The position numbers and the translations under genes were made by a program. DNA of 64,000 bases from Aquiflexum gelatinilyticum (GTDB lineage: Bacteria; Bacteroidota; Bacteroidia; Cytophagales; Cyclobacteriaceae). Location of the stretch: the NCBI RefSeq assembly GCF_024741135.1, contig NZ_JANSUY010000002.1:62001-126000 (forward strand). The letters are read 5' to 3'. Below are positions 1 through 64,000 of the stretch, in pieces. Position 1 is the stretch's first letter. The number at the start of each line of letters is the position of its first letter. The notes beneath the pieces were generated by a model that was given only the letters and a program-made list of their open reading frames with translations, made no database searches and was not told where the DNA came from.

Positions 1-116
1 AAATTATAAAAAATTAATATGTGTATGATGGTAAATGCACCTACCAGAATTAACATTAAAAATGATCTTAAAGCAAAAGAAAATCGATCCTCATTTTTAT
101 AACTGCTTTTTTTCAT
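1..116 (-). CDS. N-terminus of an unknown membrane protein (partial)
   Basis: An ATG at 114-116 on the minus strand opens a frame that stays open for 38 codons to the window edge. The peptide begins MKKSSYKNEDRFSF and continues into a strongly hydrophobic stretch from about residue 18 (SFLMLILVGAFTIIHILIF). This is a short charged cytoplasmic head followed by a membrane segment. The family cannot be named from this much. It lies downstream, on the same strand, of the 51-aa ORF at 322-477. Confidence 0.5.
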   Translation of the reverse strand, partial: MKKSSYKNEDRFSFALRSFLMLILVGAFTIIHILIFYN

Positions 117-321
117 AGCCAAAAAAAGTACCCAATCCCGAAAGATTTCCGGACAAGACGGCGTAAATCTATACACGCCCAAGGCCGGGGCCGGCCTCAA
201 GAAGGTTCGGAATCGTTCCTCCTTAGCTTGAACAAATGAGGTTCAGATTTAATTAGGGGATTTCGAAATAAGTCCGAAATGTGAAAAGATGCGGATACCC
301 ATAAAAATTATATCGCGATTT
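117..321. other. Intergenic stretch with GC-rich dyads, no recognised gene
   Basis: This spacer contains a GC-rich patch at about 130-240 that stands out from AT-rich surroundings. Dyads seen are GGCCGG-GG-CCGGCC at 183-196, a TCAAG/CTTGA stem around 197-236, and a GGCGT/ACGCC stem read on the minus strand just before the partial membrane gene. It could be a structured leader or small RNA for the gene at 1-116. It does not match a riboswitch or tmRNA pattern that I recognise. Confidence 0.3.
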
Positions 322-330
322 TTATTGGGT
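297..330 (-). terminator. Hairpin overlapping the stop of the 51-aa ORF
   Basis: ACCCA(A)TAAAAAT pairs with ATTTTTATGGGT around a 9-base loop, with one bulged base. The minus-strand stop codon at 322-324 lies in the stem. No clear T-run follows, so it may be a weak terminator or an RNA-stabilising end. Confidence 0.35.
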
Positions 331-477
331 GAGGAGATTACGCAACCTTTTTTCCAATAACTTTTCATCCAAATAAAGGCGGTATTTGATACTCAACAAT
401 CTTTGGATTGATTTTAAACTTTTTCCTTTTTGGATAAAATAGGTTTTTAATATTTGGGAGACTATATCAGGCTTCAT
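322..477 (-). CDS. Small basic helical protein, 51 aa, unknown
   Basis: An ATG-initiated frame (cat at 475-477, TAA at 322-324) encodes a 51-residue peptide starting MKPDIVSQILKTYF and ending EKRLRNLLTQ. It is rich in Lys, Arg, Leu and Ile, with a spacing that suggests amphipathic helices. It has no signal peptide or cysteines. It starts about 60 bases after the stop of the long secreted protein on the same strand and ends in a hairpin. The composition looks coding, and no longer competing frame exists here. I do not recognise the family. A small DNA- or RNA-binding helical protein is possible, but that is a guess from charge alone. Confidence 0.45.
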   Translation of the reverse strand: MKPDIVSQILKTYFIQKGKSLKSIQRLLSIKYRLYLDEKLLEKRLRNLLTQ

Positions 478-536
478 CTGTTCAGGTTTTTTTGGCTTCT
501 TCTAAATTACTGATTTTGTGGAATTAATTACCACAA

Positions 537-3500
537 TCACTGGAATTTTGTACCGACAACCACTGTTTTTCTGATTTGATCCACATTCCCTTCAAGGTCA
601 AATATCTCGACCCAAATAATATATATGCCCGCTCTGACTTTTGCTCCGTTAGATTGGGTGCCATCCCAAAGATAGAACCCATCATTTCCCCAAACTGCAT
701 TTTGGACCAACTCCCTAACCAAGGTACCATCTACTCCATAAATCCTTATCGTAGCTAGCTTTCCCGGTTGGTCAGATTTATAACTGATTGTGGTATAAGG
801 TTGTGTTCCTGGAGCGTCCGGCACAAATACTTTTGGATCTACCTCTATTCCCAATTGACTGTTCCCTTCATACACATTGGAATTTTGGTAACCCGGAGTA
901 GCAAATCCCTCTGTGGAAGATGCAGAGTGCCAATTGTTCGGATTATCGATAGGCTGAAAAGGCGAAAGCCTCTCCAAGGAAATCCCTTTGGTCTCCTTCA
1001 AGAGTCTGTGATGCATTTTATCTGAATAGCTCAAAACCTCTGAAATGGTTTCATCAGGACTCAGAAATACCACATTTCCTTCAGAAATCGGATAGCTGGG
1101 AATCGATGAAAATTCCACAAACCTACCTTCCCTGCTTTTTGGATATTCCTGTTTGAGTTTTTCGGAGTCTGTGGTAAAGACTAGAAAAGAATTCGGTGCG
1201 ATTAAAAATTCCTCATTGAATAATACGCGCCTGTTGGCCACCTGATTTTCATCATCGAGGTTGGCCAATTTCCAATCCTTCAAATTGATGTATTTTTGAG
1301 AGGAATTGTATATCTCTACAAATTTTGGTGCACCTGTTCGGGGATTAAATAGTATCTCATTCAGTACCAAATCTCCAGATTGAGCAAATGAAGGGATAAC
1401 AAAAAATACTTTTTGGTCTGATTCAAACAGGTTTCCTGTACAATCTCTCAGGTTAGAAACATTGGATTCATAATAAATCCCCTCCTGAATATTTTGCTCA
1501 AACTCCAATACCAGTTCATTTGGACTTCCTCCTATCATAAAATTTTTGATTGGAATTGAAGGTTTGAATTCGAAAGCCGTAAGGCTGATATTCTGATTCA
1601 GGATTTTGGAAAATTCCAAAACCACAGTTTTTTCTCCCATCACTTTTGATTGTAGAAATTTGAGTGGAATCAAATCCGGTATTTCCTCAAAAACTGAGTT
1701 TGGTTTTCCGGGTGTACCTCTCTTTGGATCTATTGAAGGCTTGAGGTTGGTGCTGATATTGCAATCTAAATATGGATTGACTACTTCCAAGCTATATCCT
1801 CCCTGCGCGAAAACACTGCTGCCAAATGTAGCGGTACTGTAAGCAAGGCTGTCGATCACATTGTCTTCACCGTCTAGGATTTTTACCTGATCTCCAGAAT
1901 TTAACAAGGTCGGCCAACTGGTCAATCCCAACACCGGTCCAAAATTCCCGAATTGAGAAGCTGAGGTCCTTGGGGTTAGGATGAGATATTCATTGGGACC
2001 AAGGAAAAAGGCCGGAAGTGTCGTTTTCCTTTTGGAATTTGCCAACTGCATCCCTCCCAAATAAATGCTCTGCTCTCCGGGATTGAACAGTTCGATATAT
2101 TCTACATTCGGTAAGGAATTTCCGGTACGAGGGGCCGGCATGATTTCATTGATGACCAAATCTTTGAAGTTGATCTTGGTAGGTGAATCAAAAAGGAAAG
2201 TAAAGGATTGATTGCTTAAAAAATTCCCGTTCAAATCAGCGATTCCATTTATTTGAAAGTTGTATTCTTGGTCTACTTCAAAATCAAAACCCCATTCAAT
2301 CAATGCTTGGTTGCCGTTTTGAAACAATAAAACTGAATTTGGATTGCTACTTGAGATGGAATAATTGGAAAGGATAGATGCAAAAACCACATCCAATGGC
2401 TCTGAAAAAACCCCCAATATTTTGTTTGTGGAAACAGGGATTACATTTACCAATGAAGGGTGTGTTATGTCCCATACAAAATCTCTGGAGGAACCGGGGA
2501 TAGGATAACCTCGTTCTGTTGACCTTGCGGGAAGGTTCAACGTGTAGACGATACTTTCCTCAAATGGCAGATTGCTTTTTAATTCGATTTCTTTTGACGT
2601 AGGAAAACTAGTCTCAAAGGTAAATTCCGGGTTTTCCAAAATCTCATAATCATGATCTTTTTGGCTCAATGAAACATGGTGCTTAATTTGGATGGTCTGA
2701 TTATCGATCAGCACCATTTCCTCCACAAAATCATCGTAGACCAAACTTTTTAAGTCAATTTCAGGATTTTGGGTACCATTTAAGTTTTGGAGGTTTGAAA
2801 TTGAGATTTGGAAAATACCCTTCAAAGGCAATTCCTCCGATAAGTCCAACAAGACTTCAAATCCATTGGGTGACAATTCCACATTGGTGGGGTTTTTCCC
2901 GTTGATTAAAAAATTGGAAGTTTGGCTTACTGAAGCAGGCAGAAAAAATTGACTGAAGTTGATGGCGATTTGATCTGCCTTGGGAACCCGGACATTTCCC
3001 ATTTTGATATAGGAATTGTCAAGTTCAAATTCAATCTCCTCAGTAACCCTCCCATCTTTATCCTCCATATTCTCCAAAAGGATGGGGACTTTTGCATTTT
3101 CAATCAAAGCATTTGAAAAAACTACAAACGAAGAATCTGTTGGGCTCAATAATTCAGTAATCTGATAAGGACCGATAGTAACCTGTTCTTTGGATATGGA
3201 TTTTATTTCCCTGTCTAAAATAATTTCAAAGGAAAAAGGCGTTGACAATACGGCTTTCTTGATCTGAATGGGATCAATGATTTCATCCCCGTCAAAAATC
3301 CCAAAATCATCCATAAAAAACCTAGCAGAAGAACCTGTTCCCGGACCATATTTCACTTCGATTTTGACGACAAGCTCCGGTAAATCATAATAGTCTTCGG
3401 GAATTGGGATTTCGAAGAGCTTGTATTCGGTGTTCTGATTGGGAAATGTCTGGGCGTTTCCAACATTTGTCAGGTTCTGAAATGTATCAAACGCCGATTT

Positions 3501-3872
3501 GGCAAAAGAAATTTCGACTCCTGCCGGCCTGTTTCCTGTTCCATTTTGTTCCGATTTTGCAAAAAATGCGATTTTCGGCTCAAACTTTCCCTGTGTCTCT
3601 GTTTTAAAATATATGATCCCATTGAAGGAACTGATGGGTTGCACAGCCAAGGCTTTTGAGCCAAGACGTCCTTTCCCTGATGCCTGAAAAACCCTTGCAG
3701 CAGTACTCCTTACTTCAATAGCAGACCAATTTTCTAAAAATTCTGCAGGATGATTGACTATGGCAAAACTTTCCTCAAAGTCCTGAACTTGGGAATATCC
3801 TTTGCCCAAGCCGAACATTCCCTCAAAGAGTGTGGTTAATAGAAGGACTTTGATAAAAAACCGGGATTCCAT
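537..3872 (-). CDS. Secreted lamin-tail-domain protein with FlgD-like C-terminus, 1111 aa
   Basis: A signal peptide covers about residues 1-28 (MESRFFIKVLLLTTLF...GYSQ). Several beta-rich Ig-like segments (about 200-620) follow. Two lamin-tail domains can be seen: one begins LVINEIMPAPRTGN with VEYIELFNPGEQ (about 620-730), the other begins DLVLNEILFNPRTGAP with FVEIYNSSQ (about 870-980). The last ~80 residues (IRIYGVDGTLVREL ... AGIYIIWVEI) form a FlgD-like Ig module typical of Bacteroidota secreted proteins. The role is probably extracellular or outer-surface adhesion or scaffolding. No catalytic motif was seen. Export by type IX secretion is possible, but the C-terminus is not a textbook sorting signal. 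It diverges from asd. Confidence 0.8.
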   Translation of the reverse strand: MESRFFIKVLLLTTLFEGMFGLGKGYSQVQDFEESFAIVNHPAEFLENWSAIEVRSTAARVFQASGKGRLGSKALAVQPISSFNGIIYFKTETQGKFEPKIAFFAKSEQNGTGNRPAGVEISFAKSAFDTFQNLTNVGNAQTFPNQNTEYKLFEIPIPEDYYDLPELVVKIEVKYGPGTGSSARFFMDDFGIFDGDEIIDPIQIKKAVLSTPFSFEIILDREIKSISKEQVTIGPYQITELLSPTDSSFVVFSNALIENAKVPILLENMEDKDGRVTEEIEFELDNSYIKMGNVRVPKADQIAINFSQFFLPASVSQTSNFLINGKNPTNVELSPNGFEVLLDLSEELPLKGIFQISISNLQNLNGTQNPEIDLKSLVYDDFVEEMVLIDNQTIQIKHHVSLSQKDHDYEILENPEFTFETSFPTSKEIELKSNLPFEESIVYTLNLPARSTERGYPIPGSSRDFVWDITHPSLVNVIPVSTNKILGVFSEPLDVVFASILSNYSISSSNPNSVLLFQNGNQALIEWGFDFEVDQEYNFQINGIADLNGNFLSNQSFTFLFDSPTKINFKDLVINEIMPAPRTGNSLPNVEYIELFNPGEQSIYLGGMQLANSKRKTTLPAFFLGPNEYLILTPRTSASQFGNFGPVLGLTSWPTLLNSGDQVKILDGEDNVIDSLAYSTATFGSSVFAQGGYSLEVVNPYLDCNISTNLKPSIDPKRGTPGKPNSVFEEIPDLIPLKFLQSKVMGEKTVVLEFSKILNQNISLTAFEFKPSIPIKNFMIGGSPNELVLEFEQNIQEGIYYESNVSNLRDCTGNLFESDQKVFFVIPSFAQSGDLVLNEILFNPRTGAPKFVEIYNSSQKYINLKDWKLANLDDENQVANRRVLFNEEFLIAPNSFLVFTTDSEKLKQEYPKSREGRFVEFSSIPSYPISEGNVVFLSPDETISEVLSYSDKMHHRLLKETKGISLERLSPFQPIDNPNNWHSASSTEGFATPGYQNSNVYEGNSQLGIEVDPKVFVPDAPGTQPYTTISYKSDQPGKLATIRIYGVDGTLVRELVQNAVWGNDGFYLWDGTQSNGAKVRAGIYIIWVEIFDLEGNVDQIRKTVVVGTKFQ

Positions 3873-4019
3873 AAGATTAAAAATAAAGAACCGGCAATAG
3901 TCAATCCGATTTGAAACGTTTAAGTCGGATAAATTTCAAACACCGCAAAAAATGATCTGAATTATTGAAAATAAAGCAATTATCTATTGAGTTGCTGTCA
4001 TTATTGAGAATTCTTGACT

Positions 4020-4027
4020 TACCTTTG
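4020..4027 (+). promoter_or_regulatory. Bacteroidota -7 element TACCTTTG upstream of asd
   Basis: TACCTTTG matches the TAnnTTTG consensus at 8 of 8 positions and sits 33 bases before the asd ATG. No TTG at ideal spacing was found: candidates at 3992 and 4004 are too far and too near. Only the -7 half is therefore supported. Confidence 0.45.
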
Positions 4028-4060
4028 CGGTTCAATTTTAAAAAACAATCCAAAAACAAA

Positions 4061-5050
4061 ATGAAACTAGCCGTTGTAGGAGCTACCGGATTGGTAGGCT
4101 CAGAAATCCTCGAGGTGCTGGAAGAGCACCAATTTCCATTTGATGAATTACTCCTTGTCGCGAGCGAAAGATCCGCTGGCAAAAAGATGACTTTTAAGGG
4201 TAAGGAATACACGGTAATTGGATTGAAACAGGCTGTTTCTGAGAAGCCGGACGTTGCGATCTTTTCCGCCGGAGGAAGCACTTCTTTGGAATGGGCGCCG
4301 CAATTTGCCGAAGTCGGAACGATCGTGATCGACAACTCTTCTGCATGGAGAATGGATCCGAGCAAAAAATTGGTGGTTCCTGAAATCAACGCCAAAGACT
4401 TAAGAATTGACGACCGAATCATTGCCAATCCAAACTGTTCTACGATACAGATGGTGTTGGCTTTGAATCCATTGAGGTTGAAATATGGTATCAAAAGAAT
4501 CGTGGTATCCACTTACCAGTCAGTAACCGGAACAGGCAAAGCAGCTGTCGACCAAATGATGGCTGAGCGTGCGGGAGTTCCTGCGGAAATGGTTTATCCA
4601 CATAAAATTGACCTGAATGTATTGCCTCATATTGATGTCTTCCAGCCAAACGGTTATACCAAGGAAGAGATGAAGATGATCAATGAGACCAAAAAAATCT
4701 TCAATGACAACAGCATCCAAGTGACTGCCACCACAGTAAGAATCCCGACGATGGGCGGACATTCTGAAGCAGTCAATGTGGAATTTCATAATGACTTTGA
4801 TTTGAATGAGGTGAGGGCAATCCTTTCCAATACGCCTGGAGTCATTGTTCAGGACGATCCTGCCAACAATGTCTATCCGATGCCATTGACTGCGCATAAA
4901 AAAGATGAGGTTTTTGTGGGAAGGTTAAGAAGGGATGAATCCCAACCGAATACATTGAACATGTGGATCGTGGCCGATAACCTGAGAAAAGGCGCGGCTA
5001 CCAATGCTGTTCAGATAGCAGAATACCTGATGGAACACAGCATGGCGTAA
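4061..5050 (+). CDS. asd: Aspartate-semialdehyde dehydrogenase
   Basis: Converts L-4-aspartyl phosphate to L-aspartate 4-semialdehyde with NADPH, the second step toward threonine, lysine and methionine. The start chosen is MKLAVVGATGLVGSEIL at 4061, because the dinucleotide-binding GATGLVG motif should lie at the very N-terminus and this gives 329 aa, the usual family length. An upstream in-frame extension to 3965 lacks family character. The active-site cysteine is C126 in IANPNCSTIQ. The substrate/histidine region is GGHSEAVNVEF. The other threonine-branch genes lie nearby on the opposite strand (thrABC). Confidence 0.95.
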   Translation: MKLAVVGATGLVGSEILEVLEEHQFPFDELLLVASERSAGKKMTFKGKEYTVIGLKQAVSEKPDVAIFSAGGSTSLEWAPQFAEVGTIVIDNSSAWRMDPSKKLVVPEINAKDLRIDDRIIANPNCSTIQMVLALNPLRLKYGIKRIVVSTYQSVTGTGKAAVDQMMAERAGVPAEMVYPHKIDLNVLPHIDVFQPNGYTKEEMKMINETKKIFNDNSIQVTATTVRIPTMGGHSEAVNVEFHNDFDLNEVRAILSNTPGVIVQDDPANNVYPMPLTAHKKDEVFVGRLRRDESQPNTLNMWIVADNLRKGAATNAVQIAEYLMEHSMA

Positions 5051-5109
5051 TTGATTAATTCGTCTCATGATTTTGAGGCATGGTATGAATTCCACATTTT
5101 TGTCAGGCT

Positions 5110-6297
5110 ATGGCCATTGAGAATTATACAGATGCATTGAAAAAATTTGTGCAGGACCACCAATCGGAGGATCCTGCACAATTGCTTTTTGCCTATTCGG
5201 GAAAGACCGATTTTGACCTCAAAGCGGCTGTACAGCAGATCCAGTCCCGGCAGAAAGCCAAACACAAACTCCCTTCCTGGTCCACCAATCAAGACCTTCT
5301 TTTTCCTGTCAGTCTTTCTTTGGAGCAGGCTTCTTCGGAAGAAACCGCCAGATATAAATCTGCTTTGGTCAAAGGGAAAACAATGATTGACCTGACCGGA
5401 GGATTTGGCGTAGACACTTTTTTCCTTTCTGAAAACTTTCAAAAAGCCGTTTATTGTGAGAGAAACGGAGAATTGGCAGCCATCGTCAAGTACAATTTTG
5501 ACGTGCTCAAACCAAGAAAATTTGAGATTGTAGAAGGTGATTCTTTGGCATATTTTTCCAAATCAGGTGAAGTCTTTGACTTGACCTATGTCGATCCTGC
5601 GAGAAGGGGTGAACATAATCAGAAGCTGTACAAACTGGCTGACTGCGAGCCGGACATTGTGGGCAATTGGCGCCTCCTCCAATCGAAGTCCATTGGCATT
5701 ATGATCAAAGCGTCCCCGATGTTGGATATCAAGCAGGCGTTGCATGAAATTCCTGAGATACAGAAAGTATGGGTTATTTCAGTCAAAAATGAAGTCAAGG
5801 AAGTTTTGCTCCATTGGGAAAAAGGAAAAGAAGCCGCGGAAAGAATTATCAATGCGGTCGATTTGCAGTTCGATGGTCCAAAGGGATTTTCCTTTACTTA
5901 CGAAGAGGAGGAATCAAGCGAGAGCATATTCGGAGATGTGGGTAAATTCCTGATCGAGCCCTATGCTTCGGTTTTGAAAGCCGGGGCATTCAGGAGTTTT
6001 GGAAAAAGGTTTGGACTGAAAAAGCTTCATCCCAATTCCCATCTGTATACCTGTGAGGATTTACCTGAGAAAATTCCTGGAAGGATATTCGAAGTAATCC
6101 AAGAAATCAGCAATCCCAAAAAAGAGCTGAAGCAACTATTCCCTGTAGGAAAAGTCAATGTCATTACTAGAAATTACGCTTTATCTGCCGATGAACTCAA
6201 GAAAAAATACAAGCTCCAAGACGGCGGAAAGGAATTCCTGATCGGGACAAGAGTGGGAGAAAAGTTTGGGTTGTTTTATTGTAGGACAATTTTTTAA
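5110..6297 (+). CDS. Class I SAM methyltransferase with THUMP-like domain, 395 aa
   Basis: The central region has a Rossmann methyltransferase signature: MIDLTGGFGVDTFFLS (motif I, about residues 95-110), CERNGELAAIVKYNFD, and YVDPARRGEHNQKLYKL (about 160-178), the DPAR catalytic or binding motif of this family. The C-terminal ~90 residues match the THUMP-like/PG_1098-type module of Bacteroidota proteins. An RNA (tRNA or rRNA) substrate is likely from the THUMP-like fold, but the site is unknown. It follows asd by 59 bases on the same strand and could be cotranscribed. Confidence 0.85.
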   Translation: MAIENYTDALKKFVQDHQSEDPAQLLFAYSGKTDFDLKAAVQQIQSRQKAKHKLPSWSTNQDLLFPVSLSLEQASSEETARYKSALVKGKTMIDLTGGFGVDTFFLSENFQKAVYCERNGELAAIVKYNFDVLKPRKFEIVEGDSLAYFSKSGEVFDLTYVDPARRGEHNQKLYKLADCEPDIVGNWRLLQSKSIGIMIKASPMLDIKQALHEIPEIQKVWVISVKNEVKEVLLHWEKGKEAAERIINAVDLQFDGPKGFSFTYEEEESSESIFGDVGKFLIEPYASVLKAGAFRSFGKRFGLKKLHPNSHLYTCEDLPEKIPGRIFEVIQEISNPKKELKQLFPVGKVNVITRNYALSADELKKKYKLQDGGKEFLIGTRVGEKFGLFYCRTIF

Positions 6298-6414
6298 AAA
6301 AAGGTTTCACAATTGGATGCAAAGGATTTAGAACTTCCCTGTTTTTGGCGAAAACATTAATTTTCTCTAAGCATTTTCTCGGCCAAAAACCGGAACCACT
6401 GTTTTGGTTTCTGA

Positions 6415-6468
6415 CCCCGAGTTTCGTGCCTCACTCGGGGCTACACAAATTTGATCCCTATGGGATCA
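6415..6468. repeat. Double-palindrome REP-like intergenic repeat
   Basis: Two adjacent inverted repeats can be seen: CCCCGAGT (6415-6422) with ACTCGGGG (6433-6440), and TGATCCC (6452-6458) with GGGATCA (6462-6468). Paired palindromes of this style between genes are common in Bacteroidota genomes and resemble REP elements. It lies in the convergent gap between the methyltransferase gene and thrC, where it could also help end transcription. Confidence 0.55.
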
Positions 6469-6523
6469 TTCGCCCCAAGGTTGGTGAAGTGAATGAGATA
6501 ATCAACTTTGCCAAGAAACTTAA

Positions 6524-6556
6524 TTATCTGTGTCCATCTGTGAAATCTGTGGTTAA
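6524..6556 (-). repeat. Dispersed ACCACAGATTTCACAG-type repeat inside the thrC 3' end
   Basis: Read on the minus strand the segment runs TTAACCACAGATTTCACAG then ATGGACACAGATAA. This text is familiar as a short intergenic repeat in many bacterial genomes (recalled, not searched). It encodes the last ten residues of ThrC (LTTDFTDGHR) and supplies its stop codon. A weaker AACCACGGATTT match occurs at 61182-61193. Confidence 0.5.
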
Positions 6557-7843
6557 AAAACTCTTAAACTCTTGAAAGCTATTGCCCATCTCCAAAACTT
6601 GCTTTTTGCCTTTCATAAAGGCCATCAATCTCTCAGGGATAGGCAAGTCAATACCCAAAGTTTCATCGACCACGGATTTGAATTTAGCAGGATGGGCGGT
6701 TTCCAAGAAAATGCCGACATATTCACCAGGATTCATTTTCATGTAATTCCTCAATCCCAAATAGCCCACAGCACCATGTGGATCCATGATATATCCCGTT
6801 TCTTCCTTGATTTGGACCATGGCTTTTTGGGTATCCACGTCATCAAAATAGAAGCCTTTTACTTTCTCCCGAAACAACTTTTCATCATTGCCATACAGTG
6901 CCAAAAGCCTGTTAAAGTTACTTGGATTACCGACATCCATGCTGTTACTGATGGTGGCAACTGAAGGCTTGGATTGAAATGGGTTTCCCTCCAAAAAATC
7001 GGGGACAACCCGGTTCACATTGGTAGAAGCGATAAATGTGTCTATCGGCAAACCCATTCTTTCAGCCAAAATCCCTGCTCCGAGATTTCCAAAATTCCCA
7101 CTTGGAACGGAGATAGCTAATTTTTTATTGTTCTTTGGAAGTCGGGAAAAGGCATAGAAATAATACAGACACTGTGGAATCCACCTAGCCACATTGATGG
7201 AATTGGCGGAAGTTAGGAGCATTTTTTGGTTGAGTTCGACATCGGAAAAGGCCTGTTTGACCAAAGTCTGACAGTCATCAAATACACCATCCACCTCAAG
7301 GGCGGTCACGTTTTCTCCCAAGGTGGTAAACTGCATTTCCTGCAATTTGCTCACTTTCCCTTTTGGATACAGGACAATGACCTCAACTCCATTTACTTTA
7401 AAAAATCCATTGGCAACAGCACTTCCCGTATCCCCAGATGTCGCCACCAAAACTCGGATTTTCCTTTCTTCCCCTTCCATCAGGATTGCCATCAACTTGG
7501 AGCAAAACCTCGCCCCAAAATCCTTGAATGCCAATGTCGGTCCGTGAAACAATTCCAATGCGTATACATCCTCCTCCACTTTTACCAATGGCGCATCAAA
7601 AGCCAAGGTATGGTCAACCAATTCTTTGATCTGATCCCTGGTCAAATCACCAATGAATAGTGCTCCGATCACTTCAAATCCGATTTCCCGGAAAGACATT
7701 TTCGGCAAGTTCTCAAAGAACTCCTTTGGCAAAACCGGAATTTCCGTAGGCATATACAATCCCTGATCCGGAGCAAGTCCTTTGACCACGGCATCTTTGA
7801 GGCTGACTATATGGTTGGGGTTGTTGGTGCTGTAGAAGTGCAT
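6524..7843 (-). CDS. thrC: Threonine synthase
   Basis: Forms L-threonine from O-phospho-L-homoserine with pyridoxal phosphate. The start MHFYSTNNPNHIVSLKDAV is typical. The PLP lysine is K107 in GPTLAFKDFGARF. The phosphate-binding region includes LVATSGDTGSAVANGF and VPSGNFGNLGAGI. At 439 aa it has normal length, but the last ten residues come from a dispersed repeat, so the original C-terminus was probably replaced or extended. It is the last gene of the thrA-thrB-thrC set, separated from thrB by 267 bases of repeat-rich DNA. Confidence 0.95.
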   Translation of the reverse strand: MHFYSTNNPNHIVSLKDAVVKGLAPDQGLYMPTEIPVLPKEFFENLPKMSFREIGFEVIGALFIGDLTRDQIKELVDHTLAFDAPLVKVEEDVYALELFHGPTLAFKDFGARFCSKLMAILMEGEERKIRVLVATSGDTGSAVANGFFKVNGVEVIVLYPKGKVSKLQEMQFTTLGENVTALEVDGVFDDCQTLVKQAFSDVELNQKMLLTSANSINVARWIPQCLYYFYAFSRLPKNNKKLAISVPSGNFGNLGAGILAERMGLPIDTFIASTNVNRVVPDFLEGNPFQSKPSVATISNSMDVGNPSNFNRLLALYGNDEKLFREKVKGFYFDDVDTQKAMVQIKEETGYIMDPHGAVGYLGLRNYMKMNPGEYVGIFLETAHPAKFKSVVDETLGIDLPIPERLMAFMKGKKQVLEMGNSFQEFKSFLTTDFTDGHR

Positions 7844-7849
7844 AAAGGG

Positions 7850-7960
7850 TTGTAATTGTTGTAGTGGTTGTAATTGTTGTCAGGCTGTCTGCTACGCGTT
7901 ATCAGATTGGGGATCCGTCATTCTGAGTGGAGCGAAGAATCTCTTGGTTGTAATTGTTGT
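7850..7960. repeat. Three copies of TTGTAATTGTTGT in the thrB-thrC gap
   Basis: Exact copies lie at 7850-7862, 7868-7880 and 7948-7960. Copies 2 and 3 are each followed by similar text, (CAGGCTGT)CTGCTACGCGTTATCAG and CTGCTGCGCGTTGTCAG, so a longer unit of about 35 bases has been duplicated and has diverged. Confidence 0.7.
7916..7943 (+). repeat. CGTCATTCTGAGTG...GAAGAATCTC repeat arm, copy 1
   Basis: CGTCATTCTGAGTG, GAGC, GAAGAATCTC. Related arms occur at 18250-18283 (minus orientation) and as both arms of a hairpin at 20713-20786. This is a dispersed intergenic repeat family of a type widely seen in Bacteroidota. Confidence 0.6.
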
Positions 7961-8063
7961 CTGCTGCGCGTTGTCAGGTTGTCGGGTTATCGGGTTAGGT
8001 TGGTTGTATTGTTATCTAGTCCCGTCATTCTTCATTACGAATTCACCATTCTGAAATTATCAG

Positions 8064-8123
8064 CTCTCGTTTCTCGCTTCTCGCATCTCGCTTCTTGATA
8101 CTTGATACTTTTATCTTGATACT
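8064..8123. repeat. TTCTCGC/CTTGATACT short satellites running into thrB
   Basis: Degenerate tandem TCTCGC units (about 8064-8092) are followed by CTTGATACT at 8094-8102, 8101-8109 and 8115-8123. The third copy lies inside the thrB coding region and supplies its final codons and stop. Confidence 0.6.
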
Positions 8124-9046
8124 ATGAATGCTCCCCGCTTATTCACTTCCGAGACATACACATCGACACCAAGGCCGATTTTTTGGAATACTTCTTTGGC
8201 TTTTTCACCTGCCTCATGTGCGATGTCACCATTTGGAGAAAGGACAAATATGGTCGGTCCTGAACCTGATATTCCCGAGCCCAAAGACCCGATGGACTTG
8301 ATTGCATCCCGCAATTCATAAAATCCCGGAATCAGCAATGCACGGGAAGGCTCTGCGATGACATCTTTCAATGACCTGCTGAGCAAAGCCAAGTCTGACT
8401 TATACAATGCCGCTATAAACCCGGCAATATTTCCTGATTGCATCACGGACTCTTTTAAAGAAATCTGTTTGCGCAGTACACTTCTCGAATCGGATGTTTT
8501 CAATTCAATATGGGGATGTACCAAGGTACAGAAAATGCCTTCGGGAACCGGAAGCTTCACCATATCCAATGGATCATAATCCCTGATCAACACAAAACCT
8601 CCCAAAATAGAAGGTGCAACATTGTCCGCATGGGCCGAACCGCAAGCGATCCGCTCTGATTCCATTGCAAATGGAACCAACTCTTCTTTGGTAAATGGAT
8701 TGCCCAAAAGCACATTCGCAGCTTCCAATGCCGCTGCAGCACTTGCAGCCGAGGAACCCATTCCTGAACCAAGCGGCAATCCTTTTTCAAGGAAAATATC
8801 AATGCCTTGCTTCGAACCCAATTTGTTGAGCATGGCCTGAATGGCTACAGAACAGGTATTCTTCTCCGGTTCCAAAGGAAGTTTTCCTTCATCCCCTTCG
8901 ATTCCTGTTACTCTCAATATCCCCTCCTGATTGAATGAAACCGACACCTTGTCGCCCAATCTATCGATGGCAAATCCCAGGATATCAAATCCGCAGGACA
9001 CATTGGCGACAGTTGCCGGGGCGAAAGCAGTTACGGATTGTCCCAT
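8111..9046 (-). CDS. thrB: Homoserine kinase
   Basis: Phosphorylates L-homoserine for threonine synthase. It is a GHMP kinase: the glycine/serine-rich ATP loop PLGSGMGSSAASAAAAL lies at about residues 90-106, and the C-terminal GSGISGSGPTIFVL motif at about 260-275. The start MGQSVTAFAPATVANVSCGF is typical, and at 311 aa it is full length. Its ATG overlaps the thrA stop as TAATG, so translation is probably coupled. The last residues (IVSR) and the stop come from a CTTGATACT repeat. Confidence 0.95.
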   Translation of the reverse strand: MGQSVTAFAPATVANVSCGFDILGFAIDRLGDKVSVSFNQEGILRVTGIEGDEGKLPLEPEKNTCSVAIQAMLNKLGSKQGIDIFLEKGLPLGSGMGSSAASAAAALEAANVLLGNPFTKEELVPFAMESERIACGSAHADNVAPSILGGFVLIRDYDPLDMVKLPVPEGIFCTLVHPHIELKTSDSRSVLRKQISLKESVMQSGNIAGFIAALYKSDLALLSRSLKDVIAEPSRALLIPGFYELRDAIKSIGSLGSGISGSGPTIFVLSPNGDIAHEAGEKAKEVFQKIGLGVDVYVSEVNKRGAFIVSR

Positions 9047-11499
9047 TATCTGGAGAAATTACCCAACCGTATCACATCTGCAAATACACCGGCGGCTGTC
9101 ACATCTGCACCTGCACCCGGACCTCTGATGATCATCGGGAAGTCATGGTAGCGCTCTGTGGTAAACAAGATCATATTGTCAGATCCTTTCAAAGTATAAA
9201 AAGGATGCGTGCTGTCAAGAGAATTCAAACCCACTTTTGCTTTGCCGTTTTCCAAAGTTGCCATAAACCTGAGCTTCTCACCTTTGGATTTGGCGGTTTC
9301 CAGCATTTGGGCAAACTCACCATCGTGCGCTTGAAGTTTGACAAAAAACTCGTCTATTGAGGCTGTTTCCCTGCAATCTTCCGGTACCATACTTTGAATA
9401 GTAATATCTTCAAAGTGTAAGTCCTGCTCGGCTTCCCTTCCCAAAATCAGGATTTTTCTACCCACATCCATGCCACTCAAATCATCCCTTGGATCCGGTT
9501 CGGTATAGCCTTTTTCCTTGGCAACTTTGACCACTTCCGAAAAAGGCGCTCCTTTTTCCAATTCGCTGAAAATATAATTCATCGATCCGCTCAGCACTGC
9601 TTCTATCCGCAACACCTTGTCTCCGCTCAGCATGAGGTCCTGAAGGGTGTTGATGACCGGAAGGCCTGCAGCCACGTTGGTTTCATAGAGAAACTTCACT
9701 CCCCGCTTGTAAGCGAGTTTTTTCAAGGATTTGTAATTCTCCAATGAACCTGAGTTGGCTTTTTTGTTTGGAGTGACAATGGCTACTTTGGCTTCCAAAA
9801 CCTGTTCGTAAGTATCTGCCACTTCCTGACTTGCAGTACAATCCACAAAAACCGTGTTGGAGAAGTTCATGTCCTCCATCTGTTTGATGAACTTCTGCAA
9901 ATCCATTGGCTGTGCACCTTTGGCGTCTTCAGGTGCAGGGCAATTAGCCAGGTCAAAACCATCTTCATGGAAAGCCATGAATCTTGAATTGGCAATGCCG
10001 TGGATCTGCACATCCAAATCGTTTTCTTTTTGAAGTTTCTTTCTTTGCAGGGAAATCATCTTGATCAAAGCCTTTCCTATCAATCCAACTCCCACCAAAA
10101 AGACGTGCAACACTTTGTTTTCTGAAAGGAAAAATGCCTCATGGAGCGCGTTAAGGGCTTTTTGAAGGTCAGCTTGGGAGACTACCGCAGAGATATTCAA
10201 TTCTGAGCTTCCCTGAGCAATGGCGTATACGTTGACATTGTTTCTGCCCAAAGCCATAAACATCCTGCCACTCGCACCGGGATTGTGTTTCATGTTTTCT
10301 CCCACTGCCGCTACTACCGCCATCTCAGAAACCACCACAACAGGATCCATTTCCCCGTTTCGGATTTCATTGATAAATTCCTTTTCTATTCCTTCTTTGG
10401 CCAAAGCCACTTCATTGGTTTTGATCGCTACGCAAATGCTATGTTCGGAAGAAGCCTGACTGATCAAAATAATATTGACTCCTGCGTCTGCCAAAGCCCC
10501 AAAAACCCTCCTGCTTACGCCTACCACCTCCATCAACCCCGCTCCCTGAATATTCAAAAGCGATATTCCTGCCAAAGAAGAAATCCCCTTGATCAGTTTT
10601 CCGGTTGGCGCGTCACTGTTGATCAGGGTTCCAGGATGCTCTGGTTCAAAGGTATTTTTGATATAAATCGGAATTCCCTTGCGCATCGCAGGTTGCATGG
10701 TAGCCGGAAAAATCACTTTAGCCCCAAAGTGGGAAAGCTCCATGGCCTCGTTGTACGTCAACTGTGGAATAGTGAAAGCGGAATATACGAGCCTTGGATC
10801 CGAAGTCATCACGCCGGACACATCTGTCCAAATCTCCAATGTATCTGCAGTAAGCGCTGAGGCAAAAATCGCAGCAGTATAGTCCGAGCCACTTCTGCCT
10901 AGCGTGGTGGTTTCGCCTTTTTCGGTTGAGGCCACAAAGCCAGTGATGATTTTCATCCCGGGATGGGAATGAAAGTAATCCTGAATTAAGTCATTGGTGA
11001 CCGGAAAATCCACCTTGGCATTCCCAAAGCGGTTATTGGTACGGATGACCTCTCTTGCATCAAGGTAGTGGGTATTCAAACCTTCGACTTTCAAGGCTTC
11101 TGCCAAAACAAAAGCCGACAGCCTTTCGCCAAAACTCCCCACATAATCCAAAGTCTTTGGAGAACATTCTTTGATCAGGTAAATACCGTGGAAAAGGTCC
11201 TCCAATTCATTGAAGCGAACTTTGACGTAAGTCAGGACTGTGGATTGCTGCTGAATTGGTATCAGTTGCCTGACCAAATCATAATGCCTGTCTTCCAAAA
11301 CCTTGATCTCATCGGTGTAGGATTTGTCACCTTCGCGGGCCTTGACCGCACTGCGGAGCAAAACTTCCGTGACGCCTCCCAATGCAGAAAAAACAACTGC
11401 AATTTCATCCTTTTTGGCCTGTTTCTTAATGATCTGAAACACCTTCCGGATATTTTCCTGATTGGCTACTGACGATCCTCCGAATTTTAAGATTTTCAT
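9046..11499 (-). CDS. thrA: Bifunctional aspartokinase / homoserine dehydrogenase
   Basis: Catalyses the first and third steps from aspartate to threonine. The N-terminal aspartokinase domain begins MKILKFGGSSVANQENI and includes TTLGRSGSDYTAAIFA (about residues 205-220). Two ACT regulatory repeats follow (about 310-460; GLMEVVGVSRRVFGAL and MKHNPGASGRMF). The homoserine dehydrogenase half begins VFLVGVGLIGKAL (about 465), with VTPNKKANSG and ETNVAAGLPVINTL downstream. At 817 aa it matches ThrA/MetL enzymes. The ACT domains suggest feedback by threonine. A Thr-codon leader lies upstream at 11595-11627, giving a second level of control. Confidence 0.95.
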   Translation of the reverse strand: MKILKFGGSSVANQENIRKVFQIIKKQAKKDEIAVVFSALGGVTEVLLRSAVKAREGDKSYTDEIKVLEDRHYDLVRQLIPIQQQSTVLTYVKVRFNELEDLFHGIYLIKECSPKTLDYVGSFGERLSAFVLAEALKVEGLNTHYLDAREVIRTNNRFGNAKVDFPVTNDLIQDYFHSHPGMKIITGFVASTEKGETTTLGRSGSDYTAAIFASALTADTLEIWTDVSGVMTSDPRLVYSAFTIPQLTYNEAMELSHFGAKVIFPATMQPAMRKGIPIYIKNTFEPEHPGTLINSDAPTGKLIKGISSLAGISLLNIQGAGLMEVVGVSRRVFGALADAGVNIILISQASSEHSICVAIKTNEVALAKEGIEKEFINEIRNGEMDPVVVVSEMAVVAAVGENMKHNPGASGRMFMALGRNNVNVYAIAQGSSELNISAVVSQADLQKALNALHEAFFLSENKVLHVFLVGVGLIGKALIKMISLQRKKLQKENDLDVQIHGIANSRFMAFHEDGFDLANCPAPEDAKGAQPMDLQKFIKQMEDMNFSNTVFVDCTASQEVADTYEQVLEAKVAIVTPNKKANSGSLENYKSLKKLAYKRGVKFLYETNVAAGLPVINTLQDLMLSGDKVLRIEAVLSGSMNYIFSELEKGAPFSEVVKVAKEKGYTEPDPRDDLSGMDVGRKILILGREAEQDLHFEDITIQSMVPEDCRETASIDEFFVKLQAHDGEFAQMLETAKSKGEKLRFMATLENGKAKVGLNSLDSTHPFYTLKGSDNMILFTTERYHDFPMIIRGPGAGADVTAAGVFADVIRLGNFSR

Positions 11500-11541
11500 A
11501 AAAATGAATTTTTTGATTTTGGCGTATATAATATGCTGTTG

Positions 11542-11558
11542 AGGTCCAAAATGGACCT
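11542..11558 (-). promoter_or_regulatory. Leader hairpin AGGTCC/GGACCT before thrA
   Basis: A perfect 6-bp stem with a 5-base loop lies 37 bases downstream (minus strand) of the leader-peptide stop and 43 bases before the thrA start. No T-run follows directly, so it may be an antiterminator or pause hairpin rather than the terminator itself. Confidence 0.4.
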
Positions 11559-11587
11559 AAAGATAAGGGGTCTATATGGATTTGAAA

Positions 11588-11603
11588 ACGGGAATTAACC
11601 CGT
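11588..11603 (-). promoter_or_regulatory. Hairpin overlapping the thr leader stop codon
   Basis: ACGGG pairs with CCCGT around TTAATT. The leader-peptide stop TAA lies in the loop, and TTTTC follows the stem. A ribosome stalled on the Thr codons would keep this stem open, as expected for an attenuator, although the stem is short. Confidence 0.4.
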
Positions 11604-11627
11604 AATGGTGGTGGTGGTAAAAAACAT
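11595..11627 (-). CDS. Putative thr operon leader peptide MFFTTTTITG
   Basis: An 11-codon frame (ATG at 11625-11627, TAA at 11595-11597) encodes MFFTTTTITG: five Thr and one Ile codon out of ten, four of the Thr codons consecutive. It lies 95 bases upstream of thrA on the same strand. This is the hallmark of a transcription-attenuation leader, as in E. coli thrL, where Thr and Ile codons sense charged tRNA. The similarity is in design, not in sequence. Hairpins follow at 11588-11603 and 11542-11558. The chance of four Thr codons here by accident is small but not computed. Confidence 0.65.
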   Translation of the reverse strand: MFFTTTTITG

Positions 11628-11701
11628 GGAGGTACATCCACCCAAAACACAGCTGTCTCCTGCAAGGGAGAGGTTCAAATTGATGAGTTCATTTGCTGTG
11701 A

Positions 11702-11732
11702 AAAACATAGAATGCTTTTTTTGATGCGGCAA
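11702..11732 (-). promoter_or_regulatory. Candidate promoter of the thr leader-thrABC transcript
   Basis: On the minus strand TTG (11730-11732) is followed after 20 bases by TATGTTTT (11702-11709), matching TAnnTTTG at 7 of 8 positions. This would start the transcript about 65-70 bases before the leader peptide. The remainder of the gap (11733-11905) shows no gene. Confidence 0.35.
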
Positions 11733-11905
11733 TCTTAAGGACAATTTCCCGAAATGCAAAAATGTTTTGTTGTTATTTTAAAGAATTGAGACTTTTATTA
11801 CCATTTTATCAGTCAAAATGAAAAAATCTTAATATAAATTTAACCATAAAGCCAGAATAATATTTGGAAAAGGAAAACAGCTAGGTCTGCAGGTAAGCGC
11901 TATTT

Positions 11906-12247
11906 TTATTTCGTCCCAAAAAAATCTTCCCGAAAGGGACTGAACACATCGATCAACACCCCCGGCTCGATGCACACCACTCTATGCATCACATGTGGCT
12001 TGACATAATACCCTTCCCCGGTTTTGATCCTTTTGGTTTCCGTACCAATGGTCATATCAAAAACACCGCTTTCCACATACGTCACCTGACTATGAGGGTG
12101 GCTGTGTAGCTTACCGACCGCGCCAGCCTCAAATTTGACTTTGACCATCATGACCTGCTCATCATGACCATACATTTTCCTTTGGATTCCCTGATCGGCC
12201 TCCTCCCAAGGTAATTCGTTTTCAATTTGAAATGGCGTAATTGTCAT
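11906..12247 (-). CDS. Small cupin-domain protein
   Basis: A single-domain cupin of 113 aa. The metal-site motifs are KLHSHPHSQVTYVESG (motif 1, His-rich, with the Glu) and VKPHVMHRVVCIEPG (motif 2). The start chosen is MTITPFQIENEL at 12247; an in-frame extension to 12295 adds an unlikely N-terminus. The substrate is unknown. Such proteins are metal-binding sugar or small-molecule isomerases, dioxygenases or sensors. Divergent from the META lipoprotein gene. Confidence 0.8.
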   Translation of the reverse strand: MTITPFQIENELPWEEADQGIQRKMYGHDEQVMMVKVKFEAGAVGKLHSHPHSQVTYVESGVFDMTIGTETKRIKTGEGYYVKPHVMHRVVCIEPGVLIDVFSPFREDFFGTK

Positions 12248-12326
12248 CAGGTTAAAATAAAGGATTGAAATTTGATTTTTTTGGAATTCCGTCACTAAAT
12301 TAGGTCAACTCTTCACATGTAATCTT

Positions 12327-12755
12327 ATGAAAAAATTATCAGGTATCCTTATTTTGACGATTTTATTGGGTTTATCTTCCTGTAGCTCGGTTGGAAATTT
12401 GAACCCGCTGAGTCTTTTGACCGGAAACAATTGGGTGCTGAACTCCATGTTGGGAAAAGCATTGGATCCTGCAAAGTTTGCCGGAGGCTTACCTTTTCTC
12501 AATTTTCAGGAAGGTGGAAAATTGGCAGGGTTTGCCGGATGCAATAATTTCAACGGCAACTTCAACCTTGAGGGAACTTCCCTCAAATTAGATCCAGGAG
12601 CCATGACCAGAAAAGCCTGTCCGGGAGATGGAGAAAAAGATTTCACCTCCGCCCTGTCCCAAGTGGCCAACTTCAAAGTCAACAAAAACAAACTAACCTT
12701 ACTCGACGGGGCCGCCAAAGAACTGATGAGTTTTATTCCGCAGGCGAAACCCTAA
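12327..12755 (+). CDS. META-domain (HslJ-like) lipoprotein, 142 aa
   Basis: The N-terminus MKKLSGILILTILLGLSSCSS is a lipoprotein signal with lipobox LSSC (Cys at 19). The rest is a META/DUF306 domain: NNWVLNSMLGKAL, LNFQEGGKLAGFAGCNNFNGNF, then MTRKACPGDGEKDF. The GCNxFxGxF motif is diagnostic for the family, whose E. coli member HslJ is linked to heat and novobiocin resistance. It is probably periplasmic, anchored to a membrane. The exact role is unknown. Confidence 0.85.
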   Translation: MKKLSGILILTILLGLSSCSSVGNLNPLSLLTGNNWVLNSMLGKALDPAKFAGGLPFLNFQEGGKLAGFAGCNNFNGNFNLEGTSLKLDPGAMTRKACPGDGEKDFTSALSQVANFKVNKNKLTLLDGAAKELMSFIPQAKP

Positions 12756-12890
12756 AGAAAAAGATATTGATGGATATTTGATATTTTGGTGGATATTGGA
12801 CCGAAGTGGAAGTTAAAGTAGAATTTGATGTTTTCCGAGCAAGAAAGGGAATAACAAAAAAATCGGAGATGGATTTTATTTCGTCTTCGA

Positions 12891-12937
12891 TAACCTTATA
12901 ACCTTCCAACTTTTTAACCTTCTAACATTTTCAACCT
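12891..12937. repeat. Degenerate TAACCTT-type satellite
   Basis: Six or so imperfect copies of (T)AACCTTxxxAAC follow one another just downstream of the DUF2179 gene on the minus strand. This is low-complexity intergenic DNA of a kind often seen in Bacteroidota. No coding signal was seen. Confidence 0.5.
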
Positions 12938-13540
12938 CTACTTCCTCACCCTACTCCACACCTTCGTGGTAAATCTCGGTCTGTCTTCCATCACATTGAG
13001 GTCGTCTTCACTGATTCTTTTGACGCTTTCGATGGTGTAGAATGCTTTGTCGTTGATCGACTTTACTTTTCCGATAAAGCCAGTGAGGTCATCCCGCTTC
13101 ATGACCGTGAAGAGTAAATTCACTTTTCCATAACGTCCTTCAGCACCCACAGAGGTAAACCTGAAATTCTTTTCTTTCATGTATTCAATCAAAGCCGGCA
13201 TGGGTTCAGGAGTAATCACACGAACCAAAACTCTTCCCAAAGCGAGTTTTTCTTCGATGGTCATCCCAACGAATGTTCCCATCGCAAAGCCTCCTGCGTA
13301 AGCCACATAGGACATGGGATTGTTGACATTCTGAAAAATCTGCCCAATAGCCAAAAGCCAGATCAAGGACTCGAAAAAACCCAAAATTGGCGCGATTTTC
13401 TTTTTGCCGTTCATGACAAACATGATCCTGAGCGTATTGATAGACACATCCATCACCCTAGCGCAGAATATCAGGAAAGGCATAATCAGGTAATTGAATA
13501 CTTCAGGTGGAATTCCCATTGAAGTAAAGTACTCTTGCAT
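12938..13540 (-). CDS. DUF2179/UPF0316 family membrane protein, 200 aa
   Basis: The N-terminal half has three hydrophobic segments (about residues 15-35, 48-68, 75-95) with the family phrases ARVMDVSINTLRIMFVMNGKK and FESLIWLLAIGQIFQNV. The C-terminal half is the soluble DUF2179 domain (RVITPEPMPALIEYMKEK, VGAEGRYGKVNLLFTVMKR). Length and layout match UPF0316 proteins. The function is not established; the soluble domain resembles small ligand-binding domains. A strong -7 element lies 20 bases upstream. Confidence 0.85.
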   Translation of the reverse strand: MQEYFTSMGIPPEVFNYLIMPFLIFCARVMDVSINTLRIMFVMNGKKKIAPILGFFESLIWLLAIGQIFQNVNNPMSYVAYAGGFAMGTFVGMTIEEKLALGRVLVRVITPEPMPALIEYMKEKNFRFTSVGAEGRYGKVNLLFTVMKRDDLTGFIGKVKSINDKAFYTIESVKRISEDDLNVMEDRPRFTTKVWSRVRK

Positions 13541-13559
13541 CGCAATTTATTTTTATTTA

Positions 13560-13567
13560 CAAAGGTA
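13560..13567 (-). promoter_or_regulatory. -7 element TACCTTTG for the DUF2179 gene
   Basis: An 8/8 match to TAnnTTTG on the minus strand, ending 20 bases before the ATG. The matching -33 TTG at correct spacing was not found. Confidence 0.4.
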
Positions 13568-13713
13568 ACAGCTTCACAAGTTGGAAACGTTGGAAACCAA
13601 AGAATATTCTTTGATTTTTGTCCACTGTCCACAGACCACGGACGACAATAGGCTAAACTGAACACCAAGCCATTAAACTTTAAAGGAGATTTTGACAATT
13701 CGCTTTTTCGAAA

Positions 13714-14895
13714 TCAGATGACTTTGGCAACTCCAGATTTTGATCCAAAATAGATAAACAGAACCGAACAGGTAAGCATCAGGTAAATCAAAAAATCCCA
13801 ATCGTGAAAAATATCGAAAGTAATCCCAAAAACTAGCGGCCCCAAAGCTGCAAGGTAATAGCCGGTGGATTGGACCATTCCTGAAAGTGAGGCGGTGGTT
13901 TTTTGATGGTGGGTTCGCAATCCGATCAGGGTATAGGCAAGGGAGACACTTGAACCCAATCCCAATCCCGCCAAGGCAAGTCCGGCATAATTCACCCAAT
14001 GTGTTTGACTGAAAAGTGAGGAAAAACCGATCAGATACATGCAACCTATCACCACGACGATGCCGACTTGGTCCTTGAACCGAACCGCAATCATCGGAGC
14101 CAAAAATGATCCGATCAGTCCGATCATCTGCATGATAGAAAGAATCAATCCAGCCTCAACTGCTGAAAACCCCCTCGAAACCAGCATGTCAGGAAGCCAG
14201 GCAATGATGGTGAAATACAGCAAAGACTGCACGCCCATAAATAGGCAGATGTTCCATGCCAAGCTCGATTTCCAGACATTTACCTTTGCATGGGTATCTG
14301 CAGTCTTTTTGTTTTTGGGATGAAGCTTGACCTGAGGCCACCAAATCAAAATCCCCAATACCAATAATCCCGCCCAAGTCAACAGCGATCCTCTCCATCC
14401 CCAACCCAAGTCAATGGCCATCGGGGCAGAAATTCCGGATGCCACGGCAGCAAATAAACTCATACCTGTGGTATAGGATGCAGTAATCAGCCCGATCTGG
14501 GTTGGCAAAAGGTGCTTGATCAAGGGAATCAACAACACATTGCAGATGACAATCCCGATTCCGGTCAGGCCTGTTCCGATAAAAAGCAATTCCGGTCCGC
14601 CCTGAACCCTTATGACTGTTCCTAAAAGGATCAGGACCAAGGCATAAAGGATGGCTTTTGAATTGCCGAGTTGCTTTCCTATGGCTGCCGAAAAAAGAGA
14701 AAAAGTCGCAAAAGTAAGCAGCGGCAAGGTGGTGAGAAATCCTGCCCAACCATTGGAAAGGCCCAAATCCTCCCGGATCATTGGAATCAATGGTCCGACG
14801 GCGGTGATCGAAGGCCTCAGATTAAAGGAAACCAACAAAATCCCCAAGATCAGGAACCAAGGTTTTTTGTAGAAGGGTTGGGGTTTGGGAGTCAA
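13714..14895 (-). CDS. MFS transporter, CynX/NimT (cyanate permease-like) type
   Basis: About 12 transmembrane segments over 393 aa. The N-terminal signature FNLRPSITAVGPLIPMIRED is typical of the CynX/NimT family of MFS permeases, which includes cyanate and 2-nitroimidazole transporters. The substrate cannot be read from the sequence. Translation appears to begin at a TTG (MTPKPQPFYKKPW): the codon directly before it is an in-frame TAG, and the next Met is inside the first loop. It is preceded on the same strand by hemH, 105 bases away. Confidence 0.85.
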   Translation of the reverse strand: MTPKPQPFYKKPWFLILGILLVSFNLRPSITAVGPLIPMIREDLGLSNGWAGFLTTLPLLTFATFSLFSAAIGKQLGNSKAILYALVLILLGTVIRVQGGPELLFIGTGLTGIGIVICNVLLIPLIKHLLPTQIGLITASYTTGMSLFAAVASGISAPMAIDLGWGWRGSLLTWAGLLVLGILIWWPQVKLHPKNKKTADTHAKVNVWKSSLAWNICLFMGVQSLLYFTIIAWLPDMLVSRGFSAVEAGLILSIMQMIGLIGSFLAPMIAVRFKDQVGIVVVIGCMYLIGFSSLFSQTHWVNYAGLALAGLGLGSSVSLAYTLIGLRTHHQKTTASLSGMVQSTGYYLAALGPLVFGITFDIFHDWDFLIYLMLTCSVLFIYFGSKSGVAKVI

Positions 14896-15000
14896 CTAAG
14901 GCAGATATTATTGGTGGTTCCTTTTTTTCAATAAAGCCAAGATACGAGAACCGAGAGCCAAGACAATGTGATAGAAGGAATCTTAAAATTTTGCAATCTT

Positions 15001-16035
15001 TCACGAATTTTCCTCCACTAAATCCTTGACACAGGCTACCCAAGTGTCCCGGGAGTTTAAGCTGGGCACTAGGTCCCATTTTTCACCGCCAAGCTCTTCA
15101 AATTGCTCCTTGTATTCTTCTCCTACTTCCACGGTAGTTTCCAAACAATCCGCCACAAAAGCCGGTGAGAAAACGAGTACTTTTTTTACTCCTTTTGAAG
15201 ATAATTCCTTGATCAGGTCTTCGGTATAGGGTTTGATCCAAGGGTCTTTGCCGAGCCGGGACTGGAAGCAGGTGACTACTTTATCTTCCGGCAAACCCAA
15301 TTTGGCAGCGATCAATCTTGTGGTATGGAAGCACTGACCGCGGTAGCAGAACTGGTTTTTCTTGGTATAGTTGCCACAGCATTTGTCACTGAGTTGGCAG
15401 TATCCATCCACAGAACCTTTTCGGATCTGTCGCTCGGGCAGTCCATGGTAAGAAAAAAGGTAAGTATCGTATTCTTCCTTTTCCATCATTTCTTTTCCCA
15501 ATTCGGCCCAAGCCTCCACAAAAAGCGGGTGATCGACGAAGTTGTTGATAAAAGTGATGTTTGGGATGATCTGCCAGGTACGGGCGATTTCCATGACCTT
15601 GTCTACGACAGAACCGTTTGTAGCGGAAGCGTATTGCGGAAAAAGAGGCAGTACGATGATTTTTTTAACATTGGCTTTGTTCAGCTTTTCCAGGCCTTGT
15701 TCGATACTTGGCGTCTGATAGCGCATGGCAAATTCCACATGGTATTTTTCAGGGTCTAGGACTTTGATGAGTTTCTCGGTCAGGTCTACTGTATGGTACA
15801 TCAGCGGTGAACCCCTTTCGGTAAAAAGTTTGCGGTATTCATGTGCGGATTTTGGGGCACGGAAAGGTGCGATGATGAGGTTGACCAATGCCCATCTTGG
15901 AATAAATGGAAAATCGATCACCCTTCCATCCATCAAAAATTCCCTTAAATATTTTCTGACATCGCCGGTGGCTGTACTGTCGGGAGTCCCGAGGTTGACC
16001 AATAGCACACCGATTTTTGCTTTATTTTTACTCAT
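15001..16035 (-). CDS. hemH: Ferrochelatase
   Basis: Inserts Fe(II) into protoporphyrin IX in the last step of protoheme synthesis. The start MSKNKAKIGVLLVNLGTPDS carries the family N-terminus. The catalytic-His motif is FSYHGLPERQIRKG (about residues 195-208). A cysteine-rich stretch CQLSDKCCGNYTKKNQFCYRG follows, and the C-terminus has FSPAFVADCLETTVE. The length of 344 aa is normal. No neighbouring heme genes are in the window. Confidence 0.95.
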   Translation of the reverse strand: MSKNKAKIGVLLVNLGTPDSTATGDVRKYLREFLMDGRVIDFPFIPRWALVNLIIAPFRAPKSAHEYRKLFTERGSPLMYHTVDLTEKLIKVLDPEKYHVEFAMRYQTPSIEQGLEKLNKANVKKIIVLPLFPQYASATNGSVVDKVMEIARTWQIIPNITFINNFVDHPLFVEAWAELGKEMMEKEEYDTYLFSYHGLPERQIRKGSVDGYCQLSDKCCGNYTKKNQFCYRGQCFHTTRLIAAKLGLPEDKVVTCFQSRLGKDPWIKPYTEDLIKELSSKGVKKVLVFSPAFVADCLETTVEVGEEYKEQFEELGGEKWDLVPSLNSRDTWVACVKDLVEENS

Positions 16036-16143
16036 TTCTGTTTTGAATTCTTTATAATTTTAAAGAGAACCAAATTACAGGCTTTTGGTTGGAATTTGCC
16101 AATGGATTTGGATAAAGAGTGGATGGGATATGGCACTAGTACA

Positions 16144-16166
16144 GGGTGTAATTTGAAATTGCACCC
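16144..16166. repeat. 11-bp inverted repeat between hemH and an orphan gene
   Basis: GGGTGTAATTT and AAATTGCACCC face each other with one base between (one G-T pair). It could be part of a terminator for the orphan gene at 16323-17120 or a protein-binding dyad. The rest of the 16036-16322 gap shows nothing else. Confidence 0.4.
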
Positions 16167-16322
16167 TTTTATCCTTACCTACTTGCAATTGGGTTCAAAT
16201 TAGAATCTCCCATTTGAAAGATAATTCTCGGTAAATTGAATTAAAATTCATTTTAAATGAAGGCTTAATTACAAACGCCTAGAGTCAATGCCAATCTTCG
16301 CCCAATTAGGCTACCTCCATTC

Positions 16323-17120
16323 TTATGCAATAAACTTATGTAATGACTCAGGAAGACGCTTTTTTAGAATGTTTAACACAATTGTTTTCGGTGTATTTGA
16401 GTCTAGAATCAACAACTCTTCCTTGATGTACTCTACCGAATTCCCTTTCGGGCTAATATCTCTTTCAACACTAAAATCCTCAACATTGATTTTGAAAACT
16501 ACCTCCCCGTTTAATCCGATGATAGATACCAATGTGTCATTTATCCATTCGATTTTTTTTGACAATATTGAGTAATCAAATTCAGTTGTATCAAGCTTAA
16601 AAAGCAAAACTTCCTTAATCGATTCCTTTCCCTTAAATATTTCGGCAAAAATATCATTTGAATTCAGTCCTGGATTTAAGGTTACTCGCGCTCTTAGCTT
16701 TCGGTTTGGAGAACTTTTTTCTTTTATCAGTTCGAAACGATGCTCGAACCCAGAAGATAACAAAGCCTTTTCAGCGTCTCTGATCACCTTGGTTTCCCAA
16801 TCGTTTTTTTGAAATATCTCCTTCAAGACTTTCGACAATTCCCTTGTTATTGAATGCCACCTTTTTAATTCGTTGGTTTCATCCAAATCCTCTTCTGGAT
16901 GGAAAGGCCAATAAACTGATAAAACCGAGTACATTAATGGGTCAATACGCGTTTTTTCGAATTTAGGTGAGAATTCAATATTTATCCTATTGACACCCTT
17001 GATACCGGCATTTCTCATCAACATGGTATATAACCTGGAAATAAGGAGACCCTCGTTTTTTAGAGTTGCATAAAAATGTGAGTTTTCAGACTGTAAGGTG
17101 ATTGCAAGAACTATGTGCAT
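16323..17120 (-). CDS. Hypothetical protein, 265 aa, accessory
   Basis: An intact frame starting MHIVLAITLQSENSHFYATL, with a TAA stop two codons upstream that fixes the start. It has no signal peptide, membrane segment or recognisable catalytic motif. It has many Lys/Glu residues and segments such as PLMYSVLSVYWPFHPEEDL and FKINVEDFSVERDISPKGN, which suggest a soluble alpha/beta protein. I do not recognise the family. It sits beside a HigBA pair in a small AT-rich pocket between conserved genes (hemH and an M1 peptidase), which suggests acquisition. Confidence 0.65.
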   Translation of the reverse strand: MHIVLAITLQSENSHFYATLKNEGLLISRLYTMLMRNAGIKGVNRINIEFSPKFEKTRIDPLMYSVLSVYWPFHPEEDLDETNELKRWHSITRELSKVLKEIFQKNDWETKVIRDAEKALLSSGFEHRFELIKEKSSPNRKLRARVTLNPGLNSNDIFAEIFKGKESIKEVLLFKLDTTEFDYSILSKKIEWINDTLVSIIGLNGEVVFKINVEDFSVERDISPKGNSVEYIKEELLILDSNTPKTIVLNILKKRLPESLHKFIA

Positions 17121-17504
17121 AAAGAATTAGGTTTACTGAGGTCGAATATTCAAACGCAAATTTCAAGGTCAATCAATCCTTCTTTGGTCGTAGTCAAACG
17201 TCTGATGCTAGGACTGGGTGTATCCAGCGGGCCATCACGGATGAAATTATTATCCTTTATCCATCCATCCAAGAAAATTCTCGGGATGCAATTGGACTAT
17301 TCAACCATACGTTCAAACGAAAGATAGTTCCAGGTCATTTGAATTACAAATTCAAAAAAATAAAAAGGTGCATGTAATTACGCTTGGTGCCATCGCCATT
17401 CTCCGCAAAGGGAGGAAAGTCAGTATTTTTTCCACCTGAAAAAAAGGATATAAATTTTATTTTTTGTAATTTTATTTTGAAATTTAGAACATTTTGTTTT
17501 ACTT
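17121..17504. other. AT-rich spacer, possible gene remnant, dyad
   Basis: No intact gene is supported here. The minus-strand frame at 17150-17296 reads like protein (IFLDGWIKDNNFIRDGPL...) but has no ATG and is bounded by stops, so it may be a remnant. A perfect 8-3-8 inverted repeat, TTTGAATT-ACA-AATTCAAA, lies at 17338-17356. Confidence 0.3.
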
Positions 17505-17520
17505 TTATACATGCGTATAA
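17505..17520 (+). promoter_or_regulatory. Palindrome TTATACATGCGTATAA over the higB start
   Basis: 6-bp arms TTATAC and GTATAA flank ATGC, and the higB initiation ATG (17511-17513) lies in the centre. HigA-type antitoxins bind palindromes at their own promoter, so this is a good operator candidate. Confidence 0.5.
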
Positions 17521-17807
17521 TAACTTTTAAAAGGATCAAAGAATTTTCTGAGACACATGCAGACGCTGATATTCCCTTACGCCTTTGGTATTCAGTGAGC
17601 AGTAAAAGAGAATGGAAATCACTGTTGGATATAAAGAAAGACTTCAATTCTGTAGACTATGTTGGCAATCAAAGATTTGTATTCAATATCAAAGGCAACA
17701 CCTATCGTTTAATTGCGATCATTTCATTTAATGCACAGAAGATTTACATCAGATTTATTGGTACCCATGCGCAATACGACAAAATAAAGGACATTCAAAA
17801 TATCTGA
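17511..17807 (+). CDS. higB: HigB-family toxin of a type II toxin-antitoxin pair
   Basis: A 98-aa RelE-superfamily mRNA interferase. The family phrases are MRIITFKRIKEFSETHADAD at the N-terminus, LRLWYSVSSKREWKSL (about residues 24-39), and VFNIKGNTYRLIAIISFNAQKIYIRFIGTHAQYDKI at the C-terminus, including the basic residues and His used by HigB toxins. It is predicted to cleave translated mRNA at the ribosome when free of antitoxin. The higA start follows after 3 bases, in the usual toxin-first order of hig loci. Confidence 0.88.
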   Translation: MRIITFKRIKEFSETHADADIPLRLWYSVSSKREWKSLLDIKKDFNSVDYVGNQRFVFNIKGNTYRLIAIISFNAQKIYIRFIGTHAQYDKIKDIQNI

Positions 17808-17810
17808 ATC

Positions 17811-18170
17811 ATGATCAAGACAGAAAAAGAATATAATGCCATTATTGAAAGAATTGAGGAGCTTCTTTCCGTTCCCGAAAATATAGAAAATCAGGATGCT
17901 AAAGGATACTTGGAATTAAACCTACTTTCGGATTTGGTGGCGGATTACGAAGAAAGAAACTATGCTATTGAAGCCCCGCCACTTTCTGAAATTATAAAGC
18001 TTCGAATGAATGAGAGGGGCTTAAATCAAAAAAATCTTTCAGAATTACTCGGTGTCAGTACCTCAAGAATCAGCGAATATCTCAATGGGAAGAGTGAACC
18101 CACTTTAAAAATAGCGAGGGAAATAAGTCGGAAATTGGATATCGATGCTTCTATTGTATTGGGGGTTTGA
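17811..18170 (+). CDS. higA: HigA-family antitoxin with XRE helix-turn-helix
   Basis: 119 aa. The N-terminal helical part (KTEKEYNAIIERIEELLSV) binds toxin in related HigA proteins. The C-terminal Xre-type HTH spans about residues 60-117, with MNERGLNQKNLSELLGVS and SRISEYLNGKSEPTLKIA forming the recognition helices. It should neutralise HigB and repress the operon through the palindrome at the higB start. A strong terminator follows 11 bases after the stop. Confidence 0.9.
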   Translation: MIKTEKEYNAIIERIEELLSVPENIENQDAKGYLELNLLSDLVADYEERNYAIEAPPLSEIIKLRMNERGLNQKNLSELLGVSTSRISEYLNGKSEPTLKIAREISRKLDIDASIVLGV

Positions 18171-18181
18171 CAAATAAAAAA

Positions 18182-18214
18182 AAAGGGAAGCAGATTGAAT
18201 ACCTGCTTCCCTTT
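18182..18214 (+). terminator. Intrinsic terminator after higBA
   Basis: A 9-bp GC-containing stem, GGGAAGCAG with CTGCTTCCC, extended by AAA/TTT pairs, with a 9-base loop and followed by CATTTTTC and TTTTT. Confidence 0.85.
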
Positions 18215-18249
18215 CATTTTTCTTTTTGGTCAACTGAACATTTCCTAAT

Positions 18250-18283
18250 GAGATCCTTCAGTCGTGCCTCATTCAGGATGACG
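18250..18283 (-). repeat. CGTCATCCTGAATG...GATCTC repeat arm, copy 2
   Basis: On the minus strand it reads CGTCATCCTGAATG, then AGGCACGACTGAAG, then GATCTC, and belongs to the family at 7916-7943 and 20713-20786. It lies between higA and the M1 peptidase gene. Confidence 0.55.
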
Positions 18284-18317
18284 CTATCAAAAACTGATTA
18301 CTGCAAACTGAGACTGC

Positions 18318-20654
18318 TTACTTCTTAGAAGCCGCTTTCTTCATTGGATTGTCTCCAGCAGAAGCGCCTCTCACTCTTCCTCCTCCTTTGAACATCTCAA
18401 ACCTGCTTGGCGCATACTGTCTTGGCCAGGTATTGTTGGATTCGTCGATGTCAGCGGTCTCACGGTATGGATCGAGGACGATGCTTTTCACCTCTTTTTT
18501 CTTGGCAAATACCTTGCTGACCCCTGATTCATTCAATCTCCAGATTTCGGCAGGGATTCTTTCCACTTCAGAAGTTCCGTCTGCATAATTGAATTGGATG
18601 ATCAATGGCATCACCAATCCACCTACATTCTTGAATTTCATTTCGTAGAAATTCATGCCTGAGTTGACCAACTCTTTTTCCTTTGGATTGAGGCTTGCCA
18701 TGAAATCCTTATAGGCTTTTTCATCCTCCGGCGTTACAGAAAAGGGATTGTATGAATTGTAAAAGTCTTTGGTACTTGGATCCGCTTCCACCACAGTTTG
18801 CGGAATGTCTTTTTGGTTGTACTCTTTGCTGATGTAAGTTTCCTCTTTGTCAAAGGCTTTCTTTTGGTCTGCCTTTTTCTCTGCAGGAGTTCTGTTATCG
18901 AGTTTGTACCAGTTTACTGTTTCCAAAGAAATGTCAACCGGCTCGGTACCATAGAACCAACCTCTCCAAAACCAGTCCAAATCTATTCCTGAGGCATCTT
19001 CCATTGTCCTGAAGAAATCATCCGGAGTCGGGTGCTTGAACATCCAACGAGTCGCATATTCCTGATAAGCAAAGTCAAAAAGCTCTCTGCCCATGATGGT
19101 TTCTCTCAGGATGTTCAATGCCGTTGCAGGTTTTGCGTACGCATTTGGTCCGAATTGGATGATATTTTCTGAGTTGGTCATGATCGGCTCGAGGGTGCTT
19201 TTTTCACTCGCCATATAAGGAGCAATTTTGTGGGCAGGACCTCTTCTTGATGGATAGTCTCTGTCCCACTCCTGCTCGGCTAGGAACTGCATAAATGTGT
19301 TCAAACCCTCATCCATCCAAGACCATTGTCTTTCGTCTGAGTTGACGATCATCGGGAAGTAATTGTGTCCCACTTCGTGAATGATCACCGAAATCATGCC
19401 GTATTTGACTGCATCAGAATAAGTGCCATCCGCATCGGGACGTCCATAGTTGAAGCAGATCATCGGGTATTCCATACCGTTGGTCGCCTCCACGGAGATT
19501 GCCACTGGATAAGGGTAATCGAAAGTTCTTGAAGAATAAGACTTCAAAGTATGGGCAACCACTTTGGTAGAATATTGTCCCCAGAGCGGATTGGCTTCTT
19601 TTGCATAGTAAGACATAGCCATTACTTCGTTACCACCTTGCTTCACAGCCATGGCATCCCAAATGAATTTTCGGGAAGAAGTCCAGGCAAAATCCCTCAC
19701 ATTTTCAGCATGGAATTCCCAGGTTTTTTTGTCTTTGGCTTTGGTCTTTTCTAATTTCTCTGCTTCAGCTTGGGTACGGATGACAACAGGCGTGTCAAAA
19801 GTCTTCTGTGCAGCCTTCCAACGGTCGAGTTCTGTTGCGCTAAGCACTTTGTCTGCATTTTGCAAAACCCCGGTAGAACCCACCATGTGGTCAGCAGGAA
19901 CGGTGATCTTCACTTTGTAATCTCCAAATGTCAAAGCAAATTCCCCTCTTCCGACGAATTGCTTGTGTTGCCATCCCTGGAAATCTGAATAAACAGCCAT
20001 TCTTGGAAACCATTCCGCCATGGTGTAGAGGTAGTTTCCGTCTTTTTCAAAATATTCATATCCGGGACGTCCGCCGATGAAGCTCATCCTGTCATGGATA
20101 TTGAAAGTCCAGTCCATGGTAAATTCTGTCTTCTGACCGGGCATCAGCGGCTGCGGCAAATCAACACGCATCATGGTTTTGACAATGGTGATCGGAATGT
20201 CTTTTCCGGAAAGGTCTTTCACAGAAAGGATTTTGTAACCCAAATCCAGGTCATGCCAAAGAATTCCTTCCAATTGACGGAGATTCATCCTGTTATTGAT
20301 ATTGCTTTGTGCAATTTTTGGAGTATTGGAATCTTTGGCTCTTTCGTTTTGGTCGAGTTGGATCCAAAGGTATTTGAGCGGGTCAGGGGAATTGTTGTAG
20401 TACGTTACTTTCTGCCAACCTTTGATGGATTGGTTTTCGTCATTCAGTTCCACTTGGATTTCGTGATCGGCTTTTTGCTGCCAATACTGATGTCCCGGAG
20501 CACCGGATGCAGTGCGGTACACATTTGGGCTGCGAAGCATGGGACCGAGTTGCTCAAAACGCTCTGCATGGTTTTGCTCTGACCATTGTGCCAAAACAGG
20601 CAGGGAGAGCATTAAGCTAAAAGCAATAATTGCTGCTGATAAGATTCTTTTCAT
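18318..20654 (-). CDS. Secreted M1-family zinc metallopeptidase, 778 aa
   Basis: The signal peptide MKRILSAAIIAFSLMLSLPVLAQ ends near residue 23. The zinc site is H426-E-V-G-H430 with E449, exactly the HExxH-x18-E gluzincin spacing. The exopeptidase-type GxMEx motif appears as TNGMEYPM just upstream (about 392). The C-terminal ~200 residues are less conserved. It probably acts as a periplasmic or surface aminopeptidase or oligopeptidase. It is followed upstream by HupE/UreJ and DUF6702 genes, an arrangement I recall from related genomes. Confidence 0.92.
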   Translation of the reverse strand: MKRILSAAIIAFSLMLSLPVLAQWSEQNHAERFEQLGPMLRSPNVYRTASGAPGHQYWQQKADHEIQVELNDENQSIKGWQKVTYYNNSPDPLKYLWIQLDQNERAKDSNTPKIAQSNINNRMNLRQLEGILWHDLDLGYKILSVKDLSGKDIPITIVKTMMRVDLPQPLMPGQKTEFTMDWTFNIHDRMSFIGGRPGYEYFEKDGNYLYTMAEWFPRMAVYSDFQGWQHKQFVGRGEFALTFGDYKVKITVPADHMVGSTGVLQNADKVLSATELDRWKAAQKTFDTPVVIRTQAEAEKLEKTKAKDKKTWEFHAENVRDFAWTSSRKFIWDAMAVKQGGNEVMAMSYYAKEANPLWGQYSTKVVAHTLKSYSSRTFDYPYPVAISVEATNGMEYPMICFNYGRPDADGTYSDAVKYGMISVIIHEVGHNYFPMIVNSDERQWSWMDEGLNTFMQFLAEQEWDRDYPSRRGPAHKIAPYMASEKSTLEPIMTNSENIIQFGPNAYAKPATALNILRETIMGRELFDFAYQEYATRWMFKHPTPDDFFRTMEDASGIDLDWFWRGWFYGTEPVDISLETVNWYKLDNRTPAEKKADQKKAFDKEETYISKEYNQKDIPQTVVEADPSTKDFYNSYNPFSVTPEDEKAYKDFMASLNPKEKELVNSGMNFYEMKFKNVGGLVMPLIIQFNYADGTSEVERIPAEIWRLNESGVSKVFAKKKEVKSIVLDPYRETADIDESNNTWPRQYAPSRFEMFKGGGRVRGASAGDNPMKKAASKK

Positions 20655-20712
20655 ATTGATTTTTGTACTGAAATGGGCGAAACCTAGATACCAATGAGGC
20701 CATAATCGGAGC

Positions 20713-20786
20713 CGTCACTCTGAGTGAAACGAAGAGTCTCTCTTTTAGAGATTCTTCACCTTCGCAAGCTACGGTTCAGAAAGACG
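20713..20786. repeat. Two-arm hairpin form of the CGTCAxTCTGAGTG repeat
   Basis: The left arm reads CGTCACTCTGAGTGAAACG then AAGAGTCTC. The right arm, on the other strand, reads CGTCTTTCTGAACC ... GAAGAATCTC. Together they make a large imperfect inverted repeat with a loop of about 8 bases around 20740-20748. The single arms at 7916 and 18250 look like half-elements. It lies upstream of the M1 peptidase gene. Confidence 0.6.
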
Positions 20787-20873
20787 TAACACCATTTGGT
20801 AATCCAAACTCCAATTAATACTTTTTTTATAAATGATGTGTTCAATTTTTTACAAAAGGTGATAATTAGTTTC

Positions 20874-21455
20874 TTACCAAAACTTGGTGTCAATCATCAT
20901 CATGATCGCCATCCCCAAAACTATGGAAGAGATAACCAATGCCCAATCTTTTCTGTTTACGCCGACAATACCAACAAGCAATCCTGCCACTACCACTGTA
21001 ATGGTCACAATAACCAATTGACCGACTTCTAGACCTAGGTTAAACGCTAACAGCGGTTGGAAAATCGATGCTTCTTTCCCCAACAGTGACCTGAGGTAAT
21101 TGGAAAAACCAAGTCCGTGAATCAGTCCGAAGAAAAGCGCGAAGACATAATTGATCTGAATGCCTCTGCCCGAACTTGGTTTTGGGCTGAAAATATTGCT
21201 CACTGCAGTCACTGCAATGGTAACCGGAATCAGAAATTCGATCCAATCAGAATTGACTTTTACCAACTTCAGCGTTGCCAAAGCCAAGGTAATCGAGTGA
21301 CCAATGGTGAATGCGGTAACCAAAATCAAGATTTTTTTCCAATCCCTCGTCACGTAGATCGCGCAAAGCGCCACCACGAAGAGGATATGGTCAAATCCTT
21401 TTATGTCTAATATATGTTGAATTCCTAATTGAAAATACAGCTGAAACTGTCCCAT
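20874..21455 (-). CDS. HupE/UreJ-family membrane protein, 193 aa
   Basis: Six or so hydrophobic segments. The signature GIQHILDIKGFDHILFVVALCAIY near the N-terminus is the HxxxGxDH metal-site motif of HupE/UreJ, followed by TAFTIGHSITLALATL and FGLIHGLGFSNYL. Characterised relatives take up nickel or cobalt. Bacteroidota members next to DUF6702 have no proven role. It is divergent from the DUF6702 gene with only 77 bases between, so the two probably share a regulatory region. Confidence 0.85.
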   Translation of the reverse strand: MGQFQLYFQLGIQHILDIKGFDHILFVVALCAIYVTRDWKKILILVTAFTIGHSITLALATLKLVKVNSDWIEFLIPVTIAVTAVSNIFSPKPSSGRGIQINYVFALFFGLIHGLGFSNYLRSLLGKEASIFQPLLAFNLGLEVGQLVIVTITVVVAGLLVGIVGVNRKDWALVISSIVLGMAIMMMIDTKFW

Positions 21456-21532
21456 TTGCGTTTTTTGATTATTGTGCCCAAAAGGCGCACAAGACTATTT
21501 GATTTCTGTCTAATTTGCAAAGAAAATAAAAT

Positions 21533-22033
21533 ATGGTGACCCAAATGCAATTCAATTACATTTTCATAATCATTTTAGGCTTGAAGGCTTTATTTCATCC
21601 TTTCTATATCAGTCTGACCGAGATCCGCTATAATCCTACTGACCAAAGTCTTGAAATTGCCCAAAAGATTTTTTGGGATGATTTGGAAACTGCTTTGGGA
21701 GAAAAATTCAATACCAAAGTGGATTTCCTAAATCCAAAGAATAAAGCTGACCTGGAGAAAATGGTACAAGTTTATCTTTTGGAGAAAAACGAAATCAAGG
21801 TCAATGGCCAAAAAGCCAGCCTCACTTATTTGGGTTATGAAATAGAGGAGGAAGCGGCTTGGTTCTATTTGGAAGCAACAGGTGTACCTGTTCCCAAAAA
21901 AGTGGAAATCAAAAATGATGTCCTGATTTCAAATTTTGAAAGCCAACAAAATATCATAAACTTTTATGTAGAAAAAAGTCCCAAAAGTTTGATTTTATAT
22001 AAGGACAATGAAAGGGGAGAATTGAATTTTTAG
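21533..22033 (+). CDS. DUF6702-family protein, 166 aa
   Basis: A hydrophobic N-terminal segment (MQFNYIFIIILGLKALFHPFY) is followed by YISLTEIRYNPTDQSLEIAQKIFWDD, a phrase typical of DUF6702 proteins, which are exported small beta-rich proteins paired with HupE/UreJ and M1 peptidase genes. The function is unknown. A second start at the Met of MQFNYIF (21545) is possible. Confidence 0.75.
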   Translation: MVTQMQFNYIFIIILGLKALFHPFYISLTEIRYNPTDQSLEIAQKIFWDDLETALGEKFNTKVDFLNPKNKADLEKMVQVYLLEKNEIKVNGQKASLTYLGYEIEEEAAWFYLEATGVPVPKKVEIKNDVLISNFESQQNIINFYVEKSPKSLILYKDNERGELNF

Positions 22034-22070
22034 GATGTACCTTTCACCATGAATTTAGAAATTGGGTCAA

Positions 22071-22583
22071 TTATTTTTGCATCACCGTCCCACATTTCTT
22101 GCAGGTGGTATTCTCGGGGTTGCTCCAAAACCGCTCCATGATTGGTGGAAGTTGGCTGACGATATCGGTGATCTCGGCATACTCCTCATAGAGCTTATTT
22201 CCGCAGTTTTCACAATGCCAGATAAAACCATCTTTTTCGCCCGCTCTTCGGTACCGCTCAAAAACCAACCCGATCGTATTCGCAGGTCTTCTCGGAGAAT
22301 GGGGCATTCTAGCCGGAAGGAGGAACATTTCACCTTCTTTAATAAGCACATCTTTTACTTCGCCTTCATCGACGACTTTGAGTGTAATGTCACCTTCGAT
22401 CTGGTAAAAAAATTCCTCGCCAGCATCATAGTGGAAATCTTTTCTCGAATTTGGTCCGCCGACTACCATGACTATAAAATCGTCATTGCCCTGATAGATT
22501 ACCTGATTTCCGATAGGTGGCTTGAGCAGGTGACGGTTTTCTTCGATCCACTTTTTAAAATTGATAGGTTTGGAAATTGGCAT
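22071..22583 (-). CDS. nbaC: 3-Hydroxyanthranilate 3,4-dioxygenase
   Basis: Opens the ring of 3-hydroxyanthranilate to aminocarboxymuconate semialdehyde, the precursor of quinolinate for NAD. The cupin iron site is H51 and E57 (DFHYDAGEEFFYQ) with H95 (MPHSPRRPANT), and R47 is the likely substrate arginine. The C-terminal rubredoxin-like site is C124/C127 and C161/C164, present in bacterial enzymes of this type. At 170 aa it has normal length. It lies 32 kb from kmo and kynU, which provide its substrate. The alternative symbol haaO is also used. Confidence 0.93.
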   Translation of the reverse strand: MPISKPINFKKWIEENRHLLKPPIGNQVIYQGNDDFIVMVVGGPNSRKDFHYDAGEEFFYQIEGDITLKVVDEGEVKDVLIKEGEMFLLPARMPHSPRRPANTIGLVFERYRRAGEKDGFIWHCENCGNKLYEEYAEITDIVSQLPPIMERFWSNPENTTCKKCGTVMQK

Positions 22584-22818
22584 TTTTATATTGGTTTTTA
22601 AATATGGATTCGATTTGGCTGCAAATTAGTTTTGAACTTGAATCTTTTTCAACCAGATACTCATTGATATTGGATATTGGTTGATACTAAGCTGGAAGTC
22701 GACTCTAAAATGGAAAGAACTCCGATCGATCAGTATAGTTTTTCAATTTGAATGAATTTTAAAAGTATAAAAAAACTCTCATTTTATGCCTTACTTTGAG
22801 GTTCAATCCTTCTGATTT

Positions 22819-23805
22819 ATGAATCTTCCCATCATCGATACCCATTGCGACATCCTATCCTACCTGGCCAAAATCCCAAATGCAGCTCCTGACAAATCCA
22901 GCGACATTGCCTGTGCGCTGCCTTTGTTGAAAAAAGGAAATGTCAAAATGCAGGTCTGTGCCATCTACACCGATGTAGCTGCAGGTAGCATGGAATCCGC
23001 AACCCGCCAAGCAGAAAAGTACAGGATGATGCTCAAAGATTTCGCAAAGGACGTTTCTCAGGTTGACAAAGTTTTTTTGGAAAGCATGGATTTGGACAGT
23101 AAGATCGGTCTGATCGCAGCGGTGGAAAATGCTGCAGGATTGGCTGACGAAAAAGCACCGATTGCGGCAGCTTTTGAGCAATTGGAAAACCTGATCAAGC
23201 TGACTTCTAAAATTGTTTACATCAGCCTGACTCACCATACCGAAAACAGGTTTGGAGGCGGCAATTACACCGAAGGCATCGGCTTAAAAGATGACGGAAA
23301 GAAAATCTTGGATTATATCTCAGACAGGAAAATCGCCATCGACCTGTCGCATACTTCTGATCTTTTGGCGGAAGGAATTCTAAACCATATCGATACCCAC
23401 AAGCTTCAAATTCCGGTCATTGCGAGTCATTCCAATATGAGGAGTATCTGGAACCACAAGAGAAACCTTACGGATGAATTTGCCCAAGAGGTAATCAGGA
23501 GGAAAGGAATTATCGGCATCAACTTTCTGAGGTCATTTTTGGATGATCAAAATCCCGAAACAATCATCGACCATATCCTACACGGAATCGAAATCGGCGG
23601 GGAAGATTGTCTCTGTTTCGGTGCAGATTTCTTTTATACCAAGGATTTCCCTGACAAAAAGCGCCATCCGTTTTATTTTCCATTGGTAGAGGACGCCTCC
23701 AAATATCCCTCCTTTTTGGATGAACTTTCAGATCTTCTTCCTAAAGGGCAATTGGAAAAATTAGCTTACAAAAACTGTCAGCGGTTTTTTAAAACCATTG
23801 TTTAA
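22819..23805 (+). CDS. Membrane dipeptidase (M19 family)
   Basis: A 328-aa zinc dipeptidase of the renal-dipeptidase family. The metal ligands are visible: IDTHCDILSYL (HxD), AVENAAGL (Glu), SLTHHTENRFGGGNY and DLSHTSDLL (His), and SHSNMRSIWNHKRNLTDE. GADFFYTKDF carries the conserved Asp near the C-terminus. No signal peptide is seen, so it is probably cytoplasmic. It may hydrolyse dipeptides, including L/D ones. A near -7 motif, TTACTTTG, lies at 22791. Confidence 0.9.
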   Translation: MNLPIIDTHCDILSYLAKIPNAAPDKSSDIACALPLLKKGNVKMQVCAIYTDVAAGSMESATRQAEKYRMMLKDFAKDVSQVDKVFLESMDLDSKIGLIAAVENAAGLADEKAPIAAAFEQLENLIKLTSKIVYISLTHHTENRFGGGNYTEGIGLKDDGKKILDYISDRKIAIDLSHTSDLLAEGILNHIDTHKLQIPVIASHSNMRSIWNHKRNLTDEFAQEVIRRKGIIGINFLRSFLDDQNPETIIDHILHGIEIGGEDCLCFGADFFYTKDFPDKKRHPFYFPLVEDASKYPSFLDELSDLLPKGQLEKLAYKNCQRFFKTIV

Positions 23806-23830
23806 AGACCCAAGCGAATTCTTCGGGCAA

Positions 23831-23914
23831 AAGTGAGTGTCCTCACTCACTTCCTTTTTCGGTTGGATAAAGGTTGAGGTTGAATTGTGGAGGCCGTCAG
23901 TGAAGACACTGACG
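23831..23914. repeat. Double-palindrome element (AAGTGAGTG / CGTCAGTG), copy 1
   Basis: Palindrome 1: AAGTGAGTG-TCCT-CACTCACTT (23831-23852). Palindrome 2: CGTCAGTG-AAGA-CACTGACG (23895-23914). TTTTTCGGTT lies between. The same two palindromes in the same order and orientation occur at 25484-25546, so the LRR gene lies between the two copies. Confidence 0.75.
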
Positions 23915-24000
23915 ACGGCAACAGATGTTATTGACAGATTGACATTTATAAAATTTTATCCTTTGGGTTGTTGAAGTTTTGGTTTTATCAACTTAAAAAG

Positions 24001-24045
24001 TATTTTTACTATAAAGAGGAATCCTTAATATTTTTACTATGAAGA
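24001..24045 (+). repeat. 17-bp direct repeat at the LRR gene start
   Basis: TATTTTTACTATAAAGA (24001-24017) and TATTTTTACTATGAAGA (24029-24045) differ at one base. The second copy contains the start codon of the LRR gene. Confidence 0.6.
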
Positions 24046-25316
24046 AATTCTTTAGAATTATTCCAGTCATTTTTCTCCTCGCTTGTAATCAAATAGAAGA
24101 CCCGATTGAATCCCCCTTGGAGCTTAAAGTTTTCCATTCTTTGGAAGAAGCATTGAAAAATCCTAAGTCCGCAAGACAATTAGCAATCTATGTAGAAAAT
24201 GAGGGTGACCTCACTACTTTACCAGAGGAGATCGGGAAAATGGAAAATCTGGAGGGTTTATGGATCGTACTGCCGAATTTGACAAAGTTGCCGGAGTCGA
24301 TTGGTGAATTGCGAAACCTTCAAACACTTGCAATAACAACCGAAAATTCTTTAATAGAAATTCCTGAAAGTATTGGAAACCTTTCCAAACTGCATTCGCT
24401 GATAATTTGGGGTGGAAATTTTAGGGATTTCCCGGAAAGTTTGGGAAACCTTTCAAGCCTCTCTTTACTTCAAATCTGGGAATCAAATCTGGTTGGATTA
24501 CCAGGGAGCATCGGAAATTTGAAGGCACTTCGGGAATTGGGAATATATAGGTCAAATTTGGAAAGTTTACCTTCCCAAATTGGTGGGCTGGTAAACCTTG
24601 AACTGCTAACAATTAACGAATGTAAATTGGAATCTATACCAAAAGATTTTGGATTGTTAAAGAATCTGAAAGATGTCAGTTTTAGGGGAAATTCAATCAC
24701 GTCATTTCCCATTGATTTATCAGGAATGGAATCACTAGAGCGCTTGGATTTATCAACGAATAACCTGACTGAATTTGGAGCAGACCTAAGCCAGCTCCCC
24801 AAATTGTTTATTATCTCTTTAAATTATAATAACCTCTCACTATTTCCCGTTGGCATCAAGGATTCCAGATCCCTAAACATAATTGAATTGGCATACAATC
24901 CAATCGCAGAAATTCCTCAAACATTCTCGACAAATAAAGAATTAATAATTATTAACCTTTCGGGAAGTAGATTAAAAAAATTACCCGATCTGAGTTCAAT
25001 ACCCCGTTTGTGGCAGCTATGGCTAAATGATATCCAGGGACTCCAATTGGAAGACCATATCTTTGAAAATAAGAATTTGCAAATCCTTTCGATGAATAAT
25101 ATTGGTCTAAAAGAACTCAGTCCAAAAATCGGTGATCTTTCAAATCTTAGTACACTTTATGTTTCAAATAACAAATTGACCACCTTACCTGAATCCATCA
25201 AAAATCTTCAAAAATTAGGAACATTGGTTCTTGAGAACAATAACTTTGATTGTGAAGAAATAAAACGTATCAGGTCGCTAGTTAATGTTCCCTTCAGATA
25301 TGAATCTTGTAATTAA
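24039..25316 (+). CDS. Leucine-rich-repeat lipoprotein, 425 aa
   Basis: The lipoprotein signal MKKFFRIIPVIFLLACNQ has lipobox LLAC (Cys at 16). From about residue 55 to the end there are roughly 15 LRRs of about 23 residues, with the pattern LPExIGxLxxLxxLxI (for example LPESIGELRNLQTLAI and IPESIGNLSKLHSL). This is the plant-like class of LRR. Predicted to be anchored at the cell surface or periplasm as a binding protein; the partner is unknown. Both sides carry a double-palindrome repeat, so the gene may be a mobile or recently inserted cassette. Confidence 0.85.
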   Translation: MKKFFRIIPVIFLLACNQIEDPIESPLELKVFHSLEEALKNPKSARQLAIYVENEGDLTTLPEEIGKMENLEGLWIVLPNLTKLPESIGELRNLQTLAITTENSLIEIPESIGNLSKLHSLIIWGGNFRDFPESLGNLSSLSLLQIWESNLVGLPGSIGNLKALRELGIYRSNLESLPSQIGGLVNLELLTINECKLESIPKDFGLLKNLKDVSFRGNSITSFPIDLSGMESLERLDLSTNNLTEFGADLSQLPKLFIISLNYNNLSLFPVGIKDSRSLNIIELAYNPIAEIPQTFSTNKELIIINLSGSRLKKLPDLSSIPRLWQLWLNDIQGLQLEDHIFENKNLQILSMNNIGLKELSPKIGDLSNLSTLYVSNNKLTTLPESIKNLQKLGTLVLENNNFDCEEIKRIRSLVNVPFRYESCN

Positions 25317-25483
25317 TTAGTAAATTTTTAATCTAAAAAAATGGGTTATAAAATCTGTCATCAATTTTTTAAATGTTCAAACCAATTCTCCATGCCAATT
25401 GAGTGTCCTTATCTAGTTCCACTTTTGGATTGATTGATGAAAAAATTGCGATTCTTTAAAATTCAAGCCAATAATTTTGGCCA

Positions 25484-25546
25484 AAGTGAGTGTCTTCACT
25501 CACTTCAATTTTCGGTTAAATGAAGACGTCAGTGAAGACACTGACG
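25484..25546. repeat. Double-palindrome element, copy 2
   Basis: AAGTGAGTG-TCTT-CACTCACTT (25484-25505), then TTTTCGGTT, then CGTCAGTG-AAGA-CACTGACG (25527-25546). The flanking word after palindrome 2 (AAAGCGACAGA) resembles that of copy 1 (ACGGCAACAGA). The spacer in copy 1 is 21 bases longer. Confidence 0.75.
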
Positions 25547-25586
25547 AAAGCGACAGAGTAAGAAAGTTCTGATTGAAAAAATGAGT

Positions 25587-26738
25587 TTATTTTTCTTTAA
25601 AAATCAGAATTATAGGGTTATCGCCATCTTTGACATTAAAAATAGATTGGGAATCCCCCAAAACACTTGATTCAGAAGGCAATACCATATATCCTTGATT
25701 ATTCCCGATACTGCCAAATGAAACCTCTTCTGAAAAATCAACCAATACAGTTGTATCTTGGTAACTAAACAAGATTTTTTGGCCTGAACTTAGTTGATCC
25801 GAGCCTTTATCAAAGAGAGATAAAAAAGAACGTCCCTGATTGAAAAAATTGTATAGGAGTATTTTCTCCAGATTAACAATATTACCCACATTGAATGATT
25901 TCTCTGACGAGTTGATATATTGAAATACATCGACGATTGAAGTATAATCCTTTCCTACCAATTCCTCCTCTGTAACTTTCTTATTCCCAAAATCAATATA
26001 AAATTCCGGTGCAACACTAAAGTCTGGACTGATTTTATAAATAGTATCGTTAAAAGAATTCACAAAATTAACTCCGCCAATGGTTTTTGAAAAAAAATCA
26101 TGTCTGTTGATATGCAGGTATTTGGCTTTTTCCGGATTAAAGTTCAATTCACTTTTGGAAAATTCGTAACCTGTTGACAAGTTACTTCCTGCAAAAAAGT
26201 GCAGACCAGAAAATTTATCCAAAACATTCAAATACCCACCTGTCCCAACTAATCCACTCTCAAGTAGCTCCAATCCCAAAAGTGGATAAGATAAGGCATA
26301 ATCAAACTCGTATTCAAAGTCATAGGTATATTGAAAGATAGCCCGCTGATTGGAATCATATACCCAAATTTTTTTTTGATCCGGCAAAATGATTAAATCT
26401 GTTAGGTTAGTATATTCATCTGGCCCACCTCCCTTTTTTGAAAGTTTACCCAGAAAGTTCCCCTGCTTGTCAAACTTGAAGACGGAACTTCCTCCCTTAA
26501 TAAAAACCAAATCCTCATCGATAAGAACCTTATTTACAAAATCAATTATTGACGAATCAGTCGTATTGAGTTTTATTACCTCGGTAATTTCCAAAAAATT
26601 CGTAAGGTCAACTGACGAAGTGCTACTGGGTAAATTTTGAGTAATTGTTTTTAAATTGGAAGTTGTGGACTCATTACTTGAAGACTTACATCCAAACAAG
26701 ATAAAAATAAATACAGGAAACAAAACTATTTTCTTCAT
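25587..26738 (-). CDS. Six-bladed beta-propeller lipoprotein
   Basis: The start is set at MKKIVLFPVFIFILFGCKSS (26738), giving a lipobox FGC (Cys at 17); the longer in-frame reading to 26783 would place 15 residues before the signal. Repeats such as FKFDKQGNFLGKLSKKGGGPDEYTNL are typical of the Bacteroidota six-bladed propeller lipoproteins (BF3164/DUF4934 type), which often sit near surface nutrient systems. The specific ligand is unknown. Downstream, on the same strand, of the dipeptide epimerase gene. Confidence 0.78.
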   Translation of the reverse strand: MKKIVLFPVFIFILFGCKSSSNESTTSNLKTITQNLPSSTSSVDLTNFLEITEVIKLNTTDSSIIDFVNKVLIDEDLVFIKGGSSVFKFDKQGNFLGKLSKKGGGPDEYTNLTDLIILPDQKKIWVYDSNQRAIFQYTYDFEYEFDYALSYPLLGLELLESGLVGTGGYLNVLDKFSGLHFFAGSNLSTGYEFSKSELNFNPEKAKYLHINRHDFFSKTIGGVNFVNSFNDTIYKISPDFSVAPEFYIDFGNKKVTEEELVGKDYTSIVDVFQYINSSEKSFNVGNIVNLEKILLYNFFNQGRSFLSLFDKGSDQLSSGQKILFSYQDTTVLVDFSEEVSFGSIGNNQGYMVLPSESSVLGDSQSIFNVKDGDNPIILIFKEK

Positions 26739-26783
26739 TTCGAAATTTATAACTTTTCTATTGGAAACAAAATCGCAAATCAT

Positions 26784-27794
26784 TCAAACCAACTCCGCTC
26801 CGATACCATTTCCCGTAGGAAAAGTCACGCTATCGGGAGTAATGGCCACGCCTTTGGCAATGTCCTCTGCGAGCAACATCGCCCCATCCATGTCCACATA
26901 ATCCAACAGCGGTGCAATATGGGCAATAGCCGTGATGCCAATCGATGATTCGGTCATACAGCCGACCATTGTTTTCATGCCCAATGACTTGGCCTCCTTG
27001 ATCATCCTCAAGGCCGGCGTGATTCCTCCAGCTTTTACCAACTTCACATTGATTCCGTGAAAAAGTCCGTAACATTTTTTGACGTCTGATTCGACGATGC
27101 AGCTTTCATCCGCCATCACAGGCAGTTTGGAATATTTAAAAACTTCCTTCATTCCTTCGAGGTCATCTTTTGCCAAAGGCTGCTCCATAAATTCGACACC
27201 GAGTCGGGCGAGTTCCTCCGAATAAGCAATCGCCTGTTGCGCAGTCCAAGCACAGTTGGCATCAATCCTGAATTTTGAAGTGGTATGCTTCCTCAGTTCA
27301 CGGATGATTTCAAGGTCATTGCCTGTTCCAAGTTTGATCTTATACAGCGGCCAATCGACTTCTTTCATCTTAGCTACCATTTTTTCTAGGGAATCAATCC
27401 CGATGGTAAAATTGGTCAAAGGAATATCATGAGGGTCCAAACCCAAATACTCGTACAATTTCTTTCCTTTTTTCTTGGTAAAAATATCCCAAGCGGCCAA
27501 GTCTAAAGCACATTGGGCGAAAGGATTGTCTTTGAAAACAACTTTGCCCATCTCCCAAAGTTTTTCAGGTGAAGACCAATTGCCATTTTCTACCATGCTT
27601 CTGCTTTCTTCGAGTTTGCTGCAGATATTCTCCGCCGTCATCCCATAAAAAGGGTTGGTCGTCGTCTCTCCCAAACCATAAAAATCCCCATCTTCCAGCT
27701 TGACGATGATGGTATCCTGCACATCACGGCTTTGGTGGGCGATGGTAAAAGTATGTTTGAGAACTAAATCGCGGACAAAGAAAGAAAGCTTCAT
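26784..27794 (-). CDS. Dipeptide epimerase (L-Ala-D/L-Glu type), enolase superfamily
   Basis: 336 aa. The catalytic acid/base pair and metal ligands are in place: K152 and K154 (YKIKLGTG), D178 (RIDANCAW), E204 (MEQPLAKDD), D229 (MADESC), and the second-face lysine near 251-254 (VKLVKAGGI). This set defines the muconate-lactonizing subgroup containing L-Ala-D/L-Glu epimerase, used in murein peptide recycling. Substrate range in this clade varies, so the exact dipeptide is inferred. It is divergent from the M14 peptidase gene, with a dyad between them. Confidence 0.88.
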   Translation of the reverse strand: MKLSFFVRDLVLKHTFTIAHQSRDVQDTIIVKLEDGDFYGLGETTTNPFYGMTAENICSKLEESRSMVENGNWSSPEKLWEMGKVVFKDNPFAQCALDLAAWDIFTKKKGKKLYEYLGLDPHDIPLTNFTIGIDSLEKMVAKMKEVDWPLYKIKLGTGNDLEIIRELRKHTTSKFRIDANCAWTAQQAIAYSEELARLGVEFMEQPLAKDDLEGMKEVFKYSKLPVMADESCIVESDVKKCYGLFHGINVKLVKAGGITPALRMIKEAKSLGMKTMVGCMTESSIGITAIAHIAPLLDYVDMDGAMLLAEDIAKGVAITPDSVTFPTGNGIGAELV

Positions 27795-27817
27795 TTCGGT
27801 TTATTTTGGAATATGGG

Positions 27818-27825
27818 CAAAAGTA
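27818..27825 (-). promoter_or_regulatory. -7 element TACTTTTG for the epimerase gene
   Basis: An 8/8 match to TAnnTTTG on the minus strand, 23 bases before the ATG. A clear -33 TTG at 19-23 bases was not found. Confidence 0.45.
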
Positions 27826-27840
27826 AATTTATTTTTTTGG

Positions 27841-27857
27841 CTAAGTTTATAACTTAG
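27841..27857. promoter_or_regulatory. Perfect 7-3-7 dyad CTAAGTT-TAT-AACTTAG
   Basis: A perfect inverted repeat lies in the 90-base gap between the divergent epimerase and M14 peptidase genes. It sits 16 bases upstream of the epimerase -7 element, where a repressor or activator could control both genes. Confidence 0.5.
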
Positions 27858-27884
27858 ACAATTAATTTCAATCACTAAGATACC

Positions 27885-29372
27885 ATGCAAATACACCAGA
27901 AATCCATTTCCCTGATTGCCTTTTTCTCAATTTTATACTTCAGCATTTCTTGTCAGCCAAAAGAATCGGAAACAGCATCGACGCCTGTTGACGTGACCGA
28001 ATTGGATCTTGCCTATGAGAAATACCAGGAAAAAAGCATCACAGAACGCAGGTTTAAGCATGCGGATGTGATCCATTTGGTCAAAGACAGAAAAGGTAAA
28101 TTCGCTGTGGAAGAAATCGGCAAGTCCGTAGAAGGAAAGGAAATCTTTCAGATGACCATTGGCACAGGCGAAACCAAAGTCATGCTTTGGTCCCAGATGC
28201 ACGGCAATGAAAGCACGGCGACGATGGCCTTGTTTGACCTCTTCAACTTTTTTGAAGGGGAAAATGATGGCTTGGATGAGTTGAGAAATAAACTGTTGGA
28301 AAAGCTGACCATCCGCTTTATTCCCATCGTCAATCCCGACGGTATGGATAATTGGATGAGGAGAAATGCGTTGGACATTGACCTCAACAGAGATGCTGTA
28401 AAACTTGCTTCGCCTGAGGCAGTAATCCTGAAAAACGCCAGAGACACATTTTCCCCGGCATTTGGTTTTAACCTTCATGACCAACAGACTTACTACACGG
28501 CAGGTGAAGTAGCCACACCTGCGACAATATCGGTTTTGGCCCCTGCCTACAATTTCGAAACAGAGATCAATGATGTCCGCAAAAAAGCCATGCAGGTGAT
28601 CGTCGGGTTGAACAGGATGATGGAAGCTGTCGCTCCCGGTCATGTGGGCAAATATGACGATGCTTTTGAACCAAGGGCTTTTGGGGACAATTTCCAGAAA
28701 TGGGGAACAAGTACCATCTTGATAGAATCAGGTGGCTATCCCAACGATCCTGAAAAGCAATATATCCGCAAGCTGAATTTTATGATCATGCTGCATGCCA
28801 TGGAAGAAATCGCCGATCAGTCCTATGAGAATTATTCTTTGGACGAATATGACTCCATTCCCGAAAATGCGACAAGGCTGATGGATGTCGTAATCAGAAA
28901 CCTTCCGATGGAAAAAGATTCATTGTCCTACCCAATTGACTTGGGTATTCGCAGAAGGGAAATAGACGCCAATGGCGCTTTCTATGTGAGTGGAGGAATT
29001 GACGACTTGGGTGATTTGTCGATTTTCTATGGCTATGAAGAATTGGATGCAAGCGGAATGGAAATCACAGAAGGTAAAATTTATGAAACTGCTTTTGCGA
29101 AAGTCTCCGATATCAGTGCAGAAAAAGCCTTGGAATTGTTGAAATCCGGTTATCTAGCCGTCAAAGTAAAGGAATCGGAAGCCAGAGAATTACATGGCTT
29201 GCCGATTTTGGTATTTAAAAACGCCACTTCAATACCTTTTGGGATCCGTACAGGAGGAAGTCCCAACTTCTTCCTTTCAAAAGACGGCGTATTGAAATAC
29301 GCTGTGGTGAACGGATACCTAGTGGATCTTGAAAAGCCAATTGAGAAAAATTATAGAATGAGTGTCAATTGA
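27885..29372 (+). CDS. M14-family zinc carboxypeptidase lipoprotein, 495 aa
   Basis: The lipoprotein signal MQIHQKSISLIAFFSILYFS has lipobox SISC (Cys at 23). The zinc motif is SQMHGNESTATMALF (HxxE) with the third ligand in FNLHDQQTYY; IPIVNPDGMDNWMRRNALDIDLNRD is the substrate arginine/asparagine region. ILIESGGYPNDP holds the likely catalytic Glu. Divergence from a dipeptide epimerase suggests breakdown of murein peptides outside the inner membrane. The C-terminal ~190 residues are a less conserved beta-rich extension. Confidence 0.88.
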   Translation: MQIHQKSISLIAFFSILYFSISCQPKESETASTPVDVTELDLAYEKYQEKSITERRFKHADVIHLVKDRKGKFAVEEIGKSVEGKEIFQMTIGTGETKVMLWSQMHGNESTATMALFDLFNFFEGENDGLDELRNKLLEKLTIRFIPIVNPDGMDNWMRRNALDIDLNRDAVKLASPEAVILKNARDTFSPAFGFNLHDQQTYYTAGEVATPATISVLAPAYNFETEINDVRKKAMQVIVGLNRMMEAVAPGHVGKYDDAFEPRAFGDNFQKWGTSTILIESGGYPNDPEKQYIRKLNFMIMLHAMEEIADQSYENYSLDEYDSIPENATRLMDVVIRNLPMEKDSLSYPIDLGIRRREIDANGAFYVSGGIDDLGDLSIFYGYEELDASGMEITEGKIYETAFAKVSDISAEKALELLKSGYLAVKVKESEARELHGLPILVFKNATSIPFGIRTGGSPNFFLSKDGVLKYAVVNGYLVDLEKPIEKNYRMSVN

Positions 29373-29449
29373 AATCATTTGACTTAATTGAAGTTAATCA
29401 TCCTGTTTTATTCTAAATTTAAGAATCACTTTCTTATTATTTCCAAACT

Positions 29450-30190
29450 ATGCAAACCATGAGAAAACACCTGACCGCAATCATCTTTGCTACTGCCATC
29501 ATTGTTTCCGCTGCAATTCTTGGTAATTCGATCGTAAACAGAAACAAGAAATCAGGAACTGTCGATGTCACCGGTTTGGGTGAAAAGAATTTTACCTCTG
29601 ACTTGGTAGTTTGGGAGGGAAATTTCAGCAGGGACAATTTTGATATCAAAACAGCTTATTCTGATCTAGAGAAAGACAGAAAGGCTGTCACAGATTATTT
29701 GGTTTCCAAAGGCATTCCCAAGGAAAAAATCATTTTTCAAGCAGTGAACACCAACCCACTTTACCAACAAAACTACAGCAGCAGCGGAAACTTCACAGGA
29801 CAGACTTTCTTGGGATACCAACTCAACCAAACCCTCTCGATAGAATCGACTGAAGTGGATAAAGTAGAAAAAATCAGTAGGGAAATTACTGAACTCTTGC
29901 TTCAGGGAGTGAAATTCTATTCCCAACCTCCCCGCTATTACTATACCCAATTGGAAAGCCTCAAGATCGAAATGATATCCAAAGCCACGGAAGATGCACG
30001 TGTCAGGGCTGAAAAAATAGCCGAAAACTCAGGTTCCAAACTCGGAAACCTGCTTTCAGCCAACATGGGAATCTTCCAGATTACCGGTCAAAATTCTGCC
30101 GAGGACTATTCTTGGGGCGGTACTTTCAATACCTCTTCCAAAGAAAAAACCGCTTCGATTACGATGCGATTGAGTTATGGGGTGAGGTGA
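29450..30190 (+). CDS. SIMPL-domain (DUF541) protein, 246 aa
   Basis: The N-terminal membrane segment (HLTAIIFATAIIVSAAILGNSIV) anchors a periplasmic SIMPL domain, with TVDVTGLGEKNFTSDLVVW at its start and QNSAEDYSWGGTFNTSS near its end. SIMPL proteins such as BP26 and YggE form ring or channel-like oligomers, and the E. coli member lowers oxidative stress. An alternative start is MRKHL at 29459. Same strand as the M14 gene but 77 bases away. Confidence 0.85.
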   Translation: MQTMRKHLTAIIFATAIIVSAAILGNSIVNRNKKSGTVDVTGLGEKNFTSDLVVWEGNFSRDNFDIKTAYSDLEKDRKAVTDYLVSKGIPKEKIIFQAVNTNPLYQQNYSSSGNFTGQTFLGYQLNQTLSIESTEVDKVEKISREITELLLQGVKFYSQPPRYYYTQLESLKIEMISKATEDARVRAEKIAENSGSKLGNLLSANMGIFQITGQNSAEDYSWGGTFNTSSKEKTASITMRLSYGVR

Positions 30191-30252
30191 AATGTTTTGA
30201 ATTAAGAATCATAAATTAACAAATGGTTTAATGTTTGGAAAAATCGTAGAAT

Positions 30253-30474
30253 ATGAACTATCAAGAATATATTGAAATTCGGGCAGAAAAAAGATTTGGC
30301 AAACCTTGTATCAAAGGGACTAGGATTACTGTTTATGATGTTTTGAATTGGATGTCAAATGGCATGAGCAAAGAAGAAATTATGAATGATTTCGAGGAGC
30401 TTAACGAACAGATGATCAATGCCTGCTTGGCATTTGCGGCGGATAAGGAAAATAAAATCCGGATTGCATCTTGA
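30253..30474 (+). CDS. DUF433 (VapB45-like) antitoxin, 73 aa
   Basis: IRAEKRFGKPCIKGTRITVYDVLNWM and MSKEEIMNDFEELNEQMINACLAFAADKE are the classic DUF433 sequence. The fold is a small winged-helix domain. These antitoxins usually precede a DUF5615 PIN-like toxin by a few bases. No such frame follows here; only 191 bases of repeat-bearing DNA lie before the next gene. It is therefore an orphan, either degenerated or with an independent regulatory role. Confidence 0.88.
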   Translation: MNYQEYIEIRAEKRFGKPCIKGTRITVYDVLNWMSNGMSKEEIMNDFEELNEQMINACLAFAADKENKIRIAS

Positions 30475-30537
30475 ACTTTTTGATTTAATTATGTCTCTGA
30501 AAATATTTAGGCAAGTCACAATTTGAAATACTGGTAT

Positions 30538-30553
30538 GTCAGTGCAGACACTG
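30538..30553 (+). repeat. Degenerate half of the CGTCAGTG palindrome element
   Basis: GTCAGTG-CAGA-CACTGC resembles palindrome 2 at 23895 and 25527 with changes in the outer arm. It stands where a toxin partner of the DUF433 gene would be expected. Confidence 0.4.
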
Positions 30554-30665
30554 CAAAAGGCGGGCAGAACAAAGGCGAAGTAAGTTTAGACTTCTTTCTG
30601 TCAAACTTTATTTTTAATATTCCGTGAAAATTGATATATTTTTAAGGTTGCAAAAGCATCTAAAT

Positions 30666-31061
30666 ATGAAAAGACTAATCGTAATTTTTGTTTTCATCTT
30701 ACTTGCTTCTTGTACAGGCCAAAAAAAATTAATGAACAAGTGGGTAGGTTCATCCAAAGAAAATCTGATTTCGGAATGGGGAATGCCATCAAAAACTGTA
30801 GAAGTTGAACCGGGCGGAGAAATTTTGGTATTTGCACAAGAGGTAAATTTCCGGCACTCTTCCGCAAATGTGGGATCTACATCAGGTGGTCAAATGGGAA
30901 GTGTTACGCAAAATAATATCGAGGTTAAAAAGTGGCAATACACCCTATTTTTGGTTGATCCGGAAGGCATCATCTATCATTTGACTCAAAAATTCTATTC
31001 GATTTCTCCTGAGAAAATAAATTTTCAGCTTAGTCAAAAAAAAGAAGAGAAAAATTTATAA
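30666..31061 (+). CDS. Small lipoprotein, SmpA/BamE-like fold possible, 131 aa
   Basis: The start MKRLIVIFVFILLASCTGQKK at 30666 gives a lipobox LASC (Cys at 16); the longer in-frame reading to 30624 would mask it. The motif WVGSSKENLISEWGMPSKTVEVEPGGE followed by a beta-strand resembles the small SmpA/OmlA (BamE) or DUF-type lipoproteins with a G-x-P turn. The resemblance is weak. Unknown function. Confidence 0.7.
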   Translation: MKRLIVIFVFILLASCTGQKKLMNKWVGSSKENLISEWGMPSKTVEVEPGGEILVFAQEVNFRHSSANVGSTSGGQMGSVTQNNIEVKKWQYTLFLVDPEGIIYHLTQKFYSISPEKINFQLSQKKEEKNL

Positions 31062-31145
31062 AAAGACCATTAATGGATCGGCAATCCATTTTTTAATTTT
31101 TCGACTACTATTAAAAGTTGATTTCCACTTAATAAAAGTTGATAA

Positions 31146-31177
31146 AAAAAAGCGGGACCTATTCGGTCTCGCTTTTT
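31146..31177 (-). terminator. Terminator at the end of rng
   Basis: On the minus strand AAAAAGCGAGACC pairs with GGTCCCGCTTTTT (one mismatch), with the rng stop codon in the loop region and a run of seven T after. It is nearly symmetrical, so it may also end the convergent lipoprotein transcript. Confidence 0.75.
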
Positions 31178-32730
31178 ACGGTTAGTTCTATTTCTTCTCC
31201 TGAGTCGTCCAGGAATTTGTACTCCGTCACCGGGAGTGAAGAGTCTTTTGTCAGCTTTACCCACTTAAAGTATTTGAAAAACCACCTTACTCTCTGAGAG
31301 ATGACTCCATGCGTGAAGTACGCATACAGGTAAGGGTGTAATCCGATCTGGATATTGGAAACATTCTGGATAGTGGCAATATGCTCGAGGTCTTTTTCCA
31401 ATTGATCTGCCACCAAAATGGAGGCCTGGATCTTACCTGTTCCGTTACATGCCGGACAGGTTTCTTTGGTGACAATGTTGACTTCGGGTCTCACACGCTG
31501 CCTTGTAATCTGCATCAGACCAAACTTGGTCAATGGCAATACGGTATTTTTAGACCTGTCATCTTTCATTTCCTCCCTCATGGCATCATAAATGGCCTTT
31601 TTGTTATCGGCCTTTTTCATGTCGATGAAGTCAATGACAATGATACCTCCCATATCTCGGAGGCGAAGCTGTCGTGCAATTTCTTTTGCTGCGACCAGGT
31701 TGGTTTTTAATGCTGTTGTTTCCTGATCACTTTCTTGGTTTGACTTGTTTCCACTGTTGACGTCTATGACGTGAAGGGCTTCGGTATGCTCGATAATGAC
31801 ATAACCGCCCTGTGGAAGACTTATCGTCTGACCAAACAAGCTTTTGATTTGCTTTTCTATTCCAAAACTTTCAAAGAGCTTCGCTTTACCGTTGTAAAGC
31901 TTCACAATTTTTTCCTTTTCAGGGGCAATGGATCTGATGTAAGACCTGATTTGATCATAGGTCAATTCATCCTCTACGGTGATTGCATCGAATGATTCGT
32001 TGAGCAGGTCTCTGATGATAGAGGAAGCCATGCTCATTTCTCCAATTACTTTGTCGCGTCCTTTGGCTTTAGCCAGTTTTTTCATGCCTTCTTCCCAGGT
32101 CGTCAGCAGATTTCTGAGGTCTTTGTCAAGTTCTAATACTGACTGACCTTCTGCTACAGTTCTGATGATGACACCAAAATTGGCCGGCTTGATAGAGGTA
32201 ATTAAGCGTACCAGCCTTTTTCTTTCTTCGGCACTGCGTATCTTTTTGGATACGTTGACTGTGTCAGAAAACGGGACTAATACCAGGTAGCGACCTGCGA
32301 TGGAGAGCTCGCACGATAGTCTTGGGCCTTTGGTGGAGATGGGTTCTTTGACCACCTGCACCAGCACCTGATTTCCTTTAGTCAATACATTGGAGATTTT
32401 TCCAAGCTTTTCTATATCAGGTTCTTTCTCAAATCCTTTAAGATTCAAGTTGGGATAATTATTGTTGCGAACGAGTTTTGTAAATTTGTTAAGGCTTGTG
32501 ATTTGGGGACCCAAATCCTGATAATGCAGGAAAGCATCCTTTTCATAACCGACATCAATGAAGGCGGCGTTGAGACCATTGACAATTTTACGGACTGTAC
32601 CCAAATAAATATCCCCGACTTTAAACTGGTTTTCTCCACCTTCTGAGTGGATTTCGACCAGGTTTTTGTCTTTGAGAAGGGCAATGCGACTACCGTTCTG
32701 AGCAGAATCGATTAATAATTCTGTGCTCAA
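31159..32730 (-). CDS. rng: Ribonuclease E/G family endoribonuclease
   Basis: Single-strand-specific RNase that matures rRNA and starts mRNA decay. The S1 domain lies at about residues 37-125 (VGDIYLGTVRKIVNGLNAAFIDVGY). The DNase I-like catalytic part has IIVIDFIDMKKADNKKA and DDRSKNTVLPLTKFGLMQITRQR, holding the two metal-binding Asp. CPACNGTG is the Zn-link. At 523 aa it is RNase G size, without the RNase E scaffold tail. Translation must start at TTG (MSTELLIDS), since a TAA lies five codons upstream and no ATG intervenes. Confidence 0.93.
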   Translation of the reverse strand: MSTELLIDSAQNGSRIALLKDKNLVEIHSEGGENQFKVGDIYLGTVRKIVNGLNAAFIDVGYEKDAFLHYQDLGPQITSLNKFTKLVRNNNYPNLNLKGFEKEPDIEKLGKISNVLTKGNQVLVQVVKEPISTKGPRLSCELSIAGRYLVLVPFSDTVNVSKKIRSAEERKRLVRLITSIKPANFGVIIRTVAEGQSVLELDKDLRNLLTTWEEGMKKLAKAKGRDKVIGEMSMASSIIRDLLNESFDAITVEDELTYDQIRSYIRSIAPEKEKIVKLYNGKAKLFESFGIEKQIKSLFGQTISLPQGGYVIIEHTEALHVIDVNSGNKSNQESDQETTALKTNLVAAKEIARQLRLRDMGGIIVIDFIDMKKADNKKAIYDAMREEMKDDRSKNTVLPLTKFGLMQITRQRVRPEVNIVTKETCPACNGTGKIQASILVADQLEKDLEHIATIQNVSNIQIGLHPYLYAYFTHGVISQRVRWFFKYFKWVKLTKDSSLPVTEYKFLDDSGEEIELTVKSETE

Positions 32731-32794
32731 TCGTGTCTGTTTTTATATGATGTAAATGAACGTTTAGTGTAAAAACTCAAAAAGAAGAAGTGTA

Positions 32795-32884
32795 TTACTT
32801 CTTCTTATGTCTGTTTTTTCTAAGTCTTTTCTTACGCTTGTGCGTAGCGATTTTGTGTCTTTTTCTTTTTTTACCGCAAGGCAT
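32795..32884 (-). CDS. 29-aa AURKAIP1/COX24-domain (bS22-like) ribosomal micro-protein
   Basis: MPCGKKRKRHKIATHKRKK then RLRKNRHKKK, 29 residues of which about 18 are Lys, Arg or His. It begins at ATG 32882-32884 and ends at TAA 32795-32797, between the TPR gene and rng on the same strand. This matches the COX24/AURKAIP1 C-terminal domain found as mitochondrial mS38 and as the mycobacterial small-subunit protein bS22. It is expected to bind 16S rRNA near the decoding centre. Annotation pipelines often miss it because of its size. Confidence 0.85.
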   Translation of the reverse strand: MPCGKKRKRHKIATHKRKKRLRKNRHKKK

Positions 32885-32914
32885 AATTTTAAGGATTTAA
32901 AGTTGAATAATAAT

Positions 32915-33733
32915 TTATAACCTCTCAAGGTAACCCTCCACACTTGCCAAAACCATAGGTTCTTTGCTCATGCTTTGAACCAACTCGAATTGCTGTTTTG
33001 CTTTGTTGTTTTGCTTTGATTCGAAGTAGCTTACGCCTAGATAAAATTGCCCCTGTACATTTTCAGGGTGGTGTTTTACCAATTCTTCAAACCTTTCTGC
33101 AGCTCTTTTGTACTGACCGGACTGCATCGACAAAACTCCCATGTTGAAGAGTCCATCCTCATTGGTCGGATCCTCCTCCAATACTTCCCTCAGCATGGTG
33201 ATACCTTGCATCGGGTTGGCTGAAGATACGTAAGTCATCGCCATTTTTGTTTTCAGGTCCAGTCTTTTTGGATCTTGCTCCAAAACTTTGGTAAGGTAAG
33301 TACGGGTTTTTTCTGCAAGAAGAGAAACTTTTTCTTGATCTAAGGCAAAAGTGTAGGCTTCATAATAGGCAGCCCCTGCTTTTTCCCAACTTTGAGGTGT
33401 TTCTAGTTTTACTGCAGCCCTATCAAGCGTGTAAGCCGCACTGTCAAATTTTCCTGCTTTGATATAAATCGATGCGATTTGATCAGACAATGCTGCAATT
33501 TTTTCCTTATTTTCCTGGGTATCGAAATTTTTCAATAATCCACTCAAAACTTCCCTGTCCTCAGCTTCCATGGGCGCATCATGCAATTCTTCGGCCTTTT
33601 GGGCAGAAGAAGGCTGATCTTCGGTGATCTGGGTACTGCCCTCTTCATTGTCTACAACCACACGTGGAAGAGAATACAGTATACCGATCGTCGCTACCCC
33701 AAGGATTAGAACTAGAATTTGGGATTTTTTCAT
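32915..33733 (-). CDS. Membrane-anchored TPR protein, 272 aa
   Basis: An N-terminal signal anchor (SQILVLILGVATIGILYSL) is followed by a low-complexity linker and at least four tetratricopeptide repeats from about residue 95 to the end, such as NEDGLFNMGVLSMQSGQYKRAAERFEELVKHHP and VQGQFYLGVSYFESKQNNKAKQQF. Conserved in Bacteroidota between HU and rng. A periplasmic protein-binding scaffold; partner unknown. Confidence 0.85.
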   Translation of the reverse strand: MKKSQILVLILGVATIGILYSLPRVVVDNEEGSTQITEDQPSSAQKAEELHDAPMEAEDREVLSGLLKNFDTQENKEKIAALSDQIASIYIKAGKFDSAAYTLDRAAVKLETPQSWEKAGAAYYEAYTFALDQEKVSLLAEKTRTYLTKVLEQDPKRLDLKTKMAMTYVSSANPMQGITMLREVLEEDPTNEDGLFNMGVLSMQSGQYKRAAERFEELVKHHPENVQGQFYLGVSYFESKQNNKAKQQFELVQSMSKEPMVLASVEGYLERL

Positions 33734-33742
33734 AAGGAAAAA

Positions 33743-33769
33743 AGCACTCAGGATTAATCCTGAGGTGCT
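33743..33769 (-). terminator. Terminator between HU and the TPR gene
   Basis: AGCAC(C)TCAGGA-TTAA-TCCTGAGTGCT on the minus strand, then TTTTTT. The HU stop codon TAA lies in the loop. It would attenuate read-through from HU into the TPR-rng transcript. Confidence 0.75.
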
Positions 33770-34062
33770 AGTTCTTTGATTTTTTTACTGTTTTTAATTT
33801 TTTCAATAAACACTTTAGAAGGTTTGAAAGATGGAACAAAATGCTCATCGATCACGATCGCTGTGTTTTTGGAGATGTTTCGAGCAATTTTTTTAGCTCT
33901 CTTTTTATTTACAAAGCTGCCAAAGCCTCTTACGTAAATATTATCTCCCTCCGCCATGGAATCTTTTACCACTTTGAAGAATGCCTCAATTGTCTGAGTA
34001 ACATCGTCTTTTTGGATTCCGGTTTTGTCCGAAATCTTGGTGATTACTTCTGCTTTAGTCAC
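33754..34062 (-). CDS. HU/IHF-family nucleoid protein, 102 aa
   Basis: DNA-bending histone-like protein. TKAEVITKISDKTGIQKDDV at the N-terminus, GDNIYVRGFGSFVNKKRAKKIARN in the beta-arm region and VPSFKPSKVFIEKIK near the end are diagnostic. The frame must start at GTG (34060-34062), as an in-frame TAA lies two codons upstream. The ~10-residue tail KKIKELAPQD extends past the usual 90-aa HU. A good promoter lies upstream and a terminator overlaps its stop. Confidence 0.93.
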   Translation of the reverse strand: MTKAEVITKISDKTGIQKDDVTQTIEAFFKVVKDSMAEGDNIYVRGFGSFVNKKRAKKIARNISKNTAIVIDEHFVPSFKPSKVFIEKIKNSKKIKELAPQD

Positions 34063-34129
34063 TGTTTAATGAATTTAATTTATTACGGAATAAGCTTAAC
34101 GACCTATTAACCAACTATTTTTGGGACTG

Positions 34130-34163
34130 CAAATTTAAAGGAAGCATTCCAATATAAAAACAA
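34130..34163 (-). promoter_or_regulatory. Promoter of the HU gene
   Basis: On the minus strand TTG (34161-34163, within TTTTG) is followed by 23 bases and TAAATTTG (34130-34137), an 8/8 match to the Bacteroidota -7 consensus. The expected transcript start is about 60 bases before the GTG start codon. Confidence 0.55.
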
Positions 34164-34216
34164 AATGTCCAAAATTAGATTGAAATGTTTAACATTGTCT
34201 TAACACCTTAAATGCT

Positions 34217-35305
34217 TTGATTTTGATTTCTGATCCGTTTGTCCATACTTTATTAGAGTGGTACCCCCATAACAAGCGTGATTTGCCATGGAGAAACACC
34301 AATAACCCATATATCATTTGGTTGTCTGAAATTATTCTCCAACAAACAAGAGTGGCCCAAGGCCTGCCTTATTTTGAAAAATTTTTGGAAAATTTTCCAA
34401 ATGTGGAAGATTTGGCAAATTCTTCAGAGGAAATGGTAATGAGACTTTGGCAGGGCTTGGGATATTACAGCAGGGCACGTAACCTCCACCGCTGTGCCCA
34501 AGACATCCGGGATTTCCACTCAGGCATATTTCCTGACTCCTATCAATCTCTACTTCAATTGAAGGGAATAGGTAGCTATACCGCTGCGGCAATTGCATCT
34601 TTTGCTTTCAATGAACCTGTTGCGGTAGTGGATGGAAACGTGTTTAGGGTTTTGGCAAGGTATTTTGGTATTGCCACCGATATTGCAAGTAACACAGGGA
34701 AAAAAGAGTTTGAAGCCTTGGCAAATGCAATAATTCCAAAAGACAAACCTGCAGAATTTAACCAAGCCATCATGGAATTCGGGGCTTTGCAATGTGTCCC
34801 AAAAAACCCAAACTGCGATCAATGCCCCATGAAAGCTGGTTGCTTTGCATTCAATAATGATTTAGTACATTCGCTACCTGTCAAAATCAAAAAGCTGAAA
34901 ATCAAGGAACGGTATTTCAGGTATGCTTTTATCCTATGTGAAAATGAAGTAGTGGTACGCAGGAGAGGGGAAGGAGATATTTGGCAGGGGTTACATGATT
35001 TTCCAATGGATGAGCTATCGAGTCAAAATGAAAGTGAAAGACAAATCGGCTTTTTGAAAGAAATTCAAGGTTTCATGACAATCTATGTCAATGAATCAGA
35101 AAAGTGGTATAAACACATCCTTACCCATCAAAGAATTTTCGCCAACTTTGCCACAGTCATTGTCCAAAAGGAGTACAGGTCTATTTTAAAGGAATGGGCT
35201 GACAAAAAGGGATTTCAACTAATAGACTTCGAAAAACTGGAGGACTTGGGAAAACCGAGATTGATAGTGAAGTTTTTGGACGACCAAAAATTATCATTAA
35301 ATTAA
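34217..35305 (+). CDS. mutY: A/G-specific adenine DNA glycosylase
   Basis: Removes adenine mispaired with 8-oxoguanine. The catalytic Glu is E38 (WLSEIILQQTRV); the HhH motif LLQLKGIGSYTAAAIA (112-127) is followed by catalytic D139 (AVVDGN). The [4Fe-4S] cluster is C193-x6-C200-x2-C203-x5-C209. A NUDIX-like 8-oxoG recognition domain fills about residues 230-355. The start must be TTG (34217 or 34223): stops lie in frame at 34181 and 34190, with no ATG after them. First of the mutY-ssb-gldE set. Confidence 0.93.
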   Translation: MILISDPFVHTLLEWYPHNKRDLPWRNTNNPYIIWLSEIILQQTRVAQGLPYFEKFLENFPNVEDLANSSEEMVMRLWQGLGYYSRARNLHRCAQDIRDFHSGIFPDSYQSLLQLKGIGSYTAAAIASFAFNEPVAVVDGNVFRVLARYFGIATDIASNTGKKEFEALANAIIPKDKPAEFNQAIMEFGALQCVPKNPNCDQCPMKAGCFAFNNDLVHSLPVKIKKLKIKERYFRYAFILCENEVVVRRRGEGDIWQGLHDFPMDELSSQNESERQIGFLKEIQGFMTIYVNESEKWYKHILTHQRIFANFATVIVQKEYRSILKEWADKKGFQLIDFEKLEDLGKPRLIVKFLDDQKLSLN

Positions 35306-35343
35306 AGACAAAGTTTTCGTTAACAATATAAACAAACAACAAT

Positions 35344-35787
35344 ATGGCCGGAGTAAACAAAGTAATATTGGTAGGCAACTTAGGAGCAGATCCTGAAGTA
35401 AAGCATTTGGAGGGGGATAAAGTGGTAGCCAATCTGAGGCTTGCGACCACAGAGGCCTACAAAGACAAGTCAGGAAACCGAGTTGAAAATACGGAATGGC
35501 ATGATTTGGAGCTTTGGGATGGGCAGGCACGTATTGCAGAGCAGTACCTCAAAAAAGGAATGCAGCTGTTTGTAGAAGGAAAAATCAAATCCGATACATG
35601 GCAGGACGACCAAGGTCAAAACAGAAAAAGAACTAAAATCAGGGTGTTGAGTTTTACTATGCTCGGAGGCAAACCTGAAGGCAGTGGTGCACCTTCCAGC
35701 CCACCAAGTTATACTTCAAACTCCGCCTCCAATCAGCCTTCCGCAGTGAGCGAACCTCCAATGGAAGATGATGATTTACCCTTCTAA
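35344..35787 (+). CDS. ssb: Single-stranded DNA-binding protein
   Basis: The OB fold spans residues 1-110 with AGVNKVILVGNLGADPEVKH and VENTEWHDLELWDGQARIAEQYL. A Ser/Pro/Asn-rich linker leads to the acidic tip MEDDDLPF, the conserved partner-binding tail. At 147 aa it is normal. Lies 38 bases after mutY. Confidence 0.95.
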   Translation: MAGVNKVILVGNLGADPEVKHLEGDKVVANLRLATTEAYKDKSGNRVENTEWHDLELWDGQARIAEQYLKKGMQLFVEGKIKSDTWQDDQGQNRKRTKIRVLSFTMLGGKPEGSGAPSSPPSYTSNSASNQPSAVSEPPMEDDDLPF

Positions 35788-35796
35788 ATCAAATTG

Positions 35797-35828
35797 TTGA
35801 AAAATTTCTGAGTATTTGATTAATTTTG
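35797..35828 (+). promoter_or_regulatory. Promoter of gldE
   Basis: TTG (35797-35799), 21-base spacer, TAATTTTG (35821-35828). The -7 matches the Bacteroidota consensus at 8/8 with good spacing, and the gldE ATG is 22 bases further on. Confidence 0.55.
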
Positions 35829-35850
35829 CATTGATCATATTCTGGAATTA

Positions 35851-37200
35851 ATGGACGACCCCTACCCGAGTCTTATATTACTGGCTGAAATCGTCGAGGT
35901 TTCAGCCGGTTACATTTTGTTTAATTCATTGACTTTTATTTTGCTTTTAATCGCCTCAGGGTTGGTTTCAGGCTCAGAGGTGGCATTTTTTTCTTTGAAT
36001 TCGGATGATATCGCATCTTTTGACGAGAAAGCAGATCCAAGAGCTACCAAAGCGATTCTTCTTGTTGAATCCCCCAAAAAACTTCTAAGCACGATCCTGA
36101 TTCTCAACAATCTTATCAATATCGGAATCGTGACCTTGACAACTTTTGTCGCATGGAAGTTTTTTGGTTCTAATGCTACCGGAATAATCATCATCTTGGT
36201 ACAGACGATCGGTGTAACGTTTGCCATTGTTTTTTTCGGAGAAATCGTTCCAAAAGTTTATGCCACCAAAGCCAAAATAGAGTTTTCTCTCATGATGGCC
36301 CCCTACATTCACTTTTTTTCAGTTGTGCTGCGTCCGGTATCTGCCTTTTTGATGGCAATCAGCAACGTTGTCGAAAAAAGAATCGTCAGGAAAGGATATT
36401 CTTTGTCAGTGGATGAACTTAATCAGGCTCTGGAAATCACCACAGAAGACACATCTGATGAAGAAAAAGACATCTTAAAGGGTATCGTAAACTTTGGGAC
36501 ATTATCGGTCAAACAAGTGATGCAGTCGAGAATGGACATCACAGCCATTGAAATCGATATGGATTTCCATGAATTGATGGATAGAATCAACAAAAGCGGC
36601 TATTCTAGAATTCCTGTTTACAGGGAGACGATTGACAATGTAGAAGGGATTCTTTACATCAAAGACCTACTTCCCCACATCGATCAGGATGAAAATTTTG
36701 AATGGCATGCATTGATACGCAAAGGCTTTTTTGTACCTGAAAACAAAAAAGTGGATACCCTTCTGAAGGATTTTCAGAAGAAACGAGTCCACATGGCTAT
36801 TGTCGTAGACGAATATGGGGGAACTTCCGGGCTAGTGACTTTGGAAGACCTAATTGAAGAAATCATAGGCGAAATCAATGATGAATTTGATGATGTAGAG
36901 GATTATTATTTCAAAGAAATTGACCCTTCCACATTTATTTTCGAAGGAAAAATTTCATTAAACGACTTCTGCAAAAAACTGGAATTGGACCAACAGATGT
37001 TTGATGAAGTCAAAGGAGAAAGCGAATCTTTGGGTGGGCTCTTGTTGGAAATCAATTCGAGTTTTCCCAAAAACGGTACTAAGATAACCTTTGAACAATT
37101 TGAATTTACCATCTTGGCAGTGGACACCAAAAAGATAAAGAAGGTGAAAGTCAGGATTCTTGGCAATGAAAAGGAGAATGGTGGTCACAATGTAGATTAA
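35851..37200 (+). CDS. gldE: GldE, gliding-associated CNNM/CorC-type membrane protein
   Basis: 449 aa. The N-terminal DUF21/CNNM membrane domain (about residues 20-200) contains ASGLVSGSEVAFFSL. Two CBS repeats (about 215-340) follow, with MDITAIEIDMDFHELMDRI and MAIVVDEYGGTSGLVTLEDL. The CorC/HlyC C-terminal domain closes (about 355-440, GESESLGGLLLEI). Ion transport is known in the family. In Flavobacterium, GldE assists gliding and overlaps in role with GldD. gldD, which usually follows, is not in this place. Confidence 0.9.
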   Translation: MDDPYPSLILLAEIVEVSAGYILFNSLTFILLLIASGLVSGSEVAFFSLNSDDIASFDEKADPRATKAILLVESPKKLLSTILILNNLINIGIVTLTTFVAWKFFGSNATGIIIILVQTIGVTFAIVFFGEIVPKVYATKAKIEFSLMMAPYIHFFSVVLRPVSAFLMAISNVVEKRIVRKGYSLSVDELNQALEITTEDTSDEEKDILKGIVNFGTLSVKQVMQSRMDITAIEIDMDFHELMDRINKSGYSRIPVYRETIDNVEGILYIKDLLPHIDQDENFEWHALIRKGFFVPENKKVDTLLKDFQKKRVHMAIVVDEYGGTSGLVTLEDLIEEIIGEINDEFDDVEDYYFKEIDPSTFIFEGKISLNDFCKKLELDQQMFDEVKGESESLGGLLLEINSSFPKNGTKITFEQFEFTILAVDTKKIKKVKVRILGNEKENGGHNVD

Positions 37201-37605
37201 TGTAATTTTTTTAACAGAATATTATTCTGATAAATTTTATAAACATTTATTTTTATTCTTCACATTAACCATTCCATGATTTTTACTGGATTCACTTCTA
37301 TTTTTTACGATATAAAAAATTTAAAAAAAATTTCACTTTTTTGGAAATTAACCAAAATTCCAAATATCTCCTGAATTTTTTGAGATTTGGGGTAAAAAAG
37401 ACACTTACTTCCGGATAATTTTTGTTATTTTAGAAAAATAAGATTTAATTTTTTATCAAATTATAATTTTTGCAAAGTGTAAACAATGCTTCATTTAAGT
37501 ACAAACTATGTATTATAAAGCCCGTTTCGTTGCCTCAATTTTAAAAAATACAAAATTTTTTGTAATATTCGCAACTATTTCTTAAACCTATTAAACCTGA
37601 TTATA
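37201..37605. other. AT-rich gltB upstream region
   Basis: 405 bases with no ORF of note. A weak dyad, CAGAAT-ATT-ATTCTG (37215-37229), may end gldE transcription. TAATTTTTG at 37464-37472 resembles a -7 element with one extra base. A long untranslated leader for gltB is possible. Confidence 0.35.
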
Positions 37606-40600
37606 ATGAATAACGGACTTTATCATGAGGAATTCGAACATGATTCCTGCGGTATAGGAGCTGTAGTGAATGTCAAGGGGACAAAAAGCCATGAGACAAT
37701 CAGTGATGCGCTCTTCATGCTAAGCAACATGGAACATAGAGGCGGTCGGGGAAGTGATCCAAAAACAGGAGATGGGGCAGGCATTTTAATACAAATCCCC
37801 CATTCTTTTCTCAGAGAAGTAACAGCAAGAGCAGGTTTTCAATTGCCTGAACAGGGAAGCTATGGTGTCGGCATGACCTTTTTCCCAAAAAACAGACAGC
37901 TTTACAAAAAATCCAAAGAGCAGCTTAACCAAATCATAGATGAATTGGGTTTCAACCTTATCGGATATAGGAATGTACCTGTAGATGAAACCGTACCGGG
38001 TTCAGGTGCTTTAGATGTGATGCCAAATATTGAGATGGTTTTTGTCACTCACAAAAACGGGCTCAAGGGATTAGACCTGGAGCGAAAACTATATGTTCTG
38101 AGAAATTATTCCTCGAAGACAATCAATCTTTCTATTCCCGGAGTCAATTCAGCATTTTATTTTGCAAGTTTTTCTGCATTTACATTGATCTATAAAGGTC
38201 AGTTGAGAACGGACCAAGTCCTTCCATTTTACAAAGACCTCCAAAACAAAAACATTACTTCCGGATTGGCAATCGTCCATTCTAGGTTTTCGACCAATAC
38301 TTTCCCAAACTGGAGATTGGCACAACCATTCAGATACCTCTCCCACAATGGGGAGATAAACACCATTCGGGGAAACCTCAATAAGATGAAGTCTAAAGAG
38401 ACTTTGATGCGCTCAATCTTCTTCAGCGACGATGAACTTTCAAAGTTGATGCCTATCACCAATAAGAAAAATTCGGATAGTGCCAACCTTGATGCCATGG
38501 TGGAATTGCTGACTTTGAGCGGTAGAACCCTTCCCCATGTGATGATGATGATGGTGCCTGAGGCTTGGCAGGACAATCAAATGATGGACAAAGACCGCAA
38601 GGCATTCTATAAATTCCATGCTTCATTGATGGAACCTTGGGATGGGCCGGCAGCGCTATTGTTTACGGATGGAAAATCTCTTGGAGCGACTTTGGACAGA
38701 AACGGTCTGAGACCTCTCCGGTATTTTATCACCAATGATGACAGGTTGATTCTTTCTTCAGAAGCCGGTGCTTTGCCAATCCGTGAAGCTACCATCAAGG
38801 AAAAAGGAAGAATCAGTCCCGGTAGAATGCTCTGGGCAGACTTGGAAAAAGGAAAAATTTCTTTTGATGATGAAATCAAATCCACTGTCTGCGACAACAA
38901 ACCTTATGAAGCTTGGGTAAGAGAAGAGCGTCTAAAACTCAGAATGATGCCGGATCCGGTTAAATTGGAGTATCCTTATACCACGGATGAAATCAAAAAA
39001 CGACAGACTATATTTGGTTATACCTCTGAGGAACTGAAAGTAATCTTAACTCCAATGGGTGAAGCAGGATATGAGGCTGTGGGTTCAATGGGAGCCGATA
39101 CGCCTTTGGCAGTGCTTTCAAAACAAAGTCAGCATATCTCCAATTACTTCAAGCAATTATTTGCCCAAGTCAGTAACCCGCCGATCGATCCGATCAGAGA
39201 AAGGTTGGTCATGTCTTTGTTTACAAGGATCGGAGAAAGCCACAATATACTCGCCGAGAGTCCCCGACATACTAGACAGATCCACATTTCGCAGCCAGTT
39301 TTGCTCAATGAGGATTTGGAGAAAATCAAACACCTTGAGGATCAGGGATACCGAACGGTGACTTTATATGCCCATTTTGAAACTGATCACCAACCCGGTA
39401 GATTGTTAGAAGCATTGAATCAGCTTTGCAAAGAAGCTGAAGGTGCGATATATGCGGGTAAAAATATCATCATTATTTCTGACCGCAACAGTACTGATTC
39501 CAAAGCGCCAATTCCAACTTTGCTTGCAATAGGCGCTGTACACCACCACTTGGTAAAAAAGAAACTCAGAACCCGTGCAGGTTTGGTGGTGGAAGCCGGA
39601 GACATCCGCGAAACACACCATTTTGCAACAGTGATCGGCTATGGTGCTTCAGCGATTAACCCGTACTTAGCTCTCGAATCATTGATTCATCTGAATGAAA
39701 AAGGAGCCTTTGCGAAAGATATTCCCCAAAACCAGCTTTTCTATAATTTCCAGAAAGCGGTTGGAAGTGGACTTTTGAAAGTCCTTTCTAAAATGGGGAT
39801 CAGTACTTTACAGTCTTACCAGGGTTCGCAGATTTTTGAAGCCATCGGCCTTGGACCTGAAGTTATTGACAGGTGCTTTAAAGGAACAGTTAGCAGGATT
39901 TCAGGAATTTCGTTTGATGAATTGGCGGAAGAAGTCCTCATCCGTCACCATGCTGCTTATGAAACCGAAAGCCCGATTTTGGAAACCGGGGGCGTGTACC
40001 AGTGGAAAAGAAGGGGAGAAAAGCACATGTTCAATCCTGAAACTATCCACTTGTTACAGAAGTCAACCAAGCTGAATGATTATGGGATGTACAGGAAATT
40101 TGCCCAGAAAATCAATGAGCAGACCAAAGATGCGTTGACCCTTAGAGGGTTATTTGAATTTAAGAAAAGGATTTCAATTCCTATAGATGAAGTAGAACCT
40201 GTTGAATCCATCCTAAAGCGATTTGCAACTGGCGCAATGTCATTCGGATCGATTTCACATGAAGCCCATTCCACTTTGGCTATCGCTATGAATAGGATCG
40301 GAGCCAAAAGCAACAGCGGGGAAGGTGGAGAAGATGAAATCCGATTTGAGAAAAAAGAAAACGGTGATTGGGAAAGGTCTGCCATCAAGCAGGTAGCCTC
40401 AGGGAGATTTGGCGTCACAAGTAATTACTTGACCAATGCCGCAGAGCTTCAGATCAAAATGGCCCAAGGTGCAAAACCGGGAGAAGGTGGACAGCTTCCC
40501 GGACATAAAGTCGATGACTGGATCGGAAGGGTAAGACACTCAACTCCTGGGGTTGGCTTGATTTCGCCACCTCCGCACCATGATATCTATTCTATCGAGG

Positions 40601-42096
40601 ATTTGGCTCAGCTGATTTTTGACCTCAAAAATGCAAACAGAAAAGCCAGAATCAATGTCAAGCTTGTTTCTCAAGCAGGCGTTGGAACCGTAGCTGCAGG
40701 TGTGGCCAAAGCGATGTCAGACGTCATTCTGATTTCAGGGGCCGATGGTGGTACTGGGGCTTCACCATTGAGTTCGATCCGTCACGCAGGGTTGCCCTGG
40801 GAACTTGGATTGTCTGAGGCCCATCAGACTTTAGTCAAAAATAATTTACGTAGCCGTGTGGTATTGCAGACGGACGGACAATTGAGAACGGGAAGGGATA
40901 TAGCCATTGCGACCTTGTTGGGGGCTGAGGAATGGGGTATTTCTACTGGAGCATTGGTAGTGGAAGGCTGTATCATGATGCGTAAATGCCATCTGAACAC
41001 TTGCCCTGTCGGAGTTGCAACCCAAGATCCGGAATTGAGGAAATTATTTACCGGTAATCCTGACCACGTCGTCAATTACTTTATGTTCTTGGCCCAAGAT
41101 CTGAGAGAAATCATGGCTTCGCTTGGATTCAGCAGTGTCTCGGAAATGGTCGGACAAAGTGATGTCCTGAAAGCAACCGGACACATGAACCACTGGAAAT
41201 GGGACAAGATAGATTTAAGTCCGATTTTCCATAAAGTAGAAGTACCTGACCATGTCGGTATCCACAAGCAAATTGATCAGGAATTTGACCTGAAAAATGT
41301 GTTGGACAGAAAATTGATAGAAGCGTCGATCCCTGCTTTGGAACAGGCAAGTCCTGTGACGGGAACCTTCAAGATCAACAACATAGACAGAACAGTTGGT
41401 GCCATGCTCTCCAATGAAATTTCCAAAATTTATGGAAGTCCCGGATTACCAGAAGATACCATCCATTTCAATTTCTCAGGATCAGCAGGACAGACATTCG
41501 GCGGATTCCTTACCAAAGGGGTCACTTTTGAACTTGAAGGAGAATCCAACGATTACTTTGGAAAAGGACTTTCGGGAGGAAAATTGATCGTTTATCCTAG
41601 CCGTAATGCCAATTTCCTAGCCCATGAAAATATCATTATCGGCAATGTTGCTTTTTATGGAGCGACATCCGGTGAGGCATTTATTAATGGAAAAGGAGGC
41701 GAAAGGTTCTGTGTAAGAAACTCCGGAGTAAAGGCCGTAATCGAAGGGATAGGAGACCATGGCTGTGAATACATGACAGGCGGTCTCGTAATCAATCTCG
41801 GTGAAATCGGAAGAAACTTTGGTGCAGGTATGAGTGGCGGTATCGCATACATCCTCAAGGATTATATCCACCTGATCAATCAGGAAATGGTGGATTTGGA
41901 CCCGCTTAATGAAGACGATTTTGTAACTATCAAGGAACAGCTAAACAAACACTTATCCTTAACCAATAGCCAATTGGCTGATGAATATCTCGGCAATTGG
42001 GATGATCACAGGGAACGTTTCATCAAAGTGATTCCTAGAGACTACAAAGAAGTATTAAGAAAGAAAGCATTGGAAAAATCAACAACATTGGTGTAA
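37606..42096 (+). CDS. gltB: Glutamate synthase, large subunit
   Basis: 1496 aa. Transfers the glutamine amide to 2-oxoglutarate. The class II amidotransferase nucleophile is C15 (EFEHDSCGIGAVV), exposed after removal of a 14-residue propeptide. Central and FMN domains follow, with GGEGGEDEIRFEKKENGDWE and SGADGGTGASPLSS. The [3Fe-4S] cysteines are in CIMMRKCHLNTCPVG (C-x5-C-x4-C). The C-terminal GXGXG beta-helix includes GKGLSGGKLIVYPSRNANF. gltD starts one base after its stop. Confidence 0.97.
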   Translation: MNNGLYHEEFEHDSCGIGAVVNVKGTKSHETISDALFMLSNMEHRGGRGSDPKTGDGAGILIQIPHSFLREVTARAGFQLPEQGSYGVGMTFFPKNRQLYKKSKEQLNQIIDELGFNLIGYRNVPVDETVPGSGALDVMPNIEMVFVTHKNGLKGLDLERKLYVLRNYSSKTINLSIPGVNSAFYFASFSAFTLIYKGQLRTDQVLPFYKDLQNKNITSGLAIVHSRFSTNTFPNWRLAQPFRYLSHNGEINTIRGNLNKMKSKETLMRSIFFSDDELSKLMPITNKKNSDSANLDAMVELLTLSGRTLPHVMMMMVPEAWQDNQMMDKDRKAFYKFHASLMEPWDGPAALLFTDGKSLGATLDRNGLRPLRYFITNDDRLILSSEAGALPIREATIKEKGRISPGRMLWADLEKGKISFDDEIKSTVCDNKPYEAWVREERLKLRMMPDPVKLEYPYTTDEIKKRQTIFGYTSEELKVILTPMGEAGYEAVGSMGADTPLAVLSKQSQHISNYFKQLFAQVSNPPIDPIRERLVMSLFTRIGESHNILAESPRHTRQIHISQPVLLNEDLEKIKHLEDQGYRTVTLYAHFETDHQPGRLLEALNQLCKEAEGAIYAGKNIIIISDRNSTDSKAPIPTLLAIGAVHHHLVKKKLRTRAGLVVEAGDIRETHHFATVIGYGASAINPYLALESLIHLNEKGAFAKDIPQNQLFYNFQKAVGSGLLKVLSKMGISTLQSYQGSQIFEAIGLGPEVIDRCFKGTVSRISGISFDELAEEVLIRHHAAYETESPILETGGVYQWKRRGEKHMFNPETIHLLQKSTKLNDYGMYRKFAQKINEQTKDALTLRGLFEFKKRISIPIDEVEPVESILKRFATGAMSFGSISHEAHSTLAIAMNRIGAKSNSGEGGEDEIRFEKKENGDWERSAIKQVASGRFGVTSNYLTNAAELQIKMAQGAKPGEGGQLPGHKVDDWIGRVRHSTPGVGLISPPPHHDIYSIEDLAQLIFDLKNANRKARINVKLVSQAGVGTVAAGVAKAMSDVILISGADGGTGASPLSSIRHAGLPWELGLSEAHQTLVKNNLRSRVVLQTDGQLRTGRDIAIATLLGAEEWGISTGALVVEGCIMMRKCHLNTCPVGVATQDPELRKLFTGNPDHVVNYFMFLAQDLREIMASLGFSSVSEMVGQSDVLKATGHMNHWKWDKIDLSPIFHKVEVPDHVGIHKQIDQEFDLKNVLDRKLIEASIPALEQASPVTGTFKINNIDRTVGAMLSNEISKIYGSPGLPEDTIHFNFSGSAGQTFGGFLTKGVTFELEGESNDYFGKGLSGGKLIVYPSRNANFLAHENIIIGNVAFYGATSGEAFINGKGGERFCVRNSGVKAVIEGIGDHGCEYMTGGLVINLGEIGRNFGAGMSGGIAYILKDYIHLINQEMVDLDPLNEDDFVTIKEQLNKHLSLTNSQLADEYLGNWDDHRERFIKVIPRDYKEVLRKKALEKSTTLV

Positions 42097-42097
42097 G

Positions 42098-43570
42098 ATG
42101 GGAGCTAAAGAGGGATTTATTTTATTCAAAAGAGAACTTCCGGAAACCAGAAAACCGGAAGAAAGGATTCACGACTACAAAGAAATATACAAGCCTTTTG
42201 ATGGGGAAAAACTTAATCATCAGGCTGCTCGATGCATGGATTGCGGAATACCTTTTTGTCATCAGGGATGTCCTTTGGGAAATATTATCCCAGATTTCAA
42301 TGATGCAGTATATAGGAATGAATGGGAAGAAGCCTTCCAGATTTTGAGAAGTACAAATAACTTTCCAGAATTTACAGGAAGAATCTGTCCTGCACCCTGT
42401 GAGGGTTCTTGTGTACTTGGTATCAACAAAGATCCTGTTGCAATCGAACTTATCGAGAAAAACATCGCAGAAAAAGCCTATGAGCTTGGTTTTGTGAAAC
42501 CAAAAATGCCGACAGTGAAAACAGGTTTCAAAGTGGCAGTGATCGGTTCGGGCCCTGCAGGTTTGGCAGCCGCCGACCAACTCAATCAGGCTGGACATGA
42601 AGTCACACTTTTTGAAAAAGACAAAAAAGTGGGTGGATTGTTGAGATATGGCATTCCTGATTTCAAGCTAGAGAAATGGGTCATTGACCGTAGAGTCGAG
42701 ATCATGGAAAAAGAAGGAGTAATTTTCAGTACCGGAACTGAAGTGGGTTTCAATATCAAAGCGGAAAACATTTTGAGAAACTTTGATGCTGTGGTTTTAT
42801 CCACCGGGGCACAGCAGCCTCGTGAACTGAAAATCAAAGGATCCGATCTAAAAGGAGTCCATTTTGCTATGGAATTTCTCGGAAAACAAAATCAAGTCAT
42901 CGCAGGAGAAATTCTTTCAAATCCGATTTCTGCTGAAGGAAAGCATGTATTGGTCATTGGCGGTGGGGATACGGGAAGTGACTGTATCGGTACTTCCAAC
43001 AGGCATGGAGCTGCGAGCATCACCCAATTGGAATTGCTGCCCAAACCTCCAAAACAAAGGACTGTACTCAATCCCTGGCCGGAATGGCCTATGACTTTGA
43101 AGACCTCAAGTTCTCACGAAGAAGGTGCAGATCGGGTATTTTCTGTGTTGACAAAGGAGTTTGTCGGCAATGAAAAAGGAGAAGTCACAGGGTTGGTATT
43201 GGTAGATCTGGAATGGAAAGAGCAAAACGGCAGGATGCAGTTTGTGGAAATTCCTGGCACAAGCAGGACCATTCCATGCGACCTGGCATTTATCGCAATC
43301 GGCTATGCCGGACCTGCTCAGAATGGATTATTGGAAGCTTTTGGTGTACAAACCTTTGACAATTCACTACCAAAATCGAAAGACTATCAAAGCACAAACA
43401 AAAAAGTATTCCTCGCAGGAGACATGAGAAGAGGCCAATCTTTGGTGGTTTGGGCGATTTCCGAAGGCCGTGAAGCAGCATTCAAAGTAGATGAATTCCT
43501 TCAAGGAAGTTCGGCATTGCCAAGAAAAGACGAGGGATATTATGAGGTGGAGCAACACATCCATTATTGA
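42098..43570 (+). CDS. gltD: Glutamate synthase, small subunit
   Basis: 490 aa. Passes electrons from NAD(P)H to the large subunit. The N-terminal [4Fe-4S] ligands are in CMDCGIPFCHQGCPLGN (about residues 43-60) and CPAPCEGSCVLGI. The FAD motif is VIGSGPAGLAAADQL and the NAD(P)H motif VIGGGDTGSDCIGTS. It directly follows gltB (1-base gap) and ends about 90 bases before a strong terminator. Confidence 0.97.
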   Translation: MGAKEGFILFKRELPETRKPEERIHDYKEIYKPFDGEKLNHQAARCMDCGIPFCHQGCPLGNIIPDFNDAVYRNEWEEAFQILRSTNNFPEFTGRICPAPCEGSCVLGINKDPVAIELIEKNIAEKAYELGFVKPKMPTVKTGFKVAVIGSGPAGLAAADQLNQAGHEVTLFEKDKKVGGLLRYGIPDFKLEKWVIDRRVEIMEKEGVIFSTGTEVGFNIKAENILRNFDAVVLSTGAQQPRELKIKGSDLKGVHFAMEFLGKQNQVIAGEILSNPISAEGKHVLVIGGGDTGSDCIGTSNRHGAASITQLELLPKPPKQRTVLNPWPEWPMTLKTSSSHEEGADRVFSVLTKEFVGNEKGEVTGLVLVDLEWKEQNGRMQFVEIPGTSRTIPCDLAFIAIGYAGPAQNGLLEAFGVQTFDNSLPKSKDYQSTNKKVFLAGDMRRGQSLVVWAISEGREAAFKVDEFLQGSSALPRKDEGYYEVEQHIHY

Positions 43571-43658
43571 ATAAAAGGAAGCAATAAGCCTAAAATAAGA
43601 GTAAGCGTGATAATAAGTTTAGTTTGTGATTGTTATGATTTTTTAGCAATCTAATCAG

Positions 43659-43685
43659 AAAGAGCAGGTCGGTGGCCTGCTCTTT
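43659..43685 (+). terminator. Terminator of gltBD
   Basis: AAAGAGCAGG-TCGGTGG-CCTGCTCTTT, then more T. A perfect 10-bp stem and T-run. Confidence 0.9.
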
Positions 43686-43835
43686 TTGGTTTTTTACATT
43701 TAAAAATTTTGGTAAAAACTCAATGATGCCATCTTGCAAACCACTCTATATAAGCATTTTCAAAAAAATGAACTTCAATCAGGACATCCTTTTAATTGAC
43801 TACGTCCTTACAAAAAACCATAACTTTTAAAACCT

Positions 43836-44315
43836 ATGAAATTATCATCTTCACTTGTTATAGCTACTATCCTCTGTTTTACATTTTCCTGTAATATGGA
43901 TGACAACGATTTTAGCCAAGAAAATCTTCATGGAACATGGGAACTGAGTTCCTATTGGGAGGAATCAGAACTCTTCTTAGTTCAGGCATATGAATTCAAT
44001 GAAGACGGCACATTTGAACATAGGGTGACCGCACGACAACAGGATTCCAACATTGATTTTGGATATAATTCTCTCACTAGCGGAACGTATTCATTGGCAG
44101 GGAATAAGCTATCTCTTGAAGAAAAAGAGTTTTTAACAATTCCTGAAGAAAGTACGGTTTGGTATACTGGAATGGATAAACTTGTCGGAGGAGACTGGAA
44201 CAGGGAAACAGAAATAACAATATCTCTAAAAGAAAGAAAGTCTCAATTGGTGTTGGATTTTCCATGCCCTCCCTTTGCTCAGTGCACCGGTCCAATCACT
44301 TTTTATCGCAAATAA
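43836..44315 (+). CDS. Lipocalin-like lipoprotein A, 159 aa
   Basis: Signal MKLSSSLVIATILCFTFSCNM with lipobox TFSC (Cys at 19). NLHGTWELSSYWEESELF and FNEDGTFEHRVTARQQDSN, then SGTYSLAGNKLSLEE, are the beta-strand pattern of small lipocalin-like (calycin) lipoproteins of Bacteroidota. A ligand cannot be named. A tandem paralogue follows after 26 bases. Confidence 0.75.
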   Translation: MKLSSSLVIATILCFTFSCNMDDNDFSQENLHGTWELSSYWEESELFLVQAYEFNEDGTFEHRVTARQQDSNIDFGYNSLTSGTYSLAGNKLSLEEKEFLTIPEESTVWYTGMDKLVGGDWNRETEITISLKERKSQLVLDFPCPPFAQCTGPITFYRK

Positions 44316-44341
44316 TTAAGTTAAAATAAAACCTCAAATTC

Positions 44342-44830
44342 ATGAGAATATTTTCCAAACTAGCCTTAATCTCAATCCTATTCATTACTTTTTCTTGTAA
44401 TCTTATCGAAAAAGATGACAAGAATTTTAGTCTCCAAGATCTGCATGGAACTTGGGAATTGATTAGATATCAACAAGAGTCACAACTGTTTTATGTCGAT
44501 ACCTATGAATTCAAGGAGGATGGAACTTTTGAAAACAGAAGTACGGCCCGACAGCAAGATAACAACATGGACCTTGGGTATAATTCAATCACAAACGGGA
44601 CATACCGGTTAATAGGAAATGTTTTGACTCTTACAGGAGACCAATTTTTGACGCTTCCTGAAGGGAGTACGGTATGGTATACAGCACCGGATAACCTTAT
44701 CGGATCGGACTGGAACATAGAAAGAGAATACACCATAGCCCTAAAAGAAAGGAAGTCACAATTGGTGCTTGATTATAAATGCGCACCCAATGAACTTTGC
44801 TCGGGTCCAATCACTTATTTCCGCAAGTAG
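44342..44830 (+). CDS. Lipocalin-like lipoprotein B, 162 aa
   Basis: Tandem paralogue of the preceding gene: shared LHGTWEL, EDGTFE, TARQQD, STVWYT and LKERKSQLVLD, roughly 55-60% identity by eye. Lipobox TFSC at the end of MRIFSKLALISILFITFSC. The strongest differences are in the N-terminal third. Ends before a terminator at 44847. Confidence 0.75.
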   Translation: MRIFSKLALISILFITFSCNLIEKDDKNFSLQDLHGTWELIRYQQESQLFYVDTYEFKEDGTFENRSTARQQDNNMDLGYNSITNGTYRLIGNVLTLTGDQFLTLPEGSTVWYTAPDNLIGSDWNIEREYTIALKERKSQLVLDYKCAPNELCSGPITYFRK

Positions 44831-44846
44831 ACAATGAATAAACCAG

Positions 44847-44873
44847 AAAAAGCAGACCATTGGCCTGCTTTTT
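44847..44873 (+). terminator. Terminator of the lipoprotein pair
   Basis: AAAAAGCAG-ACCATTGGC-CTGCTTTTT and further T. It also faces the convergent DUF4890 gene. Confidence 0.8.
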
Positions 44874-44900
44874 TCTACAAATAAACCCAATCAATCTGTT

Positions 44901-45362
44901 TTAAATATTGCTTCCGGAGCTGCCTTTTCCTCCTGATGAACCTTTGCCTCCACGGTGACCTCTTCCGCTTCCACTACGTTCTCGAATTTCTTTTCGGTTT
45001 TCTTTTTTGACTTCCTCCCACTTGGTTTTTTGTTCAGGAGTCAAAATAGCCTCAATCTGTTCATTTTGAAACTGGTTTTGAGCCTGCATCTCTGTTCTTT
45101 TTGCTTTTCTTTCCTCCTCCATCGCCGCTCTCTGTGCTTCTCTTTTCTGGGCATTTTCGAGATTGATTTGGTAGATCTTTTGTTTTTGATCTTCAGAAAG
45201 TCCCAACTCTTCTGTCATTTTCGTGGTAATCTTTTCGGCCCTCTGTTCGGGGGTCAACGATTCTTTTTGCTGTCCACCTCGAGGTCCACCCTGTCCTCTT
45301 TGGGCAAATGCCCCTGCAAATGTCAAGGTGAATATTGCTGCAATCATCAATAGCTTTTTCAT
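44901..45362 (-). CDS. DUF4890-type periplasmic helical protein, 153 aa
   Basis: Signal peptide MKKLLMIAAIFTLTFAGAFAQ. The mature part is highly charged and helical: SLTPEQRAEKITTKMTEELGL, then LSEDQKQKIYQINLENAQKR, and a second ILTPEQKTKWEEVK, the paired LTxxQ helices of Spy/CpxP-like and DUF4890 proteins. The tail is Gly/Ser/Arg-rich (GKGSSGGKGSSG). Possibly an envelope-stress chaperone, inferred only from the Spy-like pattern. Confidence 0.75.
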   Translation of the reverse strand: MKKLLMIAAIFTLTFAGAFAQRGQGGPRGGQQKESLTPEQRAEKITTKMTEELGLSEDQKQKIYQINLENAQKREAQRAAMEEERKAKRTEMQAQNQFQNEQIEAILTPEQKTKWEEVKKENRKEIRERSGSGRGHRGGKGSSGGKGSSGSNI

Positions 45363-45532
45363 GTCTTTATTTTGTTTTTAGAATTTTATTAAAAGGATAA
45401 TCTTAGAAATTTCGATTTCCCGGACAAATCATTGGAATCTCTAAGCTGTGAATTTGAAGATTAGACTTAGGTTAGGTCTGATGGTTTAATCCGGTTTTTG
45501 GAAAATACTGTTAACAAATCTTAAATTGGGAA

Positions 45533-45973
45533 ATGGGAAGTTTCTATTATTTCGGGTATGCCAGCAACCTGGATTCAAGCACCTTGGAAGGAAGATTGCA
45601 TACCAACCCATTAAAAATCGGTATCGGTGTTTTGCCGCATCATGGATTTCGCTTCAACCATCCTAATCCGGATGGATCAGCAAGGGCTAATATTGTAAAC
45701 AGTGAAAATGAATCCGTTTATGGCCTAATTTACAAAATCCAAAATGAGGATAAAGCATATTTCTTGACCTCCGAACCTGGATATGATTTTGTTGAAAAAG
45801 AGATTTTTAAAAAGAATGGAAAAATCAATGCTTTTGTTTTTATATCCAAAAACACTCAGGAAGACCTATTCCCTAAAGAAGAATATTGGAAGGTGATTCT
45901 CAAAGGAGGCAAAGAGTCAGGAATACCTGATTCCTATCTTGCCCAAATCATCAATAGGGTCGGAAAAATCTGA
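45533..45973 (+). CDS. Gamma-glutamylcyclotransferase-fold protein, 146 aa
   Basis: The N-terminal YYFGYASNLDSSTLEGRL is the YGxN substrate loop of the GGCT/AIG2 fold. NSENESVYGLIYKIQNEDKAYFL supplies the second core strand, and EKEIFKKNGKINAFVFIS the third. The conserved catalytic Glu is probably the one in TSEPGYDFVEKE. Likely acts on gamma-glutamyl amines or peptides, but the substrate is unproven. Confidence 0.75.
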   Translation: MGSFYYFGYASNLDSSTLEGRLHTNPLKIGIGVLPHHGFRFNHPNPDGSARANIVNSENESVYGLIYKIQNEDKAYFLTSEPGYDFVEKEIFKKNGKINAFVFISKNTQEDLFPKEEYWKVILKGGKESGIPDSYLAQIINRVGKI

Positions 45974-46016
45974 TTTTCAGAAGATTCAAATCCGAGGATA
46001 ACTTACCAAAAAAATA

Positions 46017-46916
46017 TCACTTTTTACATCCCGTGGCCTCACTTGCATAATACCGCTCGTCGCCGACAAAAAGTTCTTCATCCTTTAGTGTAAGTGGAAC
46101 AGTCAACGGACTCAATCCCTTTTTGTCAAAAGTAAGGTTCAATATCGCTTCAGGACCTTTACCTTCTACTGTCCAACTTCCCCTCATTCTGTTTTTATAT
46201 TCTGGATTGACATTCCTCATGATGCCTCTTTTTTTGACATTGGCAGAAAAGGTTCCGTTTTCGCAAAGGTTGATCTGTGTTTGCCTTGCACCTCCCAAAA
46301 CTTCATCATAGGTAATCATCAGTTTGTTGGAAAGAAATTCCTTCCAGTCAAAATTCTCATAGGGAGACTCAAAAGAAGGGCGTTCAAAAGTACCTTTCTG
46401 TAATAATTGCAGGGCCGCTTTCGAAACATTGTCATAAGATTCCTCAGACCCTACTGCTAATACAGTGATACAGGTGCCCTGATTTCCACATTTGGTTGCA
46501 GCAAAGGCCCTTGATTGTCTTTGTACATAATTCCCATCCGCTACAACTTCAGACTGCAATATCTGATCTGAAATTTTTGGATCAATGGCTTTCAATCTTA
46601 ACTTATCTGTGACATCCACCCCTTCCTTCCATAGCTCAGAAAGCTGTTGAAGGTCTACTGCGGCCCTACCAAAGACATAAATTTCGCCAAAACCTCCATT
46701 GCCGGTGGTCAATAAAAAAACCTCAGTTTCCCGCGGCAAGGTTCCTACCCATCCCACAGGTACCTGGGAAGTAAATCCATATGTCGGCGAAAAAAGCGTA
46801 TCCTGAGAATTATACATTCTACCCGGTTGGATTCTTTTTTTGGCTGATTGGCCTACTGTCGGGTTATTGAAACTTGCACCGATAAGGATTGCGGCTAGGA
46901 TAAGTATGTTTCTCAT
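46017..46916 (-). CDS. Secreted hypothetical protein, 299 aa
   Basis: Signal peptide MRNILILAAILIGASFNNPTVGQ. No catalytic motif is recognised. The N-terminal half (SPTYGFTSQVPVGWVGTLPRETE) resembles a PsbP/DUF1795-like small beta-alpha fold that opens with a GFxxxxPxGW phrase. The C-terminal half reads as a lipocalin-like barrel (NLCENGTFSANVKKR, RMRGSWTVEGKG). That makes a two-domain secreted protein plausible, by appearance only. Confidence 0.6.
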   Translation of the reverse strand: MRNILILAAILIGASFNNPTVGQSAKKRIQPGRMYNSQDTLFSPTYGFTSQVPVGWVGTLPRETEVFLLTTGNGGFGEIYVFGRAAVDLQQLSELWKEGVDVTDKLRLKAIDPKISDQILQSEVVADGNYVQRQSRAFAATKCGNQGTCITVLAVGSEESYDNVSKAALQLLQKGTFERPSFESPYENFDWKEFLSNKLMITYDEVLGGARQTQINLCENGTFSANVKKRGIMRNVNPEYKNRMRGSWTVEGKGPEAILNLTFDKKGLSPLTVPLTLKDEELFVGDERYYASEATGCKK

Positions 46917-47024
46917 AAAAAAGAGGTTTTATGTTTTAAATATAACCATCAAAAAGGAAGACCGAATCAGCTTCGGTGAAAATGATTTGGTATTGGGAAA
47001 AAAGAAAAGCATTTTATTCTGCCA

Positions 47025-48368
47025 TCAATCTTCATAATCCTTTTCTTCAAGCATCCATTGTCTTTTAAATTCCTTGACATAACGGGGCCTGATCAAAAGC
47101 CTCAGGCTTGGGTCAAAAGAGAGGTATTTCCAAGACCAAGTAAGGAAAACCATAAGCTTGTTTTTAACTCCCAAGATTGCCATCAGATGGACAAACAGCC
47201 ATACCAGCCAAGCAAAGGACCCTTGAAAACTCACAAATGGCAAGTCCACCACGGCCATCTTTTTACCTATCGTTGCCATGGATCCAAGGTCATTGTATTT
47301 AAATGGTATCCAAGGTTTGCCTTTCAGTTCATTTTTGAAGTTTTTGGCAAGATTGGCAGCTTGCTGTATCGCTACCTGCGCTACTTGAGGATGTCCATTT
47401 GGAAATTTTTCTTCCTTCTGCACACATTGGTCGCCAACTACATAAATGTCTTGTTCATTGACCATCCTATTGAATTCGTCGACCAACAATCTCCCATTTG
47501 GCGCTTTTTGATCGTCTTCAACACCAATAAGCGAATTGGCTTTTATGCCGGCGGCCCAAAGTAAAGTCAAGGTTTTGATTGGTTCTTTGTCAAGAAGTTT
47601 AACAATAAACCCATCGTAATCCTCAACCCGCGTATTGAGCATGACTTCTACACCGAGCTCCTGAAGGTATTGAAGTGCTTTTTCCCTGGATTTTGGCGTC
47701 AAACCACTGAGCAAAGAACCACCGGACTCGACAAGGATGACACGCATGTTTTTAAAGGATAACTGGGGATAGTCTTTGGGTAGGACTTTATTTCTCAATT
47801 CCGCTATAGATCCCGCAAGCTCCACCCCTGTGGCCCCGCCGCCCACAATGACGACATTCATGATCGGCTTTCGTTCATCTTCATCAGCAATATTGACCGC
47901 TCGCTCATAGTTGGAGATGATTTTATTTCGGATATATAAAGCCTCAGAAGTGGACTTCATGGGAGCACAGAATTTTTGGATATTCTGGTTGCCGAAATAA
48001 TTGGTATTGGCACCTTGAGACAAGACTAAATAGTCATATTGTATTGTTCCCAGGTTGGTATAGATGGTTTTCTTTTCTTTATCTATTTCCCTCACTACTG
48101 CCATTCTAAAGACCACATTATCTATTTTGTGAAAAATCCTTCTCAGGGGAAATGAAACAGCACTTGGTGAAAGTGCCGCCGTCGCGACCTGATAAAGCAA
48201 GGGTTGGAATTGGTGATAATTGTTTTTATCAAACAACACTATCTGATAATCGGTATGGGCAAGCTTTTGGGCGATTTTAAGTCCGGCAAATCCAGCTCCG
48301 ACGATTACAATCCTTTTATGTTTCGGTTGTGGAATATTGGGAATGGGCAGGTTTTCAGATTGGCTCAT
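47025..48368 (-). CDS. ndh: Type II NADH dehydrogenase-like FAD/NAD oxidoreductase
   Basis: About 447 aa. The FAD-binding GxGxxG is IVIVGAGFAGLKIAQKL near the N-terminus; the NADH-binding motif VVIVGGGATGVELAGSIAEL is central (about residue 175). DIYVVGDQCVQ is the second FAD motif. Hydrophobic segments near the C-terminus (FAWLVWLFVHLMAILG) suit membrane attachment. Non-proton-pumping quinone reduction is expected. The start at 48368 (MSQSENLPIPN) is preferred; an in-frame ATG lies at 48389. Confidence 0.88.
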   Translation of the reverse strand: MSQSENLPIPNIPQPKHKRIVIVGAGFAGLKIAQKLAHTDYQIVLFDKNNYHQFQPLLYQVATAALSPSAVSFPLRRIFHKIDNVVFRMAVVREIDKEKKTIYTNLGTIQYDYLVLSQGANTNYFGNQNIQKFCAPMKSTSEALYIRNKIISNYERAVNIADEDERKPIMNVVIVGGGATGVELAGSIAELRNKVLPKDYPQLSFKNMRVILVESGGSLLSGLTPKSREKALQYLQELGVEVMLNTRVEDYDGFIVKLLDKEPIKTLTLLWAAGIKANSLIGVEDDQKAPNGRLLVDEFNRMVNEQDIYVVGDQCVQKEEKFPNGHPQVAQVAIQQAANLAKNFKNELKGKPWIPFKYNDLGSMATIGKKMAVVDLPFVSFQGSFAWLVWLFVHLMAILGVKNKLMVFLTWSWKYLSFDPSLRLLIRPRYVKEFKRQWMLEEKDYED

Positions 48369-48520
48369 GATAAAAGTTATTGGATTCAAAATATCAGTAA
48401 ATCTATTAAATTTTGACTTAGGATTACCGTTCTAAGAAGATTTGTTGGCATTGGTTTTCTTTGTTTTAGGCACTTTAAAAAGATTTATTAATTTTACCCA
48501 CCTTTTAGAACAGATCAGCA

Positions 48521-49228
48521 ATGGGAAGAGCATTTGAATTTAGGAAAGAAAGAAAATTTAAACGTTGGAGCCAGATGTCCAAGGTATTTACCCGCCTTGG
48601 AAAAGAAATTGTAATGGCCGTCAAAGCAGGCGGTCCGGATCCGGCAAATAACACAAAGCTCCGAACCGTCATCCAAAACGCAAAAGGCGCTTCGATGCCA
48701 AAGGATAGGATCGAGGCTGCTATCAAAAGAGCTTCCAACAAGGATGAAAAAAACTATGAAGAGATTGTCTATGAAGGTTATGGACCCTATGGCGTAGCTG
48801 TAATCATCGAAACCTCCACAGACAATATCAACAGGACTGTAGCCAATATCAGAAGTTATTTCACCAAATCAGGAGGATCATTAGGGACATCAGGTTCAGT
48901 CAGCTTTATGTTTACAAAAAAGGCGGTTTTCCGATTTGCACAAAAAGACCTTGACATAGAAGAGTTGGAGCTCGAACTGATCGACCATGGATTAGAAGAA
49001 ATTGCTGAAAATGAGGGTGAAATTTTTGCATACACAGAATTTGAGGATTTTGGAAAAATGCAAAAAGCACTTGAAGACAAGCATATTGAAGTAATCAACG
49101 CAGACTTCCAATGGTTCCCCTCCACCACTGTCGACCTCACCGAAGAACAGGAAGAGGAAATAAACAAAATGATAGAAAGACTTGAGGAAGACGATGATGT
49201 CAACCAAGTATTTACCAACGTTGCTTAA
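48521..49228 (+). CDS. YebC/PmpR-family protein, 235 aa
   Basis: GRAFEFRKERKFKRWSQMSKVFTRLGKEI, then VKAGGPDPANNTKLRTVI and ASMPKDRIEAAIKRAS are the YebC/TACO1 signature. These proteins are transcription regulators in some bacteria and relieve ribosome stalling at proline-rich sequences in others. Domains I-III are complete. The acidic C-terminus (EEINKMIERLEEDDDV) is normal. Confidence 0.93.
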   Translation: MGRAFEFRKERKFKRWSQMSKVFTRLGKEIVMAVKAGGPDPANNTKLRTVIQNAKGASMPKDRIEAAIKRASNKDEKNYEEIVYEGYGPYGVAVIIETSTDNINRTVANIRSYFTKSGGSLGTSGSVSFMFTKKAVFRFAQKDLDIEELELELIDHGLEEIAENEGEIFAYTEFEDFGKMQKALEDKHIEVINADFQWFPSTTVDLTEEQEEEINKMIERLEEDDDVNQVFTNVA

Positions 49229-49282
49229 AACTATACCTTCACCACCAATTCACATAATTTTAATCTTTACCGCTGATCATCC

Positions 49283-49864
49283 ATGACTGGACCAATGAGT
49301 TTTCCAAAAAGAAAGAATATCCAAGATCAACAAAGGCAGAATTTAGTAATTGTAGGAAGTAGAAATCCAGTTAAAATCAATTGCACCAATAGTGGTTTTC
49401 ACCAAGTATTTGAAGGAACTTATCTCGTAGAAGGGTTAAATGTAAGCTCAGATGTGGAAGCACAGCCAGTAGGCGATGAACAGACTTACAAAGGGGCATT
49501 TAACCGTGCAAAAAATTCTAAAGCAGTGTTTCCAGAGGCAGATTTTTGGGTAGGTATTGAAGGTGGAGTGGAAAAATTCCAGGGAGAAATGGCTGCTTTT
49601 GCATGGGTTGTGGTCTTGGATAGGAATGGAAAAATAGGTAAAGCAAAAACTTCCATATTCTTCCTTCCAAAAGCCATTGCCGATATGGTAGATAGCGGGA
49701 TGGAACTTGGAGCAGCTGATGATGCTTTTTTCAACAGGGAAAATTCCAAGGAAAATGATGGTGCAGTGGGTATTTTGACAAAAGGGGCGCTTGATAGGAA
49801 AAATTATTACCAACAGGCAGTTATTTTGGCTTTGATACCTTTTGTAAAAGAAGATTTATATTAA
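49283..49864 (+). CDS. YjjX-like inosine/xanthosine triphosphatase, 193 aa
   Basis: The core begins LVIVGSRNPVKINCTNSGF; SDVEAQPVGDEQTYKGAFNRA and DFWVGIEGGVEKFQGEM follow, and SIFFLPKAIADMV carries the family phrase. Matches the DUF84/YjjX house-cleaning NTPases that clear ITP and XTP. The N-terminal ~17 residues (MTGPMSFPKRKNIQDQQ) are extra; a start at MSFPKRK (49295) is also possible. Confidence 0.85.
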   Translation: MTGPMSFPKRKNIQDQQRQNLVIVGSRNPVKINCTNSGFHQVFEGTYLVEGLNVSSDVEAQPVGDEQTYKGAFNRAKNSKAVFPEADFWVGIEGGVEKFQGEMAAFAWVVVLDRNGKIGKAKTSIFFLPKAIADMVDSGMELGAADDAFFNRENSKENDGAVGILTKGALDRKNYYQQAVILALIPFVKEDLY

Positions 49865-49865
49865 A

Positions 49866-49910
49866 ATTTCCTAAATGTCTGATAGATTTTTTCAATTGGA
49901 TTTAGGAAAT
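49866..49910 (+). promoter_or_regulatory. 11-bp inverted repeat covering a start codon
   Basis: ATTTCCTAAAT (49866-49876) and ATTTAGGAAAT (49900-49910) are perfect complements 23 bases apart. The right arm contains AT of the ATG for the 58-aa ORF at 49909, and the left arm begins just after the yjjX-like stop. As RNA this would occlude the start; as DNA it is a protein-binding dyad. Confidence 0.6.
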
Positions 49911-50085
49911 GATTACGACTAGATTTGTTAAAAAGTTTTACTCTTGTACACATAAACTTCTCTTGAGTTTATTGAAAAAGGATAAAATTGTTGCACAATT
50001 AAATTTGCCAAAAAGACTTACAGATTTAAAAAATAAAAACTTGAATCCAATCAACCGAAGAATTTCAAGTCAAATAGATAAATAG
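49909..50085 (+). CDS. Small basic protein, 58 aa, unknown
   Basis: ATG at 49909-49911 to TAG at 50083-50085. The peptide begins MITTRFVKKFYSCTHKL and ends INRRISSQIDK, with many Lys/Arg/Leu/Asn and no membrane segment or signal. The middle (LLKKDKIVAQLNLPKRLTDLK) would form amphipathic helices. It follows the YjjX-like gene and precedes a bidirectional terminator by 44 bases. AT-rich codons are used. Unrecognised; it could be a real small protein or a fortuitous frame. Confidence 0.4.
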   Translation: MITTRFVKKFYSCTHKLLLSLLKKDKIVAQLNLPKRLTDLKNKNLNPINRRISSQIDK

Positions 50086-50129
50086 CAGAGAGTGTTTGGT
50101 CACCACTACAGTCATCTGTAATTTTTAAA

Positions 50130-50147
50130 GAGCCCTTCGAAGGGCTC
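50130..50147. terminator. Bidirectional terminator
   Basis: A perfect 18-base palindrome, GAGCCCTT-CG-AAGGGCTC style, flanked by TTTT runs on both sides, between convergent genes. It overlaps the stop of the gene at 50146-51135. Confidence 0.8.
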
Positions 50148-51135
50148 ATTTTATTTTCAGGTTATTTAGAAAATTGCCCAATGAAACCCTCCAATCAGGG
50201 TCTGCGTCCCATACAGGACCGATATATAATTCATTTCTTACCAAGAATCGGATGTAATATTTGACCACAATCCTGTCTCCATCAGTAAGACTATCTGTGG
50301 GTAAACCCATATTCTGCATCAGGTCACTTTCTCTTGCTTCTATCCTCATCAGGACAAACTGTACCTTGTCTTTGATCAAGTCTGCATCGGTCCTGGGACT
50401 GCTGAGAAACTCCCCTTGATGAGGATACAGTTGTGTGAAAATCGCCTGCAAACCATTCCTTTCCTCATTCTGCTCCGCAAGTATACTCTCCTCGGATTTT
50501 CCCAAAAGGTCATATCTAAATGTATTTAAGTAACCACTTTCGCCTGCAGCTCCAGATAATGGAATTCCCAACTTGAAAACATCAAGGTTCAGTGGATTTC
50601 TATTAAGGTATCTTTGGGCAGCGGATGCCGTGGCATTAGCGCCTGACGGAAACTCCGGAACTTCCAAAACCATCAGGTTTTTGGATTTAATATTTAGGCC
50701 AATTGCGGCCAAAGACTCCTTCATCTGACCTATTTCCTTTGCTTCCATACTCCACATACCGTTGGTAGGGATCATGTTTTTATTATTGGTAAAAGGTCCA
50801 ATGTTCAACACTGTGTTTCCATTAGCTTTACGGGTAAGGATCACGATAGAAGAAATCATCCTTTTGGAAAACATGGCAGCAAAACCTGCCTGTACCTCTT
50901 CAGAAATCGCAACATCTTCTAATTCATAATAGGCTACCGGATCTCCACCGGCTAATACCAAAGCCGGATGGATTTCATTTGCCAATGTTTCCCAAGAAAA
51001 GGAAGGTCGGGCTTGGGGTGAATTTGAAATAAGAACAATGGATTTCCCATCCAAAAAGGTTTCAGGAAGGGCATTTTGAGCCATACTTGGTCTTACAAAA
51101 GCAAAAACCATCAGCAAGGCAAAAAGATATTTCAT
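50146..51135 (-). CDS. Secreted hypothetical protein, 329 aa
   Basis: Signal peptide MKYLFALLMVFAFVRPSMAQ. The mature region has FLDGKSIVLISNSPQARPSFSWETLANEI and IVILTRKANGNTVLNIGPF, suggesting a Rossmann-like alpha/beta domain. No catalytic residues can be assigned. The C-terminal part is charged and helical (DLIKDKVQFVLMRIEARESD). I do not recognise the family. It faces away from the M28 peptidase gene. Confidence 0.65.
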   Translation of the reverse strand: MKYLFALLMVFAFVRPSMAQNALPETFLDGKSIVLISNSPQARPSFSWETLANEIHPALVLAGGDPVAYYELEDVAISEEVQAGFAAMFSKRMISSIVILTRKANGNTVLNIGPFTNNKNMIPTNGMWSMEAKEIGQMKESLAAIGLNIKSKNLMVLEVPEFPSGANATASAAQRYLNRNPLNLDVFKLGIPLSGAAGESGYLNTFRYDLLGKSEESILAEQNEERNGLQAIFTQLYPHQGEFLSSPRTDADLIKDKVQFVLMRIEARESDLMQNMGLPTDSLTDGDRIVVKYYIRFLVRNELYIGPVWDADPDWRVSLGNFLNNLKIK

Positions 51136-51208
51136 AGGTGTTAAGATTCGAGCGATTATATCTTACTATTTTTACGAATATACATAACGGACCAATTTAA
51201 AAAGACAT

Positions 51209-52117
51209 ATGCTTAATTTATTGAAATTTTTGATGTTATTTTTTCTCATAGCCCCATTGGGATTGAGAGCACAAAAAATCGACCAAAGCAAATTGCTCAA
51301 TGACATTGAATACCTTTCTTCCGATGAACTCGGTGGGAGAAAACCACTCTCAGAGGGCAGTTTGAAAGCCAGGAAGTACATTCAGGAGAGGTTCAGGGAA
51401 TTGGGACTGAAATCTCAGTATCCTGATTTTATCCAATATTTTGATTTTCAAAACAACAGAGAAGGCAAGCTTTATGAGAATGCTGCCAATATTGTTGGCT
51501 TCGTTGGAGGCAAAGAAACAGAGAAGCTAATTGTTATTATGGCCCATTATGACCATATTGGTAAGAATGGGGAACAAATATTCAACGGCGCCGATGACAA
51601 TGCCTCGGGAACAGGTGCTGTATTGGCATTAGCCGAGTACTTTTCCAAAAACCGACCTAACCACTCTATGTTATTTGTCGCTTTGGATGCTGAAGAAATG
51701 GGTCATCAGGGAGCAAAAGCTTTGGTGGATGATTTCCCTTTTCCAATTGAACAGACTGTTCTGAATATCAACATGGATATGATCAGCAGAAATGTTGACG
51801 GCGAAATATATGCTGTAGGGACTTACCATTATCCCCAACTGAAGCCTATAATAGAAAATGTTGCGGAAGGACGGTTTCCAAAATTATTATTTGGACATGA
51901 TGTTCCCGGTCAAAAAGCTGATTGGACCAATGCATCGGACCATTCCCAATTTCACAAAAACAGGATCCCTTTCATTTACTTTGGTGTAGAAGACCATGAA
52001 GATTATCACAAAGTGACTGATACATTTGAAAGGATTCAGCCGGAATTTTATATTGGAACAGTTGAATTGATTTTGGATATTATCATTGCTTTTGACCGAA
52101 ACTTGAATAAAGAATAA
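51209..52117 (+). CDS. M28-family aminopeptidase, secreted, 302 aa
   Basis: Signal peptide at about 1-22 (FLMLFFLIAPLGLRAQ). Zinc ligands: IVIMAHYDHIGK (His/Asp), NGADDNASGTGAVLAL (bridging Asp), LDAEEMGHQGA (catalytic and binding Glu), NMDMISRN (Asp) and SDHSQFHKN (His). The full co-catalytic set of a di-zinc aminopeptidase is present. The ClC channel gene follows closely on the same strand. Confidence 0.9.
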   Translation: MLNLLKFLMLFFLIAPLGLRAQKIDQSKLLNDIEYLSSDELGGRKPLSEGSLKARKYIQERFRELGLKSQYPDFIQYFDFQNNREGKLYENAANIVGFVGGKETEKLIVIMAHYDHIGKNGEQIFNGADDNASGTGAVLALAEYFSKNRPNHSMLFVALDAEEMGHQGAKALVDDFPFPIEQTVLNINMDMISRNVDGEIYAVGTYHYPQLKPIIENVAEGRFPKLLFGHDVPGQKADWTNASDHSQFHKNRIPFIYFGVEDHEDYHKVTDTFERIQPEFYIGTVELILDIIIAFDRNLNKE

Positions 52118-52157
52118 AATGAAATGGATACATTTAATTGAAAATCAATAGATAGGA

Positions 52158-53936
52158 TTGGCAAAAACTGATTACATAACACGATTTTTAATTTGGAGGA
52201 TCCGCCACCTCAGTACAAAAAACTTTGTTTTAATCGTAAGTGGGGTAATCGGCATAGTTTCCGGCGTGGCTGCAGTGATTCTCAAAGGCTTGGTACATGC
52301 AATACAGCACTTTCTCACCAACAGTTTTTATGAGGAATATGCCAATTTTTTCTATATCGTTTATCCTATCATCGGAATTTCTCTTGCTTACCTCATAGGC
52401 ACCTACGTCCTCAAAGACAAGGGTGGGCATGGAATCCCCGATATCCTGCATATCATTTCCAAAAAAGGAAGTTTAATCCCGAGGGTCAAAATGTACAGCC
52501 GGGTAATTACTTCTGCACTGACGGTTGGGTTTGGAGGTTCAGTGGGACTGGAAGCGCCAATCGTTGTTACGGGATCTGCAATTGGTTCAAATATTGGAGT
52601 ATTGATGCACCTAAATGCCAAAAAAAGAACCCTTTTGATTGGATGTGGCGCAGCCGGAGCGATATCCGCAATCTTCGGGGCTCCTATCGGTGCGGTAATA
52701 TTTGCAATTGAAGTTATACTTATGGAAGTAAGTATCGGCAGCTTTATTCCCCTATTGATAGCTTCGGTTACCGGAGCTCTCACCTCAATTCTTTTACAGG
52801 GTAATGAGAGTATGTTCAACTTTTCGATATCCGAAGAATTTGTGGCCTCTCATGTACCATATTACTTTGGCTTGGCTGTTTTTACCGGTTTTGTTTCGTT
52901 ATACTTTAGTAGGACCATCTTAAGTACAGAGGGATATTTGGATAAATTCGATGAACCATTTTTAAAACTTCTCTATGGCGGAGCATTTTTGGGGCTGATC
53001 CTATTTATTTTCCCTCCTATTTATGGGGAAGGATATGATACCCTCAATCATCTTGTCTCCGGCCAGCCCAATAATATCCTTTCGAAGAGTCCATTTTTCT
53101 CAGAAATTGATAATCCATATTTTATTATTCTCTTCTTATCAATGATCATTTTGATCAAGCCCATTGCATCTGCCATCACAATCGGTACAGGAGGAAGTGG
53201 TGGTGTTTTTGCTCCTTCTTTGTTTGTAGGTGGAATTGCAGGTTTTCTATTCGCTTATTCTGCCAACCTTTTGAACCTGCCGATTGAACTTCCATTGGCT
53301 TCATTTACATTGGTCGGCATGTGTGCGGTGATGAGCGGGGTGCAGCACTCTCCGCTTTCGGCTATATTTTTGATCGCAGAGTTGACAGGTGGGTATGAAC
53401 TTTTGATTCCGTTGATGCTTGTTTCCTCCATTTCTTTTGTCACTACCACCTACTTTGACAAGGATTCACTTTACAAAAAGCAACTGATCGCAAAAGGTAC
53501 CTTTCTTCCTTCCACCAAGGATGAGGAGGTACTGGAACTCATGGACATTAAAAAAATAATGGAAAATGATCTGTTGCCTGTTTCGCCGGAAGCAAGTCTT
53601 GGTGACCTATGCGAATTGGTAAAACTTTCGAGAAGAAACATTTTTCCAGTAGTGAATGAGTACGGCGACCTGAATGGAATAGTGACTTTGGATGATATCA
53701 GGGAGCTTATGTTTGACTCAGAAAGTCAGAAAACGCTGAAGGTCAAGCAACTGATGCATTCTCCCCCTGAAGTGATAAACAGTAACGAAAATATGCAAAA
53801 TGTAATGGATAAGTTCGAAAAATCAGGAGCCTGGAACCTCCCTGTTACAGACTCGGGCAAATACATCGGATTTATCTCCAAAGCAAGAATTTTTCATGCC
53901 TATAGAAAGAAATTGATCCGCCAAAATCAAGAATGA
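52158..53936 (+). CDS. ClC chloride channel/transporter with CBS domains, 592 aa
   Basis: About ten or more membrane segments over residues 25-440. The selectivity and gating motifs are GGSVGLEAPIV (gating Glu retained; the family G is A here) and TGGSGGVFAPSLFVGG. Two CBS domains (about 465-590, for example FPVVNEYGDLNGIVTLDDI) form the cytosolic regulator. It could be a channel or an H+/Cl- exchanger. The frame opens at TTG 52158; see findings for an in-frame TAG just upstream. Confidence 0.9.
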   Translation: MAKTDYITRFLIWRIRHLSTKNFVLIVSGVIGIVSGVAAVILKGLVHAIQHFLTNSFYEEYANFFYIVYPIIGISLAYLIGTYVLKDKGGHGIPDILHIISKKGSLIPRVKMYSRVITSALTVGFGGSVGLEAPIVVTGSAIGSNIGVLMHLNAKKRTLLIGCGAAGAISAIFGAPIGAVIFAIEVILMEVSIGSFIPLLIASVTGALTSILLQGNESMFNFSISEEFVASHVPYYFGLAVFTGFVSLYFSRTILSTEGYLDKFDEPFLKLLYGGAFLGLILFIFPPIYGEGYDTLNHLVSGQPNNILSKSPFFSEIDNPYFIILFLSMIILIKPIASAITIGTGGSGGVFAPSLFVGGIAGFLFAYSANLLNLPIELPLASFTLVGMCAVMSGVQHSPLSAIFLIAELTGGYELLIPLMLVSSISFVTTTYFDKDSLYKKQLIAKGTFLPSTKDEEVLELMDIKKIMENDLLPVSPEASLGDLCELVKLSRRNIFPVVNEYGDLNGIVTLDDIRELMFDSESQKTLKVKQLMHSPPEVINSNENMQNVMDKFEKSGAWNLPVTDSGKYIGFISKARIFHAYRKKLIRQNQE

Positions 53937-54444
53937 TCGGGATTACTTTCGCTATTTTTTTACCTGATTATCAACCCCAAAAAAATACAATGATTTTGTA
54001 AATTTCTCATTTACAGTGAATTATCCACAAAATCATGTAAAAGTGAAAGGAGTTAATTCATTGATTTTCAATGGGTTATACTAGTTTTTTCGAGTATTGT
54101 GGAAAAGTATTCGAAAATGTGGATAAAAAAGCCTTGCATTTTCAGATATGTCTTTACATGCTGATTTCGAAGTTTTTGAAGATTTTACTGTAGAATTGGC
54201 GGTGACTTTTCCGATGAATCCGGCTATCCCAAAACTGAAATTATCAAAAAATATTGCCAACACTTGTCAACAAAAAAGTTATGACAAAATACTAAAAATT
54301 CATTTTGAAATTTTCTGTTTGGATAATCAAGAAATTTATAAAAAATATACAAATTTAACATGCTGAATACAATTCTTAATGTAGAATTGGAATGACATTC
54401 AAAGTAAAAATTTTTGCAGAAGGCAATAAACCAAAAAGGCAAAA
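53937..54444. other. AT-rich region with DnaA-box cluster, candidate oriC or DnaA site
   Basis: Perfect DnaA boxes TTATCCACA lie at 54021-54029 (+) and 54118-54126 (minus). One-mismatch boxes are TTTTCCACA at 54098-54106 (minus) and TTATCCAAA at 54318-54326 (minus). Weaker 7/9 matches lie at 53968 and 54264. The ~500-base region lies between convergent genes and is very AT-rich, as unwinding elements are. dnaA itself is not in the window. Two small frames inside (72 aa at 54148 and others on the minus strand) do not look coding. Confidence 0.45.
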
Positions 54445-54474
54445 AAATAGCTGCTCCTTTCGAAGCAGCTATTT
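54445..54474 (-). terminator. Terminator of kynU-kmo
   Basis: AAATAGCTGCT pairs with AGCAGCTATTT around an 8-base loop, followed on the minus strand by seven T. The kmo stop is 3 bases before. Confidence 0.85.
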
Positions 54475-54477
54475 CTT

Positions 54478-55833
54478 TTATACAGCTTTCGCTTTGTCCA
54501 TTTGGTAAAGGATATCTTCGTAATCCAATTTATCCCAATTTTGGGAAATCAATGGGCTTGACATGACCTTGTCCATGATTTTTTCCTGTAGCTTCCCTTG
54601 AGCATATGCCTCTGAGTAGGGCATATTGGAAAAAGTCACCATGGTGTAGAGCGGAATCCAATCCTTAGGATACAGGCTATGCAGTTTGGCTTCGATTTTT
54701 TTTCTGATCAGGAATTTCGGATCAGACACCTCATTTCTCATTTCCTCGAAATTTTCCATCGCAAGCTGACAAATCGCATCAGTGTCCTTTTTTCTCTTTT
54801 TCTGGAATTTGGCAAATACCAACTCCCATGCATTGGTCCCGAACTTTTCCACCAACTCATCCAAAATGAAGCAATCCTCAAATCCACAATTCATCCCTTG
54901 ACCATAAAAAGGAACCATGGCATGGGAAGCGTCCCCGATCAAAAGAGCGCTTTTGAGCATCCAAGGATAGCATTCAATGTTGATGAGGGCGGAAGTAGGG
55001 TTTTTGAAATATTCTTCTTTCAGATTAGGCATAATCTTATACGCATCATCAAAGTAGGTTTCAAAAATGCTTGTCACATCTTTTTCATCCCTGATATTTT
55101 CAAAACAGACACGCTCGCCGTCAAAAGGCAAAAATAGTGTACAGGTAAATGATTTATTGGGATTTGGAAGGGCTATCAGCATAAAACTGCCTCTAGGCCA
55201 AATATGGAGGGCGTTGGGATCCATCGCAAATTCACCATCCTCCGTGGGAGGAATGCTGAGTTCCTTGTAGCCGTGGGTGATATATTCTTGTTTGTAATTG
55301 AAGCGGACTTGCTTCAGCATAGCATTTCGGAGGGCCGAATATGCGCCATCTGAACCGATGATTACATTGGAAAAGATTTTTTCTTGACTTCCATTTGCAT
55401 CAGTTATGGTCAATTCATTGGTCCTCAAATCCACATCCTCCACCTTATGTCCAAAAAACATATTGACTCCAAGTTTTTCGGCTTCGTCTACCAGCAATTG
55501 ATTGAATCTGCCACGGGAAATAGAATAAATGGCTTGCCCCTCTTTTCCATAGGGAATGAAACTGGTTTTTCCGTGTTCATCATGGATCTTGCGTCCATAC
55601 ATGGGGATAGTCAAAGTCAACACCTTTTCCTTTAAGCCTGCTTTTTCAAGGGCATTCCATCCCCTGTCGCTCAGTGCCATATTGATGGATCTGCCTTCTT
55701 CTTGGTATTGACCTTTACGGTTGTCGGGTCTTTTCTCGTAAACGTTTACGTCAAGACCTCTTTTTTTCATATATATGCTCAACAATGATCCGATAAGTCC
55801 GGAACCAAGGATGCTGATTTCATTTTTTTTCAT
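54478..55833 (-). CDS. kmo: Kynurenine 3-monooxygenase
   Basis: Hydroxylates L-kynurenine to 3-hydroxykynurenine with NADPH and O2. The start is set at MKKNEISILGSGLIGSLLS (55833), which puts the FAD GxGxxG at residues 10-15; the longer reading to 55911 would overlap kynU. VYEKRPDNRKGQYQEEGRSINMALSDRGW and LLIGDASHAMVPFYGQGMNCGF are the family FAD motifs. Length 451 aa. It lies 25 bases after kynU, so they are one operon. Confidence 0.94.
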   Translation of the reverse strand: MKKNEISILGSGLIGSLLSIYMKKRGLDVNVYEKRPDNRKGQYQEEGRSINMALSDRGWNALEKAGLKEKVLTLTIPMYGRKIHDEHGKTSFIPYGKEGQAIYSISRGRFNQLLVDEAEKLGVNMFFGHKVEDVDLRTNELTITDANGSQEKIFSNVIIGSDGAYSALRNAMLKQVRFNYKQEYITHGYKELSIPPTEDGEFAMDPNALHIWPRGSFMLIALPNPNKSFTCTLFLPFDGERVCFENIRDEKDVTSIFETYFDDAYKIMPNLKEEYFKNPTSALINIECYPWMLKSALLIGDASHAMVPFYGQGMNCGFEDCFILDELVEKFGTNAWELVFAKFQKKRKKDTDAICQLAMENFEEMRNEVSDPKFLIRKKIEAKLHSLYPKDWIPLYTMVTFSNMPYSEAYAQGKLQEKIMDKVMSSPLISQNWDKLDYEDILYQMDKAKAV

Positions 55834-55858
55834 GGTTTGAGAGTAACTGATTGCCCGA

Positions 55859-57145
55859 TCAGGCAAATTTGTGAAGGGATTGTTCCAGGATTTTTGCAAA
55901 TTGATAAACATCCATGAAACTGTTATATAACGGTGTGGGTGCGATTCTGATTACGTTTGGATGTCTCCAGTCCCCTACTATTGCATTTTGGTAAAGCTCA
56001 TCAAAGACAGCTTTTCCGCCTTTTTTGACTAGCAAAGATAATTGACAGCCTCTTTCGTTGGTATTTTTAGGGGTAATTATTTCAATAACGCCCCGTTCCC
56101 CGTTTATTTCTTGGAGTAAAAACTCCAAATAACCTGTCAAAAGTTCACTTTTTTGCCTCAGTCTATCCATGCCTGCTTCCTGAAAGATATCCAAGGATGC
56201 CTGATGTGCAGCCAAAGCGATTACATTAGAATTGGCCAATTGCCATCCGTCTGCACCAAACATCGGCTTAAAACCTTTTTCCATCTTAAACCGCTCTCCC
56301 TCATCATGTCCCCACCAACCAGCAAATCTCGGTAAGTCGGGACTTTCGGCATGGCGCTCATGTACAAAAATACCCGAGATGTTGCCGGGTCCTGAATTCA
56401 TGTATTTGTAGCTGCACCAAGTAGCGAAATCCACTCCCCAATCATGCAATTGAAGAGGAACATTTCCAGCTGCATGGGCAAGGTCAAAACCCACTTTTGC
56501 TCCTGCTACATGTCCCGCGGCAGTGATCGCCTCCATGTCAAACACTTGCCCGGTATAATATTGCAAACCTCCCATCATGACCAAGGCAAGTTGGCTCTGA
56601 TTTTCTGAAATGGTTTTAAGAATGTCTTCAGTCCTCAGCGTATATTCCCCCTCCCTTGGCTTCAATTCGATAATTGTCTGATCGGGATCCAAGTCATGAA
56701 ACTTTACCTGAGTCTCGAGCATGTACATGTCTGAGGGGAAGGCACCTGCTTCAGTAATGATCTTAAAGCGATCTTTGGTGGGCTGGTAAAAGGACACCAT
56801 CAAAAAATGAAGGTTAGAACTTAGGTTATTCATTGCCACCACCTCATGTTCATGGGCGCCGACTATTTCGGCCAAAGCCGGTTTGGATTTTTTGCGGACA
56901 TGATACCATGCGTCTTCTCCATGAAAATGTCCGTCAACTGCCAGATTGGCCCAGTTATCCAACTCCTTTTGGATGTATTCTTTTGTAGTTTTGGGTTGTA
57001 GCCCAAGGGAATTGCCACAAAAATAAATCGCTTCCTTCCCATCTACCTTGGGAAAATAGAACCTTTCCCGGAATCCTTTCATAGGATCCTGTTCATCCAT
57101 ATTTCTGGCAAAATCTTCTGAAAATCGGTAGTCTGTATTTTTCAT
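55859..57145 (-). CDS. kynU: Kynureninase
   Basis: Cleaves 3-hydroxykynurenine to 3-hydroxyanthranilate and alanine. Start MKNTDYRFSEDFARNMDEQD at 57145, the usual N-terminus, preferred over an extension to 57175. The PLP lysine is K247 (WCSYKYMNSGPG), with D221 (GFDLAHAAG) holding the ring. It forms an operon with kmo. The product goes to the dioxygenase encoded at 22071-22583, so the de novo NAD route is nearly complete in the window. Confidence 0.95.
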   Translation of the reverse strand: MKNTDYRFSEDFARNMDEQDPMKGFRERFYFPKVDGKEAIYFCGNSLGLQPKTTKEYIQKELDNWANLAVDGHFHGEDAWYHVRKKSKPALAEIVGAHEHEVVAMNNLSSNLHFLMVSFYQPTKDRFKIITEAGAFPSDMYMLETQVKFHDLDPDQTIIELKPREGEYTLRTEDILKTISENQSQLALVMMGGLQYYTGQVFDMEAITAAGHVAGAKVGFDLAHAAGNVPLQLHDWGVDFATWCSYKYMNSGPGNISGIFVHERHAESPDLPRFAGWWGHDEGERFKMEKGFKPMFGADGWQLANSNVIALAAHQASLDIFQEAGMDRLRQKSELLTGYLEFLLQEINGERGVIEIITPKNTNERGCQLSLLVKKGGKAVFDELYQNAIVGDWRHPNVIRIAPTPLYNSFMDVYQFAKILEQSLHKFA

Positions 57146-57305
57146 TTTTAGTAATGGAAAGAAGGGTGTTGGCAAAGACTAAACCACCATCAAGGCAATA
57201 GGTTTGTCTCCATCATCAAAATTACCATGTTTCTGTTTTGAAAAAAACCGATTTGATTTCGGCGGTTGTTTCTGAATCTGTATTTTGCACAAAAATAGAT
57301 ATCCC

Positions 57306-57686
57306 ATGTCCAAAGAAATCATCTTCTCAAGTGATGCCCCTGCGCCTATCGGGCCCTATAGCCAAGCTGTTAAAACCGGAAATACGCTTTATCTGTCAGG
57401 TCAGATTGCCTTGGATCCTGTCACCGGTGAGTTGATCAATGAAAATATTACCGAAGAAACCCACGCCGTCATGAAAAATATGGATGCTGTGCTGAGAGCT
57501 GGAGGTTTTACCTTTGCCGATGTGGTCAAGTGTACCATCTTCATAAGGGATATGGGTCAGTTTGCGACAATCAATGAAGCATACGGGCAGTATTTCAAAA
57601 CCAATCCGCCTGCAAGGGAAACCGTCGAAGTCAGCAAACTTCCGAAGAATGTCAATGTGGAAATTTCCTGTATTGCAGTAAAATAG
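57306..57686 (+). CDS. ridA: RidA/YjgF-family enamine/imine deaminase
   Basis: Start MSKEIIFSSDAPAPIGPYSQA at 57306 (126 aa). GNTLYLSGQIALDPVTGEL, VVKCTIFIRDMGQFATINEAY and PPARETVEVSKLPKNVNVEISCIA carry the RidA trimer active site, including the arginine (ARETV) and glutamate. Hydrolyses 2-aminoacrylate and related imines. It diverges from kynU; some relatives are 2-aminomuconate deaminases of tryptophan catabolism, so a pathway link is possible. Confidence 0.9.
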   Translation: MSKEIIFSSDAPAPIGPYSQAVKTGNTLYLSGQIALDPVTGELINENITEETHAVMKNMDAVLRAGGFTFADVVKCTIFIRDMGQFATINEAYGQYFKTNPPARETVEVSKLPKNVNVEISCIAVK

Positions 57687-57777
57687 AAAATCAGAGTTCT
57701 ACAGGCATCAATCGGTACCTTACTTTAAAGCGGAGTCCGGCGCAATAACTTTTTTGGTAAGCTAGAGTTAAAATCCA

Positions 57778-58263
57778 ATGAATCCATTTCCAAACCATAG
57801 CGAAGTGCTCGTATCTGCATTGTCCAAAAAGGAAGTGGAACAGCGGCTAGAAAAGGTAACCCTGGATGTCAACTTTTTGGATTATGAAGAAAGGCTTCAA
57901 AAAGGATTTCAATTCAACGGAAAAGTGGAAAAAGAATCATTCAGACTTTCCTTGGTAGTCAATAAGCCAGATAGTTTTTTACCATTGATTTTGGGCAAAA
58001 TCGAGGCTACACCAAAAGGATGCATCTTGTTTCTCCAATACCGCCTTTTTCCGAGTTCAGCATTTTTTCTTGGATTTTGGACTGTGGTTACCTTGACATT
58101 GGCAGTGTTTTTTGGCTTTGTTACACAAAAACCAATCTATGCAGGATTGAGTATCCTGGCCTGTATAGGGAATTATTACTTTGCCTGGATTTATTTCAAA
58201 AGGAAAATCAAGCTCTCCAAGGGAATTTTCCATGAAATCCTCAATCTCAAAGTGATGGATTAA
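57778..58263 (+). CDS. Hypothetical two-TM membrane protein, 161 aa
   Basis: A soluble N-terminal ~95 residues (beta-rich, SKKEVEQRLEKVTLDVNFLD) followed by two adjacent membrane segments (AFFLGFWTVVTLTLAVFFGFV and YAGLSILACIGNYYFAWIYF). No known motif. The gap back to ridA is 91 bases. Confidence 0.65.
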   Translation: MNPFPNHSEVLVSALSKKEVEQRLEKVTLDVNFLDYEERLQKGFQFNGKVEKESFRLSLVVNKPDSFLPLILGKIEATPKGCILFLQYRLFPSSAFFLGFWTVVTLTLAVFFGFVTQKPIYAGLSILACIGNYYFAWIYFKRKIKLSKGIFHEILNLKVMD

Positions 58264-58338
58264 TTCCCCTATCCTTATGTATTATTCGGATCAGGTAGTA
58301 ATTTAGCGCATCAAAAGAATAACCAAATAACTCAAAAT

Positions 58339-59739
58339 ATGAGCATCAGGATAGAAAAAGATACCATGGGACCTGTTGAGGTTCCTGCTGACAAATATTG
58401 GGGAGCGCAGACCCAAAGGTCTATCAACAATTTTAAAATTGGCGGCGAAAAAAACAGGATGCCTATCGAAATCATCAGGGCATTTGCCATCCTCAAAAAA
58501 TCGGCTGCCATCGCCAATGCCGAGCTCGGAGTATTGACTCAGGACAAAGCAGATATCATTGCCAAGGTCTGCGATGAGATATTGACAGGGCAGCATGATG
58601 ATCAGTTTCCTCTTGTGATCTGGCAGACGGGATCTGGGACACAATCCAACATGAATGCCAACGAAGTCATTGCCTACAGGGCTCATGTACTTTTGGGAGG
58701 TTCATTGGAAGATGCCAAAAAGAAAATTCACCCCAACGATGATGTGAACAAATCACAGTCTTCGAACGATACTTTCCCCACCGCCATGCACATTGCGGCC
58801 TACAAGATGGTAGTGGAAACCACCATTCCTGGCGTGGAATTACTCAGAAATACACTGAAGTCCAAATCAGAGGAATTTATGGGTGTGGTAAAGATCGGAA
58901 GAACACACTTCATGGATGCCACGCCGCTTACTTTGGGACAGGAGTTTTCGGGCTATGTCGCCCAACTTGAACATGGCCTCAAAGCCTTGAGAAATACCTT
59001 GTCACACCTTTCAGAACTTGCCCTTGGTGGAACTGCAGTCGGTACCGGATTGAATACCCCTGCAGGGTATTCTGAATTGGTGGCTGCCAAAATCGCCCAA
59101 TTCTCCGGTCAGCCTTTGGTCACTGCACCTAACAAATTTGAAGCGCTTGCAGCGCACGACGGTATTGTAGAATCCCACGGCGCCTTGAAGCAATTGGCAG
59201 TAAGTCTGATGAAAATCGCCAATGACATCCGGATGCTTTCTTCAGGACCAAGATCCGGTATCGGTGAAATCCTGATCCCTGAAAATGAACCGGGTTCTTC
59301 CATTATGCCCGGCAAGGTCAATCCTACCCAAGTGGAGGCCATGACGATGGTTGCCGCACAGGTTATGGGCAACGACGTTGCTATTTCCATCGGCGGATCA
59401 AACGGACATTTTGAATTGAATGTATTCAAACCGATGATGATTGCCAACTTCCTCCAATCAGCCCGTTTGATAGGAGATGCATGCGTTTCCTTCAATGACA
59501 ACTGCGCCATTGGTATCGAGCCAAATACAGCATTTATCAAGAGACATCTGGAAAATTCCCTGATGTTGGTTACAGCATTAAATCCTTATATTGGCTATGA
59601 AAATGCTGCTGCTATTGCCAAGAAAGCGCACAAAGAAGGCACGAGCCTGCGAGAAGCTGCTTTGTCATTGGGTCTATTGACAAACGAACAGTTTGACGAA
59701 TGGGTGAAGCCGGAAGACATGATCGGCAGTCTTAAATAA
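58339..59739 (+). CDS. fumC: Class II fumarate hydratase
   Basis: Reversible hydration of fumarate to malate in the TCA cycle, iron-independent. [19 protein letters not shown] and [14 protein letters not shown] at the N-terminus, [10 protein letters not shown] and [12 protein letters not shown]-like text ([20 protein letters not shown]) mid-protein, and the lyase signature [13 protein letters not shown] (about residues 318-330) with its catalytic Ser. At 466 aa it is the standard length. Confidence 0.97.
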
Positions 59740-59759
59740 ACACAACAATTTTACCCCAT

Positions 59760-60080
59760 ATGAAAAAATCGAACCTTTTGATGACTACAGCGGCCACCTT
59801 GCTCCTGTTTTCCACCACCCCTACATTTGCTGAAAACAAAAGCAAGAAAGAACCCAAAGTTTTGACTGCCGAAGAGCAAGTAAAACTCGAGGAAATCGAA
59901 GCCCGGGTTCTTGAAATCCGCGATATGGAATTATCCAATCTTGAAAAAGCTGAAAAAGCTGAAATCAAAGCGGAACTGAAAAGCTTGGAAAAAGAAGCCA
60001 GAGCCCTCCGAGGTACTGGTCTTTACATTTCCACAGGGGCTTTGATTATTATTATTATCCTTTTGATTATCCTTCTTTAA
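59760..60080 (+). CDS. Small exported coiled-coil protein with hydrophobic tail, 106 aa
   Basis: Signal peptide SNLLMTTAATLLLFSTTPTFA, a charged coiled-coil middle (EEQVKLEEIEARVLEIRDME ... LEKAEKAEIKAELKSLEKEA), then a C-terminal anchor made almost only of Ile and Leu (TGALIIIIILLIILL). No known family recognised. Gap of 20 bases from fumC; convergent with the gene at 60086. It would sit in the inner membrane with the helix in the periplasm. Confidence 0.65.
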   Translation: MKKSNLLMTTAATLLLFSTTPTFAENKSKKEPKVLTAEEQVKLEEIEARVLEIRDMELSNLEKAEKAEIKAELKSLEKEARALRGTGLYISTGALIIIIILLIILL

Positions 60081-60085
60081 GACAA

Positions 60086-61054
60086 TCAGCACTTCAGGTT
60101 CAAAGCAGAGAGATAATCAAAGCTTTTTTGGAGGGCATTTACATGGTCAGGAGTCAGGTCTTTTTCTAACAGAAAATGCTTGGCTCCTGATTTTTTTGCT
60201 TCGCAAAGAATACCGGACAAGTCCAAAACACCATCGCCTGCATCAGCCAGGTACGGGAACAATCCCATCCATTCACCCATATTCCCACCATCTCCAGTAA
60301 AAGTCTTTTTCTCACGCATGTCTTTGACATGGAGCAAAGGAAACCTTTTTGGATTTTCCTTGAGGTATTTGATGGGGTCAATGCCTGCCGCGGTAAACCA
60401 AAAAACATCCATCTGCATTTTGACCAAATCAGCATCTGTGTTGTCAAGTATCATCTGGAAAGGAACCACGCCATCTACGGCTTTGTGGCCATAGCCATGG
60501 TTATGATAGAAGAAAGTCAAGCCGTTTTTCTTGGCAGATTCACCGACCTGATTGAAGATCTCAGCGGTTTTTTTGTAGTCTTCGAGGCTTTTCCTCATGT
60601 CATCCGGAATCATGGCGATGCCCACATATTTGTGCCCGACCACGTGCGCTGCTTCAGCAACACCTTCCATGTTGTTTCTCAAAGTCGGTAAATCCACATG
60701 GATGCTTGGGGCAGAAAGTCCATACCTGTTTAAAATTTCCTTGACCTCTTTTGGCGTTTTTCCAAAATACCCGCTTCCGGAAAAACCCAAGGCATTGGCC
60801 GCCATTTTCCAACCTTGTTTGGTGGCTTCATCCGAAAATGTATACGGCCCAAAAAACTCCAATTCTTTGTATCCGATTTCGGAGATAACTTTAAGCGTTC
60901 CTTCAAAATCTGCGGAAAGGGCTTTGGGAACAGTAAACAAGGCAACGCCCAATGACTTGATTTTTTGGATGTCATCAGCAAGAGACAAATGAGGGATTAC
61001 ACTACCTGCAGCTACTGCCATGGCACTTTTTTGGATAAAATTTCTTCTGTTCAT
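60086..61054 (-). CDS. Sugar phosphate isomerase/epimerase-like TIM-barrel protein, 322 aa
   Basis: An AP-endonuclease-2 type TIM barrel. The N-terminus MNRRNFIQKSAMAVAAGSVIPHLSL is a Tat-like signal (RRNF), so the protein is exported folded. GYKELEFFGPY, PSIHVDLPTL, LTFFYHNHGYGH and VKMQMDVFWFTAAGIDP hold the metal-binding Glu, His and Asp. Family members act on myo-inositol-like or hydroxypyruvate/sugar substrates; the substrate here is unknown. The gene start is fixed by the RR motif. Confidence 0.85.
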   Translation of the reverse strand: MNRRNFIQKSAMAVAAGSVIPHLSLADDIQKIKSLGVALFTVPKALSADFEGTLKVISEIGYKELEFFGPYTFSDEATKQGWKMAANALGFSGSGYFGKTPKEVKEILNRYGLSAPSIHVDLPTLRNNMEGVAEAAHVVGHKYVGIAMIPDDMRKSLEDYKKTAEIFNQVGESAKKNGLTFFYHNHGYGHKAVDGVVPFQMILDNTDADLVKMQMDVFWFTAAGIDPIKYLKENPKRFPLLHVKDMREKKTFTGDGGNMGEWMGLFPYLADAGDGVLDLSGILCEAKKSGAKHFLLEKDLTPDHVNALQKSFDYLSALNLKC

Positions 61055-61193
61055 AGGTTTAAGGTTATTGAAATAAAGATTCGAAATCGAATTTCAGCAA
61101 AATATCGGGAATCAATTTTAACACCAACAATTTTGGGTTGGATATTCTTGATATTTGGCTTTTCATTATAATTAAAGCCAATCAACCACGGAT

Positions 61194-61631
61194 TTAGCTA
61201 TCGAGCGTTTGTATATATTTCTTCACCTTGACGGAACGGATAAATACAACAATCAGTAATACCATCCAGATGATTTGATTGAAACCGATTTGGAACACAG
61301 TTCTTTTGTTCCATCCCAAATCAGGGATAAAGGCAACCAAAACCCAAACCAGAAGTGCCAGATGTCCGATGATCCCGACCAAAATCAAATACTGCCAACT
61401 GATCGGATAAAAGGCACTCATAAAAATCAGAAATCCCAAGATCATCCCGAAAATCCCGAAGACGTTGGTATTGGAATCAGCGAGGTAATCTGGATTCATC
61501 GAAAGCCATTTCAAAAAGTCTTCTCCAAAATATCGGAAGAAAGTCGACCAAGCAAAGGTGTACATCCCTGTAAGCAATAACAGGCCGCGCAGGGGCATTG
61601 GAAAACTTGGTGTAATGCTGTTTTTGTCCAT
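61194..61631 (-). CDS. Hypothetical membrane protein, 145 aa
   Basis: Four membrane segments are seen: LLLLTGMYTFAWSTFF, FGIFGMILGFLIFMSAFYPI, YLILVGIIGHLALLVWVLVAF and IIWMVLLIVVFIRSV. The RYFGEDFLKWLSMNPDYLADSN loop is between the first two. No family recognised. Transcribed divergently from the amidase gene (74 bases). Confidence 0.65.
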   Translation of the reverse strand: MDKNSITPSFPMPLRGLLLLTGMYTFAWSTFFRYFGEDFLKWLSMNPDYLADSNTNVFGIFGMILGFLIFMSAFYPISWQYLILVGIIGHLALLVWVLVAFIPDLGWNKRTVFQIGFNQIIWMVLLIVVFIRSVKVKKYIQTLDS

Positions 61632-61705
61632 AATCTAAATTGCCTATATTCCTTGAAAATAACATTTACCCATACGAATAGGTTTTTTCCAAAACGTAAA
61701 TCTAC

Positions 61706-63382
61706 ATGAACAGAATCATAAATAGGAACCAGATAGGTTTAATTGTCGGAGGAATAGTTCTTTTGTCCGCCGGATTTGTCGGCGGCAAAATGATGGCTGA
61801 CATCACTTCCGAAAACATTGCCAACGCAGAGGTCCTGATCGGTTTGGAATTTTCACCGGCCGAGAGGGACAGCATGAACCGCAACCTGACCAATTACAGG
61901 ACAAGTTATGAGACCATGCGCATGCAGCCCATCACAAATTCAGTTGCTCCAGCCATTGGTTTCAACCCCCTTCCCCATGGTTTTGTACCAAACCAGATTC
62001 AGGAAGAAAGTGATTGGGGATTACCTGTCAATGTCAGTCTACCCAAAAAAGAAGCTGACATCGCCTACCTTTCTGTTGCTGAACTTTCTTCTTTGATCAA
62101 AAGCAAAAAGCTGAGCTCGGAAAGGTTGACAAAAATCTACCTCGACAGGATCAAATTTTATTCAGATACCCTTCAGTGCCTTATTACCTTGATGGAAACT
62201 GAGGCCATGCAAAAAGCCAAAGCCATGGATACTGAGCTTGCAAAAGGAATCTACCGCGGTCCGTTGCATGGAATTCCTTATGGTATCAAGGATTTGTTGG
62301 CAGTAAAAGGTACCAAAACCACATGGGGCGCCATGCCTTACAAAGATCAAACGATCGATGAAACAGCCACAGTAGTAGAAAAACTCAATGAAGCAGGCGC
62401 AGTCTTGGTGGGAAAATTTACCTTGGGTGCATTGGCCATGGGAGATGTTTGGTACGGAGGGGTGACCAAAAATCCTTGGAACATGAAGCAAGGTTCCAGC
62501 GGTTCCTCGGCAGGTTCAGCATCCGCGGTGAGTGCGGGATTGGTTCCTTTTGCCATCGGAACAGAAACACTCGGAAGCATTGTCTCGCCATCCACAAGAA
62601 ACGGCGTGACCGGATTGAGACCTACATATGGCCGGGTAAGCAAACATGGTGCGATGGCACTCAGCTGGAGCATGGACAAAATCGGCCCAATTTCCAGGTC
62701 GGCTTTGGATAACGGGATTGTCCTTTCTGTCATTAATGGATTTGACCCCAAAGACAAAAGCACTATCGCCGCTGCATTTCAATACAACTCCAAAAATTCC
62801 ATCAAAGACCTCAAAATCGGATATTTTGCTCCTTTTTTCGAAGGGACAAGAGCCAACATAGACAAGGATAAAAAAGTATTGGAAGACCTGAGGACGATGG
62901 GATTGGAACTCCATCCTGTCGAACTCAAAACTTCTGTCGATCCAAGCAGTATGCTGATTTCCCTTTATGTGGAAGGTGCAGCGGCTTTTGATGATTTGAC
63001 AAGATTGAATCTTGATGACCAAATGGTCGCCCAACACCGCAATGCTTGGCCAAATCTCTTCCGTGCAGCACGTTTCATCCCGGCAGTCGAATACATCCAA
63101 GCCAACCGGTATCGCAGCATTTTGATCGAAGAGATGCACGCCTTGTTTCAGGAATATGATGTGATAGTCACTCCTTCCTTTGCAGGAAACCAGCTTCAGA
63201 TCACCAACCTGACTGGACATCCGGCCCTTTGTATGCCAAACGGTTTTGCTGAAAACGGGAGTCCGACTTCCATTACTTTTCTTGCCAATCTTTTTGACGA
63301 AGAAAAACTGATCATGCTGGGCAAAGCTTATCAGGAAAAAACCGATTGGCAGAAAAAGAGACCTGCCTTTTTTGATAAATAA
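61706..63382 (+). CDS. Amidase-signature enzyme, 558 aa
   Basis: Ser-cisSer-Lys hydrolase. The catalytic Lys lies in HGIPYGIKDLLAVKG and the two Ser in KQGSSGSSAGSASAVSAGLVP; IGTETLGSIVSPSTRNGVTGLRPTYG completes the signature. An N-terminal hydrophobic segment (IGLIVGGIVLLSAGFVGGKM) anchors it to the membrane, with about 110 linker residues before the domain. It may act on amides or carbamates outside the cell. Precedes the flavoprotein at 63400 by 17 bases, so they are probably cotranscribed. Confidence 0.88.
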   Translation: MNRIINRNQIGLIVGGIVLLSAGFVGGKMMADITSENIANAEVLIGLEFSPAERDSMNRNLTNYRTSYETMRMQPITNSVAPAIGFNPLPHGFVPNQIQEESDWGLPVNVSLPKKEADIAYLSVAELSSLIKSKKLSSERLTKIYLDRIKFYSDTLQCLITLMETEAMQKAKAMDTELAKGIYRGPLHGIPYGIKDLLAVKGTKTTWGAMPYKDQTIDETATVVEKLNEAGAVLVGKFTLGALAMGDVWYGGVTKNPWNMKQGSSGSSAGSASAVSAGLVPFAIGTETLGSIVSPSTRNGVTGLRPTYGRVSKHGAMALSWSMDKIGPISRSALDNGIVLSVINGFDPKDKSTIAAAFQYNSKNSIKDLKIGYFAPFFEGTRANIDKDKKVLEDLRTMGLELHPVELKTSVDPSSMLISLYVEGAAAFDDLTRLNLDDQMVAQHRNAWPNLFRAARFIPAVEYIQANRYRSILIEEMHALFQEYDVIVTPSFAGNQLQITNLTGHPALCMPNGFAENGSPTSITFLANLFDEEKLIMLGKAYQEKTDWQKKRPAFFDK

Positions 63383-63399
63383 TATTCCATCCAACCCCA

Positions 63400-64000
63400 A
63401 TGGAAAGAAATACTTACGATGTGGCGGTAATTGGTCTGGGAGCATTGGGTTCATCGACCCTGTGGCAACTTAGCAAATCAGGAAAAAAAATTCTTGGCAT
63501 CGACCAATTCTCCCCTCCACATACCATGGGTTCTTCCCACGGGGAAACCAGGATTACCAGACTTGCGGTCGGCGAAGGAATGGATTTTGTGCCCATTGTC
63601 AAGAGGTCCCATGAAATCTGGAAAGAACTTGAGTCCCAAACAGGGTCTACCATCATGACGACAACAGGCGGTTTGCTTTTTGACTCTGGAATCCAAAGTT
63701 GGGCGAAGCATGGCTCGGAAGGGTTTTTCGAAAGGACAGTGAAATTCGCACAAGAGGGAAACATACCCTATGAGGTTTTTGATGCCCAAGAACTCGGAAA
63801 CCGATATTCTGAATTCAATTTAGAAGAAAGCGGCAAAGTCTATTACGAGCCGAGTGCAGGATTTCTCCGGCCCGAGCTGGCGATTTCGACCCAACTCCAA
63901 CTTGCGGGACAAAACGGCGCAGTCATCAAAACCCACACAAAAGTATTGAGTATTTCTCCTTTGCCAGGTGGGGGTGTGCGAATCCAAACCAACCAAGGGA
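63400..64000 (+). CDS. N-methyl-L-tryptophan/sarcosine oxidase-like flavoprotein (partial)
   Basis: ATG at 63400-63402. The frame stays open to the window end (200 codons). The N-terminal MERNTYDVAVIGLGALGSST is the FAD-binding GxGxxG; QFSPPHTMGSSHGETRI is the family HxxGSSHGxTRx motif of monomeric sarcosine oxidase and N-methyltryptophan oxidase (SolA/DAO fold). MDFVPIVKRSHEIWKELE continues the match. Substrate unproven. It shares the strand and 17-base spacing with the amidase gene, suggesting a two-step use of an N-methylated amide. Confidence 0.85.
   Translation, partial: MERNTYDVAVIGLGALGSSTLWQLSKSGKKILGIDQFSPPHTMGSSHGETRITRLAVGEGMDFVPIVKRSHEIWKELESQTGSTIMTTTGGLLFDSGIQSWAKHGSEGFFERTVKFAQEGNIPYEVFDAQELGNRYSEFNLEESGKVYYEPSAGFLRPELAISTQLQLAGQNGAVIKTHTKVLSISPLPGGGVRIQTNQG

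Follow-up and report, generated by a model that had tools for sequence, protein, structure and literature searches.

Textbook accounts of attenuation at amino acid operons derive from work on enteric bacteria. In the enteric thr attenuator, thrL, a leader peptide carries Thr and Ile codons and ribosome stalling acts as the sensor. An attenuator study by Vitreschak et al. in FEMS, 2004, is said to have covered Bacteroidetes/Chlorobi. The Rfam family RF01692 (Bacteroid-trp) is an amino acid leader in Bacteroidetes (Weinberg 2010, PMC2864571). Strong clues for leader peptide attenuation before amino acid operons have been presented for Flavobacterium psychrophilum, along with structured elements of Flavobacteriaceae that match no Rfam family, e.g. 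5' of hisG; the passage of that report on these elements names neither thrA nor a hairpin over a stop codon (PMC9723704). With RF01692, the F. psychrophilum clues, and the 2004 study, attenuation by leader peptides as such has precedents in Bacteroidota. No description of a thr leader with its stop codon in a hairpin loop was found in the openly licensed literature searched.

Such a leader lies 5' of thrABC in a 64,000-nucleotide stretch of DNA from Aquiflexum gelatinilyticum, here called the window. It resembles enteric thrL (RF00506, Thr_leader) in its Thr/Ile leader peptide directly 5' of thrABC and in its presumed stalling sensor, but it has no U-tract terminator and possesses a conserved CATAT..CC box. 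With RF01692 it shares the character of an amino acid leader in Bacteroidetes, whereas that family belongs to trp, and most trp leaders analyzed here run into strong hairpins with U-tracts. RF00506 and RF01692 were absent from the window at the gathering threshold and from positions 11400-11900 at E ≤ 10, and no other Rfam family matched the thr leader.

The thrABC locus and its relatives

All features described below lie on the minus strand. thrA (9046-11499) encodes a fused aspartate kinase-homoserine dehydrogenase with ACT domains (Pfam PF00696, PF22468, PF03447, and PF00742), thrB (8111-9046) a GHMP kinase (PF00288, PF08544) named homoserine kinase from its operon context, and thrC (6524-7843) threonine synthase (PF14821, PF00291). 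A preliminary description of this DNA had proposed, 5' of thrABC, a leader peptide with Thr and Ile codons whose stop lies in a hairpin, and ACT domains in the operon; the Pfam matches (AA_kinase, ACT, and homoserine dehydrogenase domains) agree with it, and the leader proved to be kept across relatives. The leader stop is separated from thrA by 95 nt.

A ThrA scan of genome contigs yielded 80 loci from named species and MAGs, mostly Cyclobacteriaceae, with Cognataquiflexum nearest. One locus lacking a thrA 5' end (L077) was dropped, leaving 80 upstream regions, the window and 79 others. A short frame with codons for the product amino acid, as in ribosome-mediated attenuation leaders, was present in 77 of the 80, beyond what chance would give, ending in each case in AC-N-GG-N-stop; these leader-bearing sequences were split into 62 close and 15 far, and removal of identical stretches gives n = 56-62 for the close thr group. 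That leader end was not found in the remaining three regions (L074, L080, and L081), of which L074 is an exception only in part, because the RNA model still matches it. Covariance model R1 was too poor for distant searches: six of 392 genomes matched at E ≤ 0.05, four of them in the window's own family, and among 18 loci it recovered L074 and two weak matches.

Promoter and leader reading frame

A candidate promoter of Bacteroidota type occupies 11760-11730, with TTTG (11760-11757), a spacer of 19 nt, and TAAGATTG (11737-11730). This assignment is based on TTTG/TAnnTTTG, which we take to be the Bacteroidota promoter consensus. All 62 close sequences score at least 8 of 10 against it, placing a candidate promoter 5' of the leader frame in each, as in attenuation leaders, and 84% score at least 9, vs. 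1.8% of shuffled upstream regions. In the close thr leaders TTTG lies 18-20 nt 5' of a TAnnTTTG-like box, and the ATG follows 15-22 nt 3' of the box. A promoter had earlier been put at 11702-11732, which was misplaced: that segment overlaps just the last bases of the conserved candidate and consists mostly of 5' UTR and leader start. A consensus scan of 11490-11800 revealed no promoter of the sigma-70 type.

The leader peptide frame, MFFTANELINLNLSLAGDSCVLGGCTSMFFTTTTITG, comprises 37 codons plus TAA (11595-11708), starting with the ATG at 11708 and ending with the stop codon at 11597-11595. An ATG frame of 35-41 codons is kept in 62/62 close sequences, the window included. The frame had first been read as one of 11 codons (MFFTTTTITG); this stretch does exist at 11627-11595, running from ATG through two TTT codons, ACC ACC ACC ACC ATT ACG, and GGT to TAA, but it is open upstream to the ATG at 11708, and the near-end in-frame ATG of the shorter version is absent from many of the 62 close sequences. 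The presumed regulatory codons are the six from the first ACC to ACG (11601-11618).

Enrichment of Thr codons is specific to the thr leaders. The last 15 codons hold on average 5.6 Thr in the 62 close and 5.1 in the 15 far sequences; the means for leaders of other operons are 0.5-0.85 (his), 1.0 (trp), and 0.7 (ilv). Conservation across the close leaders concerns the frame, its length, and the Thr/Ile end, the N-terminal part of the peptide being hardly constrained (synonymous/non-synonymous single-nucleotide codon differences of 382/381, 18/52, and 10/30 in three groups). The far sequences keep the Thr/Ile-rich end, and an ATG giving 24-60 codons occurs in just 5 of the 15.

The hairpin over the leader stop

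The stop codon lies in the loop of a hairpin, here termed A:B, ACGGG-UUAAUU-CCCGU (11588-11603), with a folding energy of -6.9 kcal/mol, which bears out an early proposal at these positions. A stop-loop stem was defined as at least five Watson-Crick pairs with the stop codon within a loop of 3-6 nt. By this definition it is present in 60/62 close thr leaders vs. 14/755 control stops, the latter belonging to long open reading frames of loci retrieved before this comparison, and in none of the 15 far thr leaders, whose stems have 2-4 bp. Corresponding figures are 1/29 for trp, 0/13 for ilv, and, for two his groups divided by eye and so not independent of this feature, 8/14 for hisII and 1/13 for hisI.

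It had been suggested that the stems be checked for covariation. Alignment A1 of the close group displayed none: RNAalifold finds A:B alone, with no compensatory pairs, because the stem is nearly invariant within this group; in other families the stem is inverted (see below). A search of the window's own genome with the exact A:B motif gave 14 matches at up to two mismatches, none of them a leader by eye, and 34 matches for the control.

Two further roles for the 5' arm or the stem were considered. Pairing of the leader-end GGGG (A) with the CCCC of the downstream box (C) is attractive as a conserved switch in Cyclobacteriaceae and is weak by eye in L008 and L022; it was rejected because A reads CCCC in the inverted-stem families. 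The stem is also comparable to the pause hairpins of E. coli hisL and trpL, being a small leader hairpin of similar stability; a value of -5.1 kcal/mol is given for hisL in part of one report (PMC9291695). Here, unlike in those leaders, the ATAT of the box begins 10-12 nt and the box G lies 16-18 nt past the stem (31 sequences), a loose fit to a pause hairpin of the E. coli his type; pausing is retained as an idea drawn from the sequence.

The box and hairpin downstream of the stop

Past the stop-loop hairpin lies the box CATATAGACCCC (11567-11578), also termed segment C. CATAT occurs at +16 to +29 from the stop in 27/56 close thr leaders, where shuffling leads to an expectation of 3%, and in 1/15 far thr, 1/29 trp, and 1/13 ilv leaders; hisII has it in 6/14 and hisI in 0/13, again counted in groups divided by eye. 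The CATAT..CC box often spans about +18 to +28, and the first CC triplet falls at +25 to +28 in 59/61 distinct close sequences. Of the close sequences, 21 lack ATA[TCG] in the box region; most of these come from Algoriphagus relatives and have GTACCCGCCC there or a stretch resembling it. Nor is the box restricted to leaders without a terminator: the trpE leader of the window's genome, which has one, also carries ACATATCG.

A second hairpin, D:E, AGGUCCAUUUUGGACCU, occupies 11542-11558 (-9.0 kcal/mol, z -3.3), as noted in the preliminary description, and no U-tract follows it. Hairpins beginning at +34 to +44 are present in 55/61 distinct close thr leaders, with a median of -5.6 kcal/mol and 3.1 U in the next 8 nt (background 2.8). 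A U-run of at least five follows the best hairpin in 5/61 close sequences, e.g. L031, L033, L056, and L078. The U-run of the window had been called weak, which understates the case: it is absent, and a consensus scan of 11490-11800 found no intrinsic terminator between the leader and thrA, in which respect the locus departs from attenuation leaders. In four Algoriphagus species (L038, L039, L040, and L055) about 90-110 extra nt with a common ATGAA(A/G)TC.AGCAT stretch separate D:E from thrA, possibly a repeat or mobile element.

A possible antiterminator-like pairing, C:D, joins GACC (11572-11569) with GGUC (11557-11554), within 11554-11572; at -3.3 kcal/mol it is, alone, no better than in shuffles. 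C:D pairs exclusive with D:E occur in 76% of 58 close thr leaders vs. 21% of shuffles, 64% of 14 hisII vs. 25%, 35% of 23 leaders from other families vs. 17%, and 66% of 29 trp vs. 36%; they are present in 7/7 loci of family f24 in this set and in 0/15 far thr leaders, and there is no signal in 15 loci of family f7. Equilibrium folding of 59 close sequences gave D:E a probability of 0.82-0.89 with the ribosome stalled, at the stop, or gone, and in the full leader the box had a probability of 0.11-0.13 of pairing with downstream RNA. Since D:E dominates in all three ribosome states, no thermodynamic ribosome-dependent switch is visible; a different hairpin pairing, as proposed in the preliminary description, may serve instead. 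The RNA past the stop has C/G contents of 0.28/0.14 in close thr, 0.28/0.08 in far thr, 0.22/0.08 in other-family, and 0.25/0.18 in hisII leaders, compared with 0.18/0.19 in trp and 0.18/0.13 in ilv leaders.

Leaders of the his, trp, and ilv operons

In the same genome and family, leaders of other operons use codons for the amino acid that their operon makes. Frames with at least three His precede hisG at 27/29 loci, frames with at least two Trp precede trpE at 30/30, and 15/26 ilvD loci pass a rule for Ile/Leu/Val. The last 15 codons contain on average 4.6-5.1 His in his and 2.5 Trp in trp leaders. For these comparisons 29 of 30 trp and 13 of 15 ilv leaders were kept; L112 and L116 were dropped for want of a His frame and L152, L158, and L176 as not convincing, and L182-L185, ilv loci without a match, and L212, L219, L220, and L221, which fall outside the 26-locus thrA set, were also left out.

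In the window's genome the trpE leader (WWWHW; G000, contig C1 near 760681, L099 1300-1455) and the ilvD leader (contig C17, L097), with its Ile/Val/Leu-rich end, are followed by strong hairpins and U-tracts. Medians for the best hairpin are -17.4 kcal/mol with 5.5 U in trp and -16.5 kcal/mol with 4.8 U in ilv leaders. In the ilv leader the strand over the stop (UGAGGCACU) is, by eye, complementary to the 5' arm of the terminator (AGUGCCUCA), a textbook arrangement. One trp leader (L140) matches RF01692 weakly, at E 0.57, below gathering.

The thrA and hisG leaders of this genome share a different design, consisting of a stop-loop hairpin, a CATAT box, and a hairpin without a U-tract. The hisG leader (G000, contig C1 near 215389, L096 1150-1347) reads MSRKTFYSVSFSIPTILCGVHHLHHSS, with UUCCUCC-UAA-GGAGGAA over the stop, and then ACATATCGCCC; folding of the L096 stretch was no better than that of shuffles. 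Two hisG upstream regions (L114, L118) and one thrA upstream region (L202) keep the hairpin with a loop codon other than a stop, the stop lying just past it.

Outside the family, a His-rich frame precedes hisG in 30/30 genomes and a stop-loop stem of at least 5 bp occurs in 4/30 (L253, L259, L269, and L276). By eye, 14 f7 loci have the terminator form and 11 f24 loci a pyrimidine-rich tract. The his version of the stop-loop form is not general, because of these few stems, the f7 terminators, and the f24 tracts. Most of the His-rich f24 leaders (L252-L257, L259, L277, and L279-L281) end in VH or VQ before the stop, after which comes a pyrimidine-rich, G-poor stretch without, by eye, a U-tract terminator; two have a 5-bp stop-loop stem. 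These leaders could represent a third, Rho-like form.

Threonine leaders in other families

For thrA in other families 36 genomes were sampled, including G245 and G328, which were earlier R1 matches. At four of the 26 thrA loci (L194, L198, L201, and L206, from families f7, f24, and f5) a Thr-rich frame ends in a stop enclosed by ACCCC-loop-GGGGU, a stem with its arms swapped relative to that of the window. L202 is a variant with the leader stop directly after the hairpin. L204 and L205 have a Thr/Ile leader and, past it, a terminator-like hairpin and T-run, L204 matching RF00506 weakly (E 0.0023, below gathering), and L193 and L203 have a weaker Thr frame. A simple scan found no convincing Thr leader at the other 17. 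The result that the preliminary description had named as refuting it, homologs with no Thr-rich frame, occurred in 3/80 upstream regions of the ThrA scan, L074 being a partial case.

A pattern search derived from the inverted-stem loci listed 40 places in 38/392 genomes. Because the reversed control also gave matches (18 in 15 genomes), a match was counted only when it had a Thr frame and a downstream thrA. Among 30 loci fetched from the matches, 23 have a Thr-rich frame with thrA directly downstream and 7 do not. The stem in 23/23 and the box in 22/23 of these follow by construction, because the pattern contains the stem and ATAT; the frequency in other families free of leader-based selection is 4/26 thrA loci, plus L202. 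Several genomes also contain ACCCCNTAGGGGT hairpins accompanied by neither a Thr frame nor thrA (L239, L241-L244), which look like other elements, because the pattern occurs twice in G041 and G167.

The thr version of the terminator-less form thereby extends to no fewer than four families of the phylum, three in addition to that of the window. The swapped stems of the other families possibly had an independent origin.

Proposed mechanism and alternatives

Sequence comparison establishes the Thr-codon peptide before thrABC as real and conserved, and the frame, its length, its Thr codons, the stop-loop stem, the box, the downstream hairpin, and the promoter match have the same footing. We consider it probable, at roughly 0.7, that this region is a transcribed thrABC leader and acts as a ribosome-read gauge of charged tRNA-Thr, in which closing of the stop-loop hairpin lowers expression. 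Ribosome stalling on the Thr codons is very likely the sensor, and tRNA-Ile is probably read as well.

Transcription from the candidate promoter at 11760-11730 would yield a short 5' UTR and the 37-codon peptide with Thr/Ile as its last codons. A shortage of charged tRNA-Thr would stall the ribosome at the Thr codons just before the stop. A ribosome occludes about 12 nt 3' of the codon that it is translating (PMC4833913). Stalled here, it would sit on the 5' arm of the stop-loop hairpin, which could not form until translation had terminated and the ribosome had been released; with the hairpin open, RNA polymerase would proceed into thrA. With threonine plentiful, the ribosome would reach the stop in the loop and leave, the hairpin would close, and fewer transcripts would extend into thrA or express it. 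Both D:E and the CATAT..CC box are probably part of the output step, which may be a weak terminator at D:E, Rho, or a polymerase halted at the box. Stalling, the sign of control, and the output step are our inference, and the exact step as proposed is doubtful.

Several other accounts of the leader compete with this one. The most skeptical, that the Thr-rich frame is coincidental low-complexity sequence and the hairpin unrelated to it, could draw on the poorly conserved N-terminal part of the peptide, but operon-specific codons, the frame and length kept in every close sequence, and the contrast between leader and control stops in the stop-loop stem make it barely credible and refute it as far as such comparisons can. 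Attenuation of the classical enteric type, with C:D as antiterminator, D:E as terminator with little or no U-tract, and the ribosome's position choosing between them, is an unlikely alternative. The excess of exclusive pairs in the close leaders and in f24 speaks for it, as do the five close sequences with a U-run and the textbook pairing with U-tracts seen by eye in the ilv and trp leaders of the same genomes. On the other hand, D:E of the window has no U-tract, C lies near +25, past the reach of a ribosome at the stop, and folding is independent of ribosome state; moreover, the exclusive-pair measure is also positive in trp, and it fails in the far thr leaders and in f7.

Premature termination by Rho (or another factor), gated by the leader ribosome, would suit an RNA that past the stop is C-rich, G-poor, and free of an intrinsic terminator, as well as the pyrimidine-rich RNA of the f24 hisG leaders. 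Yet with the ribosome stalled upstream the C-rich stretch would lie exposed, and control would be expected to have the wrong sign unless ribosome-polymerase coupling matters; this explanation appears quite unlikely. Post-transcriptional control, in which the mRNA is shielded or made accessible by the stalled ribosome or by the hairpins, or thrA translation is altered by them, and no premature termination takes place, accords with the missing terminator in the window, and the 95 nt before thrA leave room for effects on mRNA stability; however, D:E ends 42 nt 5' of the thrA start, leaving it uncovered, and the trp and ilv leaders of this genome look transcriptional, making this account improbable. 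The reading favored here remains that of a leader that gauges charged tRNA-Thr.

Judging from structural work, the distance between box and stop is about what would bring a ribosome at the stop into contact with a polymerase at the box. Speculatively, Bacteroidota may possess a distinct class of attenuator at thr and some his operons, with the stop in a hairpin loop, a CATAT..CC box at a nearly fixed distance, and an output that needs no intrinsic terminator. In such a class the ribosome at the stop may couple with a polymerase held at the box, and departure or stalling of the ribosome would decide whether the polymerase proceeds; we regard this generalization as rather unlikely.

Concluding remarks

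The thr leader is a small element outside the existing Rfam families. Its genome combines two forms of amino acid leader, the textbook one with U-tract terminators at trp and ilv and a second at thr and his, with a peptide sensor and no textbook terminator. Together they offer a natural pair for asking how Bacteroidota convert ribosome stalling into gene control.
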